Part shown: piece by piece, positions 1-55,076 of the stretch
Layout of the letters: each line of letters begins with the position of its first letter
Position numbering within the stretch: the first letter of the stretch is position 1
Assembly: GCA_026986435.1 (NCBI GenBank)
Contig: JALSOP010000037.1
Coordinates: 1-55,076, forward strand
Direction of reading: 5' to 3'
Length of the DNA stretch: 55,076 bases
Source: Desulfurococcales archaeon
GTDB lineage: Archaea; Thermoproteota; Thermoprotei_A; Sulfolobales; NBVN01
Position numbers and translations under genes: made by a program
The notes under the pieces: model-generated
The model's input: the letters and a program-made list of their open reading frames with translations, nothing else
Told to the model about the DNA's origin: nothing
The model's database searches: none

Positions 1-528
1 GAGAAACTCGGGGAGATAAAGGACATACTGAAGGAGCTTGACAGGGACGGCAGGGAAGGTGTTGTGATGAAAGATCCCCTCTACCGTGTCCCGCCACTGA
101 AGTATACCACGCACGCCGCCAACATAGGTGACCTGAGCGTCGGCATGAGGTTCTTCTTCGATGAGGGCAGATCATACATTTTCTCGAGACTCCTAAGGGA
201 GATATTCATGCTGTACGAGGAAGGCGCGGGCGAGGAAAGGATCAGGGAGATCGCTGAGAAACTCGGGATGAGCCTCCTGGCCCCGGCCCTCAACACCGTG
301 AGGGAGGTCGAGGCTAAGGGCGCGGTCTTCGCTGAGTACAGGTTAAGGGTCTATGATGAGGGGGTGATTGAGGAGATCCTGGACTTCATGCAGTCGCTTG
401 GGATGGGGCCCGAGATAATAAACGTTAAGCGAGAAGGAGACTCGATAATCTTCACCCTAAAGAAAATGAAGCGAACGTCCGACGAGGTAAGGCACATACT
501 CAAGACAGGGTACGCACCTATCGACTAA
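1..528 (+). CDS. Archaeal ATP-dependent RNA ligase (Rnl3 / Pab1020-type), C-terminal part, 5' truncated by window
   Basis: Frame is open from base 1 (EKLGEIKDILKELDRDGREGVVMKDP...); EGVVMK matches nucleotidyltransferase motif IV; C-terminal region as in archaeal Rnl3 ligases. Confidence 0.75.
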   Translation, partial: EKLGEIKDILKELDRDGREGVVMKDPLYRVPPLKYTTHAANIGDLSVGMRFFFDEGRSYIFSRLLREIFMLYEEGAGEERIREIAEKLGMSLLAPALNTVREVEAKGAVFAEYRLRVYDEGVIEEILDFMQSLGMGPEIINVKREGDSIIFTLKKMKRTSDEVRHILKTGYAPID

Positions 529-542
529 GAGGTGCTTCAGCG

Positions 543-986
543 TTGGGAGCGGGTAAGGTATGTGTTAGGTCGCGGCCGATAAACGCAGCCCACTACACAC
601 CGGTCGATGGTGTCCCAAGACTTCATGGACACACGTTCCGTGTAAGTCTGTGTGTGTTAGGCACTATAGGGAAGGACGGTATGGTGATGGATTTCGGCAT
701 TATAGACCGCTTTCTTGATAAGGTCTCGGAGGAGCTTAATTTCTCCTTACTTGCTCCCCGCAGTGATAGAGAAGTAATAGAGTCGTTAGTTAGGGCTGCC
801 CCCTTCGAGATTAAGGCAGTATACCTGCCTGGGCCAGCGACGGCTGAAGTCTTGGGGTTGTGGATCTGTGAGAGATTAGAACAGGTCTTGCCCGATCTCC
901 TAGGAAGGGTGAAGGCGTACGCCATCGTGGATGAGGGGGTTGGGCACAGGGCCGTTATCGGGTGTCTACCTAAAAACGCCCAGTAG
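543..986 (+). CDS. 6-pyruvoyl-tetrahydropterin synthase / QueD-like protein
   Basis: AAHYTP...RLHGHTFRVSL and VMDFGIID motifs typical of the 6-PTPS/QueD family. Confidence 0.8.
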   Translation: MGAGKVCVRSRPINAAHYTPVDGVPRLHGHTFRVSLCVLGTIGKDGMVMDFGIIDRFLDKVSEELNFSLLAPRSDREVIESLVRAAPFEIKAVYLPGPATAEVLGLWICERLEQVLPDLLGRVKAYAIVDEGVGHRAVIGCLPKNAQ

Positions 987-2060
987 GTCGCTTATCCCGA
1001 CACAGAACGCCTCGAGCACACCGGAGTAACTAATCGCTTCAAGGCTCATGAGGAGGCTCGCATCGCGCATTCCGAGCCCCCTACTCATAAGGTATGTCTC
1101 TTCCTCTTCCGTGAGCCTCCTGACAGCGGCGCTGTGCCTGGCCTCCCTTACAAGCCCGGTGAAGACCTCAAGCATTGGTACGGAATACCCTCGACCCTTC
1201 TCACCCATTACCCTGACCTCGCTATCAACCACGGCTGAGGAGTCCTCAGCCTCTCTTTCAACCCTGGCCACGCCCCTGTGGACGAGGTAGCCGTTATCGT
1301 CGACAACACCCCTTGCTGAGAGATGAGCGGATGCTCTTGTCCCTCTCAGCACTGCATCAGTAATTATGTCTGCTTTTCTGTTGCTAGCAGCGTAGGCGCC
1401 GATCCTTATCTCAACGGAAGCGTTCTTCGAGAGTATGTATGATTCATGATACCTGCTCATCCGCCCTGCCAAAAGGGATGTGTTGCTCTCCACGCGGGCA
1501 TCCCTTCCCAGTGCGGCAGTGACGACATGGTATGTTGGTTGTGTGTCCAAAGATAGCGTCCTCAGCGTGGCCCTCGAGCCCGGCTCGAGGAGCAACTCCA
1601 ACCAGAAGGACTTCAGACCTCGAGTAAGGGAGTACGTTATGATGTTAATTGATGCGTCAGCTTTTTCCTTCAACCTGATGACGAGGTGGTGGGTGTTTAG
1701 GCCGTTGCCGCCGGGGACATGGATGTTGAGTGGATCGCTCATTTCTCCACTTATTTCTATGACGGCAACGTACTCTACGTTCTTGGAGTGTATTTCTTCC
1801 ATTTTGTTCCTGATATTGGCGTAGAGAGGCGCCTTATAGAGAACCTTAATGCTGGCGTTCCTTGGTATGTTACTGCTGATCCTGGACTGATTTATTGAGA
1901 GCGTTAAGGAGGGTTCTGTGCACGTCCTCACGGGGATTCTGTCTTCGACAGCGGCCCTGCCCCGCCGTAGTTCCTTCTCGAAGATTTCCCAGTCAGTGTA
2001 TGTCTTAACTGTAGGTGAGTCCGCTATTAGTTGCCAAGGGAGTCTTGCCGAGATCTCCAT
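966..2060 (-). CDS. sufD: SufD-like Fe-S cluster assembly scaffold protein
   Basis: SufB/SufD C-terminal signature (LVHRGVARVEREAEDSSAVVDSEVRVMGEKG...MSRGLGMRDA), directly downstream of sufB. Confidence 0.8.
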   Translation of the reverse strand: MEISARLPWQLIADSPTVKTYTDWEIFEKELRRGRAAVEDRIPVRTCTEPSLTLSINQSRISSNIPRNASIKVLYKAPLYANIRNKMEEIHSKNVEYVAVIEISGEMSDPLNIHVPGGNGLNTHHLVIRLKEKADASINIITYSLTRGLKSFWLELLLEPGSRATLRTLSLDTQPTYHVVTAALGRDARVESNTSLLAGRMSRYHESYILSKNASVEIRIGAYAASNRKADIITDAVLRGTRASAHLSARGVVDDNGYLVHRGVARVEREAEDSSAVVDSEVRVMGEKGRGYSVPMLEVFTGLVREARHSAAVRRLTEEEETYLMSRGLGMRDASLLMSLEAISYSGVLEAFCVGISDLLGVFR

Positions 2061-3475
2061 TACCCGACACCCCCTATCCTCGAGAATTCGAGTTCGACAA
2101 CCTTCCGGAGCACGTTAGAGTATTCGAATGGGAGTTCCCGGAGTACGTCGTCCATGAACCCGAGGACGGCGAGACTCGTTGCCTCGCGCTCGGTGAGCCC
2201 CCTGCTCATTAGGTACGTGAGCACCTCCTCACTCAGCCTCCCGGTGGATGCTTCATGGGTTACCTGTGCTGTTGGTTCGTCGACCTGGTTGTGTGGGTAT
2301 GTATGAGCCGCTGACCTATCGTCGAGTATGAGGCTCTCGCAGGATACGTGCGCTATGCTGTTCTTTGCTCCGGGTAGCACTTTGATGAGTCCTCTGTATA
2401 CGTTGACCCCTCCGTCGGCGCTGACGCTCTTATTTATGATGGTGCTCTTCGTCTCTGGGGCTGCGTGTATCATCTTGCTACCGCTGTCCTTTATGTATGG
2501 GCCCTTCGCTATTGTGACGACAGTGCTCCTGCTTGATGCACCTCTCCCTCTCAGCACTGTTGAGGGGTAGACGTAGGAGACCTTGCTCCCTATGCTTCCC
2601 TCGACCCAGTCTATGCTCGCCCTCTCCTCCGCTATTCCCCGCTTGTTGTTGAAGTTTATGACATTCCTGCTCCAGTTCTGTATCGTGACGAACCTTATCC
2701 TCGCGCCCTTGGCTGCGTAGAGCTCGACGGCGCCGTCGTGGAATGAGTACCTCCTGTACATTGGGGCGCTGCAGCCCTCGATGAAGGTTAGCTCAGCGCC
2801 TTCGTCAGCGATAATCAGGGTGTGCTCAAACTGACCAACTAGTTCGTTGCCTATGAGGAAGAACGCCTCCAGTGGCTGGGGTATGCGCACGCCCTTCGGC
2901 ACGTACACGAAGGCCCCGCCGCTCCATAGGGCGTAGTGGAGTGCTGCGAACTTATGGTCAGCTATGGGGAATACTCGCCCGAAGTACTCCTTAACCATAT
3001 CTGGGTACCTCTTCACAGCCTCCTCCATGGGGACCATGATCACGCCTTTAGAGGAGAGCCACTCCCTCACCTTGCTGTATACGGTCTCGCTCTCGAACTG
3101 CACGTTTATGCCAGCGAGGAGCTTCGCCTCTATCTCAGGGATGCCCAGGAGCTCGTAGTAGCGCCTTATGTCCTTCGGCAGCTCGTCCCATGAGGAGGCG
3201 AGGGAGGCCTCAGGCTTGACGTAGTAGCTTATCTCGTCGAGGTCGAGCTCCTCGATACCGACCAACCACTTGGGTGTGGGGAGCTTCTCAAACATCTCGA
3301 GGGCCCTCAGCCTCAGCCTCCTCATCCAGTCAGGCTCGCCCTTCAGCCTCGAGATCTCCTCGATGAGGTCCCTAGTGACCCTCCCCTTGAGCACGACCTC
3401 TGCACGGATGGGTCTCGAGTAGCCTAGGATCTCTTCAGGCGATCTCGCAGGCAGTATCTCGTCGGCCCTGCTCAA
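2060..3475 (-). CDS. sufB: Fe-S cluster assembly protein SufB
   Basis: 471 aa; WSGGAFVYVPKGVRIPQPLEAFF, LTFIEGCSAP and YPHNQVDEPTAQVTHEAS are SufB-like. Confidence 0.93.
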   Translation of the reverse strand: MSRADEILPARSPEEILGYSRPIRAEVVLKGRVTRDLIEEISRLKGEPDWMRRLRLRALEMFEKLPTPKWLVGIEELDLDEISYYVKPEASLASSWDELPKDIRRYYELLGIPEIEAKLLAGINVQFESETVYSKVREWLSSKGVIMVPMEEAVKRYPDMVKEYFGRVFPIADHKFAALHYALWSGGAFVYVPKGVRIPQPLEAFFLIGNELVGQFEHTLIIADEGAELTFIEGCSAPMYRRYSFHDGAVELYAAKGARIRFVTIQNWSRNVINFNNKRGIAEERASIDWVEGSIGSKVSYVYPSTVLRGRGASSRSTVVTIAKGPYIKDSGSKMIHAAPETKSTIINKSVSADGGVNVYRGLIKVLPGAKNSIAHVSCESLILDDRSAAHTYPHNQVDEPTAQVTHEASTGRLSEEVLTYLMSRGLTEREATSLAVLGFMDDVLRELPFEYSNVLRKVVELEFSRIGGVG

Positions 3476-4224
3476 CGCCCACCACCGTTTAGGAATGAGT
3501 AGCCTTCTGCCTCAACCCTTTCAGCTAACTCGGGCCCGCCTCTGGCGGCTACCTCCCCGTTGTAGAGTATCGTCACCTCATCGGGCTTAACGAACCTCAT
3601 CAGCCTAGCATAGTGAGTGATCAGCAGGATTGCTTTACCCCGATTCTTGAGCTCCTTAATGACCTCTGCTACCATCCTCACGCCGTCCACGTCGAGCCCG
3701 CTATCGGGCTCGTCAAGGATCACCACTTTAGGGTCGAGGAGGAGGACATGAAACAGTTCGTGCCTCTTTTTCTCACCGCCGCTGAACCCCACATTGACTT
3801 CTCTATAGGCGTAGTCTGAGGGCAGACCCACGCGCTCGAGGATCGAGTAGATTCTCTCGGGTATGCTCGGGTCAGCGGGCTTTGTTAGGTCAGGAGCGCC
3901 GAGCCTCTTATTTAGGGCTGCCGTAGCCAGGACAGCGACCCTCAGGCCCTTCACTGCGGGGGGTTCCTGGAACGCCAGCAGGATACCGGCCCTGCTTCTC
4001 TCGTCAATGCTCATTTCGAGGACGCTCTTTCCGTTAAGGAGTATGTCACCCTCAATGACCTCGTATCCTGGGCGACCAATGATCGTGTAGGCAAGGCTTG
4101 ACTTACCACTACCATTAGGCCCCATCACGGCGTGGACTTCACCGGCGTTAACTGAGAGGCTAACGCCCCGTAGCACCACCCTCTCCTCTACCTTTACCGT
4201 AAGATTTCTGACCTCCAGCATCAT
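3472..4224 (-). CDS. sufC: Fe-S assembly ATPase SufC
   Basis: ABC ATPase with GPNGSGKSS, FSGGEKKRHE and VVILDEPDSGLDVDG; overlaps sufB start by 4 nt. Confidence 0.93.
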   Translation of the reverse strand: MMLEVRNLTVKVEERVVLRGVSLSVNAGEVHAVMGPNGSGKSSLAYTIIGRPGYEVIEGDILLNGKSVLEMSIDERSRAGILLAFQEPPAVKGLRVAVLATAALNKRLGAPDLTKPADPSIPERIYSILERVGLPSDYAYREVNVGFSGGEKKRHELFHVLLLDPKVVILDEPDSGLDVDGVRMVAEVIKELKNRGKAILLITHYARLMRFVKPDEVTILYNGEVAARGGPELAERVEAEGYSFLNGGGR

Positions 4225-4343
4225 TAACTCCGTTAAAGCGTTAGGTAAAGAGCTAAAATAACTTAGCGAAGCACCTGTTGAGAGAACCGTTAGTAATAAA
4301 ATAGTCAGTACGTCGTGGTAATAACCATGATAATACTATTTAA

Positions 4344-4850
4344 TTATTGTGGGTAGGGAGGAGGTGGAGGAGGTGGCACATTAGGTGAACCAACATGTCG
4401 TACTTGCATAATATAGTTTCTAATTCTTGCAGCTATTTCTATGAGTTTATCACCATTTCTGAAGTTATAGGAGCGTGGCCCGTAAATTATGACCATATTA
4501 AATCTATTATAGTATCCCCATATTGCTACTCCTATACCTGATAATACAAGCACAAGACCCAGATATGATAAGAAAATAATGTTAGGGACGAACAATATTG
4601 CACCAAGTACTGATAGCACTATACCGCCAATTACTTCATCTAGTTTCTCTTCAACCTCTATAGAAACAATATGTGATAAAGCAATATCTCTCACAGAACC
4701 CCCTTTACCAATGATTACTCTTCGATCTGTTAATATTATGTTTAAATCCTTTACGCGCCACGAAGCTTGGACCTGCTCTCCTGGGGCAATAAAACTTTCA
4801 GGTTGTATCATAATCAGGTATCCCCCCGTATTTTTAGAGCGAGTAAGCAT
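4344..4850 (-). CDS. PH-domain-like (bPH-type) membrane protein with poly-proline tail
   Basis: LTDRRVIIGKG...SIEVEE pattern, two hydrophobic segments, C-terminal VPPPPPPPYPQ; AT-rich DNA. Confidence 0.5.
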   Translation of the reverse strand: MLTRSKNTGGYLIMIQPESFIAPGEQVQASWRVKDLNIILTDRRVIIGKGGSVRDIALSHIVSIEVEEKLDEVIGGIVLSVLGAILFVPNIIFLSYLGLVLVLSGIGVAIWGYYNRFNMVIIYGPRSYNFRNGDKLIEIAARIRNYIMQVRHVGSPNVPPPPPPPYPQ

Positions 4851-4967
4851 AAATATTTCAGAACTCTTTTATTTTGACCATAAAATGGTCAGCGTTCTAT
4901 TGCGCTATCATATGAATATTAGTTTTTCTTTATTGTAAGTTAATTTGATAAAATTAAAATTTTATTA

Positions 4968-5474
4968 TTAACTCCAATCGATGTCAATTGTTAGGCGGTC
5001 AATTGGTCCGCCTTCGTAATATATTTCCTCGTCCACTTTCTTCCAGTCATAAGGTTGAATATTCCCAATAATTATATCTTTAGTTGTTCTAACATTGCCT
5101 TGGTAGTATGTTACGTGAAGGACAACGTTATAAGCGGTTTCTGCTCCTACGTTAACTAAGTACCCCGTTATTACTATTTTCGGCGAACCGAAGATAGGGC
5201 GTTCATCTGACCAGCGTAAATCAACGCCGATCACTCTCGACCTGGGTTGGGCTGTCACAGTTATTGTTCTTGTTTCTGTCTGAGTGAACACAACTGTCTT
5301 TGTAGATGTTCTTGTATAGGTGAGTGTAACGGTGTAAGATTGAGCACCTGCTGTTTCCGTTATTGTTGTTGTTCTGATTAACGTTTCAGTTTCCGTTATT
5401 GTTTGGGTTCCAGTTCCCTTAATTATTGGTAAGTAACCATAGGCCGCCGCATAGAGTAAGGCCATTCCTATCAA
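4968..5474 (-). CDS. Membrane-anchored protein with Thr-rich stalk and C-terminal FxLYD-like beta domain (start uncertain)
   Basis: N-terminal hydrophobic helix, TETETLIRTTTITET...TQTETRTITVT stalk, VTGYLVNVGAETAYNVVLHVTYY. Confidence 0.5.
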   Translation of the reverse strand: MIGMALLYAAAYGYLPIIKGTGTQTITETETLIRTTTITETAGAQSYTVTLTYTRTSTKTVVFTQTETRTITVTAQPRSRVIGVDLRWSDERPIFGSPKIVITGYLVNVGAETAYNVVLHVTYYQGNVRTTKDIIIGNIQPYDWKKVDEEIYYEGGPIDRLTIDIDWS

Positions 5475-5681
5475 AAGTCCTATGGCAATACCTAGGAACA
5501 GCCAACTACCTTATATGATTGTTAGAAGTCAAGCTAATTCACCGGTATTAATAATGTAGTATCTTCTATTTTTTATTTTTCTTCGAATTATGTTATATTA
5601 TAGAATTCTTTTAAATATAGTAATTATTTAAAGTATAATTGGCTGAGAAGACCTATGGTGATATATGGTATTTTGGGAATG

Positions 5682-5758
5682 TGGAGCCGCCGCCGGGCTT
5701 TGAACCCGGGACCTCCGCCTTACCAGGGCGGCGCTCTACCAGGCTGAGCTACGGCGGC
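5682..5758 (-). tRNA. tRNA-Thr (GGT), CCA encoded
   Basis: GCCGCCG-TA-GCTC...GAGC-G-CCGCC-CTGGTAA-GGCGG-AGGTC-CCGGG-TTCAAAG-CCCGG-CGGCGGC-T-CCA folds as cloverleaf. Confidence 0.95.
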
Positions 5759-5786
5759 ACCATTAGAAACGTGTGGAGAGGGTTAT

Positions 5787-6185
5787 TTAACCGTTGATTG
5801 GCTCGCCAACTGTGTAGGATGAGCGGTCCGCGTAACCGACCCTGTACCTGGTCGGGTTGAGTTCCTCCATGATGACCTCGAGTGCCTTCCAGGGGTCGCT
5901 GGCGTCCCCGCAGGTGTAGATGTCTACGGTGGCGTAGTCGTACTCTGACCACGTGTGTATTGCAAGGTGCGACTCATTCACGAGGACTATCACCGAGACC
6001 CCTCCCTTTATGCCCCCGAAGCTCCAGGCATGCACATCAATGATCGTCATGTTAGCCTCCTTAGCGGCCCTCACGGCAAGGTTTCTGATGTATTCTAGGT
6101 TAGTCAGCTTCTCCCTACCTATGCCATACAGATTGGCGAACACGTGCCTACCGATGACGTATGGGTCGACGGCTTCCTTGGTCAT
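5787..6185 (-). CDS. Pyruvoyl-dependent S-adenosylmethionine decarboxylase family protein (AdoMetDC or crenarchaeal arginine decarboxylase)
   Basis: WSFGGIKGGVSVIVLVNESHLAIHTWSEYDYATVDIYTCG matches the SpeH family with an ESH processing site. Confidence 0.85.
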   Translation of the reverse strand: MTKEAVDPYVIGRHVFANLYGIGREKLTNLEYIRNLAVRAAKEANMTIIDVHAWSFGGIKGGVSVIVLVNESHLAIHTWSEYDYATVDIYTCGDASDPWKALEVIMEELNPTRYRVGYADRSSYTVGEPING

Positions 6186-6237
6186 CTCGCATCAATTCAA
6201 CCCTAATGATGGGGGTTTATAACTTTGCGTAACCATC

Positions 6238-7521
6238 TTACGCTTCATCCATTTTTTTCTCGAGCCTACCTCTTAAGTCAAAGAAGGTTGCTCCCACAAT
6301 CCTTGCCACACCGTAACCCCTGAAGTCCTTGAGCTCCTTGATAACCACTGGCCTATAGTTGAATGTCCTCCCTAGGGCATCACCCCTGAAGGAGCTCGTC
6401 GCGACCAGCACCTTGGCCAGTGAGCCAACATACTCGAAATTCTGCCTCCTCCCTATCTCCTCCACTAATAGCGCGAGTGCCGTACTCCTAGCCTTCTTCA
6501 CGCCCTCGGGCACCTGCCTCATAGCGGCTGCCTCTGTCCTGGGCCTCGGTGTGTACTGCGCTATGTGCACCTTGTCAAACATCAGTTCTCTAACAATCTC
6601 GATCGTCATCTCGAAGTCCTCGTTGTCCTCACCCGGGTGTCCAACAATAATGTCAGTCGCTATGGTGACTCCCTCCACCTTATTGCGCAATTCTTTAACG
6701 ATCTCCCTGTACTCGTCAACGCTGTACCTTCTCTTCATGATCCTCAGTACCTTATCGCTGCCGGACTGGAGCGGTAGGTGAACGTACTTGAAGACCCTCC
6801 TGTTCCGGAGAACCTCGATCAGGTCATCGAGGACGTCGGAGATCGTGTCCGGGTTCATCATACCGATACGGATCATGTAGTTCCCGTCGACCTCGGCGAG
6901 CACTCTGCGAACGAGGTCCGGGAGCCTCACACCGCCTAAGTCGACACCGTAGGAACCTGTATCCTGCGCCGTCAGATCGATCTCCAGCGCCCCCCTTCCA
7001 ACAGCTTTGCGCACGGCCCTCACGATCAGGCCGGGCCTGTAGGACCTGAGCCTCCTTCTAGCTATCTTCACAATGCAGAACGCACAGTCACCTAAGCAGC
7101 CCTCAGCTAACGGTATGGTTGCTACCCTATCCTCTAAGTAAGGCTCCAGGTACGAGACATCCCTCTCGCCGCCGACGAGGTGCTTCGGGGCACTTGACTC
7201 AACCAGGGAAACAACTTCGGTTACGTGCTGGGGCGAGAGAAGCACAGCGTTCGGGACGTGCTTTAGGATCGTGTAGGGCTGGGCAGCCGCCATACAGCCT
7301 GCCACTATAAGCCTCTTACCGTTCAGGTTCCTCAGTGCACTAAGCCGTTTGAGGATCCTTTCCTCGCTATCCTTCCTAACAGTGCAGGTGTTTATGATCA
7401 CGACATCGGCGTCGTCAATGGTTCGAACTATCTCGTGCCCGCTGGCGGATAGTAGGGACTTCATGAGCGCGGTATCGGCCCGGTTCAGAGCGCAGCCGTA
7501 GGTCTCGATGTACACCCTCAT
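6238..7521 (-). CDS. MiaB-like radical SAM tRNA methylthiotransferase (archaeal/CDKAL1-like)
   Basis: ETYGCALNRADT, NTCTVRKDSE, EGCLGDCAFCIVKIARRRLRSY (radical SAM CxxxCxxC), LQSGSDKVLRIMKR. Confidence 0.9.
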   Translation of the reverse strand: MRVYIETYGCALNRADTALMKSLLSASGHEIVRTIDDADVVIINTCTVRKDSEERILKRLSALRNLNGKRLIVAGCMAAAQPYTILKHVPNAVLLSPQHVTEVVSLVESSAPKHLVGGERDVSYLEPYLEDRVATIPLAEGCLGDCAFCIVKIARRRLRSYRPGLIVRAVRKAVGRGALEIDLTAQDTGSYGVDLGGVRLPDLVRRVLAEVDGNYMIRIGMMNPDTISDVLDDLIEVLRNRRVFKYVHLPLQSGSDKVLRIMKRRYSVDEYREIVKELRNKVEGVTIATDIIVGHPGEDNEDFEMTIEIVRELMFDKVHIAQYTPRPRTEAAAMRQVPEGVKKARSTALALLVEEIGRRQNFEYVGSLAKVLVATSSFRGDALGRTFNYRPVVIKELKDFRGYGVARIVGATFFDLRGRLEKKMDEA

Positions 7522-7600
7522 ACGGTTCCTGCCTAAGGGGTAGGGTCATCGGACCTTAATTATGCGAGCCCCCTAACCACATTATTTAAGCTATGAACCG

Positions 7601-8047
7601 TTGGGTACTGGGGTTGCTGAAGTGAGCAGTGACAAGATACTCTGGGATTATGAGGCCCTGCTGGAGAGGCTATACAGTAACCTCCCTGAGAGGGCCAAGG
7701 TACAGCCTATAGAGATACCGGAGTTCCAGATAATACGCACCGGGCCCTACACGAGGATAACGAACTTCAAGCAGGTATGTGACAGGATAAGGAGGGAGCC
7801 CAGGATCTGCATGAGGTACCTCCTTAAGGAGATCGGTGCTAGGGGAGCCATCGATGACTCAGGCGCCCTCACTATCTTCCTTAAGGTCTCGAGGAACACA
7901 CTGAGGCAGCTCTTCAAGAGGTTCCTAGAGACGTACGTGAGGTGCAGCACCTGCGGCTCGTACCACACGGAGCTCAGGAGGCAGGGTAAGGTGTGGGTGA
8001 TAAGGTGCCTGGCGTGCGGAGCGGAGACGCCGGTGAGGCCGATCTGA
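7601..8047 (+). CDS. Translation initiation factor aIF2 beta subunit
   Basis: Core domain plus C-terminal zinc ribbon YVRCSTCGSYHTELRRQGKVWVIRCLACGAETPV. Confidence 0.92.
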   Translation: MGTGVAEVSSDKILWDYEALLERLYSNLPERAKVQPIEIPEFQIIRTGPYTRITNFKQVCDRIRREPRICMRYLLKEIGARGAIDDSGALTIFLKVSRNTLRQLFKRFLETYVRCSTCGSYHTELRRQGKVWVIRCLACGAETPVRPI

Positions 8048-8376
8048 GGCCCGAGGACGTCACGCTCTTTCTGGGACGGCATGAGACGCTGAGTGATTAC
8101 GGGAGGGAAGTCGTCATCGGTGTGTGTGACGAGGAACTCCTAGGTAAGGTCTTCTCTGAGGGTGGCACGAGGCTTGAGCTGAACAAGGAGTTCTTCGGCG
8201 CCATGAAGATAGGCGGTGACGAACTCCTCAACTACCTCCTGGAGGCCTCATCGGCGATAATAGTTGGGGAGAAGGCAGTTAAGTTAGCCGTTAAGCTGGG
8301 GTTCATTAACCCCGATGCGGTGGCGAGGGTCGAGGGAGTCCCCTACGCTATGTACGTCAGGTCGCCGCTGATTTAG
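7993..8376 (+). CDS. DUF424 family protein (start uncertain; overlaps aIF2-beta 3' end)
   Basis: VVIGVCDEELLGKVFSEGGTRLELNKEFFG...; conserved archaeal translation-linked DUF424 position. Confidence 0.75.
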   Translation: MGDKVPGVRSGDAGEADLRPEDVTLFLGRHETLSDYGREVVIGVCDEELLGKVFSEGGTRLELNKEFFGAMKIGGDELLNYLLEASSAIIVGEKAVKLAVKLGFINPDAVARVEGVPYAMYVRSPLI

Positions 8377-8390
8377 CGGGTGCTGGCGCC

Positions 8391-9329
8391 ATGGTGAGGT
8401 TCTGCGTCAGATGCGGTGCAGAAGAGAAAGAGGGTTTCCCGATAATCGATGGTCTCTGCCCCAGATGCTTTGTTAAGGAGAGGAAGATAGTCGAGCTCCC
8501 GCCCAAGATCGAGGTCACGTTATGTCCCTCCTGCGGGAGCACCCTCCTGAGAGGGAAATGGGTATTCATCAGCGACAGCGTTGAGGAGATAGTTGAGACG
8601 ATTATCAACGAGGTCTTCATAAGGAGGGCGAACACGTACCCTGGTTTTGAGGACGTGTTTGCTGAGGTGAAGGAATTAACGGATACGACGGCGCGCATCC
8701 TTGTTGCCGGTTCTTACAAAGGGGCTCTAGTGTCTCAGGAGGCACTGATAAACGTGCTGGTAAAGAAGAGGCTCTGCCCGAGATGCATGAAGATAAAGAG
8801 CGGGCACTTCGAGGCAGAGATGCAGATTAGGACCATGGCACCGCTCAGGGGTGAGTGGTCGAGGCGATTCGTCTCGGATGTGCAGAGCATGAGGCGGCTG
8901 CAGGAGTCTGTGGTTGACGTTAAGGAGGTGAAGAACGGCGTCGATGTGAAGGTTCTAGACCAGAGGGCCGCGATGAAGCTAGCCAACTACCTGAAGAGGG
9001 TCTTCGGGGCTAAGGTCGTGTCGACGTGGAAGGACGCCGGATACAGGAGCGGTAAGAAGCACTCAAAGCTCACGGTCTCCGTTAGGTTGCCAGGCCTCAT
9101 AGAGGGGGACGTGATAGAGCTGGGCGGTAGGTTGGCTGTTATCGTAGCGTTCTACGGCTCCAAGATGGTGGTTAAGTTCTTGGACACTGGTGAGGAGGCG
9201 ACGGTCAGCCTGCAAAGGGCTTGGGCTGAGGGGCTACGGTACCTTACCGAGAAGGAGTACGTTATTAGGGAGGAGGGTGATAAGCGATACCTCCTTTATA
9301 AGGGTAGAGCGTATATCATGGATAGGTGA
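8391..9329 (+). CDS. NMD3-like ribosome export/biogenesis protein
   Basis: N-terminal double Cys pairs FCVRCGAEE...LCPRCF / LCPSCGS / LCPRCM, NMD3-like architecture. Confidence 0.8.
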   Translation: MVRFCVRCGAEEKEGFPIIDGLCPRCFVKERKIVELPPKIEVTLCPSCGSTLLRGKWVFISDSVEEIVETIINEVFIRRANTYPGFEDVFAEVKELTDTTARILVAGSYKGALVSQEALINVLVKKRLCPRCMKIKSGHFEAEMQIRTMAPLRGEWSRRFVSDVQSMRRLQESVVDVKEVKNGVDVKVLDQRAAMKLANYLKRVFGAKVVSTWKDAGYRSGKKHSKLTVSVRLPGLIEGDVIELGGRLAVIVAFYGSKMVVKFLDTGEEATVSLQRAWAEGLRYLTEKEYVIREEGDKRYLLYKGRAYIMDR

Positions 9330-9333
9330 TTGC

Positions 9334-9675
9334 GTGGGAAAGAAAGAAAGGAAAGAGAAGGGCAAGCGAAGCTCAGAGGACGAGTTCCTTGTGCCGAACC
9401 CAGAGGAGGGGACTATTCTCTGCATAGTTACGAGGATAGTCGGTGCTGGCTGGGTCGACGTGTTTTGCACCGACGGGAAGCAGAGGAGGGCTAGAATACC
9501 GGGTAAGCTCAGAAGGAGGATGTGGATGAGGGAGAGGGACGTCGTGCTCGTTAGTGTGTGGGAGTTCAGGGATGACCGCGGCGACGTGATCTACAGGTAC
9601 ACCAGGGATGAGAAGGAGAGGCTGATCAAGGAGGGCTACCTAGACCCAGAGTTCCTGGAGATCGAGGAGTTCTGA
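9334..9675 (+). CDS. Translation initiation factor aIF1A (likely GTG start within ORF 9190-9675)
   Basis: EGTILCIVTRIVGAGWVDVFCTDGKQRRARIPGKLRRRMWMRERDVVLV is the eIF1A OB fold. Confidence 0.9.
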   Translation: MGKKERKEKGKRSSEDEFLVPNPEEGTILCIVTRIVGAGWVDVFCTDGKQRRARIPGKLRRRMWMRERDVVLVSVWEFRDDRGDVIYRYTRDEKERLIKEGYLDPEFLEIEEF

Positions 9676-9685
9676 GCCCTCTTGG

Positions 9686-10540
9686 GTGTTGTGTGTCTTG
9701 TCCTCAGATGACAGGCTCGAGAGAATTCTCGACCAGTACTACAGACTAACGGGGAAAGAGAAACGGAGGGTTGACAAGGACCTTTTCGAGACCGTTGAGG
9801 AGGTCTTCGACTACGCAACTGTTAAGGCAATACTCGAGCTGGTTAGGAAAAAGCAGATATACGAGTTGAAGGGCGTCGTCAGCGCAGGTAAGGAGGCGAG
9901 GGTGTACTGGGGTAAGGACTTTAAGGGCGAGGATATTGCCGTCAAGATATACCTCACGACCACAGCCGAGTTCCGAAAGGGCCTGATAAAGTACCTAGCT
10001 GGCGACCCGAGGTTCGAGATGAGGAGAATACCTAAATCGACTAAGAAGCTGATGGAGATGTGGGCTAACAAGGAGTTCAGGAATTACAAGCTAATACATC
10101 GCGCAGGTGTCTCTGTCCCCACGCCGAGGGCCCAGCACAAGAACATACTTGTGCTTGACTTCATAGGGGAAGAGGGTGTTAGGGCGCCCCTCCTCGTGGA
10201 GACGGAACTCGAGGAAGAGGAGTACGAGAGAATATTCTGGAACGTCCTCAAGGATGTCCGTAAAATGTATGAGAGAGCGAGGCTTGTTCACGGCGACCTC
10301 AGTGAATTCAATATAATGGTGTGGCAGGGGAAGCACTACATAATAGACGTTAGCCAGGCAGTTAAGCTCGGTCACCCGAACGCAGAGGACTTCCTTGTGA
10401 GGGATCTGAGGAACCTCCGGAGGTTCTTCGATGAGGAGGTCGGTCTACAGGTACCGGAACTCAAGGACATGTATCTCTACGTCACAGGAGAGATCAGTGA
10501 AGAAGAGCTCCGGAGACGGACAACCTCATCAAACGAATAA
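9686..10540 (+). CDS. RIO1-family serine/threonine protein kinase
   Basis: GVVSAGKEARVYWG...DIAVKIY, LVHGDLSEFNIMVW, HYIIDVSQAV. Confidence 0.92.
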   Translation: MLCVLSSDDRLERILDQYYRLTGKEKRRVDKDLFETVEEVFDYATVKAILELVRKKQIYELKGVVSAGKEARVYWGKDFKGEDIAVKIYLTTTAEFRKGLIKYLAGDPRFEMRRIPKSTKKLMEMWANKEFRNYKLIHRAGVSVPTPRAQHKNILVLDFIGEEGVRAPLLVETELEEEEYERIFWNVLKDVRKMYERARLVHGDLSEFNIMVWQGKHYIIDVSQAVKLGHPNAEDFLVRDLRNLRRFFDEEVGLQVPELKDMYLYVTGEISEEELRRRTTSSNE

Positions 10541-10579
10541 TAGAGCCGTTTATCCATGAGTTAGTCGAGGGCAGAGAAT

Positions 10580-11161
10580 TTGAGCGAGGTGGGGACGAGG
10601 ATATACGTCAGAGTGCCTCTCGAGAGAGTTGGTGTGCTCGTGGGTGAGAAAGGAGAGGTACTCAGGATGCTGGAGCGGGAGCTAGGTGTCAAGGTCGTGG
10701 TGGACAGCGCGAACGGGACCGTCATCATAGAGCCAGCGGCGCCCAGGGTCTCGCCGTTCAAGCTCATGAAGGCGAAAGACTTCGTAACCGCCATAGCACT
10801 GGGCTTCAGCCCGGAAAGGGCGGAGAGACTCCTTTCCGACGACCAAGTGCTTGTGGTGATAGACCTGAAGGAGGAAGTTGGTGACTCTCCGAATCACCTG
10901 AGGAGGGTTAAGGGGAGGATAATCGGTGAGAAGGGGAAGGCGAGAAAGAACCTGGAGGAGATGACTGGCACATACATAAGCGTTTACGATGACAAGGTCG
11001 CAATAATAGGGGACTACGAGAGCGTCGAGGTAGCCAGGCAGGCTATCATGATGCTGATAGAGGGCAGGCAGCACTCAACAGTCTACAGATACCTCGAGAG
11101 GGAGCTCAGGAAGTTAAAGAAGCATCGCCTCACTGACCTCTGGTTAAGAGACGTGAAATGA
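10580..11161 (+). CDS. KH-domain protein (Dim2/Pno1-like)
   Basis: Two KH modules (VGVLVGEKGEVLRMLERELGVKV; GRIIGEKGKARKNLEEMTGTYISV); follows RIO1. Confidence 0.88.
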   Translation: MSEVGTRIYVRVPLERVGVLVGEKGEVLRMLERELGVKVVVDSANGTVIIEPAAPRVSPFKLMKAKDFVTAIALGFSPERAERLLSDDQVLVVIDLKEEVGDSPNHLRRVKGRIIGEKGKARKNLEEMTGTYISVYDDKVAIIGDYESVEVARQAIMMLIEGRQHSTVYRYLERELRKLKKHRLTDLWLRDVK

Positions 11162-11174
11162 GTTCTCTACTAAA

Positions 11175-11227
11175 GTGATGACTCATTATTGGCTGAGTCC
11201 CCTAATGATGAGGGGCCAAAGCTCTGA
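11175..11227 (+). ncRNA. Candidate C/D-box sRNA (2'-O-methylation guide)
   Basis: C box GTGATGA (11175-11181), guide CTCATTATTGG, D' box CTGA (11193-11196), 8-nt spacer, C' box ATGATGA (11205-11211), guide GGGGCCAAAGCT, D box CTGA (11224-11227). Confidence 0.8.
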
Positions 11228-11318
11228 TTCAGACTCTTAGGGAATAACGGCATGAATGTAACCTACCATCTCTTCGTTTAGGAAGTCAGAATTAGGAGCC
11301 CTTCACCCCTTACGGGTG

Positions 11319-11468
11319 TGGTGGGCCCGGGGGGACTTGAACCCCCGACCTACGGGTCTCTCCCAGGGGGACTCTCCTATCATCCCGCTCGCGCGGTCTT
11401 CAGACCCGTAGTGGACTGGAGCCTCGGCTCTGCCGATCCGCCGCTCTGCCTGGCTGAGCTACGGGCCC
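11319..11468 (-). tRNA. tRNA-Trp (CCA), interrupted by two candidate introns (about 15 nt in the anticodon stem and 58 nt at 37/38)
   Basis: GGGCCCG...CGGGCCC-A-CCA acceptor, D arm GCTC..GAGC, T arm GGGGG-TTCAAGT-CCCCC; removing the two introns gives GCGGG-CTCCAGA-CCCGT. Confidence 0.75.
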
Positions 11469-11542
11469 ACCAGAGGTCATCCGTTAATCGGTGGTGGTAC
11501 TGGTCTTTTATACGTTTATGCCGATGAGGAACGGGTGAGAGA

Positions 11543-11719
11543 ATGACATCCTGGAGGCTCAAGTGTACTAGGTGCGGGCGTGTGTGGGTGCTTAAGGTGA
11601 GCTATAACCTGAAGGAGATGGGCCGTATATACCATTGGTGCCCCTACTGCAGGGTAAACACCTTCCACGAAGTGATTGAGAGGGTTGAGGAGGGTTCTGA
11701 GGAGGGGACGCAGGATTAG
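11543..11719 (+). CDS. Small zinc-ribbon protein (58 aa, not in the supplied ORF track)
   Basis: ATG at 11543: MTSWRLKCTRCGRVWVLKVSYNLKEMGRIYHWCPYCRVNTFHEVIERVEEGSEEGTQD; two CxxC pairs. Confidence 0.7.
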   Translation: MTSWRLKCTRCGRVWVLKVSYNLKEMGRIYHWCPYCRVNTFHEVIERVEEGSEEGTQD

Positions 11720-11760
11720 TTTATAGTTTGTTACGGATAGTAGGTGTTAGGTGCAACTAA

Positions 11761-13614
11761 TTGCGGTTACTAACGATCCATGCCGAGAAATTCTGGTTCA
11801 AGGCTAGGGAGAAGGCTCTCAAGGACGCCGAGGAACTCGTTGGTGTGCCGGGCGAGGCGAGGTCGGAGAACGCGCTCGTCGTCTTCATAAGCGTTGAGGA
11901 AGGGGACGCCAAGGGCGGCAAGGAGTTTCTGGAGCAGGTAGCGAGGAACATAGCTGAGATAGCGGAGAACGTCAAGGCGGAAACCGTAGTGCTCTACCCG
12001 TACGCGCACCTATCCAGCAGGCTCGCGCCCCCCTTCGAGGCAATGGAGGTTATGAAGTCACTGGAGGAAGCGGTTAAGTCTGTTTTCAAGGGTAAGGTGC
12101 TGAGGGCTCCCTTCGGGTGGTATAAGGCCTTCGAAATCAAGTGCTTGGGTCACCCACTCTCCGAGCTCTCCAGGGAGCTTAAGCCGGGCGCCGTAAAGCG
12201 TGTCGCGATAGAGAAGGAGTACTTCATACTGACCCCGGATGGCGGCCTCTACAGGCCGGAGGAGTACAAGTTCAAGGAGGGTGAGGAGGGGTTGAAGATA
12301 CTCGTTGATAAGGAGTACTTCAAGAAGGAGCTACCGGGGGGCAAGCCCAGGATAGTCGAGATCTGCAGGAAATTCGGCTTCGAGTGGGAGCCGATGTCCG
12401 ACGCTGGCCACATGAGGTACGGCCCCCACGCAACCACGATACTCGACGCAGTCATGGAGTACTCCTGGAAGGTCGCAAAACGCGTCGGGTTCCCAGTATT
12501 TAGGGTTAGGGGCACTAACATGTTCAACCTAAAGTTCCGCCCGGTGAGGGAGCATGCTGAACTCTTCGGCGACAGACTCTACGAGCTCAGGACAGACACC
12601 GGGACGATGGTCATGAGGTACGCAGCGTGCCACCAGCAGTTCGCGATGATAAAGGACTGGATAATCAGCTACAGAGACCTCCCCTTCGGCGCCTTCGAGG
12701 TAGCGGACAGCTACAGGTACGAGCAGAGCGGCGAGGTCATGCTGTGCTTCAGGTTGAGGAAGTTCTTCATGCCGGACCTCCACGTATTCAACAGGGACCT
12801 GGAGCAGGCCATGGAGACCGCGAAGAGGGTTCAGGAGGTGATACTCGAGGAGGTAGCTAAGGTCGGGCAGGACTACTGGGCTATCTATAACGTCACCCGA
12901 GACTTCTTCGATGAGCACAGAGACTACATCATAGAGCTGATAAGGAGGGAGGGGAGGCCCGCCCTCATAGAGGTGTTGCCAGCAGGGATCTATTACTGGG
13001 TCCTCAACATCGAGTATAACATAATCGACGTACTTGGGAGGCCGAGGGAGATAGCCACATTCCAGATAGACATCGGTAACGCCAAAAGGTTCGGCATAAG
13101 GTACGTTGATGAGGAGGGCAACGAGAGATACCCCGTGATAATACACACGGCGCTGATAGGCGGTGTCGAGAGGTATATATACATGGTGTTCGACGCAGCT
13201 GTTAAGCAGGAAGCTAGTGGGAAGACCCCGACGATACCGGTGTGGCTCGCCCCGATACAGGTGAGGGTCATACCCGTAAGCAGGAACCACCTCAGCTATG
13301 CCGAGGAGGTGCTTCAGAAGCTTAAGGAGGAGGGGGTACGCGCCGACCTAGATGACAGGGACCTAGGCCTTGGCAAGAAGATCAGGGAGGCGGGTATCGA
13401 GTGGATCCCATACATAGTGGTGGTTGGTGACAGGGAGGTGAGCACGGGAACTGTGAACGTGAGGATCCGCGGCACCAGGGAGCAGGTATCCATGAAGGTT
13501 GACGACCTCATCGAGAGAATTAAGAAGGATGTGAGGGGCTACCCGCGGGTCGACTCAGCCTTACCCGACCACCTCTCCAGGCGCCCGACCCTCCACTACC
13601 TCCGCGGCCTGTAA
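11761..13614 (+). CDS. thrS: Threonyl-tRNA synthetase (archaeal type with N-terminal editing domain)
   Basis: Archaeal NTD MRLLTIHAEKFWF; class II catalytic core MRYAACHQQFAMIKDWIISYRDLPFGAFEVADSYRYEQSGE; C-terminal anticodon-binding domain. Confidence 0.93.
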   Translation: MRLLTIHAEKFWFKAREKALKDAEELVGVPGEARSENALVVFISVEEGDAKGGKEFLEQVARNIAEIAENVKAETVVLYPYAHLSSRLAPPFEAMEVMKSLEEAVKSVFKGKVLRAPFGWYKAFEIKCLGHPLSELSRELKPGAVKRVAIEKEYFILTPDGGLYRPEEYKFKEGEEGLKILVDKEYFKKELPGGKPRIVEICRKFGFEWEPMSDAGHMRYGPHATTILDAVMEYSWKVAKRVGFPVFRVRGTNMFNLKFRPVREHAELFGDRLYELRTDTGTMVMRYAACHQQFAMIKDWIISYRDLPFGAFEVADSYRYEQSGEVMLCFRLRKFFMPDLHVFNRDLEQAMETAKRVQEVILEEVAKVGQDYWAIYNVTRDFFDEHRDYIIELIRREGRPALIEVLPAGIYYWVLNIEYNIIDVLGRPREIATFQIDIGNAKRFGIRYVDEEGNERYPVIIHTALIGGVERYIYMVFDAAVKQEASGKTPTIPVWLAPIQVRVIPVSRNHLSYAEEVLQKLKEEGVRADLDDRDLGLGKKIREAGIEWIPYIVVVGDREVSTGTVNVRIRGTREQVSMKVDDLIERIKKDVRGYPRVDSALPDHLSRRPTLHYLRGL

Positions 13615-13692
13615 ATGACCTCGAGAATTTTCTGAATAAACAATTTTTCGAGTGTTTATAGCCCTTCAAATAAGTAACATACAGTAGGGACG

Positions 13693-14667
13693 GTGGTCTG
13701 TATGAGTGAGGCAAAAGAGGAGAGGCCTGTCATGAGGCTCGAGGACCTGGGGCTGAGCCCGACGATAGTTAGGAAGCTGAAGGAGGCAGGCTACAAGACC
13801 ATAGAGGCTGTCGCCGTAGCGAACGTCAACGACCTAGCCAGCATCCTTGGGGTGCCGATAAACACCGTGCAGAAAATCGTGAATAAGGCCCGGGACGCCC
13901 TAGGCCTGAGGTTCAAGACGGCGCTCGAGCTGAAGCAGGAGTCTAAGAATATAGGGAGAATAACCACTGGGTCAAAGAGGCTGGATGAGCTTCTCGGCGG
14001 TGGCGTAGAGACCAGGACGATAACGGAGTTCTATGGCGAGTTCGGTACCGGGAAGACACAGATATGTATGCAACTGTCCGTCAACGTCCAGCTACCGCCC
14101 GAGGAGGGCGGGCTGAGCGGCAAGGCCCTCTACATTGATACGGAGGGCACCTTCAGGTGGGAGAGGATCGAGAAGATGGCAAGAGCTGTGGGCCTGGACC
14201 CCGACGAGGCAATGAAGAACATAATAGTGGCTAGGGCGATAAGCACGGATCACCAGATAGCGATAGTCAACGAGGCCATGGAACTCATACCGAGGGAGAA
14301 CATCAGGCTACTTGTGATAGACTCTGTGACGAGCCACTTCAGGGCCGAGTACCCCGGCAGGGAGAACCTAGCGGTGAGGCAGCAGCGCCTCAATCAGCAC
14401 CTACATCAGCTAGCGAGGATAGCCGAGGTCTACAACGTGGCGGTGGTAGTGACCAATCAGGTAATGGCGAGGCCCGACGTGTTCTACGGGGACCCGACCC
14501 AGGCCGTTGGCGGCCACGTACTCGCTCACGCGCCCGGCGTTAGGGTGCAGCTGAGGAAGGCCAGGGGCAACAGGAGGATAGCGAGGATCGTTGACGCCCC
14601 GCATCTGCCGGAGGGCGAGGCAGTATTCCTAATAACGGACGAGGGCATCAGGGACGTGGAGGAATGA
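13693..14667 (+). CDS. radA: DNA repair and recombination protein RadA
   Basis: N-terminal HhH domain; [17 protein letters not shown] Walker [38 protein letters not shown]. Confidence 0.97.
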
Positions 14668-14674
14668 GAGCCCC

Positions 14675-15400
14675 TTGCCGCTCAGCCCCGACATCGTCAC
14701 AGCGATCCCGGTAGCGGCAACTCTCACGTACGCGACGTATAGGGACCTCAAATATAGGGACATACCAGAATTGACATGGGTTCCGGCAGCAGTATTCGTT
14801 ATCGCGTATAATGTATACCTTGGTAGGTATGAGCCGATCCATACAATATTCTCGTTCTTGCCTGCTATAGCATTACTTGCCATGGCTTTCCTTGACCTAA
14901 TTGGTGGAGCGGATGCCCTGGCAATGCTCCTAATAGCTGCAGCCCACCCAAGCTTCCTTGTGCTTCCCATCTCGTTGCTTACGGTGGCTCTCTCGGTTAT
15001 TCCGCCTCTGGCGTTAATTATTTACTACCTTGTCCTGAACCTCGTCCATAAGGAGGAGCTGGACAGGCTTGGCTGCGTTGAAGGTTCAAAGAAACCGTTG
15101 CTGTTCATGGGGAGGCCCTTAAGTGTGAGCGACTATCTCAAGTCGAAGTACCTGTTCCTTCTCACAGTGCCCACAGAGAGGGGGTTCCGTTGCAGCGTGT
15201 CGGCCGATGTCGACATAGACTTTGAGCAGGAGAAGAGGATTGTTATGGACGCTGTGAGGAAGGGGATAATATCGGAGGACTCGCTTGTGTGGGTATCGCC
15301 GGCCCTACCTCACATAGCCTTCATATTCGTCGGTTACATAATCTCTCTCCTCATACCTCAGGATTTCCTGCTCACCCTATTCCTCAGGAGGGGGCAGTGA
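14675..15400 (+). CDS. Archaeal prepilin peptidase (A24 aspartic peptidase family, PibD/FlaK-like)
   Basis: ATYRDLKYRDIPELTW and GGADALAML (GxxD) with multiple TM helices. Confidence 0.8.
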   Translation: MPLSPDIVTAIPVAATLTYATYRDLKYRDIPELTWVPAAVFVIAYNVYLGRYEPIHTIFSFLPAIALLAMAFLDLIGGADALAMLLIAAAHPSFLVLPISLLTVALSVIPPLALIIYYLVLNLVHKEELDRLGCVEGSKKPLLFMGRPLSVSDYLKSKYLFLLTVPTERGFRCSVSADVDIDFEQEKRIVMDAVRKGIISEDSLVWVSPALPHIAFIFVGYIISLLIPQDFLLTLFLRRGQ

Positions 15401-15452
15401 TGCCGGCATTGGTATAAGAACTGTTAACCACTAGATTAACTGGTGCTGATTA

Positions 15453-15947
15453 TTGAGAGTTCTATGGGCTCCATGGCGGATAGAGTATCTGCGGAAGTAT
15501 GGTGGGGGAGTGAAGAGCTGCATATTCTGCGATGCAGTGAGAGGTGACGACAGGAGTCACTATGTGGTATTCAGGAGCAGGTACAGCATAGCTATGCTGA
15601 ATATATACCCGTACAACACAGCGCACGTCATGGTGGCGCCGATACGGCACGTGCCGAGGCCAGACCTCCTCACAGAAGAGGAGATTATGGATATTCATAG
15701 GCTGGTGACGCTCGTCATGAGGGCAATAGAGGACGAGTACTCTCCCCAGGGGTTCAACATAGGCATGAACATCGGTAGGGTGGCGGGAGCTGGTATAGAG
15801 GCCCACATGCACATACACATAGTCCCCCGCTGGAATGGGGACACGAACTTCATGCCGGTAATAGCTGGCACGAAGGTAATGCCCGAGGACCTGGTCACTA
15901 CATGGAAGAGGATAAGGGGGGCAATACAACGCCAGCTCAGTAAGTAG
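15453..15947 (+). CDS. HIT-family nucleotide hydrolase/transferase
   Basis: CIFCDAV...NIYPYNTAHVMVAPIRHV...GIEAHMHIHIVPRW. Confidence 0.9.
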   Translation: MRVLWAPWRIEYLRKYGGGVKSCIFCDAVRGDDRSHYVVFRSRYSIAMLNIYPYNTAHVMVAPIRHVPRPDLLTEEEIMDIHRLVTLVMRAIEDEYSPQGFNIGMNIGRVAGAGIEAHMHIHIVPRWNGDTNFMPVIAGTKVMPEDLVTTWKRIRGAIQRQLSK

Positions 15948-16033
15948 GCTGGCCCTTCCTTTATATCACGTCAGAATCAACTCAAACCTTTATGATGTTA
16001 GGAAGCATATCATCTATGAGGGGTTAAATAGCC

Positions 16034-17068
16034 ATGAAACATTTAGTAGCGGATCTCACGGGTAAAGACTTAATCACGACCCAGGACTGGAGCGTTGAGG
16101 AACTCAGGCTCGCCATAGAACTTGCAAAGGACCTGAAGAGGCGGTACGTACATTACGGAATAGAGGGTATACCGAAGATACTGGATAGGAAGACGTTCTT
16201 CATGCTCTTCTACGCCCCCTCCACCAGGACCAGGGCTGCCTTCGAGGCTGCGATGACCTACCTCGGCGGCCACGCCCAGTACATCGAGGCCAGGATGACC
16301 AGGATGGGTGAGGGTGAGAAGGTCAAGGACGTAGTGACTATGTACGAGAGATACGGGCAGGGCCTCGGCATAAGGATACTTGATAAGGCGATAGACTTCA
16401 AGCACGGCGTTGGCAACGCCATCATAAGAGAGGCCGCCAAGCACATCAGCATACCCGTCATCAACATGGCTGACGACCAGTTCCACCCCACGCAGGGACT
16501 CGCCGACTACATGACCTTCGAGGAGGTCTTCCCGAACCCGAAGGGCAAGAAATACGTCATCATGTGGGCGTACTCCCCGCACGTCAGGGGGCCGTGCAGC
16601 GTCAACGAGGACCTCCTCCTCTTCACGAGGATGGGTGTTGACGTGACCGTGGTCTACCCGCCGGAGTTCGAGCTATACCCGGACATCGTGGAGATGGCTA
16701 AGAAGAACGCTGAAGCGAGTGGCGCTCACCTCGAATTCAGCAACGACTACAAGGAGGCACTGAGCGGCGCCCACGCCGTCTTCCCGAGGAACTGGGCGAC
16801 CAGGCAGCTCCAAGAGCTGGGGTACAGCAAGTTCGCTGAGCAGGAGCTACAGATATACGAGAAGTACAAAGACTGGAAGGTCACTAAGGACCTTATGGAC
16901 CTCATGGACAAGAGCGGTGTTCTGATGCACGTCATGCCCATAATGAGGGGCTACGAGGCCGACGACGAGGTCGTAGACTCACCTAGGTCCGTGCTCTACG
17001 AGCAGGCCGAGAACGGACTCTGGACCAAGGCCGCGGTCCTCGCCCTAACCATGGCCAACATAAGGTGA
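16034..17068 (+). CDS. Carbamoyltransferase (ornithine/YgeW-like family), copy 1
   Basis: FYAPSTRTRAAFEAAMTYLGGHAQYI, HPTQGLADYMT, FPRNWA, HVMPIMRGYEADDEVVD. Confidence 0.85.
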   Translation: MKHLVADLTGKDLITTQDWSVEELRLAIELAKDLKRRYVHYGIEGIPKILDRKTFFMLFYAPSTRTRAAFEAAMTYLGGHAQYIEARMTRMGEGEKVKDVVTMYERYGQGLGIRILDKAIDFKHGVGNAIIREAAKHISIPVINMADDQFHPTQGLADYMTFEEVFPNPKGKKYVIMWAYSPHVRGPCSVNEDLLLFTRMGVDVTVVYPPEFELYPDIVEMAKKNAEASGAHLEFSNDYKEALSGAHAVFPRNWATRQLQELGYSKFAEQELQIYEKYKDWKVTKDLMDLMDKSGVLMHVMPIMRGYEADDEVVDSPRSVLYEQAENGLWTKAAVLALTMANIR

Positions 17069-17196
17069 GCGGAATCTTAACATAGATGTGCATAAATGAT
17101 AGGCAAACACAACATAATTTTCTTAACCACCTAAACCAGGCCGCATTAGACTCTCTTTTTAAAAAGCCGACCAATCATTAAGATGAGGTCCTAACC

Positions 17197-18267
17197 ATGG
17201 GACTTCCTTGGTATGTTGGGTACTTCGAGGGTAAGCACTGGCTAACTAACATTGACTACACGCAGGATGACATAAGGAAGGTTATAGAGGCAGCCCTTGA
17301 TCTGAAAAGGAAGTTCAGGAGCCGGGTACCGACCCCCTACCTTAAGGGCAAGACGCTCTTCATGCTGTTCTACAACAGGTCGCTGAGAACCAGAAACAGT
17401 TTCGAGGCCGGCATGTTCCAGCTAGGTGGCCACGCCCACTTCCTCTCCCCGAACGATGTCTACACGCCGACCCTGCCAGAGGACATGGAGCCCTACAAGA
17501 CCGAGGCTATCAGGGACGTGGCCAGGGTGCTCAGCAGGTACGGCGACGGCATAGCCATAAGAATCTACGGTGACGCCGCCAAGTGGCACATTGGCAGGGG
17601 CCACAGGGTCATCGAGGAATTCGCTAAGTGGGCCGAGATACCCGTGCTCAACATGGAGGACGACGTCTACCACCCGTTCCAGGCCCTCGCAGATATTATG
17701 GCGGTCCTGGAGGTGTTGCCAAAGATACAGGGCAAGAAGTTCGTCGTCTCCTACGCCTATAGCGGCGGCCTAAAGCCTCTCGCCGTCCCGCAGAGCGTGA
17801 CCCTAATAGCAGCGATGTTTGGTGCTGAGGTCGTACTGGCTCACCCACCGGGCTTCGAGCTCCAAGACCACATAATCCAGAAGGCTAAGGAGCTCGCCGA
17901 CCAGTACGGCGGCAGCTTCACCATAACCAACAACATGGAGGAGGCCTTCGAGGGCGCCGCCGTGGTCTACCCGAAGGCCTGGTCGCCGAAGGGCTTCTTC
18001 CCGCCGTACAACAGCACTGTGGACAAGGAGGGCGCTAAGGAGTACCAGAAGAAGTTCAAGGACTGGATAGTCACCATGGACCTGCTCGAGAAGGCTGGCA
18101 AGCCGTACTATATGCACTGTGGCCCTGCAGACAGGGGACAGGAGGTCACTGACGAGGTACTCGACAGCTACGAGAGGAGCCTTTACTTCCAGGAGGCGGA
18201 GAACAGGCTCCACGTCCAGAAGGCCGTAATGGCCATGGTCATGGGCTCCAGGTTCCAAGAGTTTTAA
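17197..18267 (+). CDS. Carbamoyltransferase (N-acylornithine/YgeW-like family), copy 2
   Basis: FYNRSLRTRNSFEAGMFQLGGHAHFLSP, YHPFQALADIM, VVYPKAWSPKG, MHCGPADRGQEVTDEVLD. Confidence 0.85.
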   Translation: MGLPWYVGYFEGKHWLTNIDYTQDDIRKVIEAALDLKRKFRSRVPTPYLKGKTLFMLFYNRSLRTRNSFEAGMFQLGGHAHFLSPNDVYTPTLPEDMEPYKTEAIRDVARVLSRYGDGIAIRIYGDAAKWHIGRGHRVIEEFAKWAEIPVLNMEDDVYHPFQALADIMAVLEVLPKIQGKKFVVSYAYSGGLKPLAVPQSVTLIAAMFGAEVVLAHPPGFELQDHIIQKAKELADQYGGSFTITNNMEEAFEGAAVVYPKAWSPKGFFPPYNSTVDKEGAKEYQKKFKDWIVTMDLLEKAGKPYYMHCGPADRGQEVTDEVLDSYERSLYFQEAENRLHVQKAVMAMVMGSRFQEF

Positions 18268-18327
18268 ATCTAAACCTAAAACCCATCCAAACAATCATAA
18301 GAGATCACGAAACTCCGGTGATCGATC

Positions 18328-19293
18328 ATGGCTGAGAGGAATGAGAAATACGTATTAATCGCTCTGGGAGGCAATGCTTTCCAGACCAAAGGTGAACCAG
18401 GTACTACAGAGAATTATTGGAAGAACGCGTACAAGGCGGCTGAGACTATAGTAAAGATTGTCAAAGAAGGCTACAAAGTGGCGATCACCCATGGAAACGG
18501 CCCCCAGGTCGGTACCATACTTGAGTGGATGGAGAGGTCAAAGGACAAGATACCTCCACTCGCGATGGATATAGCCGGGGCAATGACGCAAGGCTGGCTC
18601 GGCTACCTACTGATGCAGTCGATAGGTAACCTCCTCATTAAGGAGGGTATTAAGGACCACATTAAGGGAGTGGTTGCCATAGTAAATCAGGTGCTCGTAA
18701 GCAAGGACGACCCCGCATGGCAGAACCCGACGAAGTACGTGGGCAGCTACTACACTGAGGAGGAGGCGAAGCGCCTGGCCAAGGAGAAGGGCTGGGTAAT
18801 CAAGCCTGACCCAAGAGGCGGCTGGAGGAGGGTTGTGCCCTCTCCCGACCCCAAGCAGAACATTGAGGTAGAAGCTGTGAAGAAGCTGCTTGATGAGGGC
18901 TGGATAGTGATAGCATCGGGAGGCGGCGGGATACCGGTGATCAAGGAGGAGGACGGCACCCTAAAGGGTGTTGAGGCGGTGATCGACAAGGACCTAGCTG
19001 GCGAAGTCCTAGCGACTGAGCTGGGTGTCGGCCAGTTTATAATCCTTACCGACGTTGACGGTGTCTATCTGAACTTCAAGCAGCCCAACCAGAAGAAGCT
19101 CGACGTGGTGAAGGCCTCAGAGCTCGAGAAGTACTACAAGGAGGGCCACTTCAAGCCAGGCTCCATGGGCCCGAAGGTACTGGCAGCGATCAGGTTCGTG
19201 AGGCACGGCGGTCTCAGGGCGGCCATCGGCCACCTAAAGCAGGGCTATGAAGTCGTTAAGGGCCAGGCAGGAACTACGATACTCCCAGACTAA
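18328..19293 (+). CDS. arcC: Carbamate kinase
   Basis: ALGGNAFQTKGEPGT, THGNGPQVGTILEW, VVPSPDPKQNIE, VIDKDLAGEVLA, GSMGPKVLAA. Confidence 0.95.
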   Translation: MAERNEKYVLIALGGNAFQTKGEPGTTENYWKNAYKAAETIVKIVKEGYKVAITHGNGPQVGTILEWMERSKDKIPPLAMDIAGAMTQGWLGYLLMQSIGNLLIKEGIKDHIKGVVAIVNQVLVSKDDPAWQNPTKYVGSYYTEEEAKRLAKEKGWVIKPDPRGGWRRVVPSPDPKQNIEVEAVKKLLDEGWIVIASGGGGIPVIKEEDGTLKGVEAVIDKDLAGEVLATELGVGQFIILTDVDGVYLNFKQPNQKKLDVVKASELEKYYKEGHFKPGSMGPKVLAAIRFVRHGGLRAAIGHLKQGYEVVKGQAGTTILPD

Positions 19294-19508
19294 GCGTAAT
19301 AGGATACAGATTTTTATCTTAACATTTTTATTAAATTTTCCGTTAGCTTGTATACAATATCCTCTAATTCTAATTTTAATCTAAGTTATCTTAACTAAAT
19401 AATGTACACTTAAAGCCAATAATGCCTACCCTGCGTCTCGCTTATTTGCTTTCCTTAATTAACGGTTTATTAAAAGGTATGTCGGTGATAGATTTCTAGG
19501 AGAGGATT

Positions 19509-20897
19509 ATGAAAGATAAAGTTGACATACTCATAAATAACGCCCTCGTTGTCACTATGAACAGAAACAGAGATGTAATACCTAGAGGTTTTGTCGCCAT
19601 AAGAGATGGAAAAATAGTCGATGTTGGGGTCGGTGACGGTACCAGCAAGTACGAGTCTGAGGAGATTGTTGAGGGTCGGCGCACTGTTGTAACACCTGGA
19701 TTCGTGTGCGCTCACACACACTTTTACGGTGTGCTCCTCGCAGCATCCACGTGGTTTGGGTTGATTGAGCCGCCTACTGACTTTCAGCAGAATCTTCAGA
19801 GGATATGGTGGGCTCTTGACGAGAACATAACGTACGATGACATATACGTAGCTTCGCTGATGGGCTCCATAATGTTTGCAAGGACAGGCACAACATTCTT
19901 CAAAGACATGAATTCCTCGCCAAACTCGGTGACAAACGGACTAGACTACATAAGGAAAGGAGCGGAGGAGGTCGGTTTAAGGGGTTTTGCAGGCTTCTGC
20001 GCTACGCAGAGGAGGAGCCCTGAGGAGGGGTTCAAAATAATCGCAGAGAACGAGAGATTCGTTAGGGAGACGCATTCTGATCCCAAGGCAAGGGTTAAGG
20101 GATTCTTCGCTGTACACGCGTCCTTTACTGTGACTGATGAAGTGCTGACAAAGACAAAGGAGCTAGCGGACAAGTACGGAACAATTTATGCGATGCACGT
20201 TGAAGAGGGCCTTATAGACGTGTACCACAATATCGAGAGATACGGTAAAAGACCAATAGAAAGGCTGAGGGACATAGGCTTCCTCTCTGATAGATTCGTG
20301 GCCGTGCATGTTGTGCAGGCGATTGATGAAGAACTTAAAATTATTAAGGAGTACGGGGTAAATGTGGCACATAATGCTATGAGCAATATGATAAACGGTG
20401 TCGGTGTTCCACGCATTCAGAAGATGCTGGAACTCGGCATAAATGTTGCCATAGGTAATGATGGTTATGTATTCGATGTATTCGATAACATGAGGTCAAC
20501 ATACCTTGTGCATAAGGTCGTGAATAAAGATCCGAGGATCCTAGCCCCTCTAGACGTAATTGAGATGGCGACAATCAACGCAGCCAAGGCCCTGCACATG
20601 GACGACAGAATAGGGTCTATAGAGCCGGGTAAGGACGCTGACATAGTCATCATAAGACCAGAGTTTGTGCCAACACCTCTGAACGAGAAGACAGTCTACG
20701 GTCATATAGTGAATACGTTCACTGGCCAGGACGTGTGGGGCGTCCTTGTGGAGGGTAGGTGGGTGACTAAGGAGAGGAAGTTCATGACAGTGGATGTCGA
20801 GGAGGCTATGGAAAAGGCTCATAAGACAATAGAGAGACTCTGGGACAGGATGGCGTCCATGGAGGAAAAGTACAAGATAGAGTACCTCCGCGCATGA
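19509..20897 (+). CDS. Amidohydrolase-superfamily aminohydrolase, SsnA-like
   Basis: VVTPGFVCAHTHFYGVLL, RIWWALDENI, MHVEEG, VAHNAMSNMINGVG, NDGYVFDVFDNMR, C-terminal LWDRM. Confidence 0.85.
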   Translation: MKDKVDILINNALVVTMNRNRDVIPRGFVAIRDGKIVDVGVGDGTSKYESEEIVEGRRTVVTPGFVCAHTHFYGVLLAASTWFGLIEPPTDFQQNLQRIWWALDENITYDDIYVASLMGSIMFARTGTTFFKDMNSSPNSVTNGLDYIRKGAEEVGLRGFAGFCATQRRSPEEGFKIIAENERFVRETHSDPKARVKGFFAVHASFTVTDEVLTKTKELADKYGTIYAMHVEEGLIDVYHNIERYGKRPIERLRDIGFLSDRFVAVHVVQAIDEELKIIKEYGVNVAHNAMSNMINGVGVPRIQKMLELGINVAIGNDGYVFDVFDNMRSTYLVHKVVNKDPRILAPLDVIEMATINAAKALHMDDRIGSIEPGKDADIVIIRPEFVPTPLNEKTVYGHIVNTFTGQDVWGVLVEGRWVTKERKFMTVDVEEAMEKAHKTIERLWDRMASMEEKYKIEYLRA

Positions 20898-20903
20898 GAT
20901 TTT

Positions 20904-22139
20904 GTGGGGGTGAATAAGGTGGCGGTGGATCTAACCGTAGAGATAGCGGGCCTAAAGTTCAAGAACCCGATCCTAAACTCCGCATGCCCTATATCAAGGG
21001 ATGGCCCAGCCATGGAGAGGCTGGCCGAGGCCGGCATAGGAGGCTTAGTGAGCAAGACCATAGGTGTCGTCGCTGCCAAGGTGCCGAGGCCTCACATGGG
21101 CGTGGTGAACAGAGGCATAATTGACATGGTCGTGCCGACCTACAGAGGAGGGCAGTTCCAGACAAGAGTCAACAAAATAAGGGGTGCGTTCTACGGACTC
21201 CTCAACGCAGAGCTATGGACAGATCTTCCGCCGGAGCAGTGGTTCGAGAAGGAGTTACCCTATGCTAGGAAAGTTGCCGACAAGTTCGGAATACCCCTGA
21301 TTGCCAGTATCGGCTATAAGCCTCACGAGCTGAAGGAACTAGGGCCAAAGGCTGTTAAGGCCGGTGCCGAGGGCATAGAGTTCTCTACCCACTACCTCGG
21401 CTACGACTACAGGCCAGTAATTGAGTCGGCAAAGGCACTGAGGGAGGCTGTGGATGTGCCAATATTCCCGAAGCTCTCACCACACATCTTCGGACTGACC
21501 GAGATGGTCAAAGAGCTTGAGCAGGTCGGTGTAGACGGTATAGTGGCTATAAATACCGTTGGTCCAGCCCTTCACATAGACATTGAGACTGGCAGGCCGT
21601 ATATGGGTGGTCCCTTTGGCCACGGCTGGCTCTCGGGCCCCGCGATAAAGCCCATAGGTGTAGCAATAGTAGCGGAGATAGCGAAGAACACTAAGCTCCC
21701 CGTGATCGGTGTCGGAGGCGTCACTACGCCTGAAGACGTGATCGAGTACATAATGGCCGGTGCCTCGGCGGTGCAAGTCTGTACATCGGTTCTCGTAGAA
21801 GGTCTTGGGGTGATAAAGAAGCTTGTCGAGGGGGTTGAGAAGTGGCTGAAGGAGCACGGCTACTCATCGATAGAGGACATAAAGGGTAAGGCCCTGAAGT
21901 ACCTGACAAAGGAGCCAGGGTGGTGGGAGATAAAGTCGCCGAAGGTTAACGAGGAACTCTGTATCTCGTGCGGGCTCTGTGAGCAGGTCTGTGACTACGA
22001 CGCTGTCCACCTCGTCAACAAGGGCGGTAAACTACTGCCCGTGGTGAACGAGCAGAAGTGCTACGGCTGTGGTCTCTGTACGACGGCCTGCCCGACCAGG
22101 GCGATACACTTCCCGGACGAGTACTGGCCCAAGATATGA
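20904..22139 (+). CDS. Dihydropyrimidine dehydrogenase (PreA)-like flavin/Fe-S oxidoreductase
   Basis: DHOD-type barrel (FKNPILNSACPISRDG, KLSPHI, INTV, GVGGVTTPEDVIEYIMAGASAVQV) plus two C-terminal 4Fe-4S motifs CISCGLCEQVC and CYGCGLCTTAC. Confidence 0.82.
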   Translation: MGVNKVAVDLTVEIAGLKFKNPILNSACPISRDGPAMERLAEAGIGGLVSKTIGVVAAKVPRPHMGVVNRGIIDMVVPTYRGGQFQTRVNKIRGAFYGLLNAELWTDLPPEQWFEKELPYARKVADKFGIPLIASIGYKPHELKELGPKAVKAGAEGIEFSTHYLGYDYRPVIESAKALREAVDVPIFPKLSPHIFGLTEMVKELEQVGVDGIVAINTVGPALHIDIETGRPYMGGPFGHGWLSGPAIKPIGVAIVAEIAKNTKLPVIGVGGVTTPEDVIEYIMAGASAVQVCTSVLVEGLGVIKKLVEGVEKWLKEHGYSSIEDIKGKALKYLTKEPGWWEIKSPKVNEELCISCGLCEQVCDYDAVHLVNKGGKLLPVVNEQKCYGCGLCTTACPTRAIHFPDEYWPKI

Positions 22140-22226
22140 GGCAAGTGAGTGAACGTTTGTTTTTTACAATTGCAAGTTAATCTTCTTACATAACCTCACC
22201 CGTCTATTACCTCCGAGGTACCGGGG

Positions 22227-23504
22227 TTGAGTAGGTTCATTAAGTACCTAAAATGTTCCAGGTGCGGCAAGATCTACCCGTACGAGGATGCCCGGATAAC
22301 GTGTGAAAAGAATGACCTAGGTAGGCTCGACATACACTACGATTACGAAGCGATGAAGGAGGTCGTGACAAAAGAGTACCTGGCCAAGATACCGCTTGAG
22401 AGTATGTGGAAGTACAAAGACCTCATCCCGCCGAAGGACGAGAGCAAGATCGTTAGCCTGGGCGAGGGCGCTACCCCGCTGATAAAGGCAAAGAGGCTGG
22501 CGGAGGAGCTCGGCCTGAAGAACCTCTACCTGAAGGACGAGACCAGGAACCCTACGGGCTCGTTTAAGGACAGGGGCATGTCGGTGGCGGTGAGCGTTGC
22601 TAAGGAGTTCGGCTTTACTAAGGCAGTAACAGCGTCCAGCGGTAATGCCGCCGCTGCACTAGCGGCTTATGGTGCTAGGGCCGGGATCGACGTCATAGCA
22701 TTCGTGATAGAGCAGGCTGGCTACGGCAAGATAGCCCAGCTCCTCTTCTACGGAGCTAAGGTGTTCAGGGTGCGCGGACTCGGTAGGGAGGACCCGACCG
22801 TCAAGCTGATGAGGATGGTGCACGAGAGGTTCGGCTTCTACATGGCCCCGAGTTTCGGCCCCTTCAACCCGTACCAGATCGAGGGACCCAAGACGATCTC
22901 ATACGAGATCGTGGAGCAGCTGGGCTGGAGGAGCCCTGACTGGGTCTTCGTCCCTGTTGGGGCGGCATCACTCCTCACAGGCGTCTGGAAGGGGTTCAGG
23001 GACTTTAGGGAGCTAGGCATAATACCTGACCTACCCCACCTCTTCGCTGTTCAATCAACGGGTAACCCGCCCTTTGTGAGGGCGTTCAAGGAAGGGCAGG
23101 ACCCATTCAACATAAAGCCTTGGGATCATCCTCACACGATAGCGTGGGGGCTGGAGGACCCGTACCCCTGGGACGGTGATGCAGGCATAGCGGCTCTTAA
23201 GGAAACCAAGGGTGACGCCGAGGAGGTCCCAGACGAACTAATACTGAAGGCAATGAAGCTCCTGGCCTCCAGGGAGGGTGTGTTCGCGGAGCCCTCCGGC
23301 GCGGCCGGCCTCGCTGGCCTCATGGCCGCCCTCGAGGATGGGAGGGTTGATAAGGATGAGGAGGTAGTGGTTCTCGTCACTGGCCACGGGCTCAAAGACC
23401 CAGATGTGGTTAAGGAGAGCGCGGGTGATGCTCCGACGATCAGTGCTGACCTCGAGGAGTTCAAGTTCGTTCTGAGCAAGGCCTACGGTATCAAGATTCA
23501 GTGA
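22227..23504 (+). CDS. Threonine synthase-like PLP-dependent enzyme (fold type II)
   Basis: N-terminal KCSRCGKIYP, LGEGATPLIKAKRLAEELGLKNLYLKDETRNPTGSFKDRGM, SSGNAAAALAAYGARAG. Confidence 0.85.
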   Translation: MSRFIKYLKCSRCGKIYPYEDARITCEKNDLGRLDIHYDYEAMKEVVTKEYLAKIPLESMWKYKDLIPPKDESKIVSLGEGATPLIKAKRLAEELGLKNLYLKDETRNPTGSFKDRGMSVAVSVAKEFGFTKAVTASSGNAAAALAAYGARAGIDVIAFVIEQAGYGKIAQLLFYGAKVFRVRGLGREDPTVKLMRMVHERFGFYMAPSFGPFNPYQIEGPKTISYEIVEQLGWRSPDWVFVPVGAASLLTGVWKGFRDFRELGIIPDLPHLFAVQSTGNPPFVRAFKEGQDPFNIKPWDHPHTIAWGLEDPYPWDGDAGIAALKETKGDAEEVPDELILKAMKLLASREGVFAEPSGAAGLAGLMAALEDGRVDKDEEVVVLVTGHGLKDPDVVKESAGDAPTISADLEEFKFVLSKAYGIKIQ

Positions 23505-23599
23505 TTTTTACTCAGTAATGGTCCATGTATTACCATAGATAAGTGCCTTAAGCCGTCTCAGACCTAACCTGTAGGGGAGTTCTTCTGGACGCTGTACTG

Positions 23600-24589
23600 A
23601 TGAGGACTTTGGTGAAGGGCAATGACCACGGAGTAATATCGGTTGGCCTAGTGGATATAGATGGTGTCGAGGACGGAAGGATCCGCATAGTCACCCACGT
23701 CCACTCGGACCACACAGTGGGCTTAAGTAAGAGCACCAACATATCAGAGAAAATCGTTGCTACCCCTCTCACGCTCGAGTGGTTGCCTGTGCTTGGCCAT
23801 AAACTACCGCGACATAAGCTACTACCCCTTGATTACGGTGAGGAGGTTAGGGTGGGTGACCTGAAAATAACGTTCTATGAGTCAGTACACATTCCCGGCA
23901 CGGCGCAGGTGATGATAGAGTTTCCAGACGGTATAACACTTGCTTACACAAGCGATTTCAAAAAGCCTGGGGAGGGTACCCCAATACTCAGCCCGGACGT
24001 GCTGGTCATCGACGCCGTCTATGGGAGGCCGAACTACGTGAGGGAGTTCGATGACATTATCGACACGATCCTCGCCGACGCGGTGAGAGAGCTGCTGGCA
24101 ACCGGGCCCGTGTACCTCTACGGGTATCATGGCAAAATACAGGAGGTAATGGAGGTGCTTCGTAGGGAGGGTGTCGACGCCCCCTTCATACTCCCGTACA
24201 AGCAGTACCAGCTGGCGAGAATAGCTGAGAGGCACGGTCACAGGTTCGGTGACTATGTTCTCCAGGGAACGGATGAGGCTGAGGACATAATCAGGGATGG
24301 GTGGTTCATCTACTTCGCCCACGTCAACTCAAAGAGGAGACTGAATGGTGTTATGGGTAACCACCTTATCTTGAGCGGATGGGAATTCAGCAGACCTTAC
24401 AAGAGGATAGGGCGGAATAAGTGGCTCGTTGCCTTCAGCGATCACGCGGACTTCACGGGGCTCCTTAGGTATGTGGAGGAGAGCAGGCCTAAGCTATTGC
24501 TGGTGAACTTGCCGAGGAGCACGGGAGGGATAGAATTTGCTGAATACGTCAGGAAAAAATTTGGGATAGAGGCCCTACTACTCCCCTAA
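23600..24589 (+). CDS. Metallo-beta-lactamase-fold hydrolase/nuclease
   Basis: VTHVHSDHTVGL, ESVHIPGTAQVMIEFPDGITLAYTSDFKKPGEGTP. Confidence 0.8.
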   Translation: MRTLVKGNDHGVISVGLVDIDGVEDGRIRIVTHVHSDHTVGLSKSTNISEKIVATPLTLEWLPVLGHKLPRHKLLPLDYGEEVRVGDLKITFYESVHIPGTAQVMIEFPDGITLAYTSDFKKPGEGTPILSPDVLVIDAVYGRPNYVREFDDIIDTILADAVRELLATGPVYLYGYHGKIQEVMEVLRREGVDAPFILPYKQYQLARIAERHGHRFGDYVLQGTDEAEDIIRDGWFIYFAHVNSKRRLNGVMGNHLILSGWEFSRPYKRIGRNKWLVAFSDHADFTGLLRYVEESRPKLLLVNLPRSTGGIEFAEYVRKKFGIEALLLP

Positions 24590-25573
24590 CTCGGACTCCC
24601 TTAGCTCATAGGGTTCCTTGATGAAGGATTCAGTCAGCGTCAAGCCGTACTCCTCTAGTAGTATCAGGATTGCTGCCTGCGGAGGAATGACCCCCTTCTC
24701 GGTTATTATTGCGTCTATGTACTCCGGCGGCGTCACGTCGAACACCGGGTTGTAGACCTTAACCTCTGGGTTCCTGTTGAGCCACTCCTCCGTCACTATC
24801 TCGAGTGGTGACCTGACCTCAATCGGTACCAGCTCCCCTATCACGGTCTGGGGGCTGAATTTGTAGGTCTCGCTGGCGACATACATACGTACCCTGGCCT
24901 CCTTAGCAGCCAGGGCAACCATAGATGTGCCGATCTTGTTAATGACAGCACCATTGGCAGCTATTGTGTCAGCGCCGACAACCACCTTGTTCACTTTCTT
25001 CATAAAGTACCTCACTGAAGAGTCCGGTATGAGGATGACGTCAAGGCCTGCATCCGCTAGGGCCTTGGCAGTAATTAGGCCCTGCATCTTGGGCCTCGTC
25101 TCCTTCACGTACACCCTGTGCACCTTGCCCTGGTTATGGGCCGTAGCGATGACCGACACGGCGGCGGTGCTGTGGCAATGTGTCATCACTACATCGCCGT
25201 TTTCCAATCTTTTAGCACCAAGTTCCCCGATTATTCTTACAGCGTTAAGTGAGTACTCGATGAACTCTTCAGCAGCGTTAACGACTGCGCGGACAGCCTC
25301 CTCGAGGGATGATGCCCCGGATCTTTTTAGTCTATTCATAACGTAAGCGACGGCGTTGGGTAGCGAGACAGCTGTTGGTCTGGCTGACCTCACGAACTCA
25401 GCTATTCTTTCCATGTACGCCATGAAGTCTTTCAGGTTCCTTCCCTTGAACTCCTCGGCAGCTATGGCCAGTGCCCTGGCCCCTGCCCTGGCTATTCTGC
25501 CAGCGCCCCTGATCCTCATTTCCTTTATGTCGAGCCAGATCTTCCTTACACCCTCGGGTACATACTCGCTCAT
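24578..25573 (-). CDS. Ribose-1,5-bisphosphate isomerase / eIF2B-like protein retaining the Cys (THCHST)
   Basis: NGDVVMTHCHSTAAVSVI; VVVGADTIAANGAVINKIGT; FDVTPPEYIDAIITE. Confidence 0.82.
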   Translation of the reverse strand: MSEYVPEGVRKIWLDIKEMRIRGAGRIARAGARALAIAAEEFKGRNLKDFMAYMERIAEFVRSARPTAVSLPNAVAYVMNRLKRSGASSLEEAVRAVVNAAEEFIEYSLNAVRIIGELGAKRLENGDVVMTHCHSTAAVSVIATAHNQGKVHRVYVKETRPKMQGLITAKALADAGLDVILIPDSSVRYFMKKVNKVVVGADTIAANGAVINKIGTSMVALAAKEARVRMYVASETYKFSPQTVIGELVPIEVRSPLEIVTEEWLNRNPEVKVYNPVFDVTPPEYIDAIITEKGVIPPQAAILILLEEYGLTLTESFIKEPYELRESELGE

Positions 25574-26562
25574 AGGGACCGCACCTCCTTGAGAAGTTCC
25601 TTAATGCTCTTCACTCTTGGCGGAAGCCCATACTTCTCCTTAATGAGTATAGGTACGGCCTGTGGGGCTATGAGCCCGTGCTCGGTTATTATTGCGTCTA
25701 TGTACTCCGGCGGCGTCACGTCGAATATTGGCTCCCTAACAATCACCTTTCCAGTGAGTTCCTCCATTCTATTCCGAGGGATTATGAGCTCGGGATCGTT
25801 CAGGACTATGCCCTCAATCAGTTCTCCGAAGACTGTCTCTATACCGAACTTGTAGGTGCCAGCAGCTACTAGCACCCTGGTCCTCGCCTCTTTCGCTGCC
25901 AGGGCTATTGCTGATGTACCTGCCTTATTGACTATCGCGCCATTCGCGGCTACGGCGTCGGCACCGACTATGACCTTGCTTATCTTTTTCATCACGAACC
26001 TTACGGCAGAGTCAACGATGAGTGTTGTGTCAATTCCCATCTTAGCTATTTTTTCAGCGGCAACCAAGCCCTCTCCTAGGGGTCTCGACTCGGTGACGTA
26101 CACACTGAAGTTCTTACCCTCTCTTAAGGCTTCCTCAAATATTCTTATGACTGATGTGCTGTACGAGTGAGTAAGGATGACGTCACCATTAACTATTCTT
26201 TTTGCACCAACCCTAGCCACGATTTTCTTTGTGTGCTCTATCTCCTCATTTATCTTGTCTATTATTGCGGCGACCTTCTCAATGGCTGCCTCGACACCAC
26301 TTCTCTTAGCCTCATTCACGAACCCGATTAGGAACTCCCTGAGAAGATTCGACATAACCATGGACGTGGGCCTTGCATCTATTATCGTCTCTACCCAGCT
26401 AGGGAGGTACTTGACGAAATCCCTCCCACATACCTTGACAACGTCTGAGAGGAATGAGAAGGCAGCGTAGGCTGCCTCCGTGGACCCGAGTATTCTGCCA
26501 TGCCTGAGGTCGGAAGCTAGGGCATCGACTCTAGTAGCTATTTCCCTACACTGTTGTGACAT
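25570..26562 (-). CDS. eIF2B-like paralog with Cys replaced (THSYST)
   Basis: NGDVILTHSYSTSVIRIF; VIVGADAVAANGAIVNKAGT; FDVTPPEYIDAIITE. Confidence 0.82.
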   Translation of the reverse strand: MSQQCREIATRVDALASDLRHGRILGSTEAAYAAFSFLSDVVKVCGRDFVKYLPSWVETIIDARPTSMVMSNLLREFLIGFVNEAKRSGVEAAIEKVAAIIDKINEEIEHTKKIVARVGAKRIVNGDVILTHSYSTSVIRIFEEALREGKNFSVYVTESRPLGEGLVAAEKIAKMGIDTTLIVDSAVRFVMKKISKVIVGADAVAANGAIVNKAGTSAIALAAKEARTRVLVAAGTYKFGIETVFGELIEGIVLNDPELIIPRNRMEELTGKVIVREPIFDVTPPEYIDAIITEHGLIAPQAVPILIKEKYGLPPRVKSIKELLKEVRSL

Positions 26563-26642
26563 CCACCATCACATGTTACTTTTCTTATCGAGCACAGAAA
26601 ATCCTAACTGTGAAGTGAACGATTGCTACGGACGTTTTAACC

Positions 26643-27614
26643 CTAGATCACCGTGGGTTCAGCGAGTCTCCTGCATTCGCTCGCGTACTCCATGAGTTCG
26701 GTGTACCTTGGCGAACCCCTCGGACCCTCTCTCGAAGCGTTGATTGTGGCAGCACATGTTGCCAGAACCATGGCGTCGATGAAGTCGTGGCCCACAGATA
26801 CGGCAGCTGTGAACACGCCCACGTACGCATCTCCGCAACCGCTTGTTGACCTAGTCCTTAGCCCGAGCCTCTCTGTGGGTATGCCACGCACTATCAGGAC
26901 ACGGTCCTCCATGAAGAGTCTCGAACCTTTGATTCCTTCCTTGCTGAGGACGCGCAGTCCCGGATTTATCTGCCTTAACCTTTCCACCGCTTCTTCAACG
27001 CTGGTTGCCCGTGTCATGGAGAGGAGTTCGTCCTTATTTGGTGCGATTATGTCGACACGGCGGATAATCCCATCCAGCTTATCTATTCCTTCATGTGAGA
27101 GTGAGCCAGGATCCCACACCACCATAGCACCCCTCTCCCTAGCCCAACCAGCAATCGCTTCAGCAACCTCTATAGGCGGGTTCATTATTAGTACGGCAGC
27201 TGGTTTAACATCTGAATTAAGCAGCGGTCGTACGTCGGCATCATTGAGCGCCTCATTCGCTCCGTAGTAGCTGTAGATGGCGGTTTCCCCGGATGGATTA
27301 ACGGCAACGAATGCCTGCCCGGATTCGACGCCATCCTTGGTAACGATAAATGACGTGTCTATTCCTTCACTTCTCAAGGCATCGATGTGTTGCCTACCGA
27401 CCTCGTCGTTGCCTATTGCCCCGACCATGATCACTGTCCCGCGCACTCCCAGAAATCGTGCGGCAGCCGTAGCGGCGTTACCGCCTGATCCTCCCAGGTA
27501 CCTCGCAAGCGCCCTAACCCTAACTTTAGGTGGAGCGAACCTATTGACGAAAAGCATGGTGTCGTAGTTTAGTGAGCCGGCCACTATGACCTTAATCTTT
27601 TTATTCCTATCCAT
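26643..27614 (-). CDS. PfkB/ribokinase-family sugar or nucleoside kinase
   Basis: GGSGGNAATAAARFLG, VVWDPGS, APNKDELL, TSGCGDAYVGVF. Confidence 0.88.
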   Translation of the reverse strand: MDRNKKIKVIVAGSLNYDTMLFVNRFAPPKVRVRALARYLGGSGGNAATAAARFLGVRGTVIMVGAIGNDEVGRQHIDALRSEGIDTSFIVTKDGVESGQAFVAVNPSGETAIYSYYGANEALNDADVRPLLNSDVKPAAVLIMNPPIEVAEAIAGWARERGAMVVWDPGSLSHEGIDKLDGIIRRVDIIAPNKDELLSMTRATSVEEAVERLRQINPGLRVLSKEGIKGSRLFMEDRVLIVRGIPTERLGLRTRSTSGCGDAYVGVFTAAVSVGHDFIDAMVLATCAATINASREGPRGSPRYTELMEYASECRRLAEPTVI

Positions 27615-30586
27615 ACCTTCCTCCCCTCAACAACCCACTCCTTCGCTAGATCAGCCTCGCCCTCTCCGAACATGATGTCCCTTGCCCTGACCTCTGAAGC
27701 AACGTATTCTCTGTGCTCATTAAGGGCCGCGGATATCTCGTCGTCCTCGGTCTTGATGTACACCTTGATAGGTTCGTCGACCTTTAGGTTAAGTGAGTTC
27801 CTCATGGTCTGCACCCTCCTGATTATCTCCCTGGCAAGCGCTTCCTTCCTAAGCTCGGAGGTTAGCTCCCTGCTTATGCATGTCTTTAATGGGACGTTGT
27901 CGACCTTTGTCTCCTCACTTATCTCTTCCTCACCGCAATCAAGCTCCTCGTAACTCACTATGATAACGTCCTTGCTGTTGGCCAGCAATCTAATGATGTG
28001 CTTAAGTTCCTTCAGCCCCTCAACATAGTCCCTGGGTAGGCCCACTTTCACGTACTGTATTGGCCACCTAAGCTTGATCTTTACCTCGTTCCTCAGCGAC
28101 GCCGCGGAAGAGATGACCCCCAGCGCCACCTTCATCAGTTTTTCTATTCTTTCATCCGTTAAATCCTTGGCAGGCTCCGACAGTCTGCTGAGGTGCACGC
28201 TTTCGGCCTCCCCCGGTTCGTACCTCTTTATGAAGTCTTGCCATAGCTTCTCAGCCATGTGCGGCGCTATCGTGGAGAGAAGCTGTAGCCCCGTCTTGAG
28301 TGCGTGGTATAACGCAGTGTAGGCGTGGAATCTGTCGAGCGACTCCTCCGACCAGACCCTGGGCCTTATCATCCTTAGGTATCCGTGGCTGAGTGTCTCG
28401 ACGAAGAAGTCCAGCACTGCCTTGGTTGCCTCATGCAGTCTGTATTCTCCCATGAGTTCGTCGAATTTCCTTAGTAGTGTGTTCGTCTCGCTTATTATCC
28501 ACCTGTCCTCAGGCGCTCCCTCGTTGAAGGTAGTTAGTACATCATACTTGCTCGGGTCAAACCTGTCTATGCTCATGTACGTGTCGGCGAACTTGAAGAC
28601 ATTCCATATGATGTTCAGGTTCCTCACTACATCACGAATTTCCTTCAGGTTGAAGATGAAGGACTCCGCTGGAGGGTAGCGCATCAGGATATACGCTCTA
28701 GTTGCGTCGACGCTGTGCTTCGTCAGGAGGTCGTTTGCCCAGATCACGTTACCTAAGTGCTTTGACATCTTTCTCCCCTGAGCGTCGAGCACAAGTCCCT
28801 GCATCAGGATTGTCCTGTAAGGCGCCCTCCCTTCTAGGAGAACTGAGGTTACTAGGAGGGAGTAGAACCACCCTCTCGTCTGGTCAATCCCCTCAGTTAT
28901 GAAGTGGTAAGGGTAGAGCATCGAGAATAGCTTCCTATTCCTGAGACCATCGACCGATGCCATCCACGCCATGCCCGAGTCCATCCAGACATCCACCACG
29001 AAGGGAACCCTGATCCACTCTTTGCAGTCTTCAGTTGGCTTCAGCCTCACCCTGTCTATCCATGGCCTATGCACTAGTCTGAAGTCATCCACGTCCGGCA
29101 GGTATTCAGCCTCTTTTTTAAGCTCCTCTATACTACCTATGACCTTGACTTTCTTCGGGTCATCCTTGCAGACCCAAACAGGGAGCGGAGTACCCCAGAT
29201 CCTCGACCTTGAGATGGTCCAGTCCTTAAGGTTCTCAAGCCAGTTCTCAAACCTAGCCCTGAGCTTCTTCGGATAGATCGCCACGTCAGAGAGGGCCTTT
29301 ATTAGGTCGCTCCTGTAAGGTGATACTCTTATGAACCACTGCTTATCAGCTCTGTAAATCAGGGGTGTGCCGCATCTCCAGCAGTGCGGGTACTTGTGTA
29401 CGATCGTTCCCTCATAAACGAGCAGGCCCTTCTCCCTCAACACCGCAGTAACTTTCCTGCTGGCCTCGTTAACGTCCAGGCCCCTGAAGATACCGCCTTC
29501 GCTGTTGAACACGCCGTTTATCTCTACGGCACTGGTTATCGGGAGGCCGTACTGAGTACCAACCTCGTAGTCCTCAGGACCGTGCCCCGGTGCTATGTGA
29601 ACAAGCCCTGTGCCCTCATCTAGACTGACGAAGTCAGCAGTTATCACGTAATGGGCGTTCTCGTGCTTGGTATGTATAGGCACCTCCTCGAGGAGCGGGT
29701 GCACGTACCTCAGTCCCTCTAGCTCAGAACCCCTCACCCTCTCTACACATTCCCAGGACTCCACGCCAGCGTTCTTCATCACCTCCTCCAACCTGGACTC
29801 GGCGACGAACCAGTACTCGTCGCCAACCCTTGTCTTGCAGTATATCCCCTCTGGGTTGACCGCGACTGCCTCGTTATCGATGAGTGTCCACGGAGTCGTT
29901 GTCCATATCACTAAGTACTCGTTGTTTCTGTTCTTCAGCCTGAACTTTACGTATATGGAAGGGGATACTTTGTCCTCATACCCCTGCGACACTTCTGCAT
30001 CGCTTAGTGCTGTCTCACAGCGCGGGCAGAACGGCAGAACCCTCTTTCCTTCGTAGAGTAAGCCCCTCTCATGCATCCTCTTTATGAAGTACCAGACGTG
30101 CTCAATGTACTCGGGCTTCCTAGTCTCGTAAGCGTTTTCGAGGTCTAGCCAAAGAGCGATCCTCTCCGTGGCGTAGTCCTGCCAGTACTTTAGGTAGTAG
30201 TCAACCAGCTTGTTACATTCCTCAACGAACCTTTCGGCGCCCACAATCCGAAATATGTCCTTCTTTTTCTTTATGCCGAGCTTCTTCTCAGCCTCCACCT
30301 CTACAGGCAGGCCCTGCTCATCCCATCCTGCCTGAGCCCATACGTTGTATCCCTTAAGCCTCATGTACTTCAGCACGAAGTCCTTGAACACCCTACCTCT
30401 GATGTGCCCAACGTGTGGGTACCCATTCGCTGTGGGGGGCCCCTCAAGGAAGGCGAAAACGGGTTTTCCCTCATCCCATGAACGCCACTTTCTCGGGATC
30501 TCCCGTGTTTTCCAGAATCTCCGCGCCTCCTCCTCCATAGAGAGGAGGTCAAACCTCCCTAACCCGATGGTTCCGCACCTAATCAA
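27584..30586 (-). CDS. ileS: Isoleucyl-tRNA synthetase
   Basis: 1000 aa; GPPTANGYPHVGHIRGR (HIGH), WDEQGLPVEVEAEKKLGI, GRKMSKHLGN (KMSKS). Confidence 0.96.
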   Translation of the reverse strand: MIRCGTIGLGRFDLLSMEEEARRFWKTREIPRKWRSWDEGKPVFAFLEGPPTANGYPHVGHIRGRVFKDFVLKYMRLKGYNVWAQAGWDEQGLPVEVEAEKKLGIKKKKDIFRIVGAERFVEECNKLVDYYLKYWQDYATERIALWLDLENAYETRKPEYIEHVWYFIKRMHERGLLYEGKRVLPFCPRCETALSDAEVSQGYEDKVSPSIYVKFRLKNRNNEYLVIWTTTPWTLIDNEAVAVNPEGIYCKTRVGDEYWFVAESRLEEVMKNAGVESWECVERVRGSELEGLRYVHPLLEEVPIHTKHENAHYVITADFVSLDEGTGLVHIAPGHGPEDYEVGTQYGLPITSAVEINGVFNSEGGIFRGLDVNEASRKVTAVLREKGLLVYEGTIVHKYPHCWRCGTPLIYRADKQWFIRVSPYRSDLIKALSDVAIYPKKLRARFENWLENLKDWTISRSRIWGTPLPVWVCKDDPKKVKVIGSIEELKKEAEYLPDVDDFRLVHRPWIDRVRLKPTEDCKEWIRVPFVVDVWMDSGMAWMASVDGLRNRKLFSMLYPYHFITEGIDQTRGWFYSLLVTSVLLEGRAPYRTILMQGLVLDAQGRKMSKHLGNVIWANDLLTKHSVDATRAYILMRYPPAESFIFNLKEIRDVVRNLNIIWNVFKFADTYMSIDRFDPSKYDVLTTFNEGAPEDRWIISETNTLLRKFDELMGEYRLHEATKAVLDFFVETLSHGYLRMIRPRVWSEESLDRFHAYTALYHALKTGLQLLSTIAPHMAEKLWQDFIKRYEPGEAESVHLSRLSEPAKDLTDERIEKLMKVALGVISSAASLRNEVKIKLRWPIQYVKVGLPRDYVEGLKELKHIIRLLANSKDVIIVSYEELDCGEEEISEETKVDNVPLKTCISRELTSELRKEALAREIIRRVQTMRNSLNLKVDEPIKVYIKTEDDEISAALNEHREYVASEVRARDIMFGEGEADLAKEWVVEGRKVWIGIKRLRS

Positions 30587-30634
30587 GCCTTAAGGAATAC
30601 CTTATATAGATTAGACGTTAGGCGAGGAGAAAAT

Positions 30635-30698
30635 GGCCCCGTGGGGACCCCCCACTCACTCCGAGCCATTTCGGCTCCGTCGTGAGGGTCTCTGACCC
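30635..30698. other. Cluster of inverted repeats between aor and ileS (possible terminator / structured 3' element)
   Basis: CCCC-GT-GGGG; CTCAC...GAGCC-ATTTC-GGCTC...GTGAG; GGGTC-TCT-GACCC, all within 64 nt. Confidence 0.5.
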
Positions 30699-30735
30699 AG
30701 ATATTAGGGTGTTATCTCTCTAAAACGGTTTCTCT

Positions 30736-32592
30736 TCAGTCCCTTAGATCAACTAAGTCTCTCAGCCCCTCGTACACGAAGCCTAGGCCGAGCCTCTCCA
30801 GAGTTGACTTCTTCGGCGCGCCTCTCTCGTCCCAGCCTCTTAGCTCGTAGTACTTGCTCAGCATCCTGTCGTAGCCGTCCCTGTCGAGCTTGGCGCCAGC
30901 CAGCGGCCCCTTGGTTAGGGGCTCCGTGAACCACCTCTCAGGCGGGTAGTCCATGTGCCTGCCCCAACCCCTTCCCTCGGCGGCGTATTCCCTCACCCAG
31001 AACGCCCTAATGAGTGTGTAGACTCTCTCCGCCAACTTATGGAGGTCGTCCCATGTGAAGCTCACTCCTGTCGCCGCTTTCAAGAACTTCGGGTAGTAGT
31101 CGAGGTTGAGGCCGAGCTCCACCCACGGCAGCCTGCACGTTACGAGGGACTCGAATACTGCTCCCCTAACGTTCTGCATCCAAACGAGATTCTCTACCTT
31201 CTCATCGGTGTACTTATCCCTACCCATCTTTATCTCCAGCGATATGAACCATGCATCCTTGTGGTGGGCCCCTATGGAGCTCGTGCCGTAGGCCAGAGCC
31301 ATGCCTGGTGCGGCGTGGCAGTCGTATGCCGAGATCTCCAGGCCCTTAACCTGCATGGCGAAGGCCATGGCGCCGTTCCCGAGCTTCTCGGCGGCGGCCC
31401 TGGTGCCCTCCGCCATCAGGTTCCCGAGTTCCCCTCTCCTGTACGCTATGTCCTCCGTCAACTGTACGGCGGCGTCGAAGTCGCCCCACTCAATCCCGTC
31501 CTTTATGAGGCCTTTCTCGGTAGCCTCCATGGCGAAGGCTATTGAGGAGCCGAGGCTTATTGTATCTAGTCCCAGGTCGTCCGCGAGTTTATTCAGGTGG
31601 GACACCTTATTGAGGTCCCCTATACCTATGTTGGAGCCGAGCATCGCGACGTTCTCGTAGTCGAGCTCTGCCCTGGCCTTAGTGCTGCCTACCTGGTACT
31701 CGACAATGTTTCCGCATGGCATGTTGCAGTTGGGACACCCCTTCTGCGCCACCTTCATCTTCTCCATGGTGTAGCCGTCGATCCCGCTGGCGAAGTCGTA
31801 GACGCCCTCACGGAAGTTGTAAGTGGGTAGCACGGAGTTCTTGTTAGACCACTCAATGGTCATCATGGTGCCCTGCCTGATCCAGAAGTCGTAGCCATCC
31901 GCCTCTTTCACCACCCTGTAGGCCTCAGCCCCAAGCCGTACGAGCTCGGCCTGGTCAGCGGGCTTCGGAAGCTCCTTGCACCCCTTAATCACGATGGTCT
32001 TCAGCTTCTTTGAGCCCATCACCGCACCCATGCCTGGCCTGCCGCCCGAGCGGCCGAACTCGCTTATAACTGTGGCGAACTTGACCAAGTTCTCCCCTGC
32101 CGGGCCTATGTACAGGGCTCCGGCGTTCTTTCCGTACTCGGCGTAGAGCTTCGGCTCGAGGTCATGGACACGCATACCCCATATGTCCTCCGCGGGCTCG
32201 ATGGATGCCTTACCGCACTCAACAACCAGCTTTACGGGCTTGTCGGAAGCGCCCGTAATCACTAGAGCATCATGTCCCGCCTTCCTAAGCTCCACAGCTG
32301 CCCTAGTACCTATGTTGCCGTCGCCGTATCCGTGAGTGAGGGGTGATTTGGCGGCGATCACCATCTTACCCGAGGAGGGCAGGGGGTATCCCGTGAGCGG
32401 CCCCACAGCGAATATGAGCACGTTGTCAGGGCTCAGCGGATCAGTCCCTGGTTTCACGAGGTCCCAGAGGAGCCTGATCGCCAGGCCCCTGCCGCCAAGG
32501 TAGTTCAGCAAGGTTTCCTTGTCGAGACTTACCTCGGTGATCTTTCTTGTTGTCAGGTTCACTAGGAGATATTTCCCATTCCATCCAAACAT
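30736..32592 (-). CDS. aor: Tungsten-dependent aldehyde:ferredoxin oxidoreductase family protein
   Basis: YLGGRGLAIRLLWDLVKPG, GRSGGRPGMGAVMGSKKLKTIVIKG, GCPNCNMPCGNI, LGLDTISLGSSIAFAME. Confidence 0.93.
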   Translation of the reverse strand: MFGWNGKYLLVNLTTRKITEVSLDKETLLNYLGGRGLAIRLLWDLVKPGTDPLSPDNVLIFAVGPLTGYPLPSSGKMVIAAKSPLTHGYGDGNIGTRAAVELRKAGHDALVITGASDKPVKLVVECGKASIEPAEDIWGMRVHDLEPKLYAEYGKNAGALYIGPAGENLVKFATVISEFGRSGGRPGMGAVMGSKKLKTIVIKGCKELPKPADQAELVRLGAEAYRVVKEADGYDFWIRQGTMMTIEWSNKNSVLPTYNFREGVYDFASGIDGYTMEKMKVAQKGCPNCNMPCGNIVEYQVGSTKARAELDYENVAMLGSNIGIGDLNKVSHLNKLADDLGLDTISLGSSIAFAMEATEKGLIKDGIEWGDFDAAVQLTEDIAYRRGELGNLMAEGTRAAAEKLGNGAMAFAMQVKGLEISAYDCHAAPGMALAYGTSSIGAHHKDAWFISLEIKMGRDKYTDEKVENLVWMQNVRGAVFESLVTCRLPWVELGLNLDYYPKFLKAATGVSFTWDDLHKLAERVYTLIRAFWVREYAAEGRGWGRHMDYPPERWFTEPLTKGPLAGAKLDRDGYDRMLSKYYELRGWDERGAPKKSTLERLGLGFVYEGLRDLVDLRD

Positions 32593-32698
32593 AGCGGATT
32601 CCCTTATTGTCTCACGGGAAACGAATTAAACATTAGTGAAGATCAGCCAACATATATTTTACCTGGATCTGCGGTAGTTAATTAATTGGGATAATGTA

Positions 32699-33373
32699 AT
32701 GCCTAAGGTCCCCACCAAGCTTGTTAGCTGGGACGACATCGTCGAGTGGTCGAGGGGGCTAGCAAGAAAGATTAAGGATTCCGGTTATAGACCGGACGTG
32801 ATCGTAGCTATAGCCAGGGGAGGCTTCGTTCCTGCCAGGCTTCTCTGTGACTTCCTCGACGTCGAGAACCTCCTCTCGATCCAGTCACAGCACTGGACCG
32901 AGGCGGCCAAGGTAGCTGACAGAGCCATAATCAAGTTCCCGTATAAGGTAGAACTAACTGGTATGAAGGTGCTGATCGTCGACGACATAGTCGACACAGG
33001 CGAGTCACTGATCCTGGCCAGGGACTACATCATGAGGGAGTGGAAGCCCGAGGAAGTGAGGATAGCAGCTCTGCAGTGGATATCGCCAGTGGCTAAGCTG
33101 AGACCTGACTACTACTTCATCGAGATTAAGGAATGGATATGGTTCCAGTACCCGTGGACCAGGCTAGAGGACACTTACCAGTTCATAAAGAGGATGCTGT
33201 CTGAGGAGGGCAAGTACAAGAAAGAGTGGAGTTATGAGGAACTAAAAACTAAGTTCATGGAGTGGTACGACATCGACGTCGGGGATGAGTACTTCAGGGA
33301 CGCCATAGAAATGCTTGTAGAGAAGGGGTTCCTGTCCAGGATCGATAAGGACAGGTTCCGTATTAAGGAGTGA
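32699..33373 (+). CDS. Purine-type phosphoribosyltransferase
   Basis: PDVIVAIARGGFVPARLL; KVLIVDDIVDTGESL PRPP loop. Confidence 0.88.
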   Translation: MPKVPTKLVSWDDIVEWSRGLARKIKDSGYRPDVIVAIARGGFVPARLLCDFLDVENLLSIQSQHWTEAAKVADRAIIKFPYKVELTGMKVLIVDDIVDTGESLILARDYIMREWKPEEVRIAALQWISPVAKLRPDYYFIEIKEWIWFQYPWTRLEDTYQFIKRMLSEEGKYKKEWSYEELKTKFMEWYDIDVGDEYFRDAIEMLVEKGFLSRIDKDRFRIKE

Positions 33374-33398
33374 GAGTCACTAAGGAGAGAGGCATTAT

Positions 33399-33944
33399 TT
33401 ACTGCGATACCACGCCCTCCGCCTTGGCCTCAGCAGCTTTCCTAGCCATCTCTAGGATCTTCCTGGCCTCTCCGCTAGCACTCACGAATAGTTCATCGCT
33501 GCTTAGGTACATCCCTCTCGAGGATATCTCGGTAGCGTTCTGGGCAATGTCGTCTAGTACTACCGTGAACTCGCTTAGCTCCTCAGCCCCCTCCCTCAGC
33601 TCTCTCAGCACTTCGGCAACCAGCTTAGCGACTGGTGAGATGTAGGATAGGAGCTTCGCCGTCAGCACTGTCTCTATCCTTAGGACCAGTATCTCGACGG
33701 CTACCTCAACCTGCGTAAGCCTGGTGATCAGGGACCTCAGCGAAGCTATCTCCTGCGCGTATGACGCCCTCAGGTTAGGATTCTCCGTAATCGCTAGCCT
33801 TTCCTCGTAGCGCATGATCCTCTCCTCTAACCTCCTCCTAGATAGGCTTACCCACCGCAGGAACTGCTTGAGGTCTATAAGGAGTCTCGCTAGATTCTGC
33901 CTCAACTCCTTTGGGTCTGCGCGCTTCCTCCTAGCAAATAACAC
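33399..33944 (-). CDS. ESCRT-III-like (CdvB family) protein
   Basis: Helical Snf7-like N-terminal region (basic N-terminus, RRRLEERIMRYEERLAI...) with central coiled coil; no clear MIM2 tail. Confidence 0.65.
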   Translation of the reverse strand: MLFARRKRADPKELRQNLARLLIDLKQFLRWVSLSRRRLEERIMRYEERLAITENPNLRASYAQEIASLRSLITRLTQVEVAVEILVLRIETVLTAKLLSYISPVAKLVAEVLRELREGAEELSEFTVVLDDIAQNATEISSRGMYLSSDELFVSASGEARKILEMARKAAEAKAEGVVSQ

Positions 33945-34071
33945 AACACGCCCCTGGATAATACTCGGGTATTACCAAGGCGAAAAAGCCCCCACTGATT
34001 AATACCCCACCGTATTACGAGAAAGTACCTGCAAAACATCCTTAAATCCCCCCGAACCACACACTTATTGG

Positions 34072-34199
34072 CCGCCGGTAGCTCAGCGGCAGAGCGCCCG
34101 GCTGTAGTCAGCCCCGGAGGGTACAGGAACAACCGCCTGCGGGCGGGCCCTCCGGCAGAAACCGGGTGGTCGGGGGTTCGATTCCCCCCCGGCGGACCA
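34072..34199 (+). tRNA. tRNA-Tyr (GTA) with about 53-nt intron at 37/38 (34108-34160)
   Basis: CCGCCGG-TA-GCTC..GAGC-G-CCCGG-CTGTAG-[intron]-A-CCGGG-TGGTC-GGGGG-TTCGATT-CCCCC-CCGGCGG-A-CCA. Confidence 0.93.
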
Positions 34200-34324
34200 C
34201 CCTATTATCAAGTGGTAGCATAGTAACGCCCACAACTAACCCCGAATGAGAGCCATTATTGCTCAGTCCTAACGTAACATGTGTTTTTCATTGTTGACTG
34301 CTCCTTAACTAATGGTGGGCTTAC

Positions 34325-35704
34325 TTGGCAGACCTAATGATAAAGGCGAAATTCATTATCCCGGTCAGGCCCTCAAAGAAGATCATACGCGATGGCGCCA
34401 TCGTCGTTGAGGACGAGCGGATAGTGTTTGTTGGTAAGCGCCACGTGGCCGAGGAAAAATATAGTGCTGAGGAGGTGATTGAGGCTAATCACCACGTAGC
34501 TATTCCGGGACTGGTTAATGCTCACAACCACCTCTTTCAGTCGATAATCAAGAACATAGCCATCGATATGGTGTTGATTGACTGGTTAAGGAAGGCCATA
34601 CACCCGATACTTGCGTCGTTCCGTGACTTGGACTTCTACTACTCCACGAAGTGGGGCGTGATAGAGAACATAAAGTCGGGTGTCACCACGCTCATAGAGA
34701 ACCACTACGGTCCCAAGGGATACGACTACGTCGCTAAGGGGCTCATGGAGTCAGGCATAAGGACAGTCCTTGCCAGGGGCATATACGAGCTCAACGTGCT
34801 ACTCGATGAGCTCAAGGAGGAGCCGAAAGCGGCGATCTCCCACACTGAGTACCTCATACAGAAGTATCACGGAAAGAACGACGGAAAAATGATGGTTGCC
34901 GTCGCGCCGATGCATCCATACAATTCGAGCAAGGATTTACTCCTCATGGCCAAGGAACTCTCTGATAAGTATGGGGTGCCTTACCACACTCATACGGCCG
35001 AGTCCGTGAAGGACCAGGAGCTGGTGAAGGAGCTTCACGGAAATACAGATGTCGCGCTACTGTACGACCTCGGGATCCTTGGCCCAAGATACCACGCAGT
35101 ACACTCTGTGCAGGTGTCTGAGGAAGAAGTACTTATGTTGGCTAAGACAGGTGCCCACGTAATACACAACCCAGAGAGCAACCTAATAATAGGTTCAGGC
35201 ATAGCACCGATACCCGACTTCCTCAAAGCAGGCGTTAACGTAGCCCTCGGCACAGACGGTGCGGGAAGTAACAATAACCAAGACATGATAGAGGCCATGA
35301 GGTTTGCGGTGCTCATACACAGGGGGGCTAGGAAGCACCCGAACATAGTAACTGCTTGGGACGCCCTAGAGATGGCCACAATTAATGGTGCGAGGGCCCT
35401 CGGGCTAGAGAATGAGATAGGTTCGCTGGAGCCTGGTAAGAAAGCAGACATAACAATCATAGACCTAGAAAGCCCGAGCATAGCCCTTGCACATGACCCA
35501 CTCGGCTCGATAGTCTACTGTGCAAACGCCGCCGACGTCGACACAGTCGTAGTTGATGGTAAGGTGGTCATGAGGAATAGAAAGGTTCTCACAATAGACG
35601 AGGAGAAGGCCAAAGAAGAGGCGTGGAAGGTCGCGCTGGACCTCCTCGACAGGGCCAGGCAGAAATTCGATATGAAGTTCCCCTACGAAGAATTCATCGA
35701 GTGA
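34325..35704 (+). CDS. Amidohydrolase-superfamily deaminase (SsnA/TrzN/MTA-deaminase-like), second copy
   Basis: GLVNAHNHLFQSI, THTAES, VHSVQVSEEE, HNPESNLIIGSGIAP, ALGTDGAGSNNNQDM. Confidence 0.87.
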   Translation: MADLMIKAKFIIPVRPSKKIIRDGAIVVEDERIVFVGKRHVAEEKYSAEEVIEANHHVAIPGLVNAHNHLFQSIIKNIAIDMVLIDWLRKAIHPILASFRDLDFYYSTKWGVIENIKSGVTTLIENHYGPKGYDYVAKGLMESGIRTVLARGIYELNVLLDELKEEPKAAISHTEYLIQKYHGKNDGKMMVAVAPMHPYNSSKDLLLMAKELSDKYGVPYHTHTAESVKDQELVKELHGNTDVALLYDLGILGPRYHAVHSVQVSEEEVLMLAKTGAHVIHNPESNLIIGSGIAPIPDFLKAGVNVALGTDGAGSNNNQDMIEAMRFAVLIHRGARKHPNIVTAWDALEMATINGARALGLENEIGSLEPGKKADITIIDLESPSIALAHDPLGSIVYCANAADVDTVVVDGKVVMRNRKVLTIDEEKAKEEAWKVALDLLDRARQKFDMKFPYEEFIE

Positions 35705-35713
35705 CACACCAAA

Positions 35714-36361
35714 ATGATAGACAACATAAGAGAGATCGTGGATAAGATAGACTCCTTTTTAAAGGTAAAGGATGAAGCAAGAGAACAAATAATCAAAATA
35801 ACCAGAGACGTCATAAGAGAAGCAGGCTACGCCGTAACTGAGGCGAACGCGGGCAACATAACAGCCGCCAAAGCGCATTTAGAGAAAGCGTTAAAGAGGT
35901 GGAAAGAAGTCAGCGAGATAATATCTGAGCACGAGGAGCTGAGGCACTCGGGCATAATCTACAACGCTGGTATGGAGCTTGCTGAGGCAGCTATTTTCTT
36001 ATCCATAATAGAGGGCGTACCCATACCGGGGCCGGACGACATAGGTGTGCATCAGATACCGTACCTCCTGGGCCTCCTGGATGTTGTGGGCGAGCTAAGG
36101 AGATACGCCACAGCCAAGGTGAGGGAGAACGACTTTGAGGAGTCATGGAAAGCTTTTCATGCGGCTGAGGCAATCTTCCTTTCAACGAAATTCCTGGATT
36201 ATCCGGATAGGCTCGTCCCGGGACTACGCCGGAAAATCGACGCGGCGAGGTACTCTGTTGAGGAGCTTCGGAAATTTCTCACAGATATGGAGAGCAGGGC
36301 GAAGTTGATCGGAGAATTAAGTAATTTAAGGGAACAGCTGAGGAGAGTAGCCCGATATTGA
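35714..36361 (+). CDS. Translin-like helical protein
   Basis: All-helical; EHEELRHSGIIYNAGMELAEAAIFLSIIEG...YLLGLLDVVGELRRY as in archaeal translin-family proteins. Confidence 0.75.
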   Translation: MIDNIREIVDKIDSFLKVKDEAREQIIKITRDVIREAGYAVTEANAGNITAAKAHLEKALKRWKEVSEIISEHEELRHSGIIYNAGMELAEAAIFLSIIEGVPIPGPDDIGVHQIPYLLGLLDVVGELRRYATAKVRENDFEESWKAFHAAEAIFLSTKFLDYPDRLVPGLRRKIDAARYSVEELRKFLTDMESRAKLIGELSNLREQLRRVARY

Positions 36362-36375
36362 GAATTTTTAGAGGA

Positions 36376-36452
36376 TGGCGCCGGGGAGGGGATTCGAACC
36401 CCCGACCACCGGGTTAACAGCCCGGCGCTCTACCCGGCTGAGCTACCCCGGC
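36376..36452 (-). tRNA. tRNA-Asn (GTT), CCA encoded
   Basis: GCCGGGG-TA-GCTC..GAGC-G-CCGGG-CTGTTAA-CCCGG-TGGTC-GGGGG-TTCGAAT-CCCCT-CCCCGGC-G-CCA. Confidence 0.95.
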
Positions 36453-36480
36453 ACCAATCTAGGATATAGTTGGGCTGTTT

Positions 36481-37194
36481 TTAAGGCTTAAATGTCACAA
36501 GTTTAGCGGCGAACTCAGCAAATCCCTTGCCCGAGGGCTTTTCAGTAACTATGTCAGCCAACTCCTTTAATTCTGGATCGGCATTCCCTACGGCGACCAG
36601 CTTGGGGCAGGCCCTCCTCATGGGGATATCCGACACCGCGTCCCCCACACAGTAAATGCTCCCGGTCTTTAGTCCCAGGATCTGGATCATCCTCCTTATG
36701 CCCCTATCCTTCCCGCACCCAGTAGGGTGTATGTGGATGGCGTAGCCGCTGCTGGTGGCTTCCACCCAGTCGGCCCCTATCTCCATCAGTATCTTTCGAG
36801 TTATACGAAGTGCCCCATCCTCAGACACCCCTCTCCATTTGAGTGCCATATCGCATATCCTAAACAGGTTCTGCCATGACTCCTCGAGAAAGCCTTTGGC
36901 CCCCTGCACTAGAACCTTAGCGATTTCCTTAATTTTCTCGCATCTTTCGCACTCTATGATTACCTTGTGTCCGTCAAAGAGCACTGCGCCGTTTTCGCCT
37001 ATAGCTAGTCCGCCTAGGCCGAGGTAGAGGGAGAGCCCCCGAACAACAGGGAGTGAGTTACCTGACACCATGATCACGGCGTAACCGCTCTTCACAAGCT
37101 CACGAAGTGCTCTGAGGGCGGCATCATCAAGGACTGAACTCTGCCTGTCCGTCGTTAGTGTCCCATCGATATCCGTGAACACAGCACCTTTCAT
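36481..37194 (-). CDS. HAD-superfamily phosphatase (archaeal phosphoglycolate phosphatase-like)
   Basis: AVFTDIDGTLTTDRQ; IMVSGNSLPVV; GENGAV; YCVGDAVSDIPMRRACPKLVAVGNA. Confidence 0.88.
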   Translation of the reverse strand: MKGAVFTDIDGTLTTDRQSSVLDDAALRALRELVKSGYAVIMVSGNSLPVVRGLSLYLGLGGLAIGENGAVLFDGHKVIIECERCEKIKEIAKVLVQGAKGFLEESWQNLFRICDMALKWRGVSEDGALRITRKILMEIGADWVEATSSGYAIHIHPTGCGKDRGIRRMIQILGLKTGSIYCVGDAVSDIPMRRACPKLVAVGNADPELKELADIVTEKPSGKGFAEFAAKLVTFKP

Positions 37195-37371
37195 ATCGGA
37201 GCCCTAATGCTACTTGAGCCGTGACTATAATTTCTCCTCTGGAAGAATGTGGCGTGAAGAAGTGCTTCAGAGTATACAGGGATGCTTCTGAAGGCATATC
37301 TCAGATTTGTTTAACATTTTTGATGAAAAGATTTAACTACATCGATAATGATGATATTAATGGTGTAGCAT

Positions 37372-37554
37372 ATGGCGAAGAAGCCCCCAGTTAAGGTTAA
37401 AGACCCAACCACAGGGAAGGAGGTCGAGCTAGTGCCAGAGAAGGTCTGGGTCCTGGCTCCGCGCGGGAGAAAGGGCGTGAAGATAGGTCTGTTCAGATCC
37501 CCCGAGACCGGGAAGTATTTCCGCGCTAAGGTGCCTGACGACTACCCAGTCTGA
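37372..37554 (+). CDS. creN7: Chromatin protein Cren7
   Basis: 60 aa [55 protein letters not shown], near-diagnostic Cren7. Confidence 0.95.
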
Positions 37555-37598
37555 GTCACAATTGCAGAGAAGTTTTTAGCCTATAATCTTCAAAGTTT

Positions 37599-38168
37599 TT
37601 GCTCGTCCCTAACCTAAGTTTTATGGTGAGTAGTGTGTCGAGGCTCCTCATTATCTCAGACACTCACGACAACCTAGCAGCAATAGACGACCTCATTAAA
37701 TGCCTCAAGATAGGGGGCTATACTTACGACTCGGTCATACATCTCGGCGACATAGTCTCACCTTTCACGCTAAGGAAACTCATCAATGAGCTTGAGGCAC
37801 CCATGACAGCGATTTTCGGAAATAATGATGGTGATAAGCCCCTCCTTAAGAACATCTTACCAGGCATTGCGGACCCACCAGTAACGGTAGAATGGAGAGG
37901 GCGTAGGGCCCTCTTACTCCACGGTTTTAAGTCCCCAGAAATGACCGAGTTCTTCGTGAACTCTTTAGCGAGTGGTAGGGCGTATGACATAATACTATAC
38001 GGCCATACACATTTGGCCAGGGTCACGAGGATAAACAACACATTAGTCATTAACCCCGGCACGGTCTCCGGCTATGTCAGCGGTAAGAGGACATTCGCTA
38101 TCCTAGACACTGAGAAGCTAGACGCGGAGATCGTGGACATAGATCGATGCCTTACGAAAGAGTTGTAG
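37599..38168 (+). CDS. YfcE/MJ0936-type metallophosphoesterase (start may be 37623)
   Basis: LLIISDTHDNLAAI, VIHLGDIV, IFGNNDGDK, LLHGF, YGHTHLARV, INPGT. Confidence 0.9.
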   Translation: MLVPNLSFMVSSVSRLLIISDTHDNLAAIDDLIKCLKIGGYTYDSVIHLGDIVSPFTLRKLINELEAPMTAIFGNNDGDKPLLKNILPGIADPPVTVEWRGRRALLLHGFKSPEMTEFFVNSLASGRAYDIILYGHTHLARVTRINNTLVINPGTVSGYVSGKRTFAILDTEKLDAEIVDIDRCLTKEL

Positions 38169-39828
38169 GGGGTTCGGGGAACGATACGGGTAGCGCCATC
38201 TGCTCCGGTGCTATCCTTACTATGCCCTCACCTCTCTCAAGCACGTTCACGAGGTCCATGATCTCCTCACTGATCTTTACATACCTTTGCACACTGTCCC
38301 AGTATTCGGGACTAGGAGAACTCATCGCTATGAAGAGCCCGGCGTCAGACGAGAGCCCGGGTTCCCTGTCTATGTCCTCGATCCGCTGAGTTGCCACAGC
38401 TACTGAGACGCCGTAACTGCGGCTAATCCTCATCAGATCTGATACGAGTCCAGGGATTCCGAGGTAGATCCAGGCCTCATCAAGCAGGAGTAGGCGCCTG
38501 ATCCTCCCGTCTCCTGCCCTGAGCAGACCCATCTTCATCGCGGCCTCCAGTACTAGGACTAATGTCCTCACGAGCCTCTCGTTCCTGACGAAAACATCTG
38601 ATATGTCGATGACCACGTTTGAGTCCGGCTCAGAGAGCACCTCAATCAGGGGTTGCTGACCCGTGTCGAGGGAAGCCACTTGGTCGAGTATTTCCCTTAT
38701 TTTGTAAGAGGAATATTCGTCCAGTGTTAAGGAAGCAAGCGACGCGGCGTGCTCCAACGGGTGTTCGGCATTTATTGAATTCCTCAGCACATTGTAGAGT
38801 TTTACTCTCAGCCTCTCGTCTATCCCAAACGCTCTGCTGATGATCTCCGTGATGATGTGGGGGTTGCGGCTTTCTTTGAATATCCTGCTCAGCCCGAGCG
38901 ATACGTTCTCGAGTCTTACGATGCTGAACACCTCCCCTCTAGCACTCAAGCGCTCTGAGTACTCTCCCTTCGCGTCGATCACTATGTACCTGATTCCGTG
39001 GACCGTGTTCATCTCTGACGCTAGGTAAGCAAGTAACTCCGTCTTCCCTGAGCCCGTGGGTCCGACCACGACTATGTGGGGTGATGGGGCGTTCTCTAGG
39101 TTCCAGAACACCTCCTCTCCCGTGGAGAGGTTCTTTCCAAGGTAGACCCCGGCCTGCCTACCCCTCCTGTGGGTACCACGTATCAAGGCGGGCACTATGA
39201 ACGGTAGGTGATGTGTTGAGGCAGTCTTGATGAACCCCTTAACGATAGTTTTCCTTAGTAGCCAGCCAGTGAAGCCGCCTCCGATGTTGTCAAAGCCCCG
39301 AAAAAACACCTTTGCCGCAAGTCTGGCTTCCAATCCACCGACGTTCTTGAGCCTAATACCTAGTGCCCGAAGCGAATCACTCAAGAGCTTAGCCCGGATC
39401 TCGGCCCTCTGTACCGCCTCCTTCTCATCCCGCGCACATGCCTCAACGGCGTAGAAAACAATAACCTCTAGTGGAGGTACTCCCTCCTTCAGTACGGTAT
39501 CACGTACCTTCTTTAACCTCGCCAGCTTCACACGAATGTCTGGCCTTGAGGGATTACTCTCCAGTTCTATTTCGAGTGCCTCTATGGCCCTTTCTAATCT
39601 CTTAACGTACTTCTCGAGTTCCATAGGTACGACATATGCCCTAACCTCCACCGGGAAACCGAGGTTGAGAGCACTGTGGTATGCCTTCAGTAATGTCTTC
39701 AACTCCTTGCCACTGGACTCGCTAAGTAGCGAAGAAAATCCTGCAGCTATCAGTAGCTTCTTCGCGCAGAACTGTTTTTTCTCACGAATAACTAAAATAT
39801 TGCCCCTTACCACCACGCCCTTAATCAT
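38152..39828 (-). CDS. VirB4/HerA-like (CedB/TraC-type) ATPase
   Basis: VVVGPTGSGKTELLAYLASEM Walker A, RRLLLLDEAWIYLGIPG Walker B, VAVATQRIEDID sensor, N-terminal non-ATPase domain. Confidence 0.85.
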   Translation of the reverse strand: MIKGVVVRGNILVIREKKQFCAKKLLIAAGFSSLLSESSGKELKTLLKAYHSALNLGFPVEVRAYVVPMELEKYVKRLERAIEALEIELESNPSRPDIRVKLARLKKVRDTVLKEGVPPLEVIVFYAVEACARDEKEAVQRAEIRAKLLSDSLRALGIRLKNVGGLEARLAAKVFFRGFDNIGGGFTGWLLRKTIVKGFIKTASTHHLPFIVPALIRGTHRRGRQAGVYLGKNLSTGEEVFWNLENAPSPHIVVVGPTGSGKTELLAYLASEMNTVHGIRYIVIDAKGEYSERLSARGEVFSIVRLENVSLGLSRIFKESRNPHIITEIISRAFGIDERLRVKLYNVLRNSINAEHPLEHAASLASLTLDEYSSYKIREILDQVASLDTGQQPLIEVLSEPDSNVVIDISDVFVRNERLVRTLVLVLEAAMKMGLLRAGDGRIRRLLLLDEAWIYLGIPGLVSDLMRISRSYGVSVAVATQRIEDIDREPGLSSDAGLFIAMSSPSPEYWDSVQRYVKISEEIMDLVNVLERGEGIVRIAPEQMALPVSFPEPPTTLS

Positions 39829-41959
39829 TGGTCTCCCCCACCTCGCTGGACAATTTCTCAGCAGTTAACACGGCAGCCAGCAGAGCACTCCGGATGAGTT
39901 CGTCCCTGGTAATGATGATTGGCCGCGGGTTCTCAAGTGCGAGATATACTCTGCATCCGTCAACCAAATCAAGCAGGCCCAGCCTGATCGCAACATCCTT
40001 TCCTGCCTCCGCAGACTCTCCGCACGTAACAGTGAGCCCCACGGACCCACTGACGCGGAGAACGCCGTCACCCCTAACCGTGATTTTTTCAACTCTGCCA
40101 TCGATCTCAGTGCATCTGAAATTCTCCGGAGTATCTGAGTCAGTGCAGCTAATCACTCTAGTGATCTCTGCTTCAAAGCCATCCTCAACGAGCGTAGCCT
40201 CTACCAGGGAAGGAAGTGGGCAGTGATCATTGTTGCCGAGCTCTATTATTCTTCCATCAGCGCACAGAATGCGCACCCTCCCCGGCGCCTCTATACCGTC
40301 TCTCTTAACTCTGATTATTGAGTCACGCACAATCTGATCTATTTTCGCCTCTCCCAACATAACCATAGAGCCCGGGATAACGTATTTCGTCCCGATCTCA
40401 TCTACTAACTCGAAGGATATAGGGACGGCCGTACCCGGCCTAGACCTACCAATGAGTAGGAACCTAACTGATCCATCTTCACTGTATACGCTACCGGCCT
40501 TGAATCCTGGAGGGACAATTACATGCACGCTCCACGCACCCGGTGATGTCTTAAGCATAGTGGCGTGACCTGCGATTGAGGCGTTCATTCTTGGCTCATC
40601 AATGACTCTTCCAACAATACTCGCAACAGCCTTCTCAATTACAAAGGAGTCGAGCCGAGGCGCTGAACTAGCTATCGTGATTCTCCGAGCAAATTCCGTC
40701 AGCGGCGACCTAATCATGATCACGGGTGACACAGTATCGCCTAACCTCATCGGCCTGAGATACAGATGTACGACGCCCTCCTTCTCGAGCCGGTGACCAC
40801 TCACATCGCCTATTACCTCGACCTCGGAGCACTTTCCCGGAAGCCTCACCCTTACCGTGGCATAGGTTTCTGCGTCAACGACGTTCTTCGTAACCTCGAT
40901 AGAGGGCTCAACCAGGGTGTGGGCCGAAGAAACTACGATGTAATCGTCGCTAATACACAAAAGTAAACCCTCATTGTTGGGTACGCACATCCTCGACTTG
41001 ATTGACGTCACTATTCCGGAGTTGTTAACGAGGACTACTTCCATGCCCTCGAATGAGTTAAGGGTCGCTATCTCGGCAGCGGAGAATGGGGTGAAGAAAC
41101 GATTAGTTAATCCCATCCACAGCCTCTCTTTGAGGATACCGCAGCCGATTTCACTCGTGCACAGTATTAACGAGTCGTTAAGGCATGCGGCTGACGGTGT
41201 GCCCTCGATGGGTATCAATGGGTCAATACCGTTGCTCGTAGCCTTAATGACGAAGCTCCCCTCATCGCTCCTGTACATTAAGTAATTGTCTCCTCTGCAT
41301 GAAGCGAGCGGGTAAGTAGGTGTGATCGGCAGATATATTGGGTTGCTCCCCGGATGCACGATCACCGATTCCTCGGAAGAGTTGATAACACAGAGACCCC
41401 TACTACACGAGACATTCCTCGGCCCCTTCAACTCTATATCGTGTTCTGCTGACTCACCCGTTAATGGGTCCCAAACCACCGCAGTACATCGCCTCTGGTT
41501 GCACCCCACTATCGCGGCGACGGTGTCGTCAGCGCTATGGTAGACCTTCCTAAGCTTCATCAAACCAGTTAAGGGGGTGTAAACAAGCACATAACTTCCC
41601 TTCGGGAATATGCCCGCTAACCTCCGCCCCCAGTTGATGGCTGCCATAGGCTCCTCGAGGCTTCTCGGGCTCCCTAGTAGTTCCCTCTTTAGATTCCGTA
41701 CTTCATCAAGAAGAACGGAATCACTGAGCAAGGGGGCGAGCTCCACCCTCTCTTCAAGAATCACTTTGAAGACACGTTTGGGATAATCCCCTCCAACGAG
41801 CGCATAGAACCTGTCGCTGATTGAACGAAACGATATGGGTGTTCTAGAAACATCAGGAGAGAGCTTGGCGCAGCCAAGGATTAGCGGGACCTTACCGCTC
41901 AAATCATCCCACCCCCTATCAAGATCATTAGCGATAACCCGGGAACAAGCCCAGAGCAT
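39821..41959 (-). CDS. Large protein of unknown function in a pilus-type operon (repeat/beta-rich N-terminus, Ig-like C-terminal region)
   Basis: 712 aa ORF, tightly overlapping neighbours on both sides; no recognised catalytic motif. Confidence 0.6.
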   Translation of the reverse strand: MLWACSRVIANDLDRGWDDLSGKVPLILGCAKLSPDVSRTPISFRSISDRFYALVGGDYPKRVFKVILEERVELAPLLSDSVLLDEVRNLKRELLGSPRSLEEPMAAINWGRRLAGIFPKGSYVLVYTPLTGLMKLRKVYHSADDTVAAIVGCNQRRCTAVVWDPLTGESAEHDIELKGPRNVSCSRGLCVINSSEESVIVHPGSNPIYLPITPTYPLASCRGDNYLMYRSDEGSFVIKATSNGIDPLIPIEGTPSAACLNDSLILCTSEIGCGILKERLWMGLTNRFFTPFSAAEIATLNSFEGMEVVLVNNSGIVTSIKSRMCVPNNEGLLLCISDDYIVVSSAHTLVEPSIEVTKNVVDAETYATVRVRLPGKCSEVEVIGDVSGHRLEKEGVVHLYLRPMRLGDTVSPVIMIRSPLTEFARRITIASSAPRLDSFVIEKAVASIVGRVIDEPRMNASIAGHATMLKTSPGAWSVHVIVPPGFKAGSVYSEDGSVRFLLIGRSRPGTAVPISFELVDEIGTKYVIPGSMVMLGEAKIDQIVRDSIIRVKRDGIEAPGRVRILCADGRIIELGNNDHCPLPSLVEATLVEDGFEAEITRVISCTDSDTPENFRCTEIDGRVEKITVRGDGVLRVSGSVGLTVTCGESAEAGKDVAIRLGLLDLVDGCRVYLALENPRPIIITRDELIRSALLAAVLTAEKLSSEVGETND

Positions 41960-43386
41960 ATCCTGTCAAATCCGGCCTTAGATACGAAGATCCCGAGAGC
42001 CGCTGATGAAGCTATGAGGTACCTGATAAGCAGTTTATCTACAGAGAGTAGCAGCTGTGTTGTTGATAGGAGGAGGAACGTGATCCCTATGCTCACGACC
42101 GCTAAACCCGCCCCTGTTATTATGAGCTTCCGGATGTCGGCTATCATGCTCTCAACAACGTCCTTAAGCAGTATCAGGGTCTCGCGCCTCACGTCCCCTT
42201 GAGAGAAGAGGTTGCTTATTGTGAAGTCGGTGAAACAGGTTATCCAGTAATGATACTCGTTGCATCTCCCTCTAGGGAAGCTTGAGAGAGTCCCTCCCAC
42301 GCTCTCCAGGTAGGCCCTTAGCCTGTTTATGTTGCCTACTGTAAGGAGGGGTATTTCGGAGATCGCCTTAATGACATTGTTTAGGGAGTGCAGTTCCTTT
42401 AGAGCACCCGATAATTCCTTAAGCCAAATAATGCCGGACAATATCAGCGTCAGCGCTGATGCTAGGAGGACGGGCTTACTGAGAAGGAGAATACCCGTAA
42501 ACAGTAGGATAATCCCAATAAGGAAGAGCGTGCCCTCCAGTTTGGAGCGCTTGTTACCTAGATGTATCATATGGCGGGGTAGCTTAGGTACGGAGGCGAT
42601 CCCTACCGGTATGAGTATTAGCATCAATGCTATGGCGTAAGATATGGCAGAGCGCCCAATAAGGTTGGTCATTAGTGATGCTATGGGTGGAACGTACCCT
42701 ATTAGGGCTGATAGGGCCACCGAGAACACGATCCTGGCTTTCACGGCGTCACGTGCCCTCTCCTTCAGAGTCCTTGTGTAGTACCTAAGTGAGTCAGTGA
42801 TCCACACGCCGCCGAGGCCCATGGAGTAGGCTGTCAGGTACTCCGAGAACGTCCTCCTAAGCTTAGTAGAGAATTTCTCACTCATTATCCGCAGGGACTC
42901 CATTATCCCGAAGACCGTCGAAAGAGCTGTGAGTCGGTCGCTGAACTTCAGGAGGGCGGGGAATATAGTCGATGCGTACTTCCTCCAACTCCCACCAAGC
43001 TCCACCACGTCTCTCCCAAGCTCCACGTCTGTACCCTGCGAGAGGCCCAGAGATATTATGAAGTACTCGAGCTCTGTAAGTACACGCGCTGAGTAGTTAA
43101 GCGCCCTGAGGTACCATATCGTCACGTAGGCCGCGGGCGGCAGAATTATTGAGAGGGCGATCAATAAGATCTCGTAACCGGGCGCTGCCTTAACAATGAA
43201 TGCGGTTAAGAGAATAGACAGTGAGTACGTGCCTGCAAGCCAGATAAGCACTTCTTTGTACGCTTCTCTCCCAATTTTTCTAGCGTTGCCGCTCCTAACC
43301 CTCAATTCCTCTATAAGCTCCACAAACGCTTGGAGACCACTGAGTAGTATACGAATTGTTCTCGAGTTAACGTTTTGTCTCTGCAT
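41899..43386 (-). CDS. Type IV pilus/archaellum platform membrane protein (TadC/GspF-like)
   Basis: Several TM clusters with intervening helical cytoplasmic domains; overlaps the secretion ATPase gene. Confidence 0.7.
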   Translation of the reverse strand: MQRQNVNSRTIRILLSGLQAFVELIEELRVRSGNARKIGREAYKEVLIWLAGTYSLSILLTAFIVKAAPGYEILLIALSIILPPAAYVTIWYLRALNYSARVLTELEYFIISLGLSQGTDVELGRDVVELGGSWRKYASTIFPALLKFSDRLTALSTVFGIMESLRIMSEKFSTKLRRTFSEYLTAYSMGLGGVWITDSLRYYTRTLKERARDAVKARIVFSVALSALIGYVPPIASLMTNLIGRSAISYAIALMLILIPVGIASVPKLPRHMIHLGNKRSKLEGTLFLIGIILLFTGILLLSKPVLLASALTLILSGIIWLKELSGALKELHSLNNVIKAISEIPLLTVGNINRLRAYLESVGGTLSSFPRGRCNEYHYWITCFTDFTISNLFSQGDVRRETLILLKDVVESMIADIRKLIITGAGLAVVSIGITFLLLSTTQLLLSVDKLLIRYLIASSAALGIFVSKAGFDRICSGLVPGLSLMILIGGGMI

Positions 43387-44632
43387 AGTCGATCATCCTC
43401 CTTGTTCCTATTTTGTATAACTTCCTTATGATGACCCTATTCGACGAGTCATCATAAACAGGTTTCTCCACTGACACCACAGTCCTTTGGAGCTTGCCAT
43501 CCCTGGTGGAGAAACCCATCACAATTATAGCGTCAAACATTGCGACCTGATACGGGCTGAGATCTATTGGTGGGCTCATGAGCCTTGTCACCACCTCCCG
43601 CGCGCTCCCGCCGTGGAACGTTGTCAGGCTCCCCAGACCCATATTCATTGCCTGTGGCAGCACCCGAGCCTCTCTGCCCCTCGTCTCGCCGATCACGATG
43701 TACCTGCTCACCGATGCCCTAAGAGCCGCTTTTGCTAGGCTCATCTGGTCAACGTCCCTACCAATGCCCCAGAGGCTCGCTGGGACAACGTACCTAACCC
43801 ACGCACTCCCCGGTAGCGGGTCTATCTCAGGCGTGTCCTCGATTATCACTATTTTCCATTCTTTCGGGATCAAGGAGTAGAGTATCGCTCTTAGGAGTGT
43901 GGTCTTGCCCGAGCCAGGCGGCCCAGCGATTATTATTGAGCCTCTTCTATCGATGATCCTCTTGATTAACCCAACGACCTCCGGAGAGAGTGTGTTTCTC
44001 TTGACCATCTCATCAAGGGAGATGCTACTGATGCCCCTCTTCTTCCTAATCACTATCTCGCCGTCCCCTCCAGTCACCTCAGGATGAACTAGGTGTACTC
44101 TGTGCCCTCCATCCTCCTCTGGGAGGTTGCCGTCAGCTATCGGGTTTAGGGGAGTAACTAGCTTCCCAATCTTCTCGGCAAGAAGTTCCATATACTCAAG
44201 AAACTCTGCCTGAGTCTTTATCGTGATATTAGTCGGGATGTAATCGGCTCCCGGGTCCCTCCGGAGTATCTCTGAGTGCCTGACCCACACGGTGCCGGGG
44301 CCGACGATGGATATGTCCTCTATGTAGGGATCATCTAGCAGTATCTGCAGCTTCTTATATCGCATCGTCCTCGAGATGCTCACGAGTTCACTGAACTTCG
44401 GCTTTTTGCCGGTCGTCCTCCGTATGGCCTTAATTAGATTGAACAGCGTGATCTTTCTCTCGTTAATTGACTCGATAGCCCTAACAATGTCCTCCCTGCC
44501 TAGCGCTTTGGGCTGATCAGTGACCAAGTATTTGTAGTTCTTGCCTATTTTCACAACCTGCACACGGGTGCTTGAGACTGTGTACTTGAGGATTTTCTCA
44601 TAAAAAGAAGTGCTCAACCCTGTACCCTCCAC
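43367..44632 (-). CDS. Type II/IV secretion-system ATPase (GspE/TadA/ArlI-like)
   Basis: IIIAGPPGSGKTTLLRAILYSLI, IVIIEDTPEIDPLPG, RYIVIGETRGREARVLPQAMNMGLGSLTTFHGGS. Confidence 0.93.
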   Translation of the reverse strand: MEGTGLSTSFYEKILKYTVSSTRVQVVKIGKNYKYLVTDQPKALGREDIVRAIESINERKITLFNLIKAIRRTTGKKPKFSELVSISRTMRYKKLQILLDDPYIEDISIVGPGTVWVRHSEILRRDPGADYIPTNITIKTQAEFLEYMELLAEKIGKLVTPLNPIADGNLPEEDGGHRVHLVHPEVTGGDGEIVIRKKRGISSISLDEMVKRNTLSPEVVGLIKRIIDRRGSIIIAGPPGSGKTTLLRAILYSLIPKEWKIVIIEDTPEIDPLPGSAWVRYVVPASLWGIGRDVDQMSLAKAALRASVSRYIVIGETRGREARVLPQAMNMGLGSLTTFHGGSAREVVTRLMSPPIDLSPYQVAMFDAIIVMGFSTRDGKLQRTVVSVEKPVYDDSSNRVIIRKLYKIGTRRMIDYAETKR

Positions 44633-44647
44633 TCCTCAATGTCTTCG

Positions 44648-45088
44648 TTACAGTGGTATCTCCACGGTAGTCGTTTCGCCAGTATCCGAGGTTAAGGTAA
44701 TCACTACTAGCTGTGGCGATGTAACGCTGCCAGTTGCCACGATGACCAGTGTCTGCCCAGGACTCACCGACCCTCCTGCAGGTATCGTTGAGTACTGTGC
44801 GGAGGTGGTTGTTCCGTCGCTACTCACTAAGCTGACGTCGGTGACCTGGAAGTCTGAGTCGCTATTATTCTTCAGCTTGATCGTAACTGTCAGGGTGCCG
44901 TTTCTTAACTCTTTGGACGTTAGCGTACCCGATATTTCTGGTATTGCTGTCTGCTCGGACACCTTGCTTGCCTGTCCCTGTAGCCATGACTGCACGGCGA
45001 ACGCTACGGGTATAGCTATGGCGGCCATGACGAGCACAACTATTAGGTCGCTCACGCCTCTTCTCATCCTACGGGACCTTGCCCTCAT
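44648..45088 (-). CDS. Type IV pilin-like protein with class III signal peptide
   Basis: RRMRRG/VSDLIVVLVMAAIAIPVAFAVQSWLQG followed by a Thr/Ser-rich beta domain. Confidence 0.8.
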   Translation of the reverse strand: MRARSRRMRRGVSDLIVVLVMAAIAIPVAFAVQSWLQGQASKVSEQTAIPEISGTLTSKELRNGTLTVTIKLKNNSDSDFQVTDVSLVSSDGTTTSAQYSTIPAGGSVSPGQTLVIVATGSVTSPQLVVITLTSDTGETTTVEIPL

Positions 45089-45169
45089 GGGGTTCCCCGT
45101 GAGTAGGTAGTGTTTTTAAAGTGTGCATGGGGGTGTTGGCTTAAATGATTAGCTGATTTCCTCCCTAGA

Positions 45170-45469
45170 ATGGTGCTGGTATTGAGCGGGGTTAGGGAGA
45201 GACTGAAGAATATCCTCTCCTCGATGAGGGGTAGGGTCGTAACCCCCGGCGACGTGGTTGCCCTCACCGGCCTGCCGAGGTATGAGGTGCTGGCTGCCTT
45301 CCACGTACTTGAGGCGCTGGGCTTCATTGAGGTAGTCCACGCTAAAGGAAATTACAAGATCTACAAACTCAGTGACCTCGGTGAGAGGCTCCTCGAAGCT
45401 CTTGAGGAAGCAGAGGAGTTCATGATCAGTATCGGGCAGGGCCAGCTGGAAGCGGAGGCAGGCACCTGA
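45170..45469 (+). CDS. Winged-helix DNA-binding protein
   Basis: GDVVALTGLPRYEVLAAFHVLEALGFIEVVHAKGNYKIYKLSDLGERLLEAL. Confidence 0.75.
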   Translation: MVLVLSGVRERLKNILSSMRGRVVTPGDVVALTGLPRYEVLAAFHVLEALGFIEVVHAKGNYKIYKLSDLGERLLEALEEAEEFMISIGQGQLEAEAGT

Positions 45470-45506
45470 TCTTTTAAATTAATTCCATTTGGGGGTGTGA
45501 GCAATT

Positions 45507-45902
45507 TTGCTAGTCGAGCCTGCTAGGAATAGAGGTCGTATTCTTGTCATAGACTTGTCCAGTCCGAAAGATCTCTTCAGCCTCGCGGGTAGTGTCTCAT
45601 TTACATTAGAAAGTATAAAGAGTGAGAAAAGGTTAGTAAGCAATTACGCCAGGGCGGTCTCAGCGATCATGAAGGAGGCTAAAGGGACGGCTGAAGACGA
45701 GACGAACAGCGAAAGGGTGAGGAACGCCTCCTTTATCTTCCTGAGCATGCCGGATCCGACAATGATATCCACGGCCATAGGTGTGACGACCTTCATCGCC
45801 AGCAGGGGCCTTCACGCCCTGGAGCGCAGGAAGCACGGGTACATGGAAGTGTTTAAGGTGTACAGAAAAATAAGAATGGAATTATACGAATTAATCGACT
45901 GA
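45507..45902 (+). CDS. Hypothetical protein
   Basis: 131 aa ORF in AT-balanced coding region, same strand as the wHTH gene; no recognised motif. Confidence 0.55.
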   Translation: MLVEPARNRGRILVIDLSSPKDLFSLAGSVSFTLESIKSEKRLVSNYARAVSAIMKEAKGTAEDETNSERVRNASFIFLSMPDPTMISTAIGVTTFIASRGLHALERRKHGYMEVFKVYRKIRMELYELID

Positions 45903-45909
45903 AGAACGC

Positions 45910-46317
45910 TCAGAACCTCCTCCTGAAGCTCTTTTCCGGTGCTTTAGGTCGTTCCTCTGGTACTTCCTCCTCTTTAGGCACTTCCTCGTCACCGATGCTC
46001 CGTATAGTGTTCCTACCACCTATATTGAGCTGTACCTCCCCTCTGTAGGCTGTTGTCCAGCCCCCCTTGATTTCTATTGCATCTCCTTCCTTAATGGTAC
46101 CAGCGGCTCTCCCCCAGAGCGTTAGTTTGACTCTACCAGTCTCGTCCCCCACGACTGCCTCACTAATTGTTCTCTCTCCTTTCTTTGTCTGGATTGTTTT
46201 CGGGGGGCTTGTCTCGAGAACCCTGACCTTTATGTCAACGTTTGACATCCCGGGTTTTAGATCCATGACCTTCTTGCTTTTGGACTCGTTTTCGTGCATG
46301 CCTACGATACACCACAC
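45910..46317 (-). CDS. ssb: Crenarchaeal single-stranded DNA-binding protein (OB fold)
   Basis: VDIKVRVLETSPPKTIQTKKGERTISEAVVGDETGRVKLTLWGRAAGTIKEGDAIEIKGGW plus acidic/basic C-terminal tail. Confidence 0.88.
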   Translation of the reverse strand: MWCIVGMHENESKSKKVMDLKPGMSNVDIKVRVLETSPPKTIQTKKGERTISEAVVGDETGRVKLTLWGRAAGTIKEGDAIEIKGGWTTAYRGEVQLNIGGRNTIRSIGDEEVPKEEEVPEERPKAPEKSFRRRF

Positions 46318-46399
46318 AGACGATACGCTTCCTACGTGCTGATGGGGGTATTAAATACTTCCTTCAGAACAACAGGTATCTAAAAAAATGAGGTTCAGG

Positions 46400-46630
46400 T
46401 CACTCTTTTTCGACAGTGATGGCGCCAGTAGGACAGGCGGTTCTGGCCTGCTCTACACAATCCTCGAGATCCTCTGGAACCTCACCCTCCCACGGATTAG
46501 CACCGCGATACTGGTCTACTATCTGAGACTTTCCGTCTGGACCTGCCTCGAAGACCTGCGGACATAGAGCGTAGCACACGCCGTCGGAGATACAGAGATC
46601 CCAGTCAACCTTTACCTTAAGCTTGGCCAT
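46400..46630 (-). CDS. Ferredoxin with Asp in the first cluster motif (CxxDxxC)
   Basis: DLCISDGVCYALCPQVF ... CPTGAITVEKE. Confidence 0.9.
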   Translation of the reverse strand: MAKLKVKVDWDLCISDGVCYALCPQVFEAGPDGKSQIVDQYRGANPWEGEVPEDLEDCVEQARTACPTGAITVEKE

Positions 46631-46759
46631 AGGTTTTCACCGTTGAAAGGTTCATGGCTAACTTATTAAAGATTCCCTGGATATAAGAGCATAAGTACTT
46701 AGGGTAATGATTTGGTGTCCAAAAAAGCTTAATAAGCGGACATAACTTCCAGTTTTCTG

Positions 46760-46858
46760 GGGCCCGTAGCTCAGCCAGGCAGAGCGCCCGGCACACCGGA
46801 TACCGGTGCGGGAATCATAACCGGGTGGTCCGGGGTTCGAATCCCCGCGGGCCCACCA
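46760..46858 (+). tRNA. tRNA with CAT anticodon (Met elongator or Ile2) carrying a 22-nt intron at non-canonical position 32/33 (46793-46814)
   Basis: GGGCCCG-TA-GCTC..GAGC-G-CCCGG-C-[ACACCGGATACCGGTGCGGGAA]-TCATAA-CCGGG-TGGTC-CGGGG-TTCGAAT-CCCCG-CGGGCCC-A-CCA. Confidence 0.85.
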
Positions 46859-47093
46859 AGGATGCGTTAAGATAAATATTTCCTCATGAATTATAGAAAA
46901 CTAATAATATGGGCTTCATTGTAGATTAATAATATTATTAAGTTATTTTTAACGGAGTAAAATATTTATACATTTTAGCGATGTTGTGATTATTATTATT
47001 CTATCCACTGGCAACTTTTAATCTGTGCCTTAAGGCAACAAAGTTAAGGTTATATTTTTAATTTTAGCCACTGCTTGGTTCTCTGGGATAGCT

Positions 47094-47867
47094 ATGGGGT
47101 ATAAAAGTGTAAAAGCAATTTTTAGTATTGATAAAGCAGTGGTCGACCATTTACTTGAGATGCTTAAAGATAAAGAATTTATTATTTCTTCTTTGCCTTG
47201 TGTTGTTGCGAGATTTAGTAATAAAATTCTTCTACGTTTTTCAAGGCTATTTTTATTTAGAGTTGATGATGTTTATTCTTTAGATATCGAACAAATAGAT
47301 AAAGGCACGGTGATCAAGCTTTTTGGCGAAAAAAGTACAGTTACCTTAATATTTCGTTTATTAGAGAACGATAAGATAGAATATGTAGGGGAATATAATG
47401 GACCTAAGCAATGGGTCGTTGTTCCGTGTCTCGAGGACATTGGTAGATCCGTTATTAAGGATGTTGCTGAAGAAGCTCGAAGAAGATCTGTGGAAAGATC
47501 CCATACGGCTGCAGGAGCCGATTATTCTGCACTACTAGCCAAGGTGTCATGGGTCTCGAAACTATTGTTGCGTTCGGTTCTAATTAAGTCAGAAATCGTA
47601 GCTATAAATAAAGGGAATCTCATATCGTATATAGAGGATCTAGCGTCTGAGGGAGTATTGTCAAAATATAAAACGGTATATGTATCGGGCACAAGCGACA
47701 TAGGCTCGTTTAGGATGCTTTTCATTAGTGGTGAGCTAGTTGGTGTTTATTCTCTTATTCGAGGTAAAGAGTATGTGGGCGACGATAAAGTCCTTAACGA
47801 ATTTGAGGGTTTCACACGTATTCGGGTTTATGGTTCAAATGTTGAACCTTCCATAGATGGGGGGTGA
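47094..47867 (+). CDS. Hypothetical protein, possible SRPBCC/CoxG-like N-terminal domain
   Basis: 257 aa ORF starting an apparent three-gene set; no diagnostic motif, fold guess only. Confidence 0.5.
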   Translation: MGYKSVKAIFSIDKAVVDHLLEMLKDKEFIISSLPCVVARFSNKILLRFSRLFLFRVDDVYSLDIEQIDKGTVIKLFGEKSTVTLIFRLLENDKIEYVGEYNGPKQWVVVPCLEDIGRSVIKDVAEEARRRSVERSHTAAGADYSALLAKVSWVSKLLLRSVLIKSEIVAINKGNLISYIEDLASEGVLSKYKTVYVSGTSDIGSFRMLFISGELVGVYSLIRGKEYVGDDKVLNEFEGFTRIRVYGSNVEPSIDGG

Positions 47868-47872
47868 TTTGA

Positions 47873-48631
47873 ATGGGTATACGCGTACATAGACCCTACA
47901 TAATTGCTGAAAAGGATGACCACAGGTTCATATGGCTAGGACTTGATGAGGCAGAAGCTGAAAGAGGGATACTTACAAATCAGTACTTAATAGTTGACAA
48001 AAACGAAGGATTACTTATTGACCCGGGAGGACAATACGTATTCGAGAGAATATACAGGAATGTCAGTGAGTTTATTGAACCGGAGAATATAAAAGCTGTA
48101 TTTTTCTCTCATCAAGACCCGGATGTTGTCGGCTCATTGATAATGATTTCGGACTTTTTCCCTAATGCTGAGATTTATGTCTCAAAATTATGGACAAGAT
48201 TTCTGCCTCATCTTGGTGTCATAGAAGGTGTTGTAATGAAGGAAATACCTGATGAAGGAACAGATATCATCGTAGGAAAAACATCTCTAAAAGCGATACC
48301 TGCACATTATCTACACTCTCCAGGTAACTTCAGTTTATATGATCCGAAGGTTAAAGTATTGTTCAGTGGTGACATAGGAGCAGCTGTATTTCCTGAGGGA
48401 ACATGGTATCTATTCGTAGATGATTTCAAAACCCATGTCAAGTATATGGAAGGATTTCATAAGAGGTATATACCAACAAAGAGGGCCCTAGACATCTGGT
48501 TAAATAAAATTAAGGAATTAGACATTAATATAATAGCCCCTCAGCACGGAGCTATATTTGCAGAAAAGAATGTCAAAAAATTCCTGGACTGGCTTCGCAA
48601 TCTCGATAACGTCGGTTTAGACTCTATATGA
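47873..48631 (+). CDS. Metallo-beta-lactamase-fold ODP/FprA-like diiron protein lacking a flavodoxin domain
   Basis: NQYLIVDKNEGLLIDPGG, FFSHQDPDVVGSL, IPAHYLHSPGNFSLYDPKVKVLFSGDIGA, IAPQHGAIF. Confidence 0.82.
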   Translation: MGIRVHRPYIIAEKDDHRFIWLGLDEAEAERGILTNQYLIVDKNEGLLIDPGGQYVFERIYRNVSEFIEPENIKAVFFSHQDPDVVGSLIMISDFFPNAEIYVSKLWTRFLPHLGVIEGVVMKEIPDEGTDIIVGKTSLKAIPAHYLHSPGNFSLYDPKVKVLFSGDIGAAVFPEGTWYLFVDDFKTHVKYMEGFHKRYIPTKRALDIWLNKIKELDINIIAPQHGAIFAEKNVKKFLDWLRNLDNVGLDSI

Positions 48632-48660
48632 CAAGTTGGAGGTGATCAAGACTGAATGAG

Positions 48661-49125
48661 ATGATAAAGAATTTGATCGAAAAAGCATGGGATATTGAAA
48701 ATAAATCAATAATGTCATATATGGGTTGGCTAAAAATATTAACAAATATAGGAATAAACTATGAACAAATATTAAATTTTATAGTAGATATAATCGAAGA
48801 TAGTTTGATTCATAAACGTCTTGTAGAGGCACTGGCCGGCGGGCTCAACGATATTGACACCATAAGAGAAGAATTATATAAGTTGAAAATTCAGACATCA
48901 TCTAAAGAGAATACCTGTGATAACGAATTAATAGAATTTATAAAAAGTATGATAAGAGAGCATGATATAATAGAGAAAGATGCGGCAAAAATATATAGAA
49001 AGTTGGCAAGCTCAGTTGACAGTGATATCGCCAGAAGGGTCTTTGAACTCATCGCCGAAGATGAGACAAAACACGATGAATACATGAAGAAACTAGATAG
49101 ATTAGTGGATAAACTGTGCTCTTAA
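48661..49125 (+). CDS. Ferritin-like helical protein (possible diiron)
   Basis: Four-helix pattern with ENKSIMSYMGW, REHDIIEKDAAKIY, EDETKHDEYM (ExxH). Confidence 0.55.
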   Translation: MIKNLIEKAWDIENKSIMSYMGWLKILTNIGINYEQILNFIVDIIEDSLIHKRLVEALAGGLNDIDTIREELYKLKIQTSSKENTCDNELIEFIKSMIREHDIIEKDAAKIYRKLASSVDSDIARRVFELIAEDETKHDEYMKKLDRLVDKLCS

Positions 49126-49157
49126 AGACAATGTAGTTCCTGAAGAGAATGATAAGG

Positions 49158-49234
49158 TGGAGCCGCCGGCGGGATTCGAACCCGCGACCACCGGCTTACA
49201 AGGCCGGCGCTCTACCCGGCTGAGCTACGGCGGC
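49158..49234 (-). tRNA. tRNA-Thr (TGT), CCA encoded
   Basis: GCCGCCG-TA-GCTC..GAGC-G-CCGGC-CTTGTAA-GCCGG-TGGTC-GCGGG-TTCGAAT-CCCGC-CGGCGGC-T-CCA. Confidence 0.95.
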
Positions 49235-49342
49235 CCAAAAGACTGAATCTTAGGGCCTCTATTAATTTTTTTCAATGAGACCTAACCTTTATTAGTCGTG
49301 TTGATAAGGAATTAACAAGATATAATTAATCTAGTTAAGTCA

Positions 49343-50290
49343 TTGGTGGGAGTTATGGGTGATTTGGGATATCTTTCACCTTTAATTGACGGATCTGATG
49401 AAATGGAGTGTCCTTCCGACAAAGTGGTGTTTGATGAGTTAACGGGTCAATATATTTGCCTTGAAGGTGGTTATGTTATAGGTCAAGAATTTGATATGGG
49501 GCCTGAGTGGAGGGCCTTTGATTTCAGCGAGAAGCAGCGTCGCTCAAGAAGCGGGGGCCCTATAAACTTGGGTCTAGGGAGCAGCGTCATTTCCTCGATG
49601 ATAGATTGGAAAGACCGCGACGCTACTGGTAAGAAGCTGTCTCCGTTGAGAAAAGTTGAGGCGACAAGGCTGAGGAGGTGGCAGATAAGGTCAAGAATAC
49701 CTGATAGCGCTAACAGAAATCTCCAGCAGGCTATGGACGAACTTAATAACCTATCTCATAGGCTAGGGCTCAACCATGCCATTAAGGAAAGGGTGATACA
49801 TATATATAGAGAAGCGCTTGAAAAAGGAGTGGTCCGTGGTAGGGCTGTAGAAGCGGTTGTTGCAGCAGCCGTGTACGCTGCGTGCAGGGTAGAGAGACTT
49901 CCAAGAACTCTCGATGAGATAGCTATCCACACGAGGGTTTCAAAGAAGGAGATAGCTAGGTGTTATAGATTGCTAATTAAGGAACTTGGGCTAAAGGTAC
50001 CGATAGCAGATCCTAAAGACTTCATACGCCGGATAGCTGATAGCCTTGGACTAAGTGGTTACGTAATAGCAGAGGCGATGAAAATAGTCGATAGTGCTAG
50101 GAACGCCGGACTAACAGCGGGTAAGGACCCTGCAGGACTAGCAGCTGCAGCGGTTTATCTGGCGGCCCACATAGCTGGTGAGAGGCGAACGCAAAAGGAG
50201 GTAGCTGCTGTGGCAGGTGTAACGGAAGTAACTGTACGTAATAGATACAAAGAAATAACTCAGTTCTTAGGCATAACTATTCCCGAATGA
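49343..50290 (+). CDS. tfb: Transcription initiation factor B (TFB) with degenerate zinc ribbon
   Basis: Two cyclin folds (VEAVVAAAVYAACRVERLPRTLDEIA; DPAGLAAAAVYLAAHIAGERRTQKEVAAVAGVTEVTVRNRYKEI); N-terminus MECPSDKVVFDELTGQYICLEGGYVIG. Confidence 0.93.
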   Translation: MVGVMGDLGYLSPLIDGSDEMECPSDKVVFDELTGQYICLEGGYVIGQEFDMGPEWRAFDFSEKQRRSRSGGPINLGLGSSVISSMIDWKDRDATGKKLSPLRKVEATRLRRWQIRSRIPDSANRNLQQAMDELNNLSHRLGLNHAIKERVIHIYREALEKGVVRGRAVEAVVAAAVYAACRVERLPRTLDEIAIHTRVSKKEIARCYRLLIKELGLKVPIADPKDFIRRIADSLGLSGYVIAEAMKIVDSARNAGLTAGKDPAGLAAAAVYLAAHIAGERRTQKEVAAVAGVTEVTVRNRYKEITQFLGITIPE

Positions 50291-50352
50291 GATTACCAAA
50301 ATAACATTATTTCTATATTATTGTATTGTTTAAAAATTCTTTTAAGCCTTAA

Positions 50353-50682
50353 TTACTCGGTCTCAACGTAAATTATGTTATCCTCTGGTATTCCCAGCTC
50401 ATTCACTAATATTTGTTTGACTTTATGTTTATGATTCCCTTGCAACTCTATGTGGTCGTTCTTGACGGTTCCTCCTGTAGCGAGCATGCTTTTGAGCTTA
50501 GATGCGATTTCCTTAAGGTTAAAGACGCTTGGGTCGAGTCCCTCTATTATAGTCACTTCCTTACCAAAACGTCTGCGCTCAACCCTTATTTTCACAAGCT
50601 GTTCCTCAAGACCTATCGGTGTACAGAGATCTTCTGGAAGACCCGCGCACAGAACCTCCAGATCACTTTTCTTCTTCGCCAT
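50353..50682 (-). CDS. Translation initiation factor aIF1 (SUI1); likely start at 50682 within ORF 50353-50775
   Basis: MAKKKSDLEVLCAGLPEDLC...KIRVERRRFGKEVTIIEGLD...KLKSMLATGGTVKNDHIELQGNHKHKVKQIL. Confidence 0.93.
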   Translation of the reverse strand: MAKKKSDLEVLCAGLPEDLCTPIGLEEQLVKIRVERRRFGKEVTIIEGLDPSVFNLKEIASKLKSMLATGGTVKNDHIELQGNHKHKVKQILVNELGIPEDNIIYVETE

Positions 50683-50758
50683 GACCCACCCTGTCGCCAC
50701 CATATTGTCGATAGGCCTTATAAGGATTAACGCAGGAAAATCGGTAAAAGACTTAATA

Positions 50759-51013
50759 ATGCCCAATCTCTGCACTCACGGTGTTATTGTGCAGAGAAGC
50801 GAGCCAGTGTACAGGTGTTGGTCCTGCGGCAGGATAATCACCTTTGAAGACCTTCGAACGATGGCGCTGAGCTCAGCAGGCGAAGGTATCTTAGAAGGAG
50901 TAGGTACGGAGTACGGTGTCGGTATGAGAATAGCGATAAGATGCCCTCACTGCAACTCACGAATAATCGTTAAGGTTAGACACCCAGCTCCCAAGGTAAT
51001 TAAGGCCGTCTAA
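50759..51013 (+). CDS. Rpo12/RpoP-like zinc-ribbon protein with an inter-knuckle insertion (84 aa)
   Basis: VYRCWSCGRIITFEDL ... IRCPHCNSRIIVKVRHPAPKVIKAV resembles the Rpo12 C-terminus. Confidence 0.7.
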   Translation: MPNLCTHGVIVQRSEPVYRCWSCGRIITFEDLRTMALSSAGEGILEGVGTEYGVGMRIAIRCPHCNSRIIVKVRHPAPKVIKAV

Positions 51014-51908
51014 GAGATGACTTCGCAGCGATAAATTCCATGACAGCCTTCGCAGCGAACATAGACGTTATCATTGATGAGTCATAAGGCGGTGACACCT
51101 CCACAATGTCGATCGCTGCTAACGCGTCGCCGACCTCGTGAATTACGTCAAATACCTCGGTAGGTGTGAGCCCTTCCGGCTCAGGAGTCTGCACGCCGGG
51201 GGCATAGGATGGGTCGAGAACGTCTACGTCGAGAGATATGTAGACGCTGTTACAGGTACTGACGAAATCCCTTATTTTCTCAAGGAGGTCGTTCCTTAAC
51301 GATTTCCTAATTGCTAAGGAACTAACATAATTCACCTTGTTCTCGTTGATGAAGACCATCTCCTCCCTAGAAACAGCCCTGAGACCCACTATCATGACCC
51401 TCTCTATATCCAGGAACTCAAGAACCCGCCTAAGCACGCAGGCGTGGCTGAGCCTATACCCCAAGTACTCATCCCTCAAGTCGGCGTGAGCATCCATTAC
51501 CAGGAGGCACATGCCGCTGATGTGCTGTGCTGCGGCCTTAATAGATCCTATCGATACTGTGTGCTCTCCCCCCAGCACTATCGGGATCTTTCTCTCACTC
51601 AGGAGGTCAGAGACCACCTTCTCAACACGCTTAACGGTCTCGAGTGCGTCGCCGTGTACGACCGCCACGTCACCTACGTCGGCGGGCAGGTATTCTTCTA
51701 CATCGACGCCTGCCCTAAAGGAGTATGTCTCAAGGTTCTGGGCCGCCTGCCTAATGGCTGAGGGGGCGAACCTCGCCCCTGACCTGAACGAGCTAGTGCT
51801 GTCGAAGGGGGCGCCGAGCACAACGAACTTGCTCTCATTGAGCCCTACGTCTACTCCCGCGAACGAGCTGGCTCCTTTATTAACGAAGAGTCGCCAACTC
51901 ATGAACAC
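51000..51908 (-). CDS. Agmatinase/arginase-family ureohydrolase
   Basis: LGGEHTVSIGSI, VMDAHADLRDEYLGYRLSHA, YISLDVDVLDPSYAPGVQTPEPEGLT. Confidence 0.92.
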   Translation of the reverse strand: MFMSWRLFVNKGASSFAGVDVGLNESKFVVLGAPFDSTSSFRSGARFAPSAIRQAAQNLETYSFRAGVDVEEYLPADVGDVAVVHGDALETVKRVEKVVSDLLSERKIPIVLGGEHTVSIGSIKAAAQHISGMCLLVMDAHADLRDEYLGYRLSHACVLRRVLEFLDIERVMIVGLRAVSREEMVFINENKVNYVSSLAIRKSLRNDLLEKIRDFVSTCNSVYISLDVDVLDPSYAPGVQTPEPEGLTPTEVFDVIHEVGDALAAIDIVEVSPPYDSSMITSMFAAKAVMEFIAAKSSLRRP

Positions 51909-51942
51909 ACCTTATAAAAGGTGATTCGCTGACTTCATTAAG

Positions 51943-53514
51943 ATGACGGTGATCGGGTTGGGAAACGCAAGGATACCGCCGTTGGCTGAGATACTCAGCA
52001 GATCAAAACCCGACGGGTTCTTCTGGTCAGCCTATGAGGGATATGGTGGCCTGAGGGGTTTCTGGGTGCTCGGCCCTATGGGTACGCAACTCATGAACGA
52101 GGTACTTAGGCTGTGGCGCAGGTACTTTGTCCTCAAGAACTTCGGCATGACTGTCGAGATAACCGCCCCGATAGTGACGCCCGAGAAAGTGCTCGAGGCC
52201 AGCGGCCACCTAGAGCACTTCACAGACCCCATAGTCAAGTGCACCAAGTGCGGCGCGGTGTTCAGGGCGGACGAACTCATAGAGGAGAAGCTAGGTATCA
52301 ATGCGGAAGGGCTCACCCCAGCCAAGATCGATGAACTCATTCGGAAAAACGGTTTAAGGTGCCCCAGATGTGGCGGCGAATTCGGCAAGGTGATGCTGTT
52401 CAATCTCTTAATGGGTACGGTGGTCGGTCCGTTCACAGAGCTCAAGAAGTTCAATGCGTACCTTAGGCCTGAGACCGCGCAGGGCATGTTCGTTGAGTTC
52501 CCGTACGTGTACCTATCGCTCGGTAAGAGGTTGCCCGTAGGTGTGGCCCAGATCGGTAGGGTTGCTAGGAACGAAATCTCGCCTCGCCAAGGAATGATAA
52601 GGCTTAGAGAGTTCACTATAGCAGAGATCGAGTTCTTCTTCGACCCAGACAAGCCGGAGGTGCCCACCGAACTCATGATGGAGGTAGGGGACGTGGAGGT
52701 CAGGGTGCTCACCAAGGAGTTACAGGAGAAGGGCTCCAGCGAACCAAGGACGTACAGCGTGAGCGAGCTGATTGAGGAAGGGGTGGTTAAGACGCCCTGG
52801 CTAGCGTACTGGCTCGGCATATCATGGTTATTCATAAAGGAGATCGGTGTACCCGACGACGAGATGTACTATCTGGAGAAGTATGGTGATGCATTAGCCC
52901 ACTACTCCGTCCAGACATTCGATCAGATGGTGAGGATACCGGGCCATGGCTGGCTGGAGGTCGCGGGTCACTCCTACAGAACCGATTATGACCTGAGGGG
53001 ACACCTGAGCAAGGCAGTGAACAAGTCATTCTTTGAGCAGGTATTGACGGAGTCAGGCAAGATACCACATGTGGTCGAGCCCTCATTCGGCGCTGAGAGG
53101 CTGGCGCTCGCTGCCTACACGTGGGCCTACGCCAGGGGGGTATCCCAGGGCAAGAACGTGCTCGTGTTCCCGGCATCGATAGCCCCCATCAAGGCATCCG
53201 TTATACCACTGCTCGCCTCAGACGAGAAGATGCTGGCTAAGGCTAAGGAGGTAAGAAACTCCCTCTCAGCTATTGGTGTCCCTGCGCTCCTCGTAATTGG
53301 TAAGAGGATAGGTAAGGCTTACAGGAGATCTGACAGATTAGGTATACCTTACGCCATAACTATAGATAAGCAGACACTGGAGGACGGCACTATCACAGTT
53401 AGGTCAAGGGATACGTCAAAACAGGTTAGACTAGGTCTGGACGATGTCGTGAAGGGGTTCACGGAGATCCTCCTTAAGGGGCGTACCAAGATTTTCCCGG
53501 AACTAGCCATGTAG
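51943..53514 (+). CDS. glyS: Glycyl-tRNA synthetase (archaeal class II)
   Basis: FWSAYEGYGGLRGFWVLGPMGTQLMNEV, RPETAQGMFVEF, RNEISPRQGMIRLREFTIAEIEFF, VVEPSFGAERLALA. Confidence 0.95.
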   Translation: MTVIGLGNARIPPLAEILSRSKPDGFFWSAYEGYGGLRGFWVLGPMGTQLMNEVLRLWRRYFVLKNFGMTVEITAPIVTPEKVLEASGHLEHFTDPIVKCTKCGAVFRADELIEEKLGINAEGLTPAKIDELIRKNGLRCPRCGGEFGKVMLFNLLMGTVVGPFTELKKFNAYLRPETAQGMFVEFPYVYLSLGKRLPVGVAQIGRVARNEISPRQGMIRLREFTIAEIEFFFDPDKPEVPTELMMEVGDVEVRVLTKELQEKGSSEPRTYSVSELIEEGVVKTPWLAYWLGISWLFIKEIGVPDDEMYYLEKYGDALAHYSVQTFDQMVRIPGHGWLEVAGHSYRTDYDLRGHLSKAVNKSFFEQVLTESGKIPHVVEPSFGAERLALAAYTWAYARGVSQGKNVLVFPASIAPIKASVIPLLASDEKMLAKAKEVRNSLSAIGVPALLVIGKRIGKAYRRSDRLGIPYAITIDKQTLEDGTITVRSRDTSKQVRLGLDDVVKGFTEILLKGRTKIFPELAM

Positions 53515-53552
53515 TAGCTATCTGAGATTTAAGACCCGCTCCAACACAGTAA

Positions 53553-53927
53553 ATGGGGTGTCTCATCCTGGAGTCCCACGAGACAGAGGCTGGCCAGCAG
53601 GGGAAGAAGAGGGACATCAGCAAGCTCCTAGCGGTGATCCCCCCAGCTGAGGAGTTCAGGGGGAGGAAACAGAGCAAGCCCAAGGAGAAGAGGATAAGGA
53701 TAAGGCTGGACCCCGACATCCCGGAGGATAAGGCGTTGATTCATCCCTCGCTAGCCAAGGAACTCGGCATAAAGGATAGGCTAGTTATGTCAGTCAGCGG
53801 AAAGAGGTTCGTGTTCATGGCCGTGATTGAGGAGTCAGCCCCCCAGAACCTGGTCATCGTTAACGAGGAGCTTATGAAGGAGCACGGCATAGCTGATAAT
53901 AGCCTCGTAACCGTTAGGAGGGCATGA
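53553..53927 (+). CDS. Hypothetical protein
   Basis: 124 aa ORF between glyS and 53929 gene, same strand, charged N-terminus and beta-rich C-terminus. Confidence 0.6.
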   Translation: MGCLILESHETEAGQQGKKRDISKLLAVIPPAEEFRGRKQSKPKEKRIRIRLDPDIPEDKALIHPSLAKELGIKDRLVMSVSGKRFVFMAVIEESAPQNLVIVNEELMKEHGIADNSLVTVRRA

Positions 53928-53928
53928 G

Positions 53929-54333
53929 ATGAGCAGGAGGGACATCCTCATATTCAAGAACCTTGAGAACCTCACCTTAGGCAGGGATACAGGAATAAAT
54001 AAGTTAGAGAATGTAATGAAGAAGTACAGACACGGCGGGTACGAAGAGGCCCTACGGCTCGTTGGAGAACTACGGCGCTCCAGGAAAGCCTTGATAAAAG
54101 TTATGACGGACTTAAAAGACACGGACGTAGGCAACGACATCAAGGAGTACGTCGAGGCACTTGTAGAGTTCAATGATCTCGTCGCCGTTCCTAGGGAGAA
54201 GGACTTGATAAAGCAGCTGATCAAGGAGATTAAGGCAAACGGATCATCGAAGGAGGCCAGGAAACTTAGGAAGGATATCGAGGAACTGGATAAGCTTGGA
54301 GCGCTCATTAAGGCGGTTCTACGGAAGTTCTGA
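53929..54333 (+). CDS. Hypothetical helical protein
   Basis: 134 aa ORF immediately following the previous CDS; charged helical composition. Confidence 0.6.
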   Translation: MSRRDILIFKNLENLTLGRDTGINKLENVMKKYRHGGYEEALRLVGELRRSRKALIKVMTDLKDTDVGNDIKEYVEALVEFNDLVAVPREKDLIKQLIKEIKANGSSKEARKLRKDIEELDKLGALIKAVLRKF

Positions 54334-54422
54334 GTAAGAGACACAGAGTAAAGGTATTTTTAGCGGGCTGACCTTAGAGCCGGGTAAGAAGAGTGGGGTC
54401 ACCTAGGGAGGCACCAATAAGG

Positions 54423-55076
54423 ATGGATGACGTCGCCGACGTCAGTGACAGGCAGTCAATAGCAGAGTCAAACATCAGTGAGTCGCTCAGGAGGCAGATA
54501 GTATCGTTCACAACCCTGGCGAGGACCCTGCTAGAGATCATCGACGTGTTCAAGGAGGGCAAGACATACTTCGTCGAGAAGAGGTACGAGCTGCTGAGGC
54601 ACCAGAAGGACGAGATCGAGAACGAGTCAATTTCCCTGACAGAGTACATAGTTAAGGTCGCTCCAGGCCTCCTCAACAAGGAACTATACGTATTCGTGCT
54701 CAACGACCTCGTGCGGGCATCAGAGCACATTGAGGCAGCGGCGTTCAGGGTACTGCTGCTCTCGAACGGTAACGGGAACGAATTGCTGGAGAAGTTCTAC
54801 GACAAGGTCACATCAATGATCAGCGACCTCATAAGCATGGCGTCAACGGTTGAGTCCATGATAATGAAGATAAACAACACCAAGGCCGTCAGCCAGCTAT
54901 ACAGGGACATAGTGAAGCTGGAGGTATCGATAGATGAGACATACAGGGAGCTCGGGCTAGCGACCCTAAAGTACCTTGAGGGCGGCATCAGCAGGTTCAT
55001 ACTAATCCGGGAAATGATCGATAAAATAGAGTCAGCCGCAGACCTCCTAAAGAGAATGGGCGCATACATTAGGGTA
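54423..55076 (+). CDS. PhoU-like/DUF47-type helical protein, 3' truncated by window
   Basis: Open frame from ATG at 54423 to window end (MDDVADVSDRQSIAESNISESLRRQIVSFTTLARTLLEIIDVFKEGKTYFVEKRYELLRHQKDEIENESISLTEYI...); absent from the supplied ORF track, which lists only the antisense ORFs here. Confidence 0.65.
   Translation, partial: MDDVADVSDRQSIAESNISESLRRQIVSFTTLARTLLEIIDVFKEGKTYFVEKRYELLRHQKDEIENESISLTEYIVKVAPGLLNKELYVFVLNDLVRASEHIEAAAFRVLLLSNGNGNELLEKFYDKVTSMISDLISMASTVESMIMKINNTKAVSQLYRDIVKLEVSIDETYRELGLATLKYLEGGISRFILIREMIDKIESAADLLKRMGAYIRV

Follow-up and report, generated by a model that had tools for sequence, protein, structure and literature searches.

A candidate module for reductive purine degradation in a Desulfurococcales archaeon and its relatives

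What is the function of a run of genes for two transcarbamylases, a carbamate kinase, an amidohydrolase and an iron–sulfur flavoprotein in a Desulfurococcales archaeon? The run lies in the window analysed here, the whole 55,076-nt contig JALSOP010000037.1 of assembly GCA_026986435.1, and its five genes are intact, adjacent reading frames on the + strand, separated by gaps of about 6–215 bp, as a preliminary description had stated; the gene types assigned there agree with both Pfam and NCBIfam. The cluster limits given at that time (16034–22139) hold for these five genes but leave out a sixth member, a pyridoxal phosphate (PLP) enzyme. The features are:

16034–17068, + strand: transcarbamylase OTC1, 344 aa (PF02729 and PF00185)
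17197–18267, + strand: transcarbamylase OTC2, 356 aa; top NCBIfam model AOTC
18328–19293, + strand: carbamate kinase, 321 aa (TIGR00746)
19509–20897, + strand: SsnA-like amidohydrolase, 462 aa; top NCBIfam matches are SsnA models
20904–22139, + strand: PreA/UacX-like flavoprotein with a DHOD domain and two [4Fe-4S] clusters, 411 aa (PF01180 and Fer4)
22227–23504, + strand: threonine-synthase-like PLP enzyme (TIGR00260), included from its cluster context
34325–35704, + strand: AH2, a TRZ/ATZ-family amidohydrolase, included from its identity to GuaD and its neighbours in relatives

The window also contains an agmatinase/arginase-like gene at 51000–51908.

The order of the six module genes is kept in 12 family members (67–99% identity) wherever the contig reaches. 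Housekeeping genes flanking the module are likewise syntenic in the family, and for this reason gene order there was not accepted as evidence by itself; the stronger evidence is that the genes co-occur and co-cluster in distant archaea, where the flanks are different. Of 398 Thermoproteota genomes, 36 have OTC1 or SsnA, and 34 of these, spanning seven families, have both (Fisher p = 6e-47, phylogeny ignored), and PreA was found only within this set, which bears out the co-conservation of amidohydrolase and PreA on which the preliminary description had staked its proposal. In relatives, module genes cluster with adenine deaminase, xanthine dehydrogenase (XDH) and nucleoside-type transporters. 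UBA285 carries nearly the whole set on one 29.6-kb contig (L164/L165: SsnA, adenine deaminase, AH2, BMP/ABC transporter, OTC1, PreA, PLP enzyme, OTC2, XdhMSL, HyuA), Archaeon HR01 has LLM, SsnA, XdhMSL, OTC1, carbamate kinase, PLP enzyme and OTC2 (L105/L145), and G270 has OTC2, HyuA, OTC1, PreA, AH2, PLP enzyme and SsnA (L139). Thaumarchaeal SsnA-like loci beside UbiX-like genes (L086, L089 and others) were left out of the count of pathway clusters, and searches of plasmids returned distant homologues only.

Neither a hydantoinase nor a xanthine dehydrogenase had been seen at the locus, and this absence stands for the locus itself, but not for the genome, which holds HyuA, XDH-type M, S and L subunits and two adenine deaminases away from the module; in relatives, HyuA and the XDH subunits lie in clusters with module genes. 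HyuA (the C85 gene) has 32.7% identity to E. coli HyuA, and scores 341.7 on the allantoinase and 328.1 on the hydantoinase model, both under the cut-off. Orthologues (>450 bits) occur in 19 of 20 module-bearing genomes of three families, with a truncated copy in the twentieth and none elsewhere; within the archaeon's own family they are found in 12 of 13 members with the module and in none of the 11 without it. No XDH homologue was found in G270, G287 and G395, which have the module core, the C152-type XDH is missing from three family members, and the Staphylothermus-like G186 has a single large subunit. Two molybdenum-type steps seem to be required to get from xanthine to 2,8-dioxopurine. AH2 has 26.6% identity to E. 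coli GuaD and, in relatives, lies next to adenine deaminase and to either HyuA or SsnA; it is a candidate purine (guanine-type) deaminase that may supply the pathway. The M20 hydrolase YgeY is not among the module genes, and across all the clusters examined there was a single convincing homologue (L081).

Only the carbamate kinase exceeds a curated equivalog cut-off, whereas OTC1, OTC2, SsnA and PreA fall below that of every named NCBIfam subfamily. OTC1 thus lies under the OTC, ATC, AOTC, PTC and YgeW models, and OTC2 reaches 267.8 bits on the AOTC model (cut-off 288). On the YgeW models (TIGR03316/NF005538; cut-offs 453–500 bits) they score 139 and 142 bits, and on the biosynthetic OTC model TIGR00658 (280.85 bits) 197 and 235. 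The genome's biosynthetic OTC (C35; 421.6 bits on TIGR00658) and ATC (C168) are separate genes elsewhere, and in a tree OTC1 and OTC2 form two separate clades, placed in one group with YgeW, AOTC and OTCx; biosynthetic OTC and PTC fall outside this group, contrary to the placement that would have counted against the preliminary description. OTC1 carries a proline-rich insert, WAYSPHVRGPCSVNE, at a place where canonical OTC has none, OTC2 carries the insert YAYSGGLKPLAVPQS, and both lack the canonical OTC motif. As a check for the knot, predicted structures are of low confidence at the proline-rich loop, and Foldseek searches with the OTC1 and OTC2 models do not separate OTC from AOTC, or knotted from unknotted transcarbamylases. 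From their sequences, OTC1 is predicted to be a knotted-type (YgeW/AOTC-like) catabolic transcarbamylase that would remove one ureido group from 2,3-diureidopropionate by phosphorolysis, and OTC2 a second one acting on the other group; that both groups are removed in this way is suggested by gene counting.

The carbamate kinase scores 386.6 bits on TIGR00746 (cut-off 358.25), has 41% identity to E. coli YqeA, and would convert carbamoyl phosphate and ADP to ATP, NH3 and CO2. The SsnA-like protein scores 333.8 bits against a cut-off of 444 and shares 28% identity with E. coli SsnA, and its metal-ligand positions align; its predicted role is the opening of a reduced purine at the pyrimidine-derived ring. 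For the PreA-like protein the top NCBIfam model is PreA (210 bits, cut-off 335). It lacks the catalytic Cys loop of dihydropyrimidine dehydrogenase (NxSCP type), which is present in E. coli PreA and in the PreA of OTCx clusters, and has IEFSTHYxG instead; with its two [4Fe-4S] clusters, it may be a ferredoxin-linked reductive dearomatase. This PF01180–Fer4 protein adjoins SsnA, and lineages without PreA have an F420-type LLM protein in that place. Since a dearomatase candidate of one kind or the other stands beside SsnA in well-sampled clusters, reduction before ring opening is likely.

The PLP enzyme is found in all 13 family members with the module and in none of the 11 without it, and is clustered with SsnA or OTC in other lineages too. 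It exceeds the threonine synthase cut-off of TIGR00260 (221.7 against 167.1 bits), but a role as the ordinary threonine synthase was rejected because a second, housekeeping ThrC is present in G001, G002 and others; in the archaeon's own genome (assembly 94% complete) the module copy was the only one found. All 11 module copies carry the substitutions T88A, R160Q and N188A/S (Thermus numbering) at what we take to be the phosphate-site residues of threonine synthase, and two housekeeping ThrC proteins retain T88, R160 and N188. YgeX has no match among the cluster reading frames, and the threonine-synthase-like enzyme probably replaces it as 2,3-diaminopropionate ammonia-lyase, a role predicted from the lost residues and the gene context.

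Taken together, the set of genes observed, the way in which they co-occur and cluster, and their residue patterns make it probable that this locus encodes the central part of a reductive (anaerobic) route for uric-acid/purine degradation in archaea, serving as an energy-yielding fermentation. If the enzymes act like their homologues in the characterised bacterial pathway, purines or nucleosides would be imported and deaminated, an XDH-type molybdenum enzyme would adjust the oxo groups, and PreA would reduce the purine ring with ferredoxin. One ring would then be opened by SsnA and the second by HyuA, whose gene is unlinked, to yield 2,3-diureidopropionate, from which OTC1 and OTC2, standing in for YgeW plus the hydrolase YgeY, would each release carbamoyl phosphate. 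We infer that carbamate kinase could yield up to two ATP per purine, while the PLP enzyme would convert 2,3-diaminopropionate to pyruvate and ammonia. The opening of a purine or cyclic ureide with harvest of carbamoyl phosphate, as proposed in the preliminary description, is supported, with the substrate narrowed to a purine, favoured by the HyuA, XDH and deaminase content and by the clusters. Against this explanation stand the low, sub-threshold similarity of SsnA and the fact that neither OTC1 nor OTC2 is an orthologue of YgeW, the distance of HyuA and XDH from the module in the window's genome, and the genomes described above that have the module core with no XDH homologue, without the C152-type XDH or with one large subunit.

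Other explanations also need to be weighed. In reductive pyrimidine degradation, PreA would form dihydrouracil, a cyclic amidohydrolase N-carbamoyl-beta-alanine, and a transcarbamylase beta-alanine and carbamoyl phosphate; the module flavoprotein does belong to the PreA family, and clusters of this kind seem to be present in other Thermoproteota (PreT-like, PreA, HyuA-like, one OTCx, carbamate kinase, aminotransferase; L171/L173/L174) and on a plasmid of Pusillibacter that also carries a cytosine permease. However, the archaeal pyrimidine-type PreA proteins have a DPD-type Cys loop (NFGCPHG) and are accompanied by one transcarbamylase and no SsnA, while the module PreA has IEFSTHYxG at that place and the module keeps company with adenine deaminase, XDH and nucleoside-type transporters, so that this reading is improbable. 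An equally small likelihood attaches to another purine route, in which SsnA or HyuA would use xanthine itself, or some related N-heterocycle, as substrate and still give two ureido groups. Some lineages have the module without an XDH homologue, which would suit this route, but the reductive dearomatase candidate that accompanies SsnA in the well-sampled clusters argues for reduction first.

Two further readings are fainter. HyuA could be an allantoinase of oxidative purine degradation, with the transcarbamylases acting on allantoate, ureidoglycine or ureidoglycolate, and both its slightly higher allantoinase score and the existence of a ureidoglycine transcarbamylase (PMC4016543, PMC4581275) point that way. 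The relatives are strictly anaerobic, though, the usual allantoin route requires urate oxidation, SsnA, PreA and the PLP enzyme are left unexplained, and the known ureidoglycine transcarbamylase is ATC-like (PMC4581275) where OTC1 and OTC2 are predicted to be of knotted type; we regard this as very unlikely. Most doubtful of all is the fermentation of citrulline/arginine or agmatine by a catabolic OTC or putrescine transcarbamylase with carbamate kinase, a classic arrangement to which the agmatinase/arginase-like gene of the window could be added. The preliminary description had seen no arginine deiminase, and PF02274 has no match across the archaeon's genome (4 of 29 module-bearing genomes have partial matches in proteins of about 280 aa); moreover, the canonical OTC motif is missing from OTC1 and OTC2, which the tree places away from biosynthetic OTC and PTC, and SsnA, PreA and HyuA have no role in such a scheme.

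Reductive purine degradation thus remains the preferred explanation. In the literature searched (open-licence papers), the reductive uric-acid pathway has been reported only from bacteria and no archaeal version was found; with Desulfurococcales, Nitrososphaeria and some Asgard archaea as hosts, it would extend to another domain. If true, it would represent an overlooked energy source for peptide-fermenting hyperthermophiles, with two transcarbamylases instead of one giving two ATP per purine ring in heat-loving archaea, provide sequence-defined enzymes for the question of how, and in which order, the two ureido groups are cleaved off, and correct the annotations 'ornithine carbamoyltransferase', 'dihydroorotate/dihydropyrimidine dehydrogenase' and 'threonine synthase' in many archaeal genomes. 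A fuller version, which could as easily prove wrong as right, has hyperthermophilic archaea fermenting purines with a pair of paralogous knotted transcarbamylases that act on both ureido groups (twice the substrate-level ATP of E. coli) and a neofunctionalised threonine synthase that serves as diaminopropionate lyase, while in some lineages something else, possibly an enzyme of the AOR family, takes over the XDH step.

The closest known system is the reductive uric-acid pathway of E. coli (XdhD-YgfM, YgfK, SsnA, HyuA, YgeW/YqeA, YgeY and YgeX), in which YgeW has been assayed and phosphorolyses diureidopropionate (PMC12507026). The archaeal set has the same kinds of enzyme for dearomatising the purine, opening both rings and taking off one ureido group by phosphorolysis, has carbamate kinase too, and in relatives has purine deaminase and transporter neighbours. 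It differs from the E. coli pathway in that the hosts are archaeal, identities are low (28–41%), and PreA/UacX or LLM takes the place of YgfK, a second transcarbamylase that of YgeY, and the threonine-synthase-like enzyme that of YgeX. Since the ureido enzymes of C. difficile and E. coli differ too, the absence of YgeY marks a variant of the pathway. The C. difficile uricolytic cluster uses UacX (PF01180; PMC12507026), a proposed ferredoxin-dependent dearomatase likened to the module PreA by domain class, but removes the 2-ureido group hydrolytically with UacY and has no transcarbamylase. Reductive pyrimidine degradation (PreTA/PydA, dihydropyrimidinase) has in common the logic of a PreA-type flavoprotein with a cyclic amidohydrolase, and is distinguished by its catalytic Cys loop and by the two transcarbamylases and SsnA of the archaeal module. 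With the knotted transcarbamylases YgeW, AOTC and SOTC (PMC4581275), OTC1 and OTC2 share the carbamoyl phosphate motifs SxRTR, HPxQ and HxxP and a proline-rich insert, but their distinct clades and scores below the YgeW and AOTC cut-offs set them apart. Finally, in Chloroflexota an F420-type luciferase-like reductase lies beside SsnA (PMC12507026), and Archaeon HR01 and its relatives likewise have LLM, SsnA and XdhMSL, to which the archaeal clusters add genes for OTC1, OTC2, carbamate kinase and the PLP enzyme.

On the forward strand of the window the five module ORFs are intact and form an uninterrupted series, and the gene types given in the preliminary description agree with Pfam and NCBIfam: two OTCace proteins (OTC1 and OTC2), one carbamate kinase, an amidohydrolase with SsnA as its nearest model, and a protein, nearest to PreA, that combines a DHOD domain with a pair of [4Fe-4S] motifs. 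Only the carbamate kinase reaches a curated equivalog cut-off, the other four falling outside the named subfamilies. The window also carries a TRZ/ATZ-family amidohydrolase:

34325-35704, amidohydrolase AH2

Two genes away from AH2 is a phosphoribosyltransferase gene (32699-33373), similar to xanthine/hypoxanthine PRT models at a score below cut-off, a possible link to purine salvage; an AOR-family gene (30736-32592) lies beside it, as in several relatives.

OTC1 and OTC2 retain the carbamoyl-phosphate motifs and contain the proline-rich insert of YgeW and AOTC. Such a loop is a hallmark of knotted transcarbamylases (PMC4581275), but the predicted models are weak precisely at this insert, so the knot is predicted from sequence. 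In the phylogeny proposed earlier as a check they form distinct groups (OTC1, SH-aLRT 97, leaving out a bacterial row, L106; OTC2, SH-aLRT 99, including one OTCx row, from the single transcarbamylases of other archaeal clusters) inside a set with YgeW, AOTC and OTCx that has no resolved branching order. The 1.54 Mb assembly (completeness 94%) holds two further OTCace genes, four in all, a canonical OTC (contig C35) and PyrB (C168), each exceeding its own model cut-off, so arginine and pyrimidine synthesis require neither OTC1 nor OTC2; a biosynthetic placement of one of them was among the outcomes named earlier as counting against the proposal. Arginine deiminase, not seen at the locus, was not found in the rest of this genome either. 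XDH and hydantoinase had likewise been described as not visible; this holds locally, but both are encoded elsewhere, as a three-subunit XDH-type molybdenum enzyme (C152) and a HyuA/AllB-like cyclic amidohydrolase of 449 aa (C85), and there are two adenine deaminases. A second HyuA-like gene (33-37%) lies between two divergent XDH large subunits in genomes with and without the module alike (G000:C80:7962-9296, G002:C14:508798-514927, G004:C12:14018-20980); the first of these, the organism's own copy, has an in-frame TGA.

In bacteria, urate is converted to yanthine by XdhD, yanthine is reduced by YgfK, UacX or an F420-type enzyme, and SsnA and HyuA then yield ureidomethyl-hydantoin and 2,3-diureidopropionate in turn; of the two ureido groups, YgeW phosphorolyses one and YgeY hydrolyses the other, and YgeX converts diaminopropionate to pyruvate (PMC12507026, PMC12990295). 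The earlier proposal of purine or ureide opening with harvest of carbamoyl phosphate is supported and can be sharpened: the module is likely to be an archaeal reductive purine pathway, its reactions being predicted.

Co-conservation supports this proposal. Among 398 Thermoproteota genomes, OTC1 and SsnA each occur in 35 and together in 34, the two genomes with only one of them being 82% and 57% complete, and PreA is confined to 21 genomes of the same set. HyuA orthologues above 450 bits occur in 19 of the 20 module-bearing genomes of the window's family and two others (f9 and f12), with a truncated copy in the remaining one, and in no other genomes; C152-type XDH is present in 10 of 13 module-bearing genomes in the window's family and 15 of 16 in f9 and f12. 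Fisher values for these associations ignore shared ancestry; joint presence and joint absence repeat in seven families. Of the 25 genomes searched in the window's family, counting its own, the module is present in 13 and missing from 11. The gene that follows PreA, for a threonine-synthase-like (ThrS-like) PLP enzyme, occurs in all 13 and in none of the 11. The HyuA orthologue of C85 is likewise confined to the 13, where 12 have it, the exception, G021, being 69% complete; in relatives HyuA adjoins adenine deaminase and AH2. The last genome, G018 (59% complete, possibly poor), was tallied separately: OTC, SsnA, HyuA and PLP genes persist only as broken remnants, reflecting either pathway decay or poor assembly, and the interrupted genes accompany a full-length carbamate kinase (L038:1-3936, G018:C26:146-1219, G018:C28:1580-2730).

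Relatives of SsnA were located at 55 loci. With few exceptions these are archaeal, and they come from Desulfurococcales, Nitrososphaeria and Asgard lineages. One 29.6-kb contig of UBA285, a Desulfurococcaceae archaeon, holds SsnA-adenine deaminase-AH2-SDR-BMP/ABC transporter, OTC1, PreA-PLP-OTC2-PALP (PALP, cysteine-synthase-like) and XdhM-S-L-HyuA, with no carbamate kinase on that contig. Archaeon HR01 and its family have LLM-SsnA-XdhM-S-L-OTC1 (LLM, F420-type luciferase-like), CK-PLP and PALP-OTC2, adjoined in G055 by adenine deaminase and a transporter; Hodarchaeota have SsnA, OTC2 and CK-OTC1. All five genes occur in G186, presumably Staphylothermus marinus F1, with one XDH and HyuA adjoining a BMP-family transporter; going from xanthine to 2,8-dioxopurine would seem to call for two Mo-type steps. 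S. marinus has no purine synthesis, and its BMP transporters are thought to be nucleoside carriers (PMC2678158, PMC3261824). The G270 cluster comprises OTC2-HyuA-OTC1, PreA, AH2, PLP, SsnA and AOR-family enzymes. No XDH homologue was found in G270, G287 or G395, which all carry the module core. AOR-family oxidoreductases and FeS proteins stand among module genes at L139:7876-13897, L091:2200-6312, L084:7455-19138 and L149:6344-9426, the first and last belonging to G270 and G395, and an AOR-type enzyme may substitute for XdhD. The PALP gene recurs beside OTC2 or the ThrS-like gene (L105:11111-12139, L134:14954-15982, L164:17679-18830, L081:3108-4190). Thaumarchaeal SsnA-like genes with UbiX-like neighbours and no transcarbamylases within 10-kb flanks (L086, L089, L109, L110) probably have a different function.

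Clusters resembling pyrimidine degradation, with PreT-like, PreA, HyuA-like and carbamate kinase genes, carry one transcarbamylase. Examples in Thermoproteota are:

L171:5540-13470, OTCx cluster
L173:3037-6982, OTCx cluster
L174:1556-6836, OTCx cluster

Each has carbamate kinase, one knotted-type OTCx, a HyuA-like protein, PreA with the Cys loop, a PreT/YgfK-like protein and an aminotransferase, and from gene content they look like reductive pyrimidine degradation in which carbamoyl-beta-alanine would be phosphorolysed. The Pusillibacter faecalis conjugative plasmid pMM59_01 (L163:14391-25900: preA, cyclic amidohydrolase, OTC-like, cytosine permease, nitrilase, carbamate kinase) may be a bacterial counterpart. 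The Cys-bearing loop of dihydropyrimidine dehydrogenase, kept in PreA of these single-transcarbamylase clusters, is missing from module PreA. Since one ureido group is expected in the single-transcarbamylase clusters, gene counting favours one enzyme per group; the simplest reading is that OTC1 and OTC2 would each take off one ureido group and carbamate kinase would yield ATP twice. This full scheme, replacement enzymes included, has about an even chance of being right. All 11 copies of the module ThrS-like enzyme carry T88A, R160Q and N188A/S (Thermus numbering, taken from the alignment), at phosphate-binding residues of threonine synthase; housekeeping ThrC differs.

Compared with the bacterial reductive pathway, the archaeal set contains each enzyme class as far as diureidopropionate. 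Beyond it, bacteria have YgeW with YgeY, whereas the archaea have two transcarbamylases (a YgeY homologue lies beside the PLP gene at one locus only, L081), and a ThrS-like PLP enzyme is found where bacteria have YgeX. The proposed route would be a pathway already known from bacteria, in a new archaeal version that differs, testably, in how energy is conserved.
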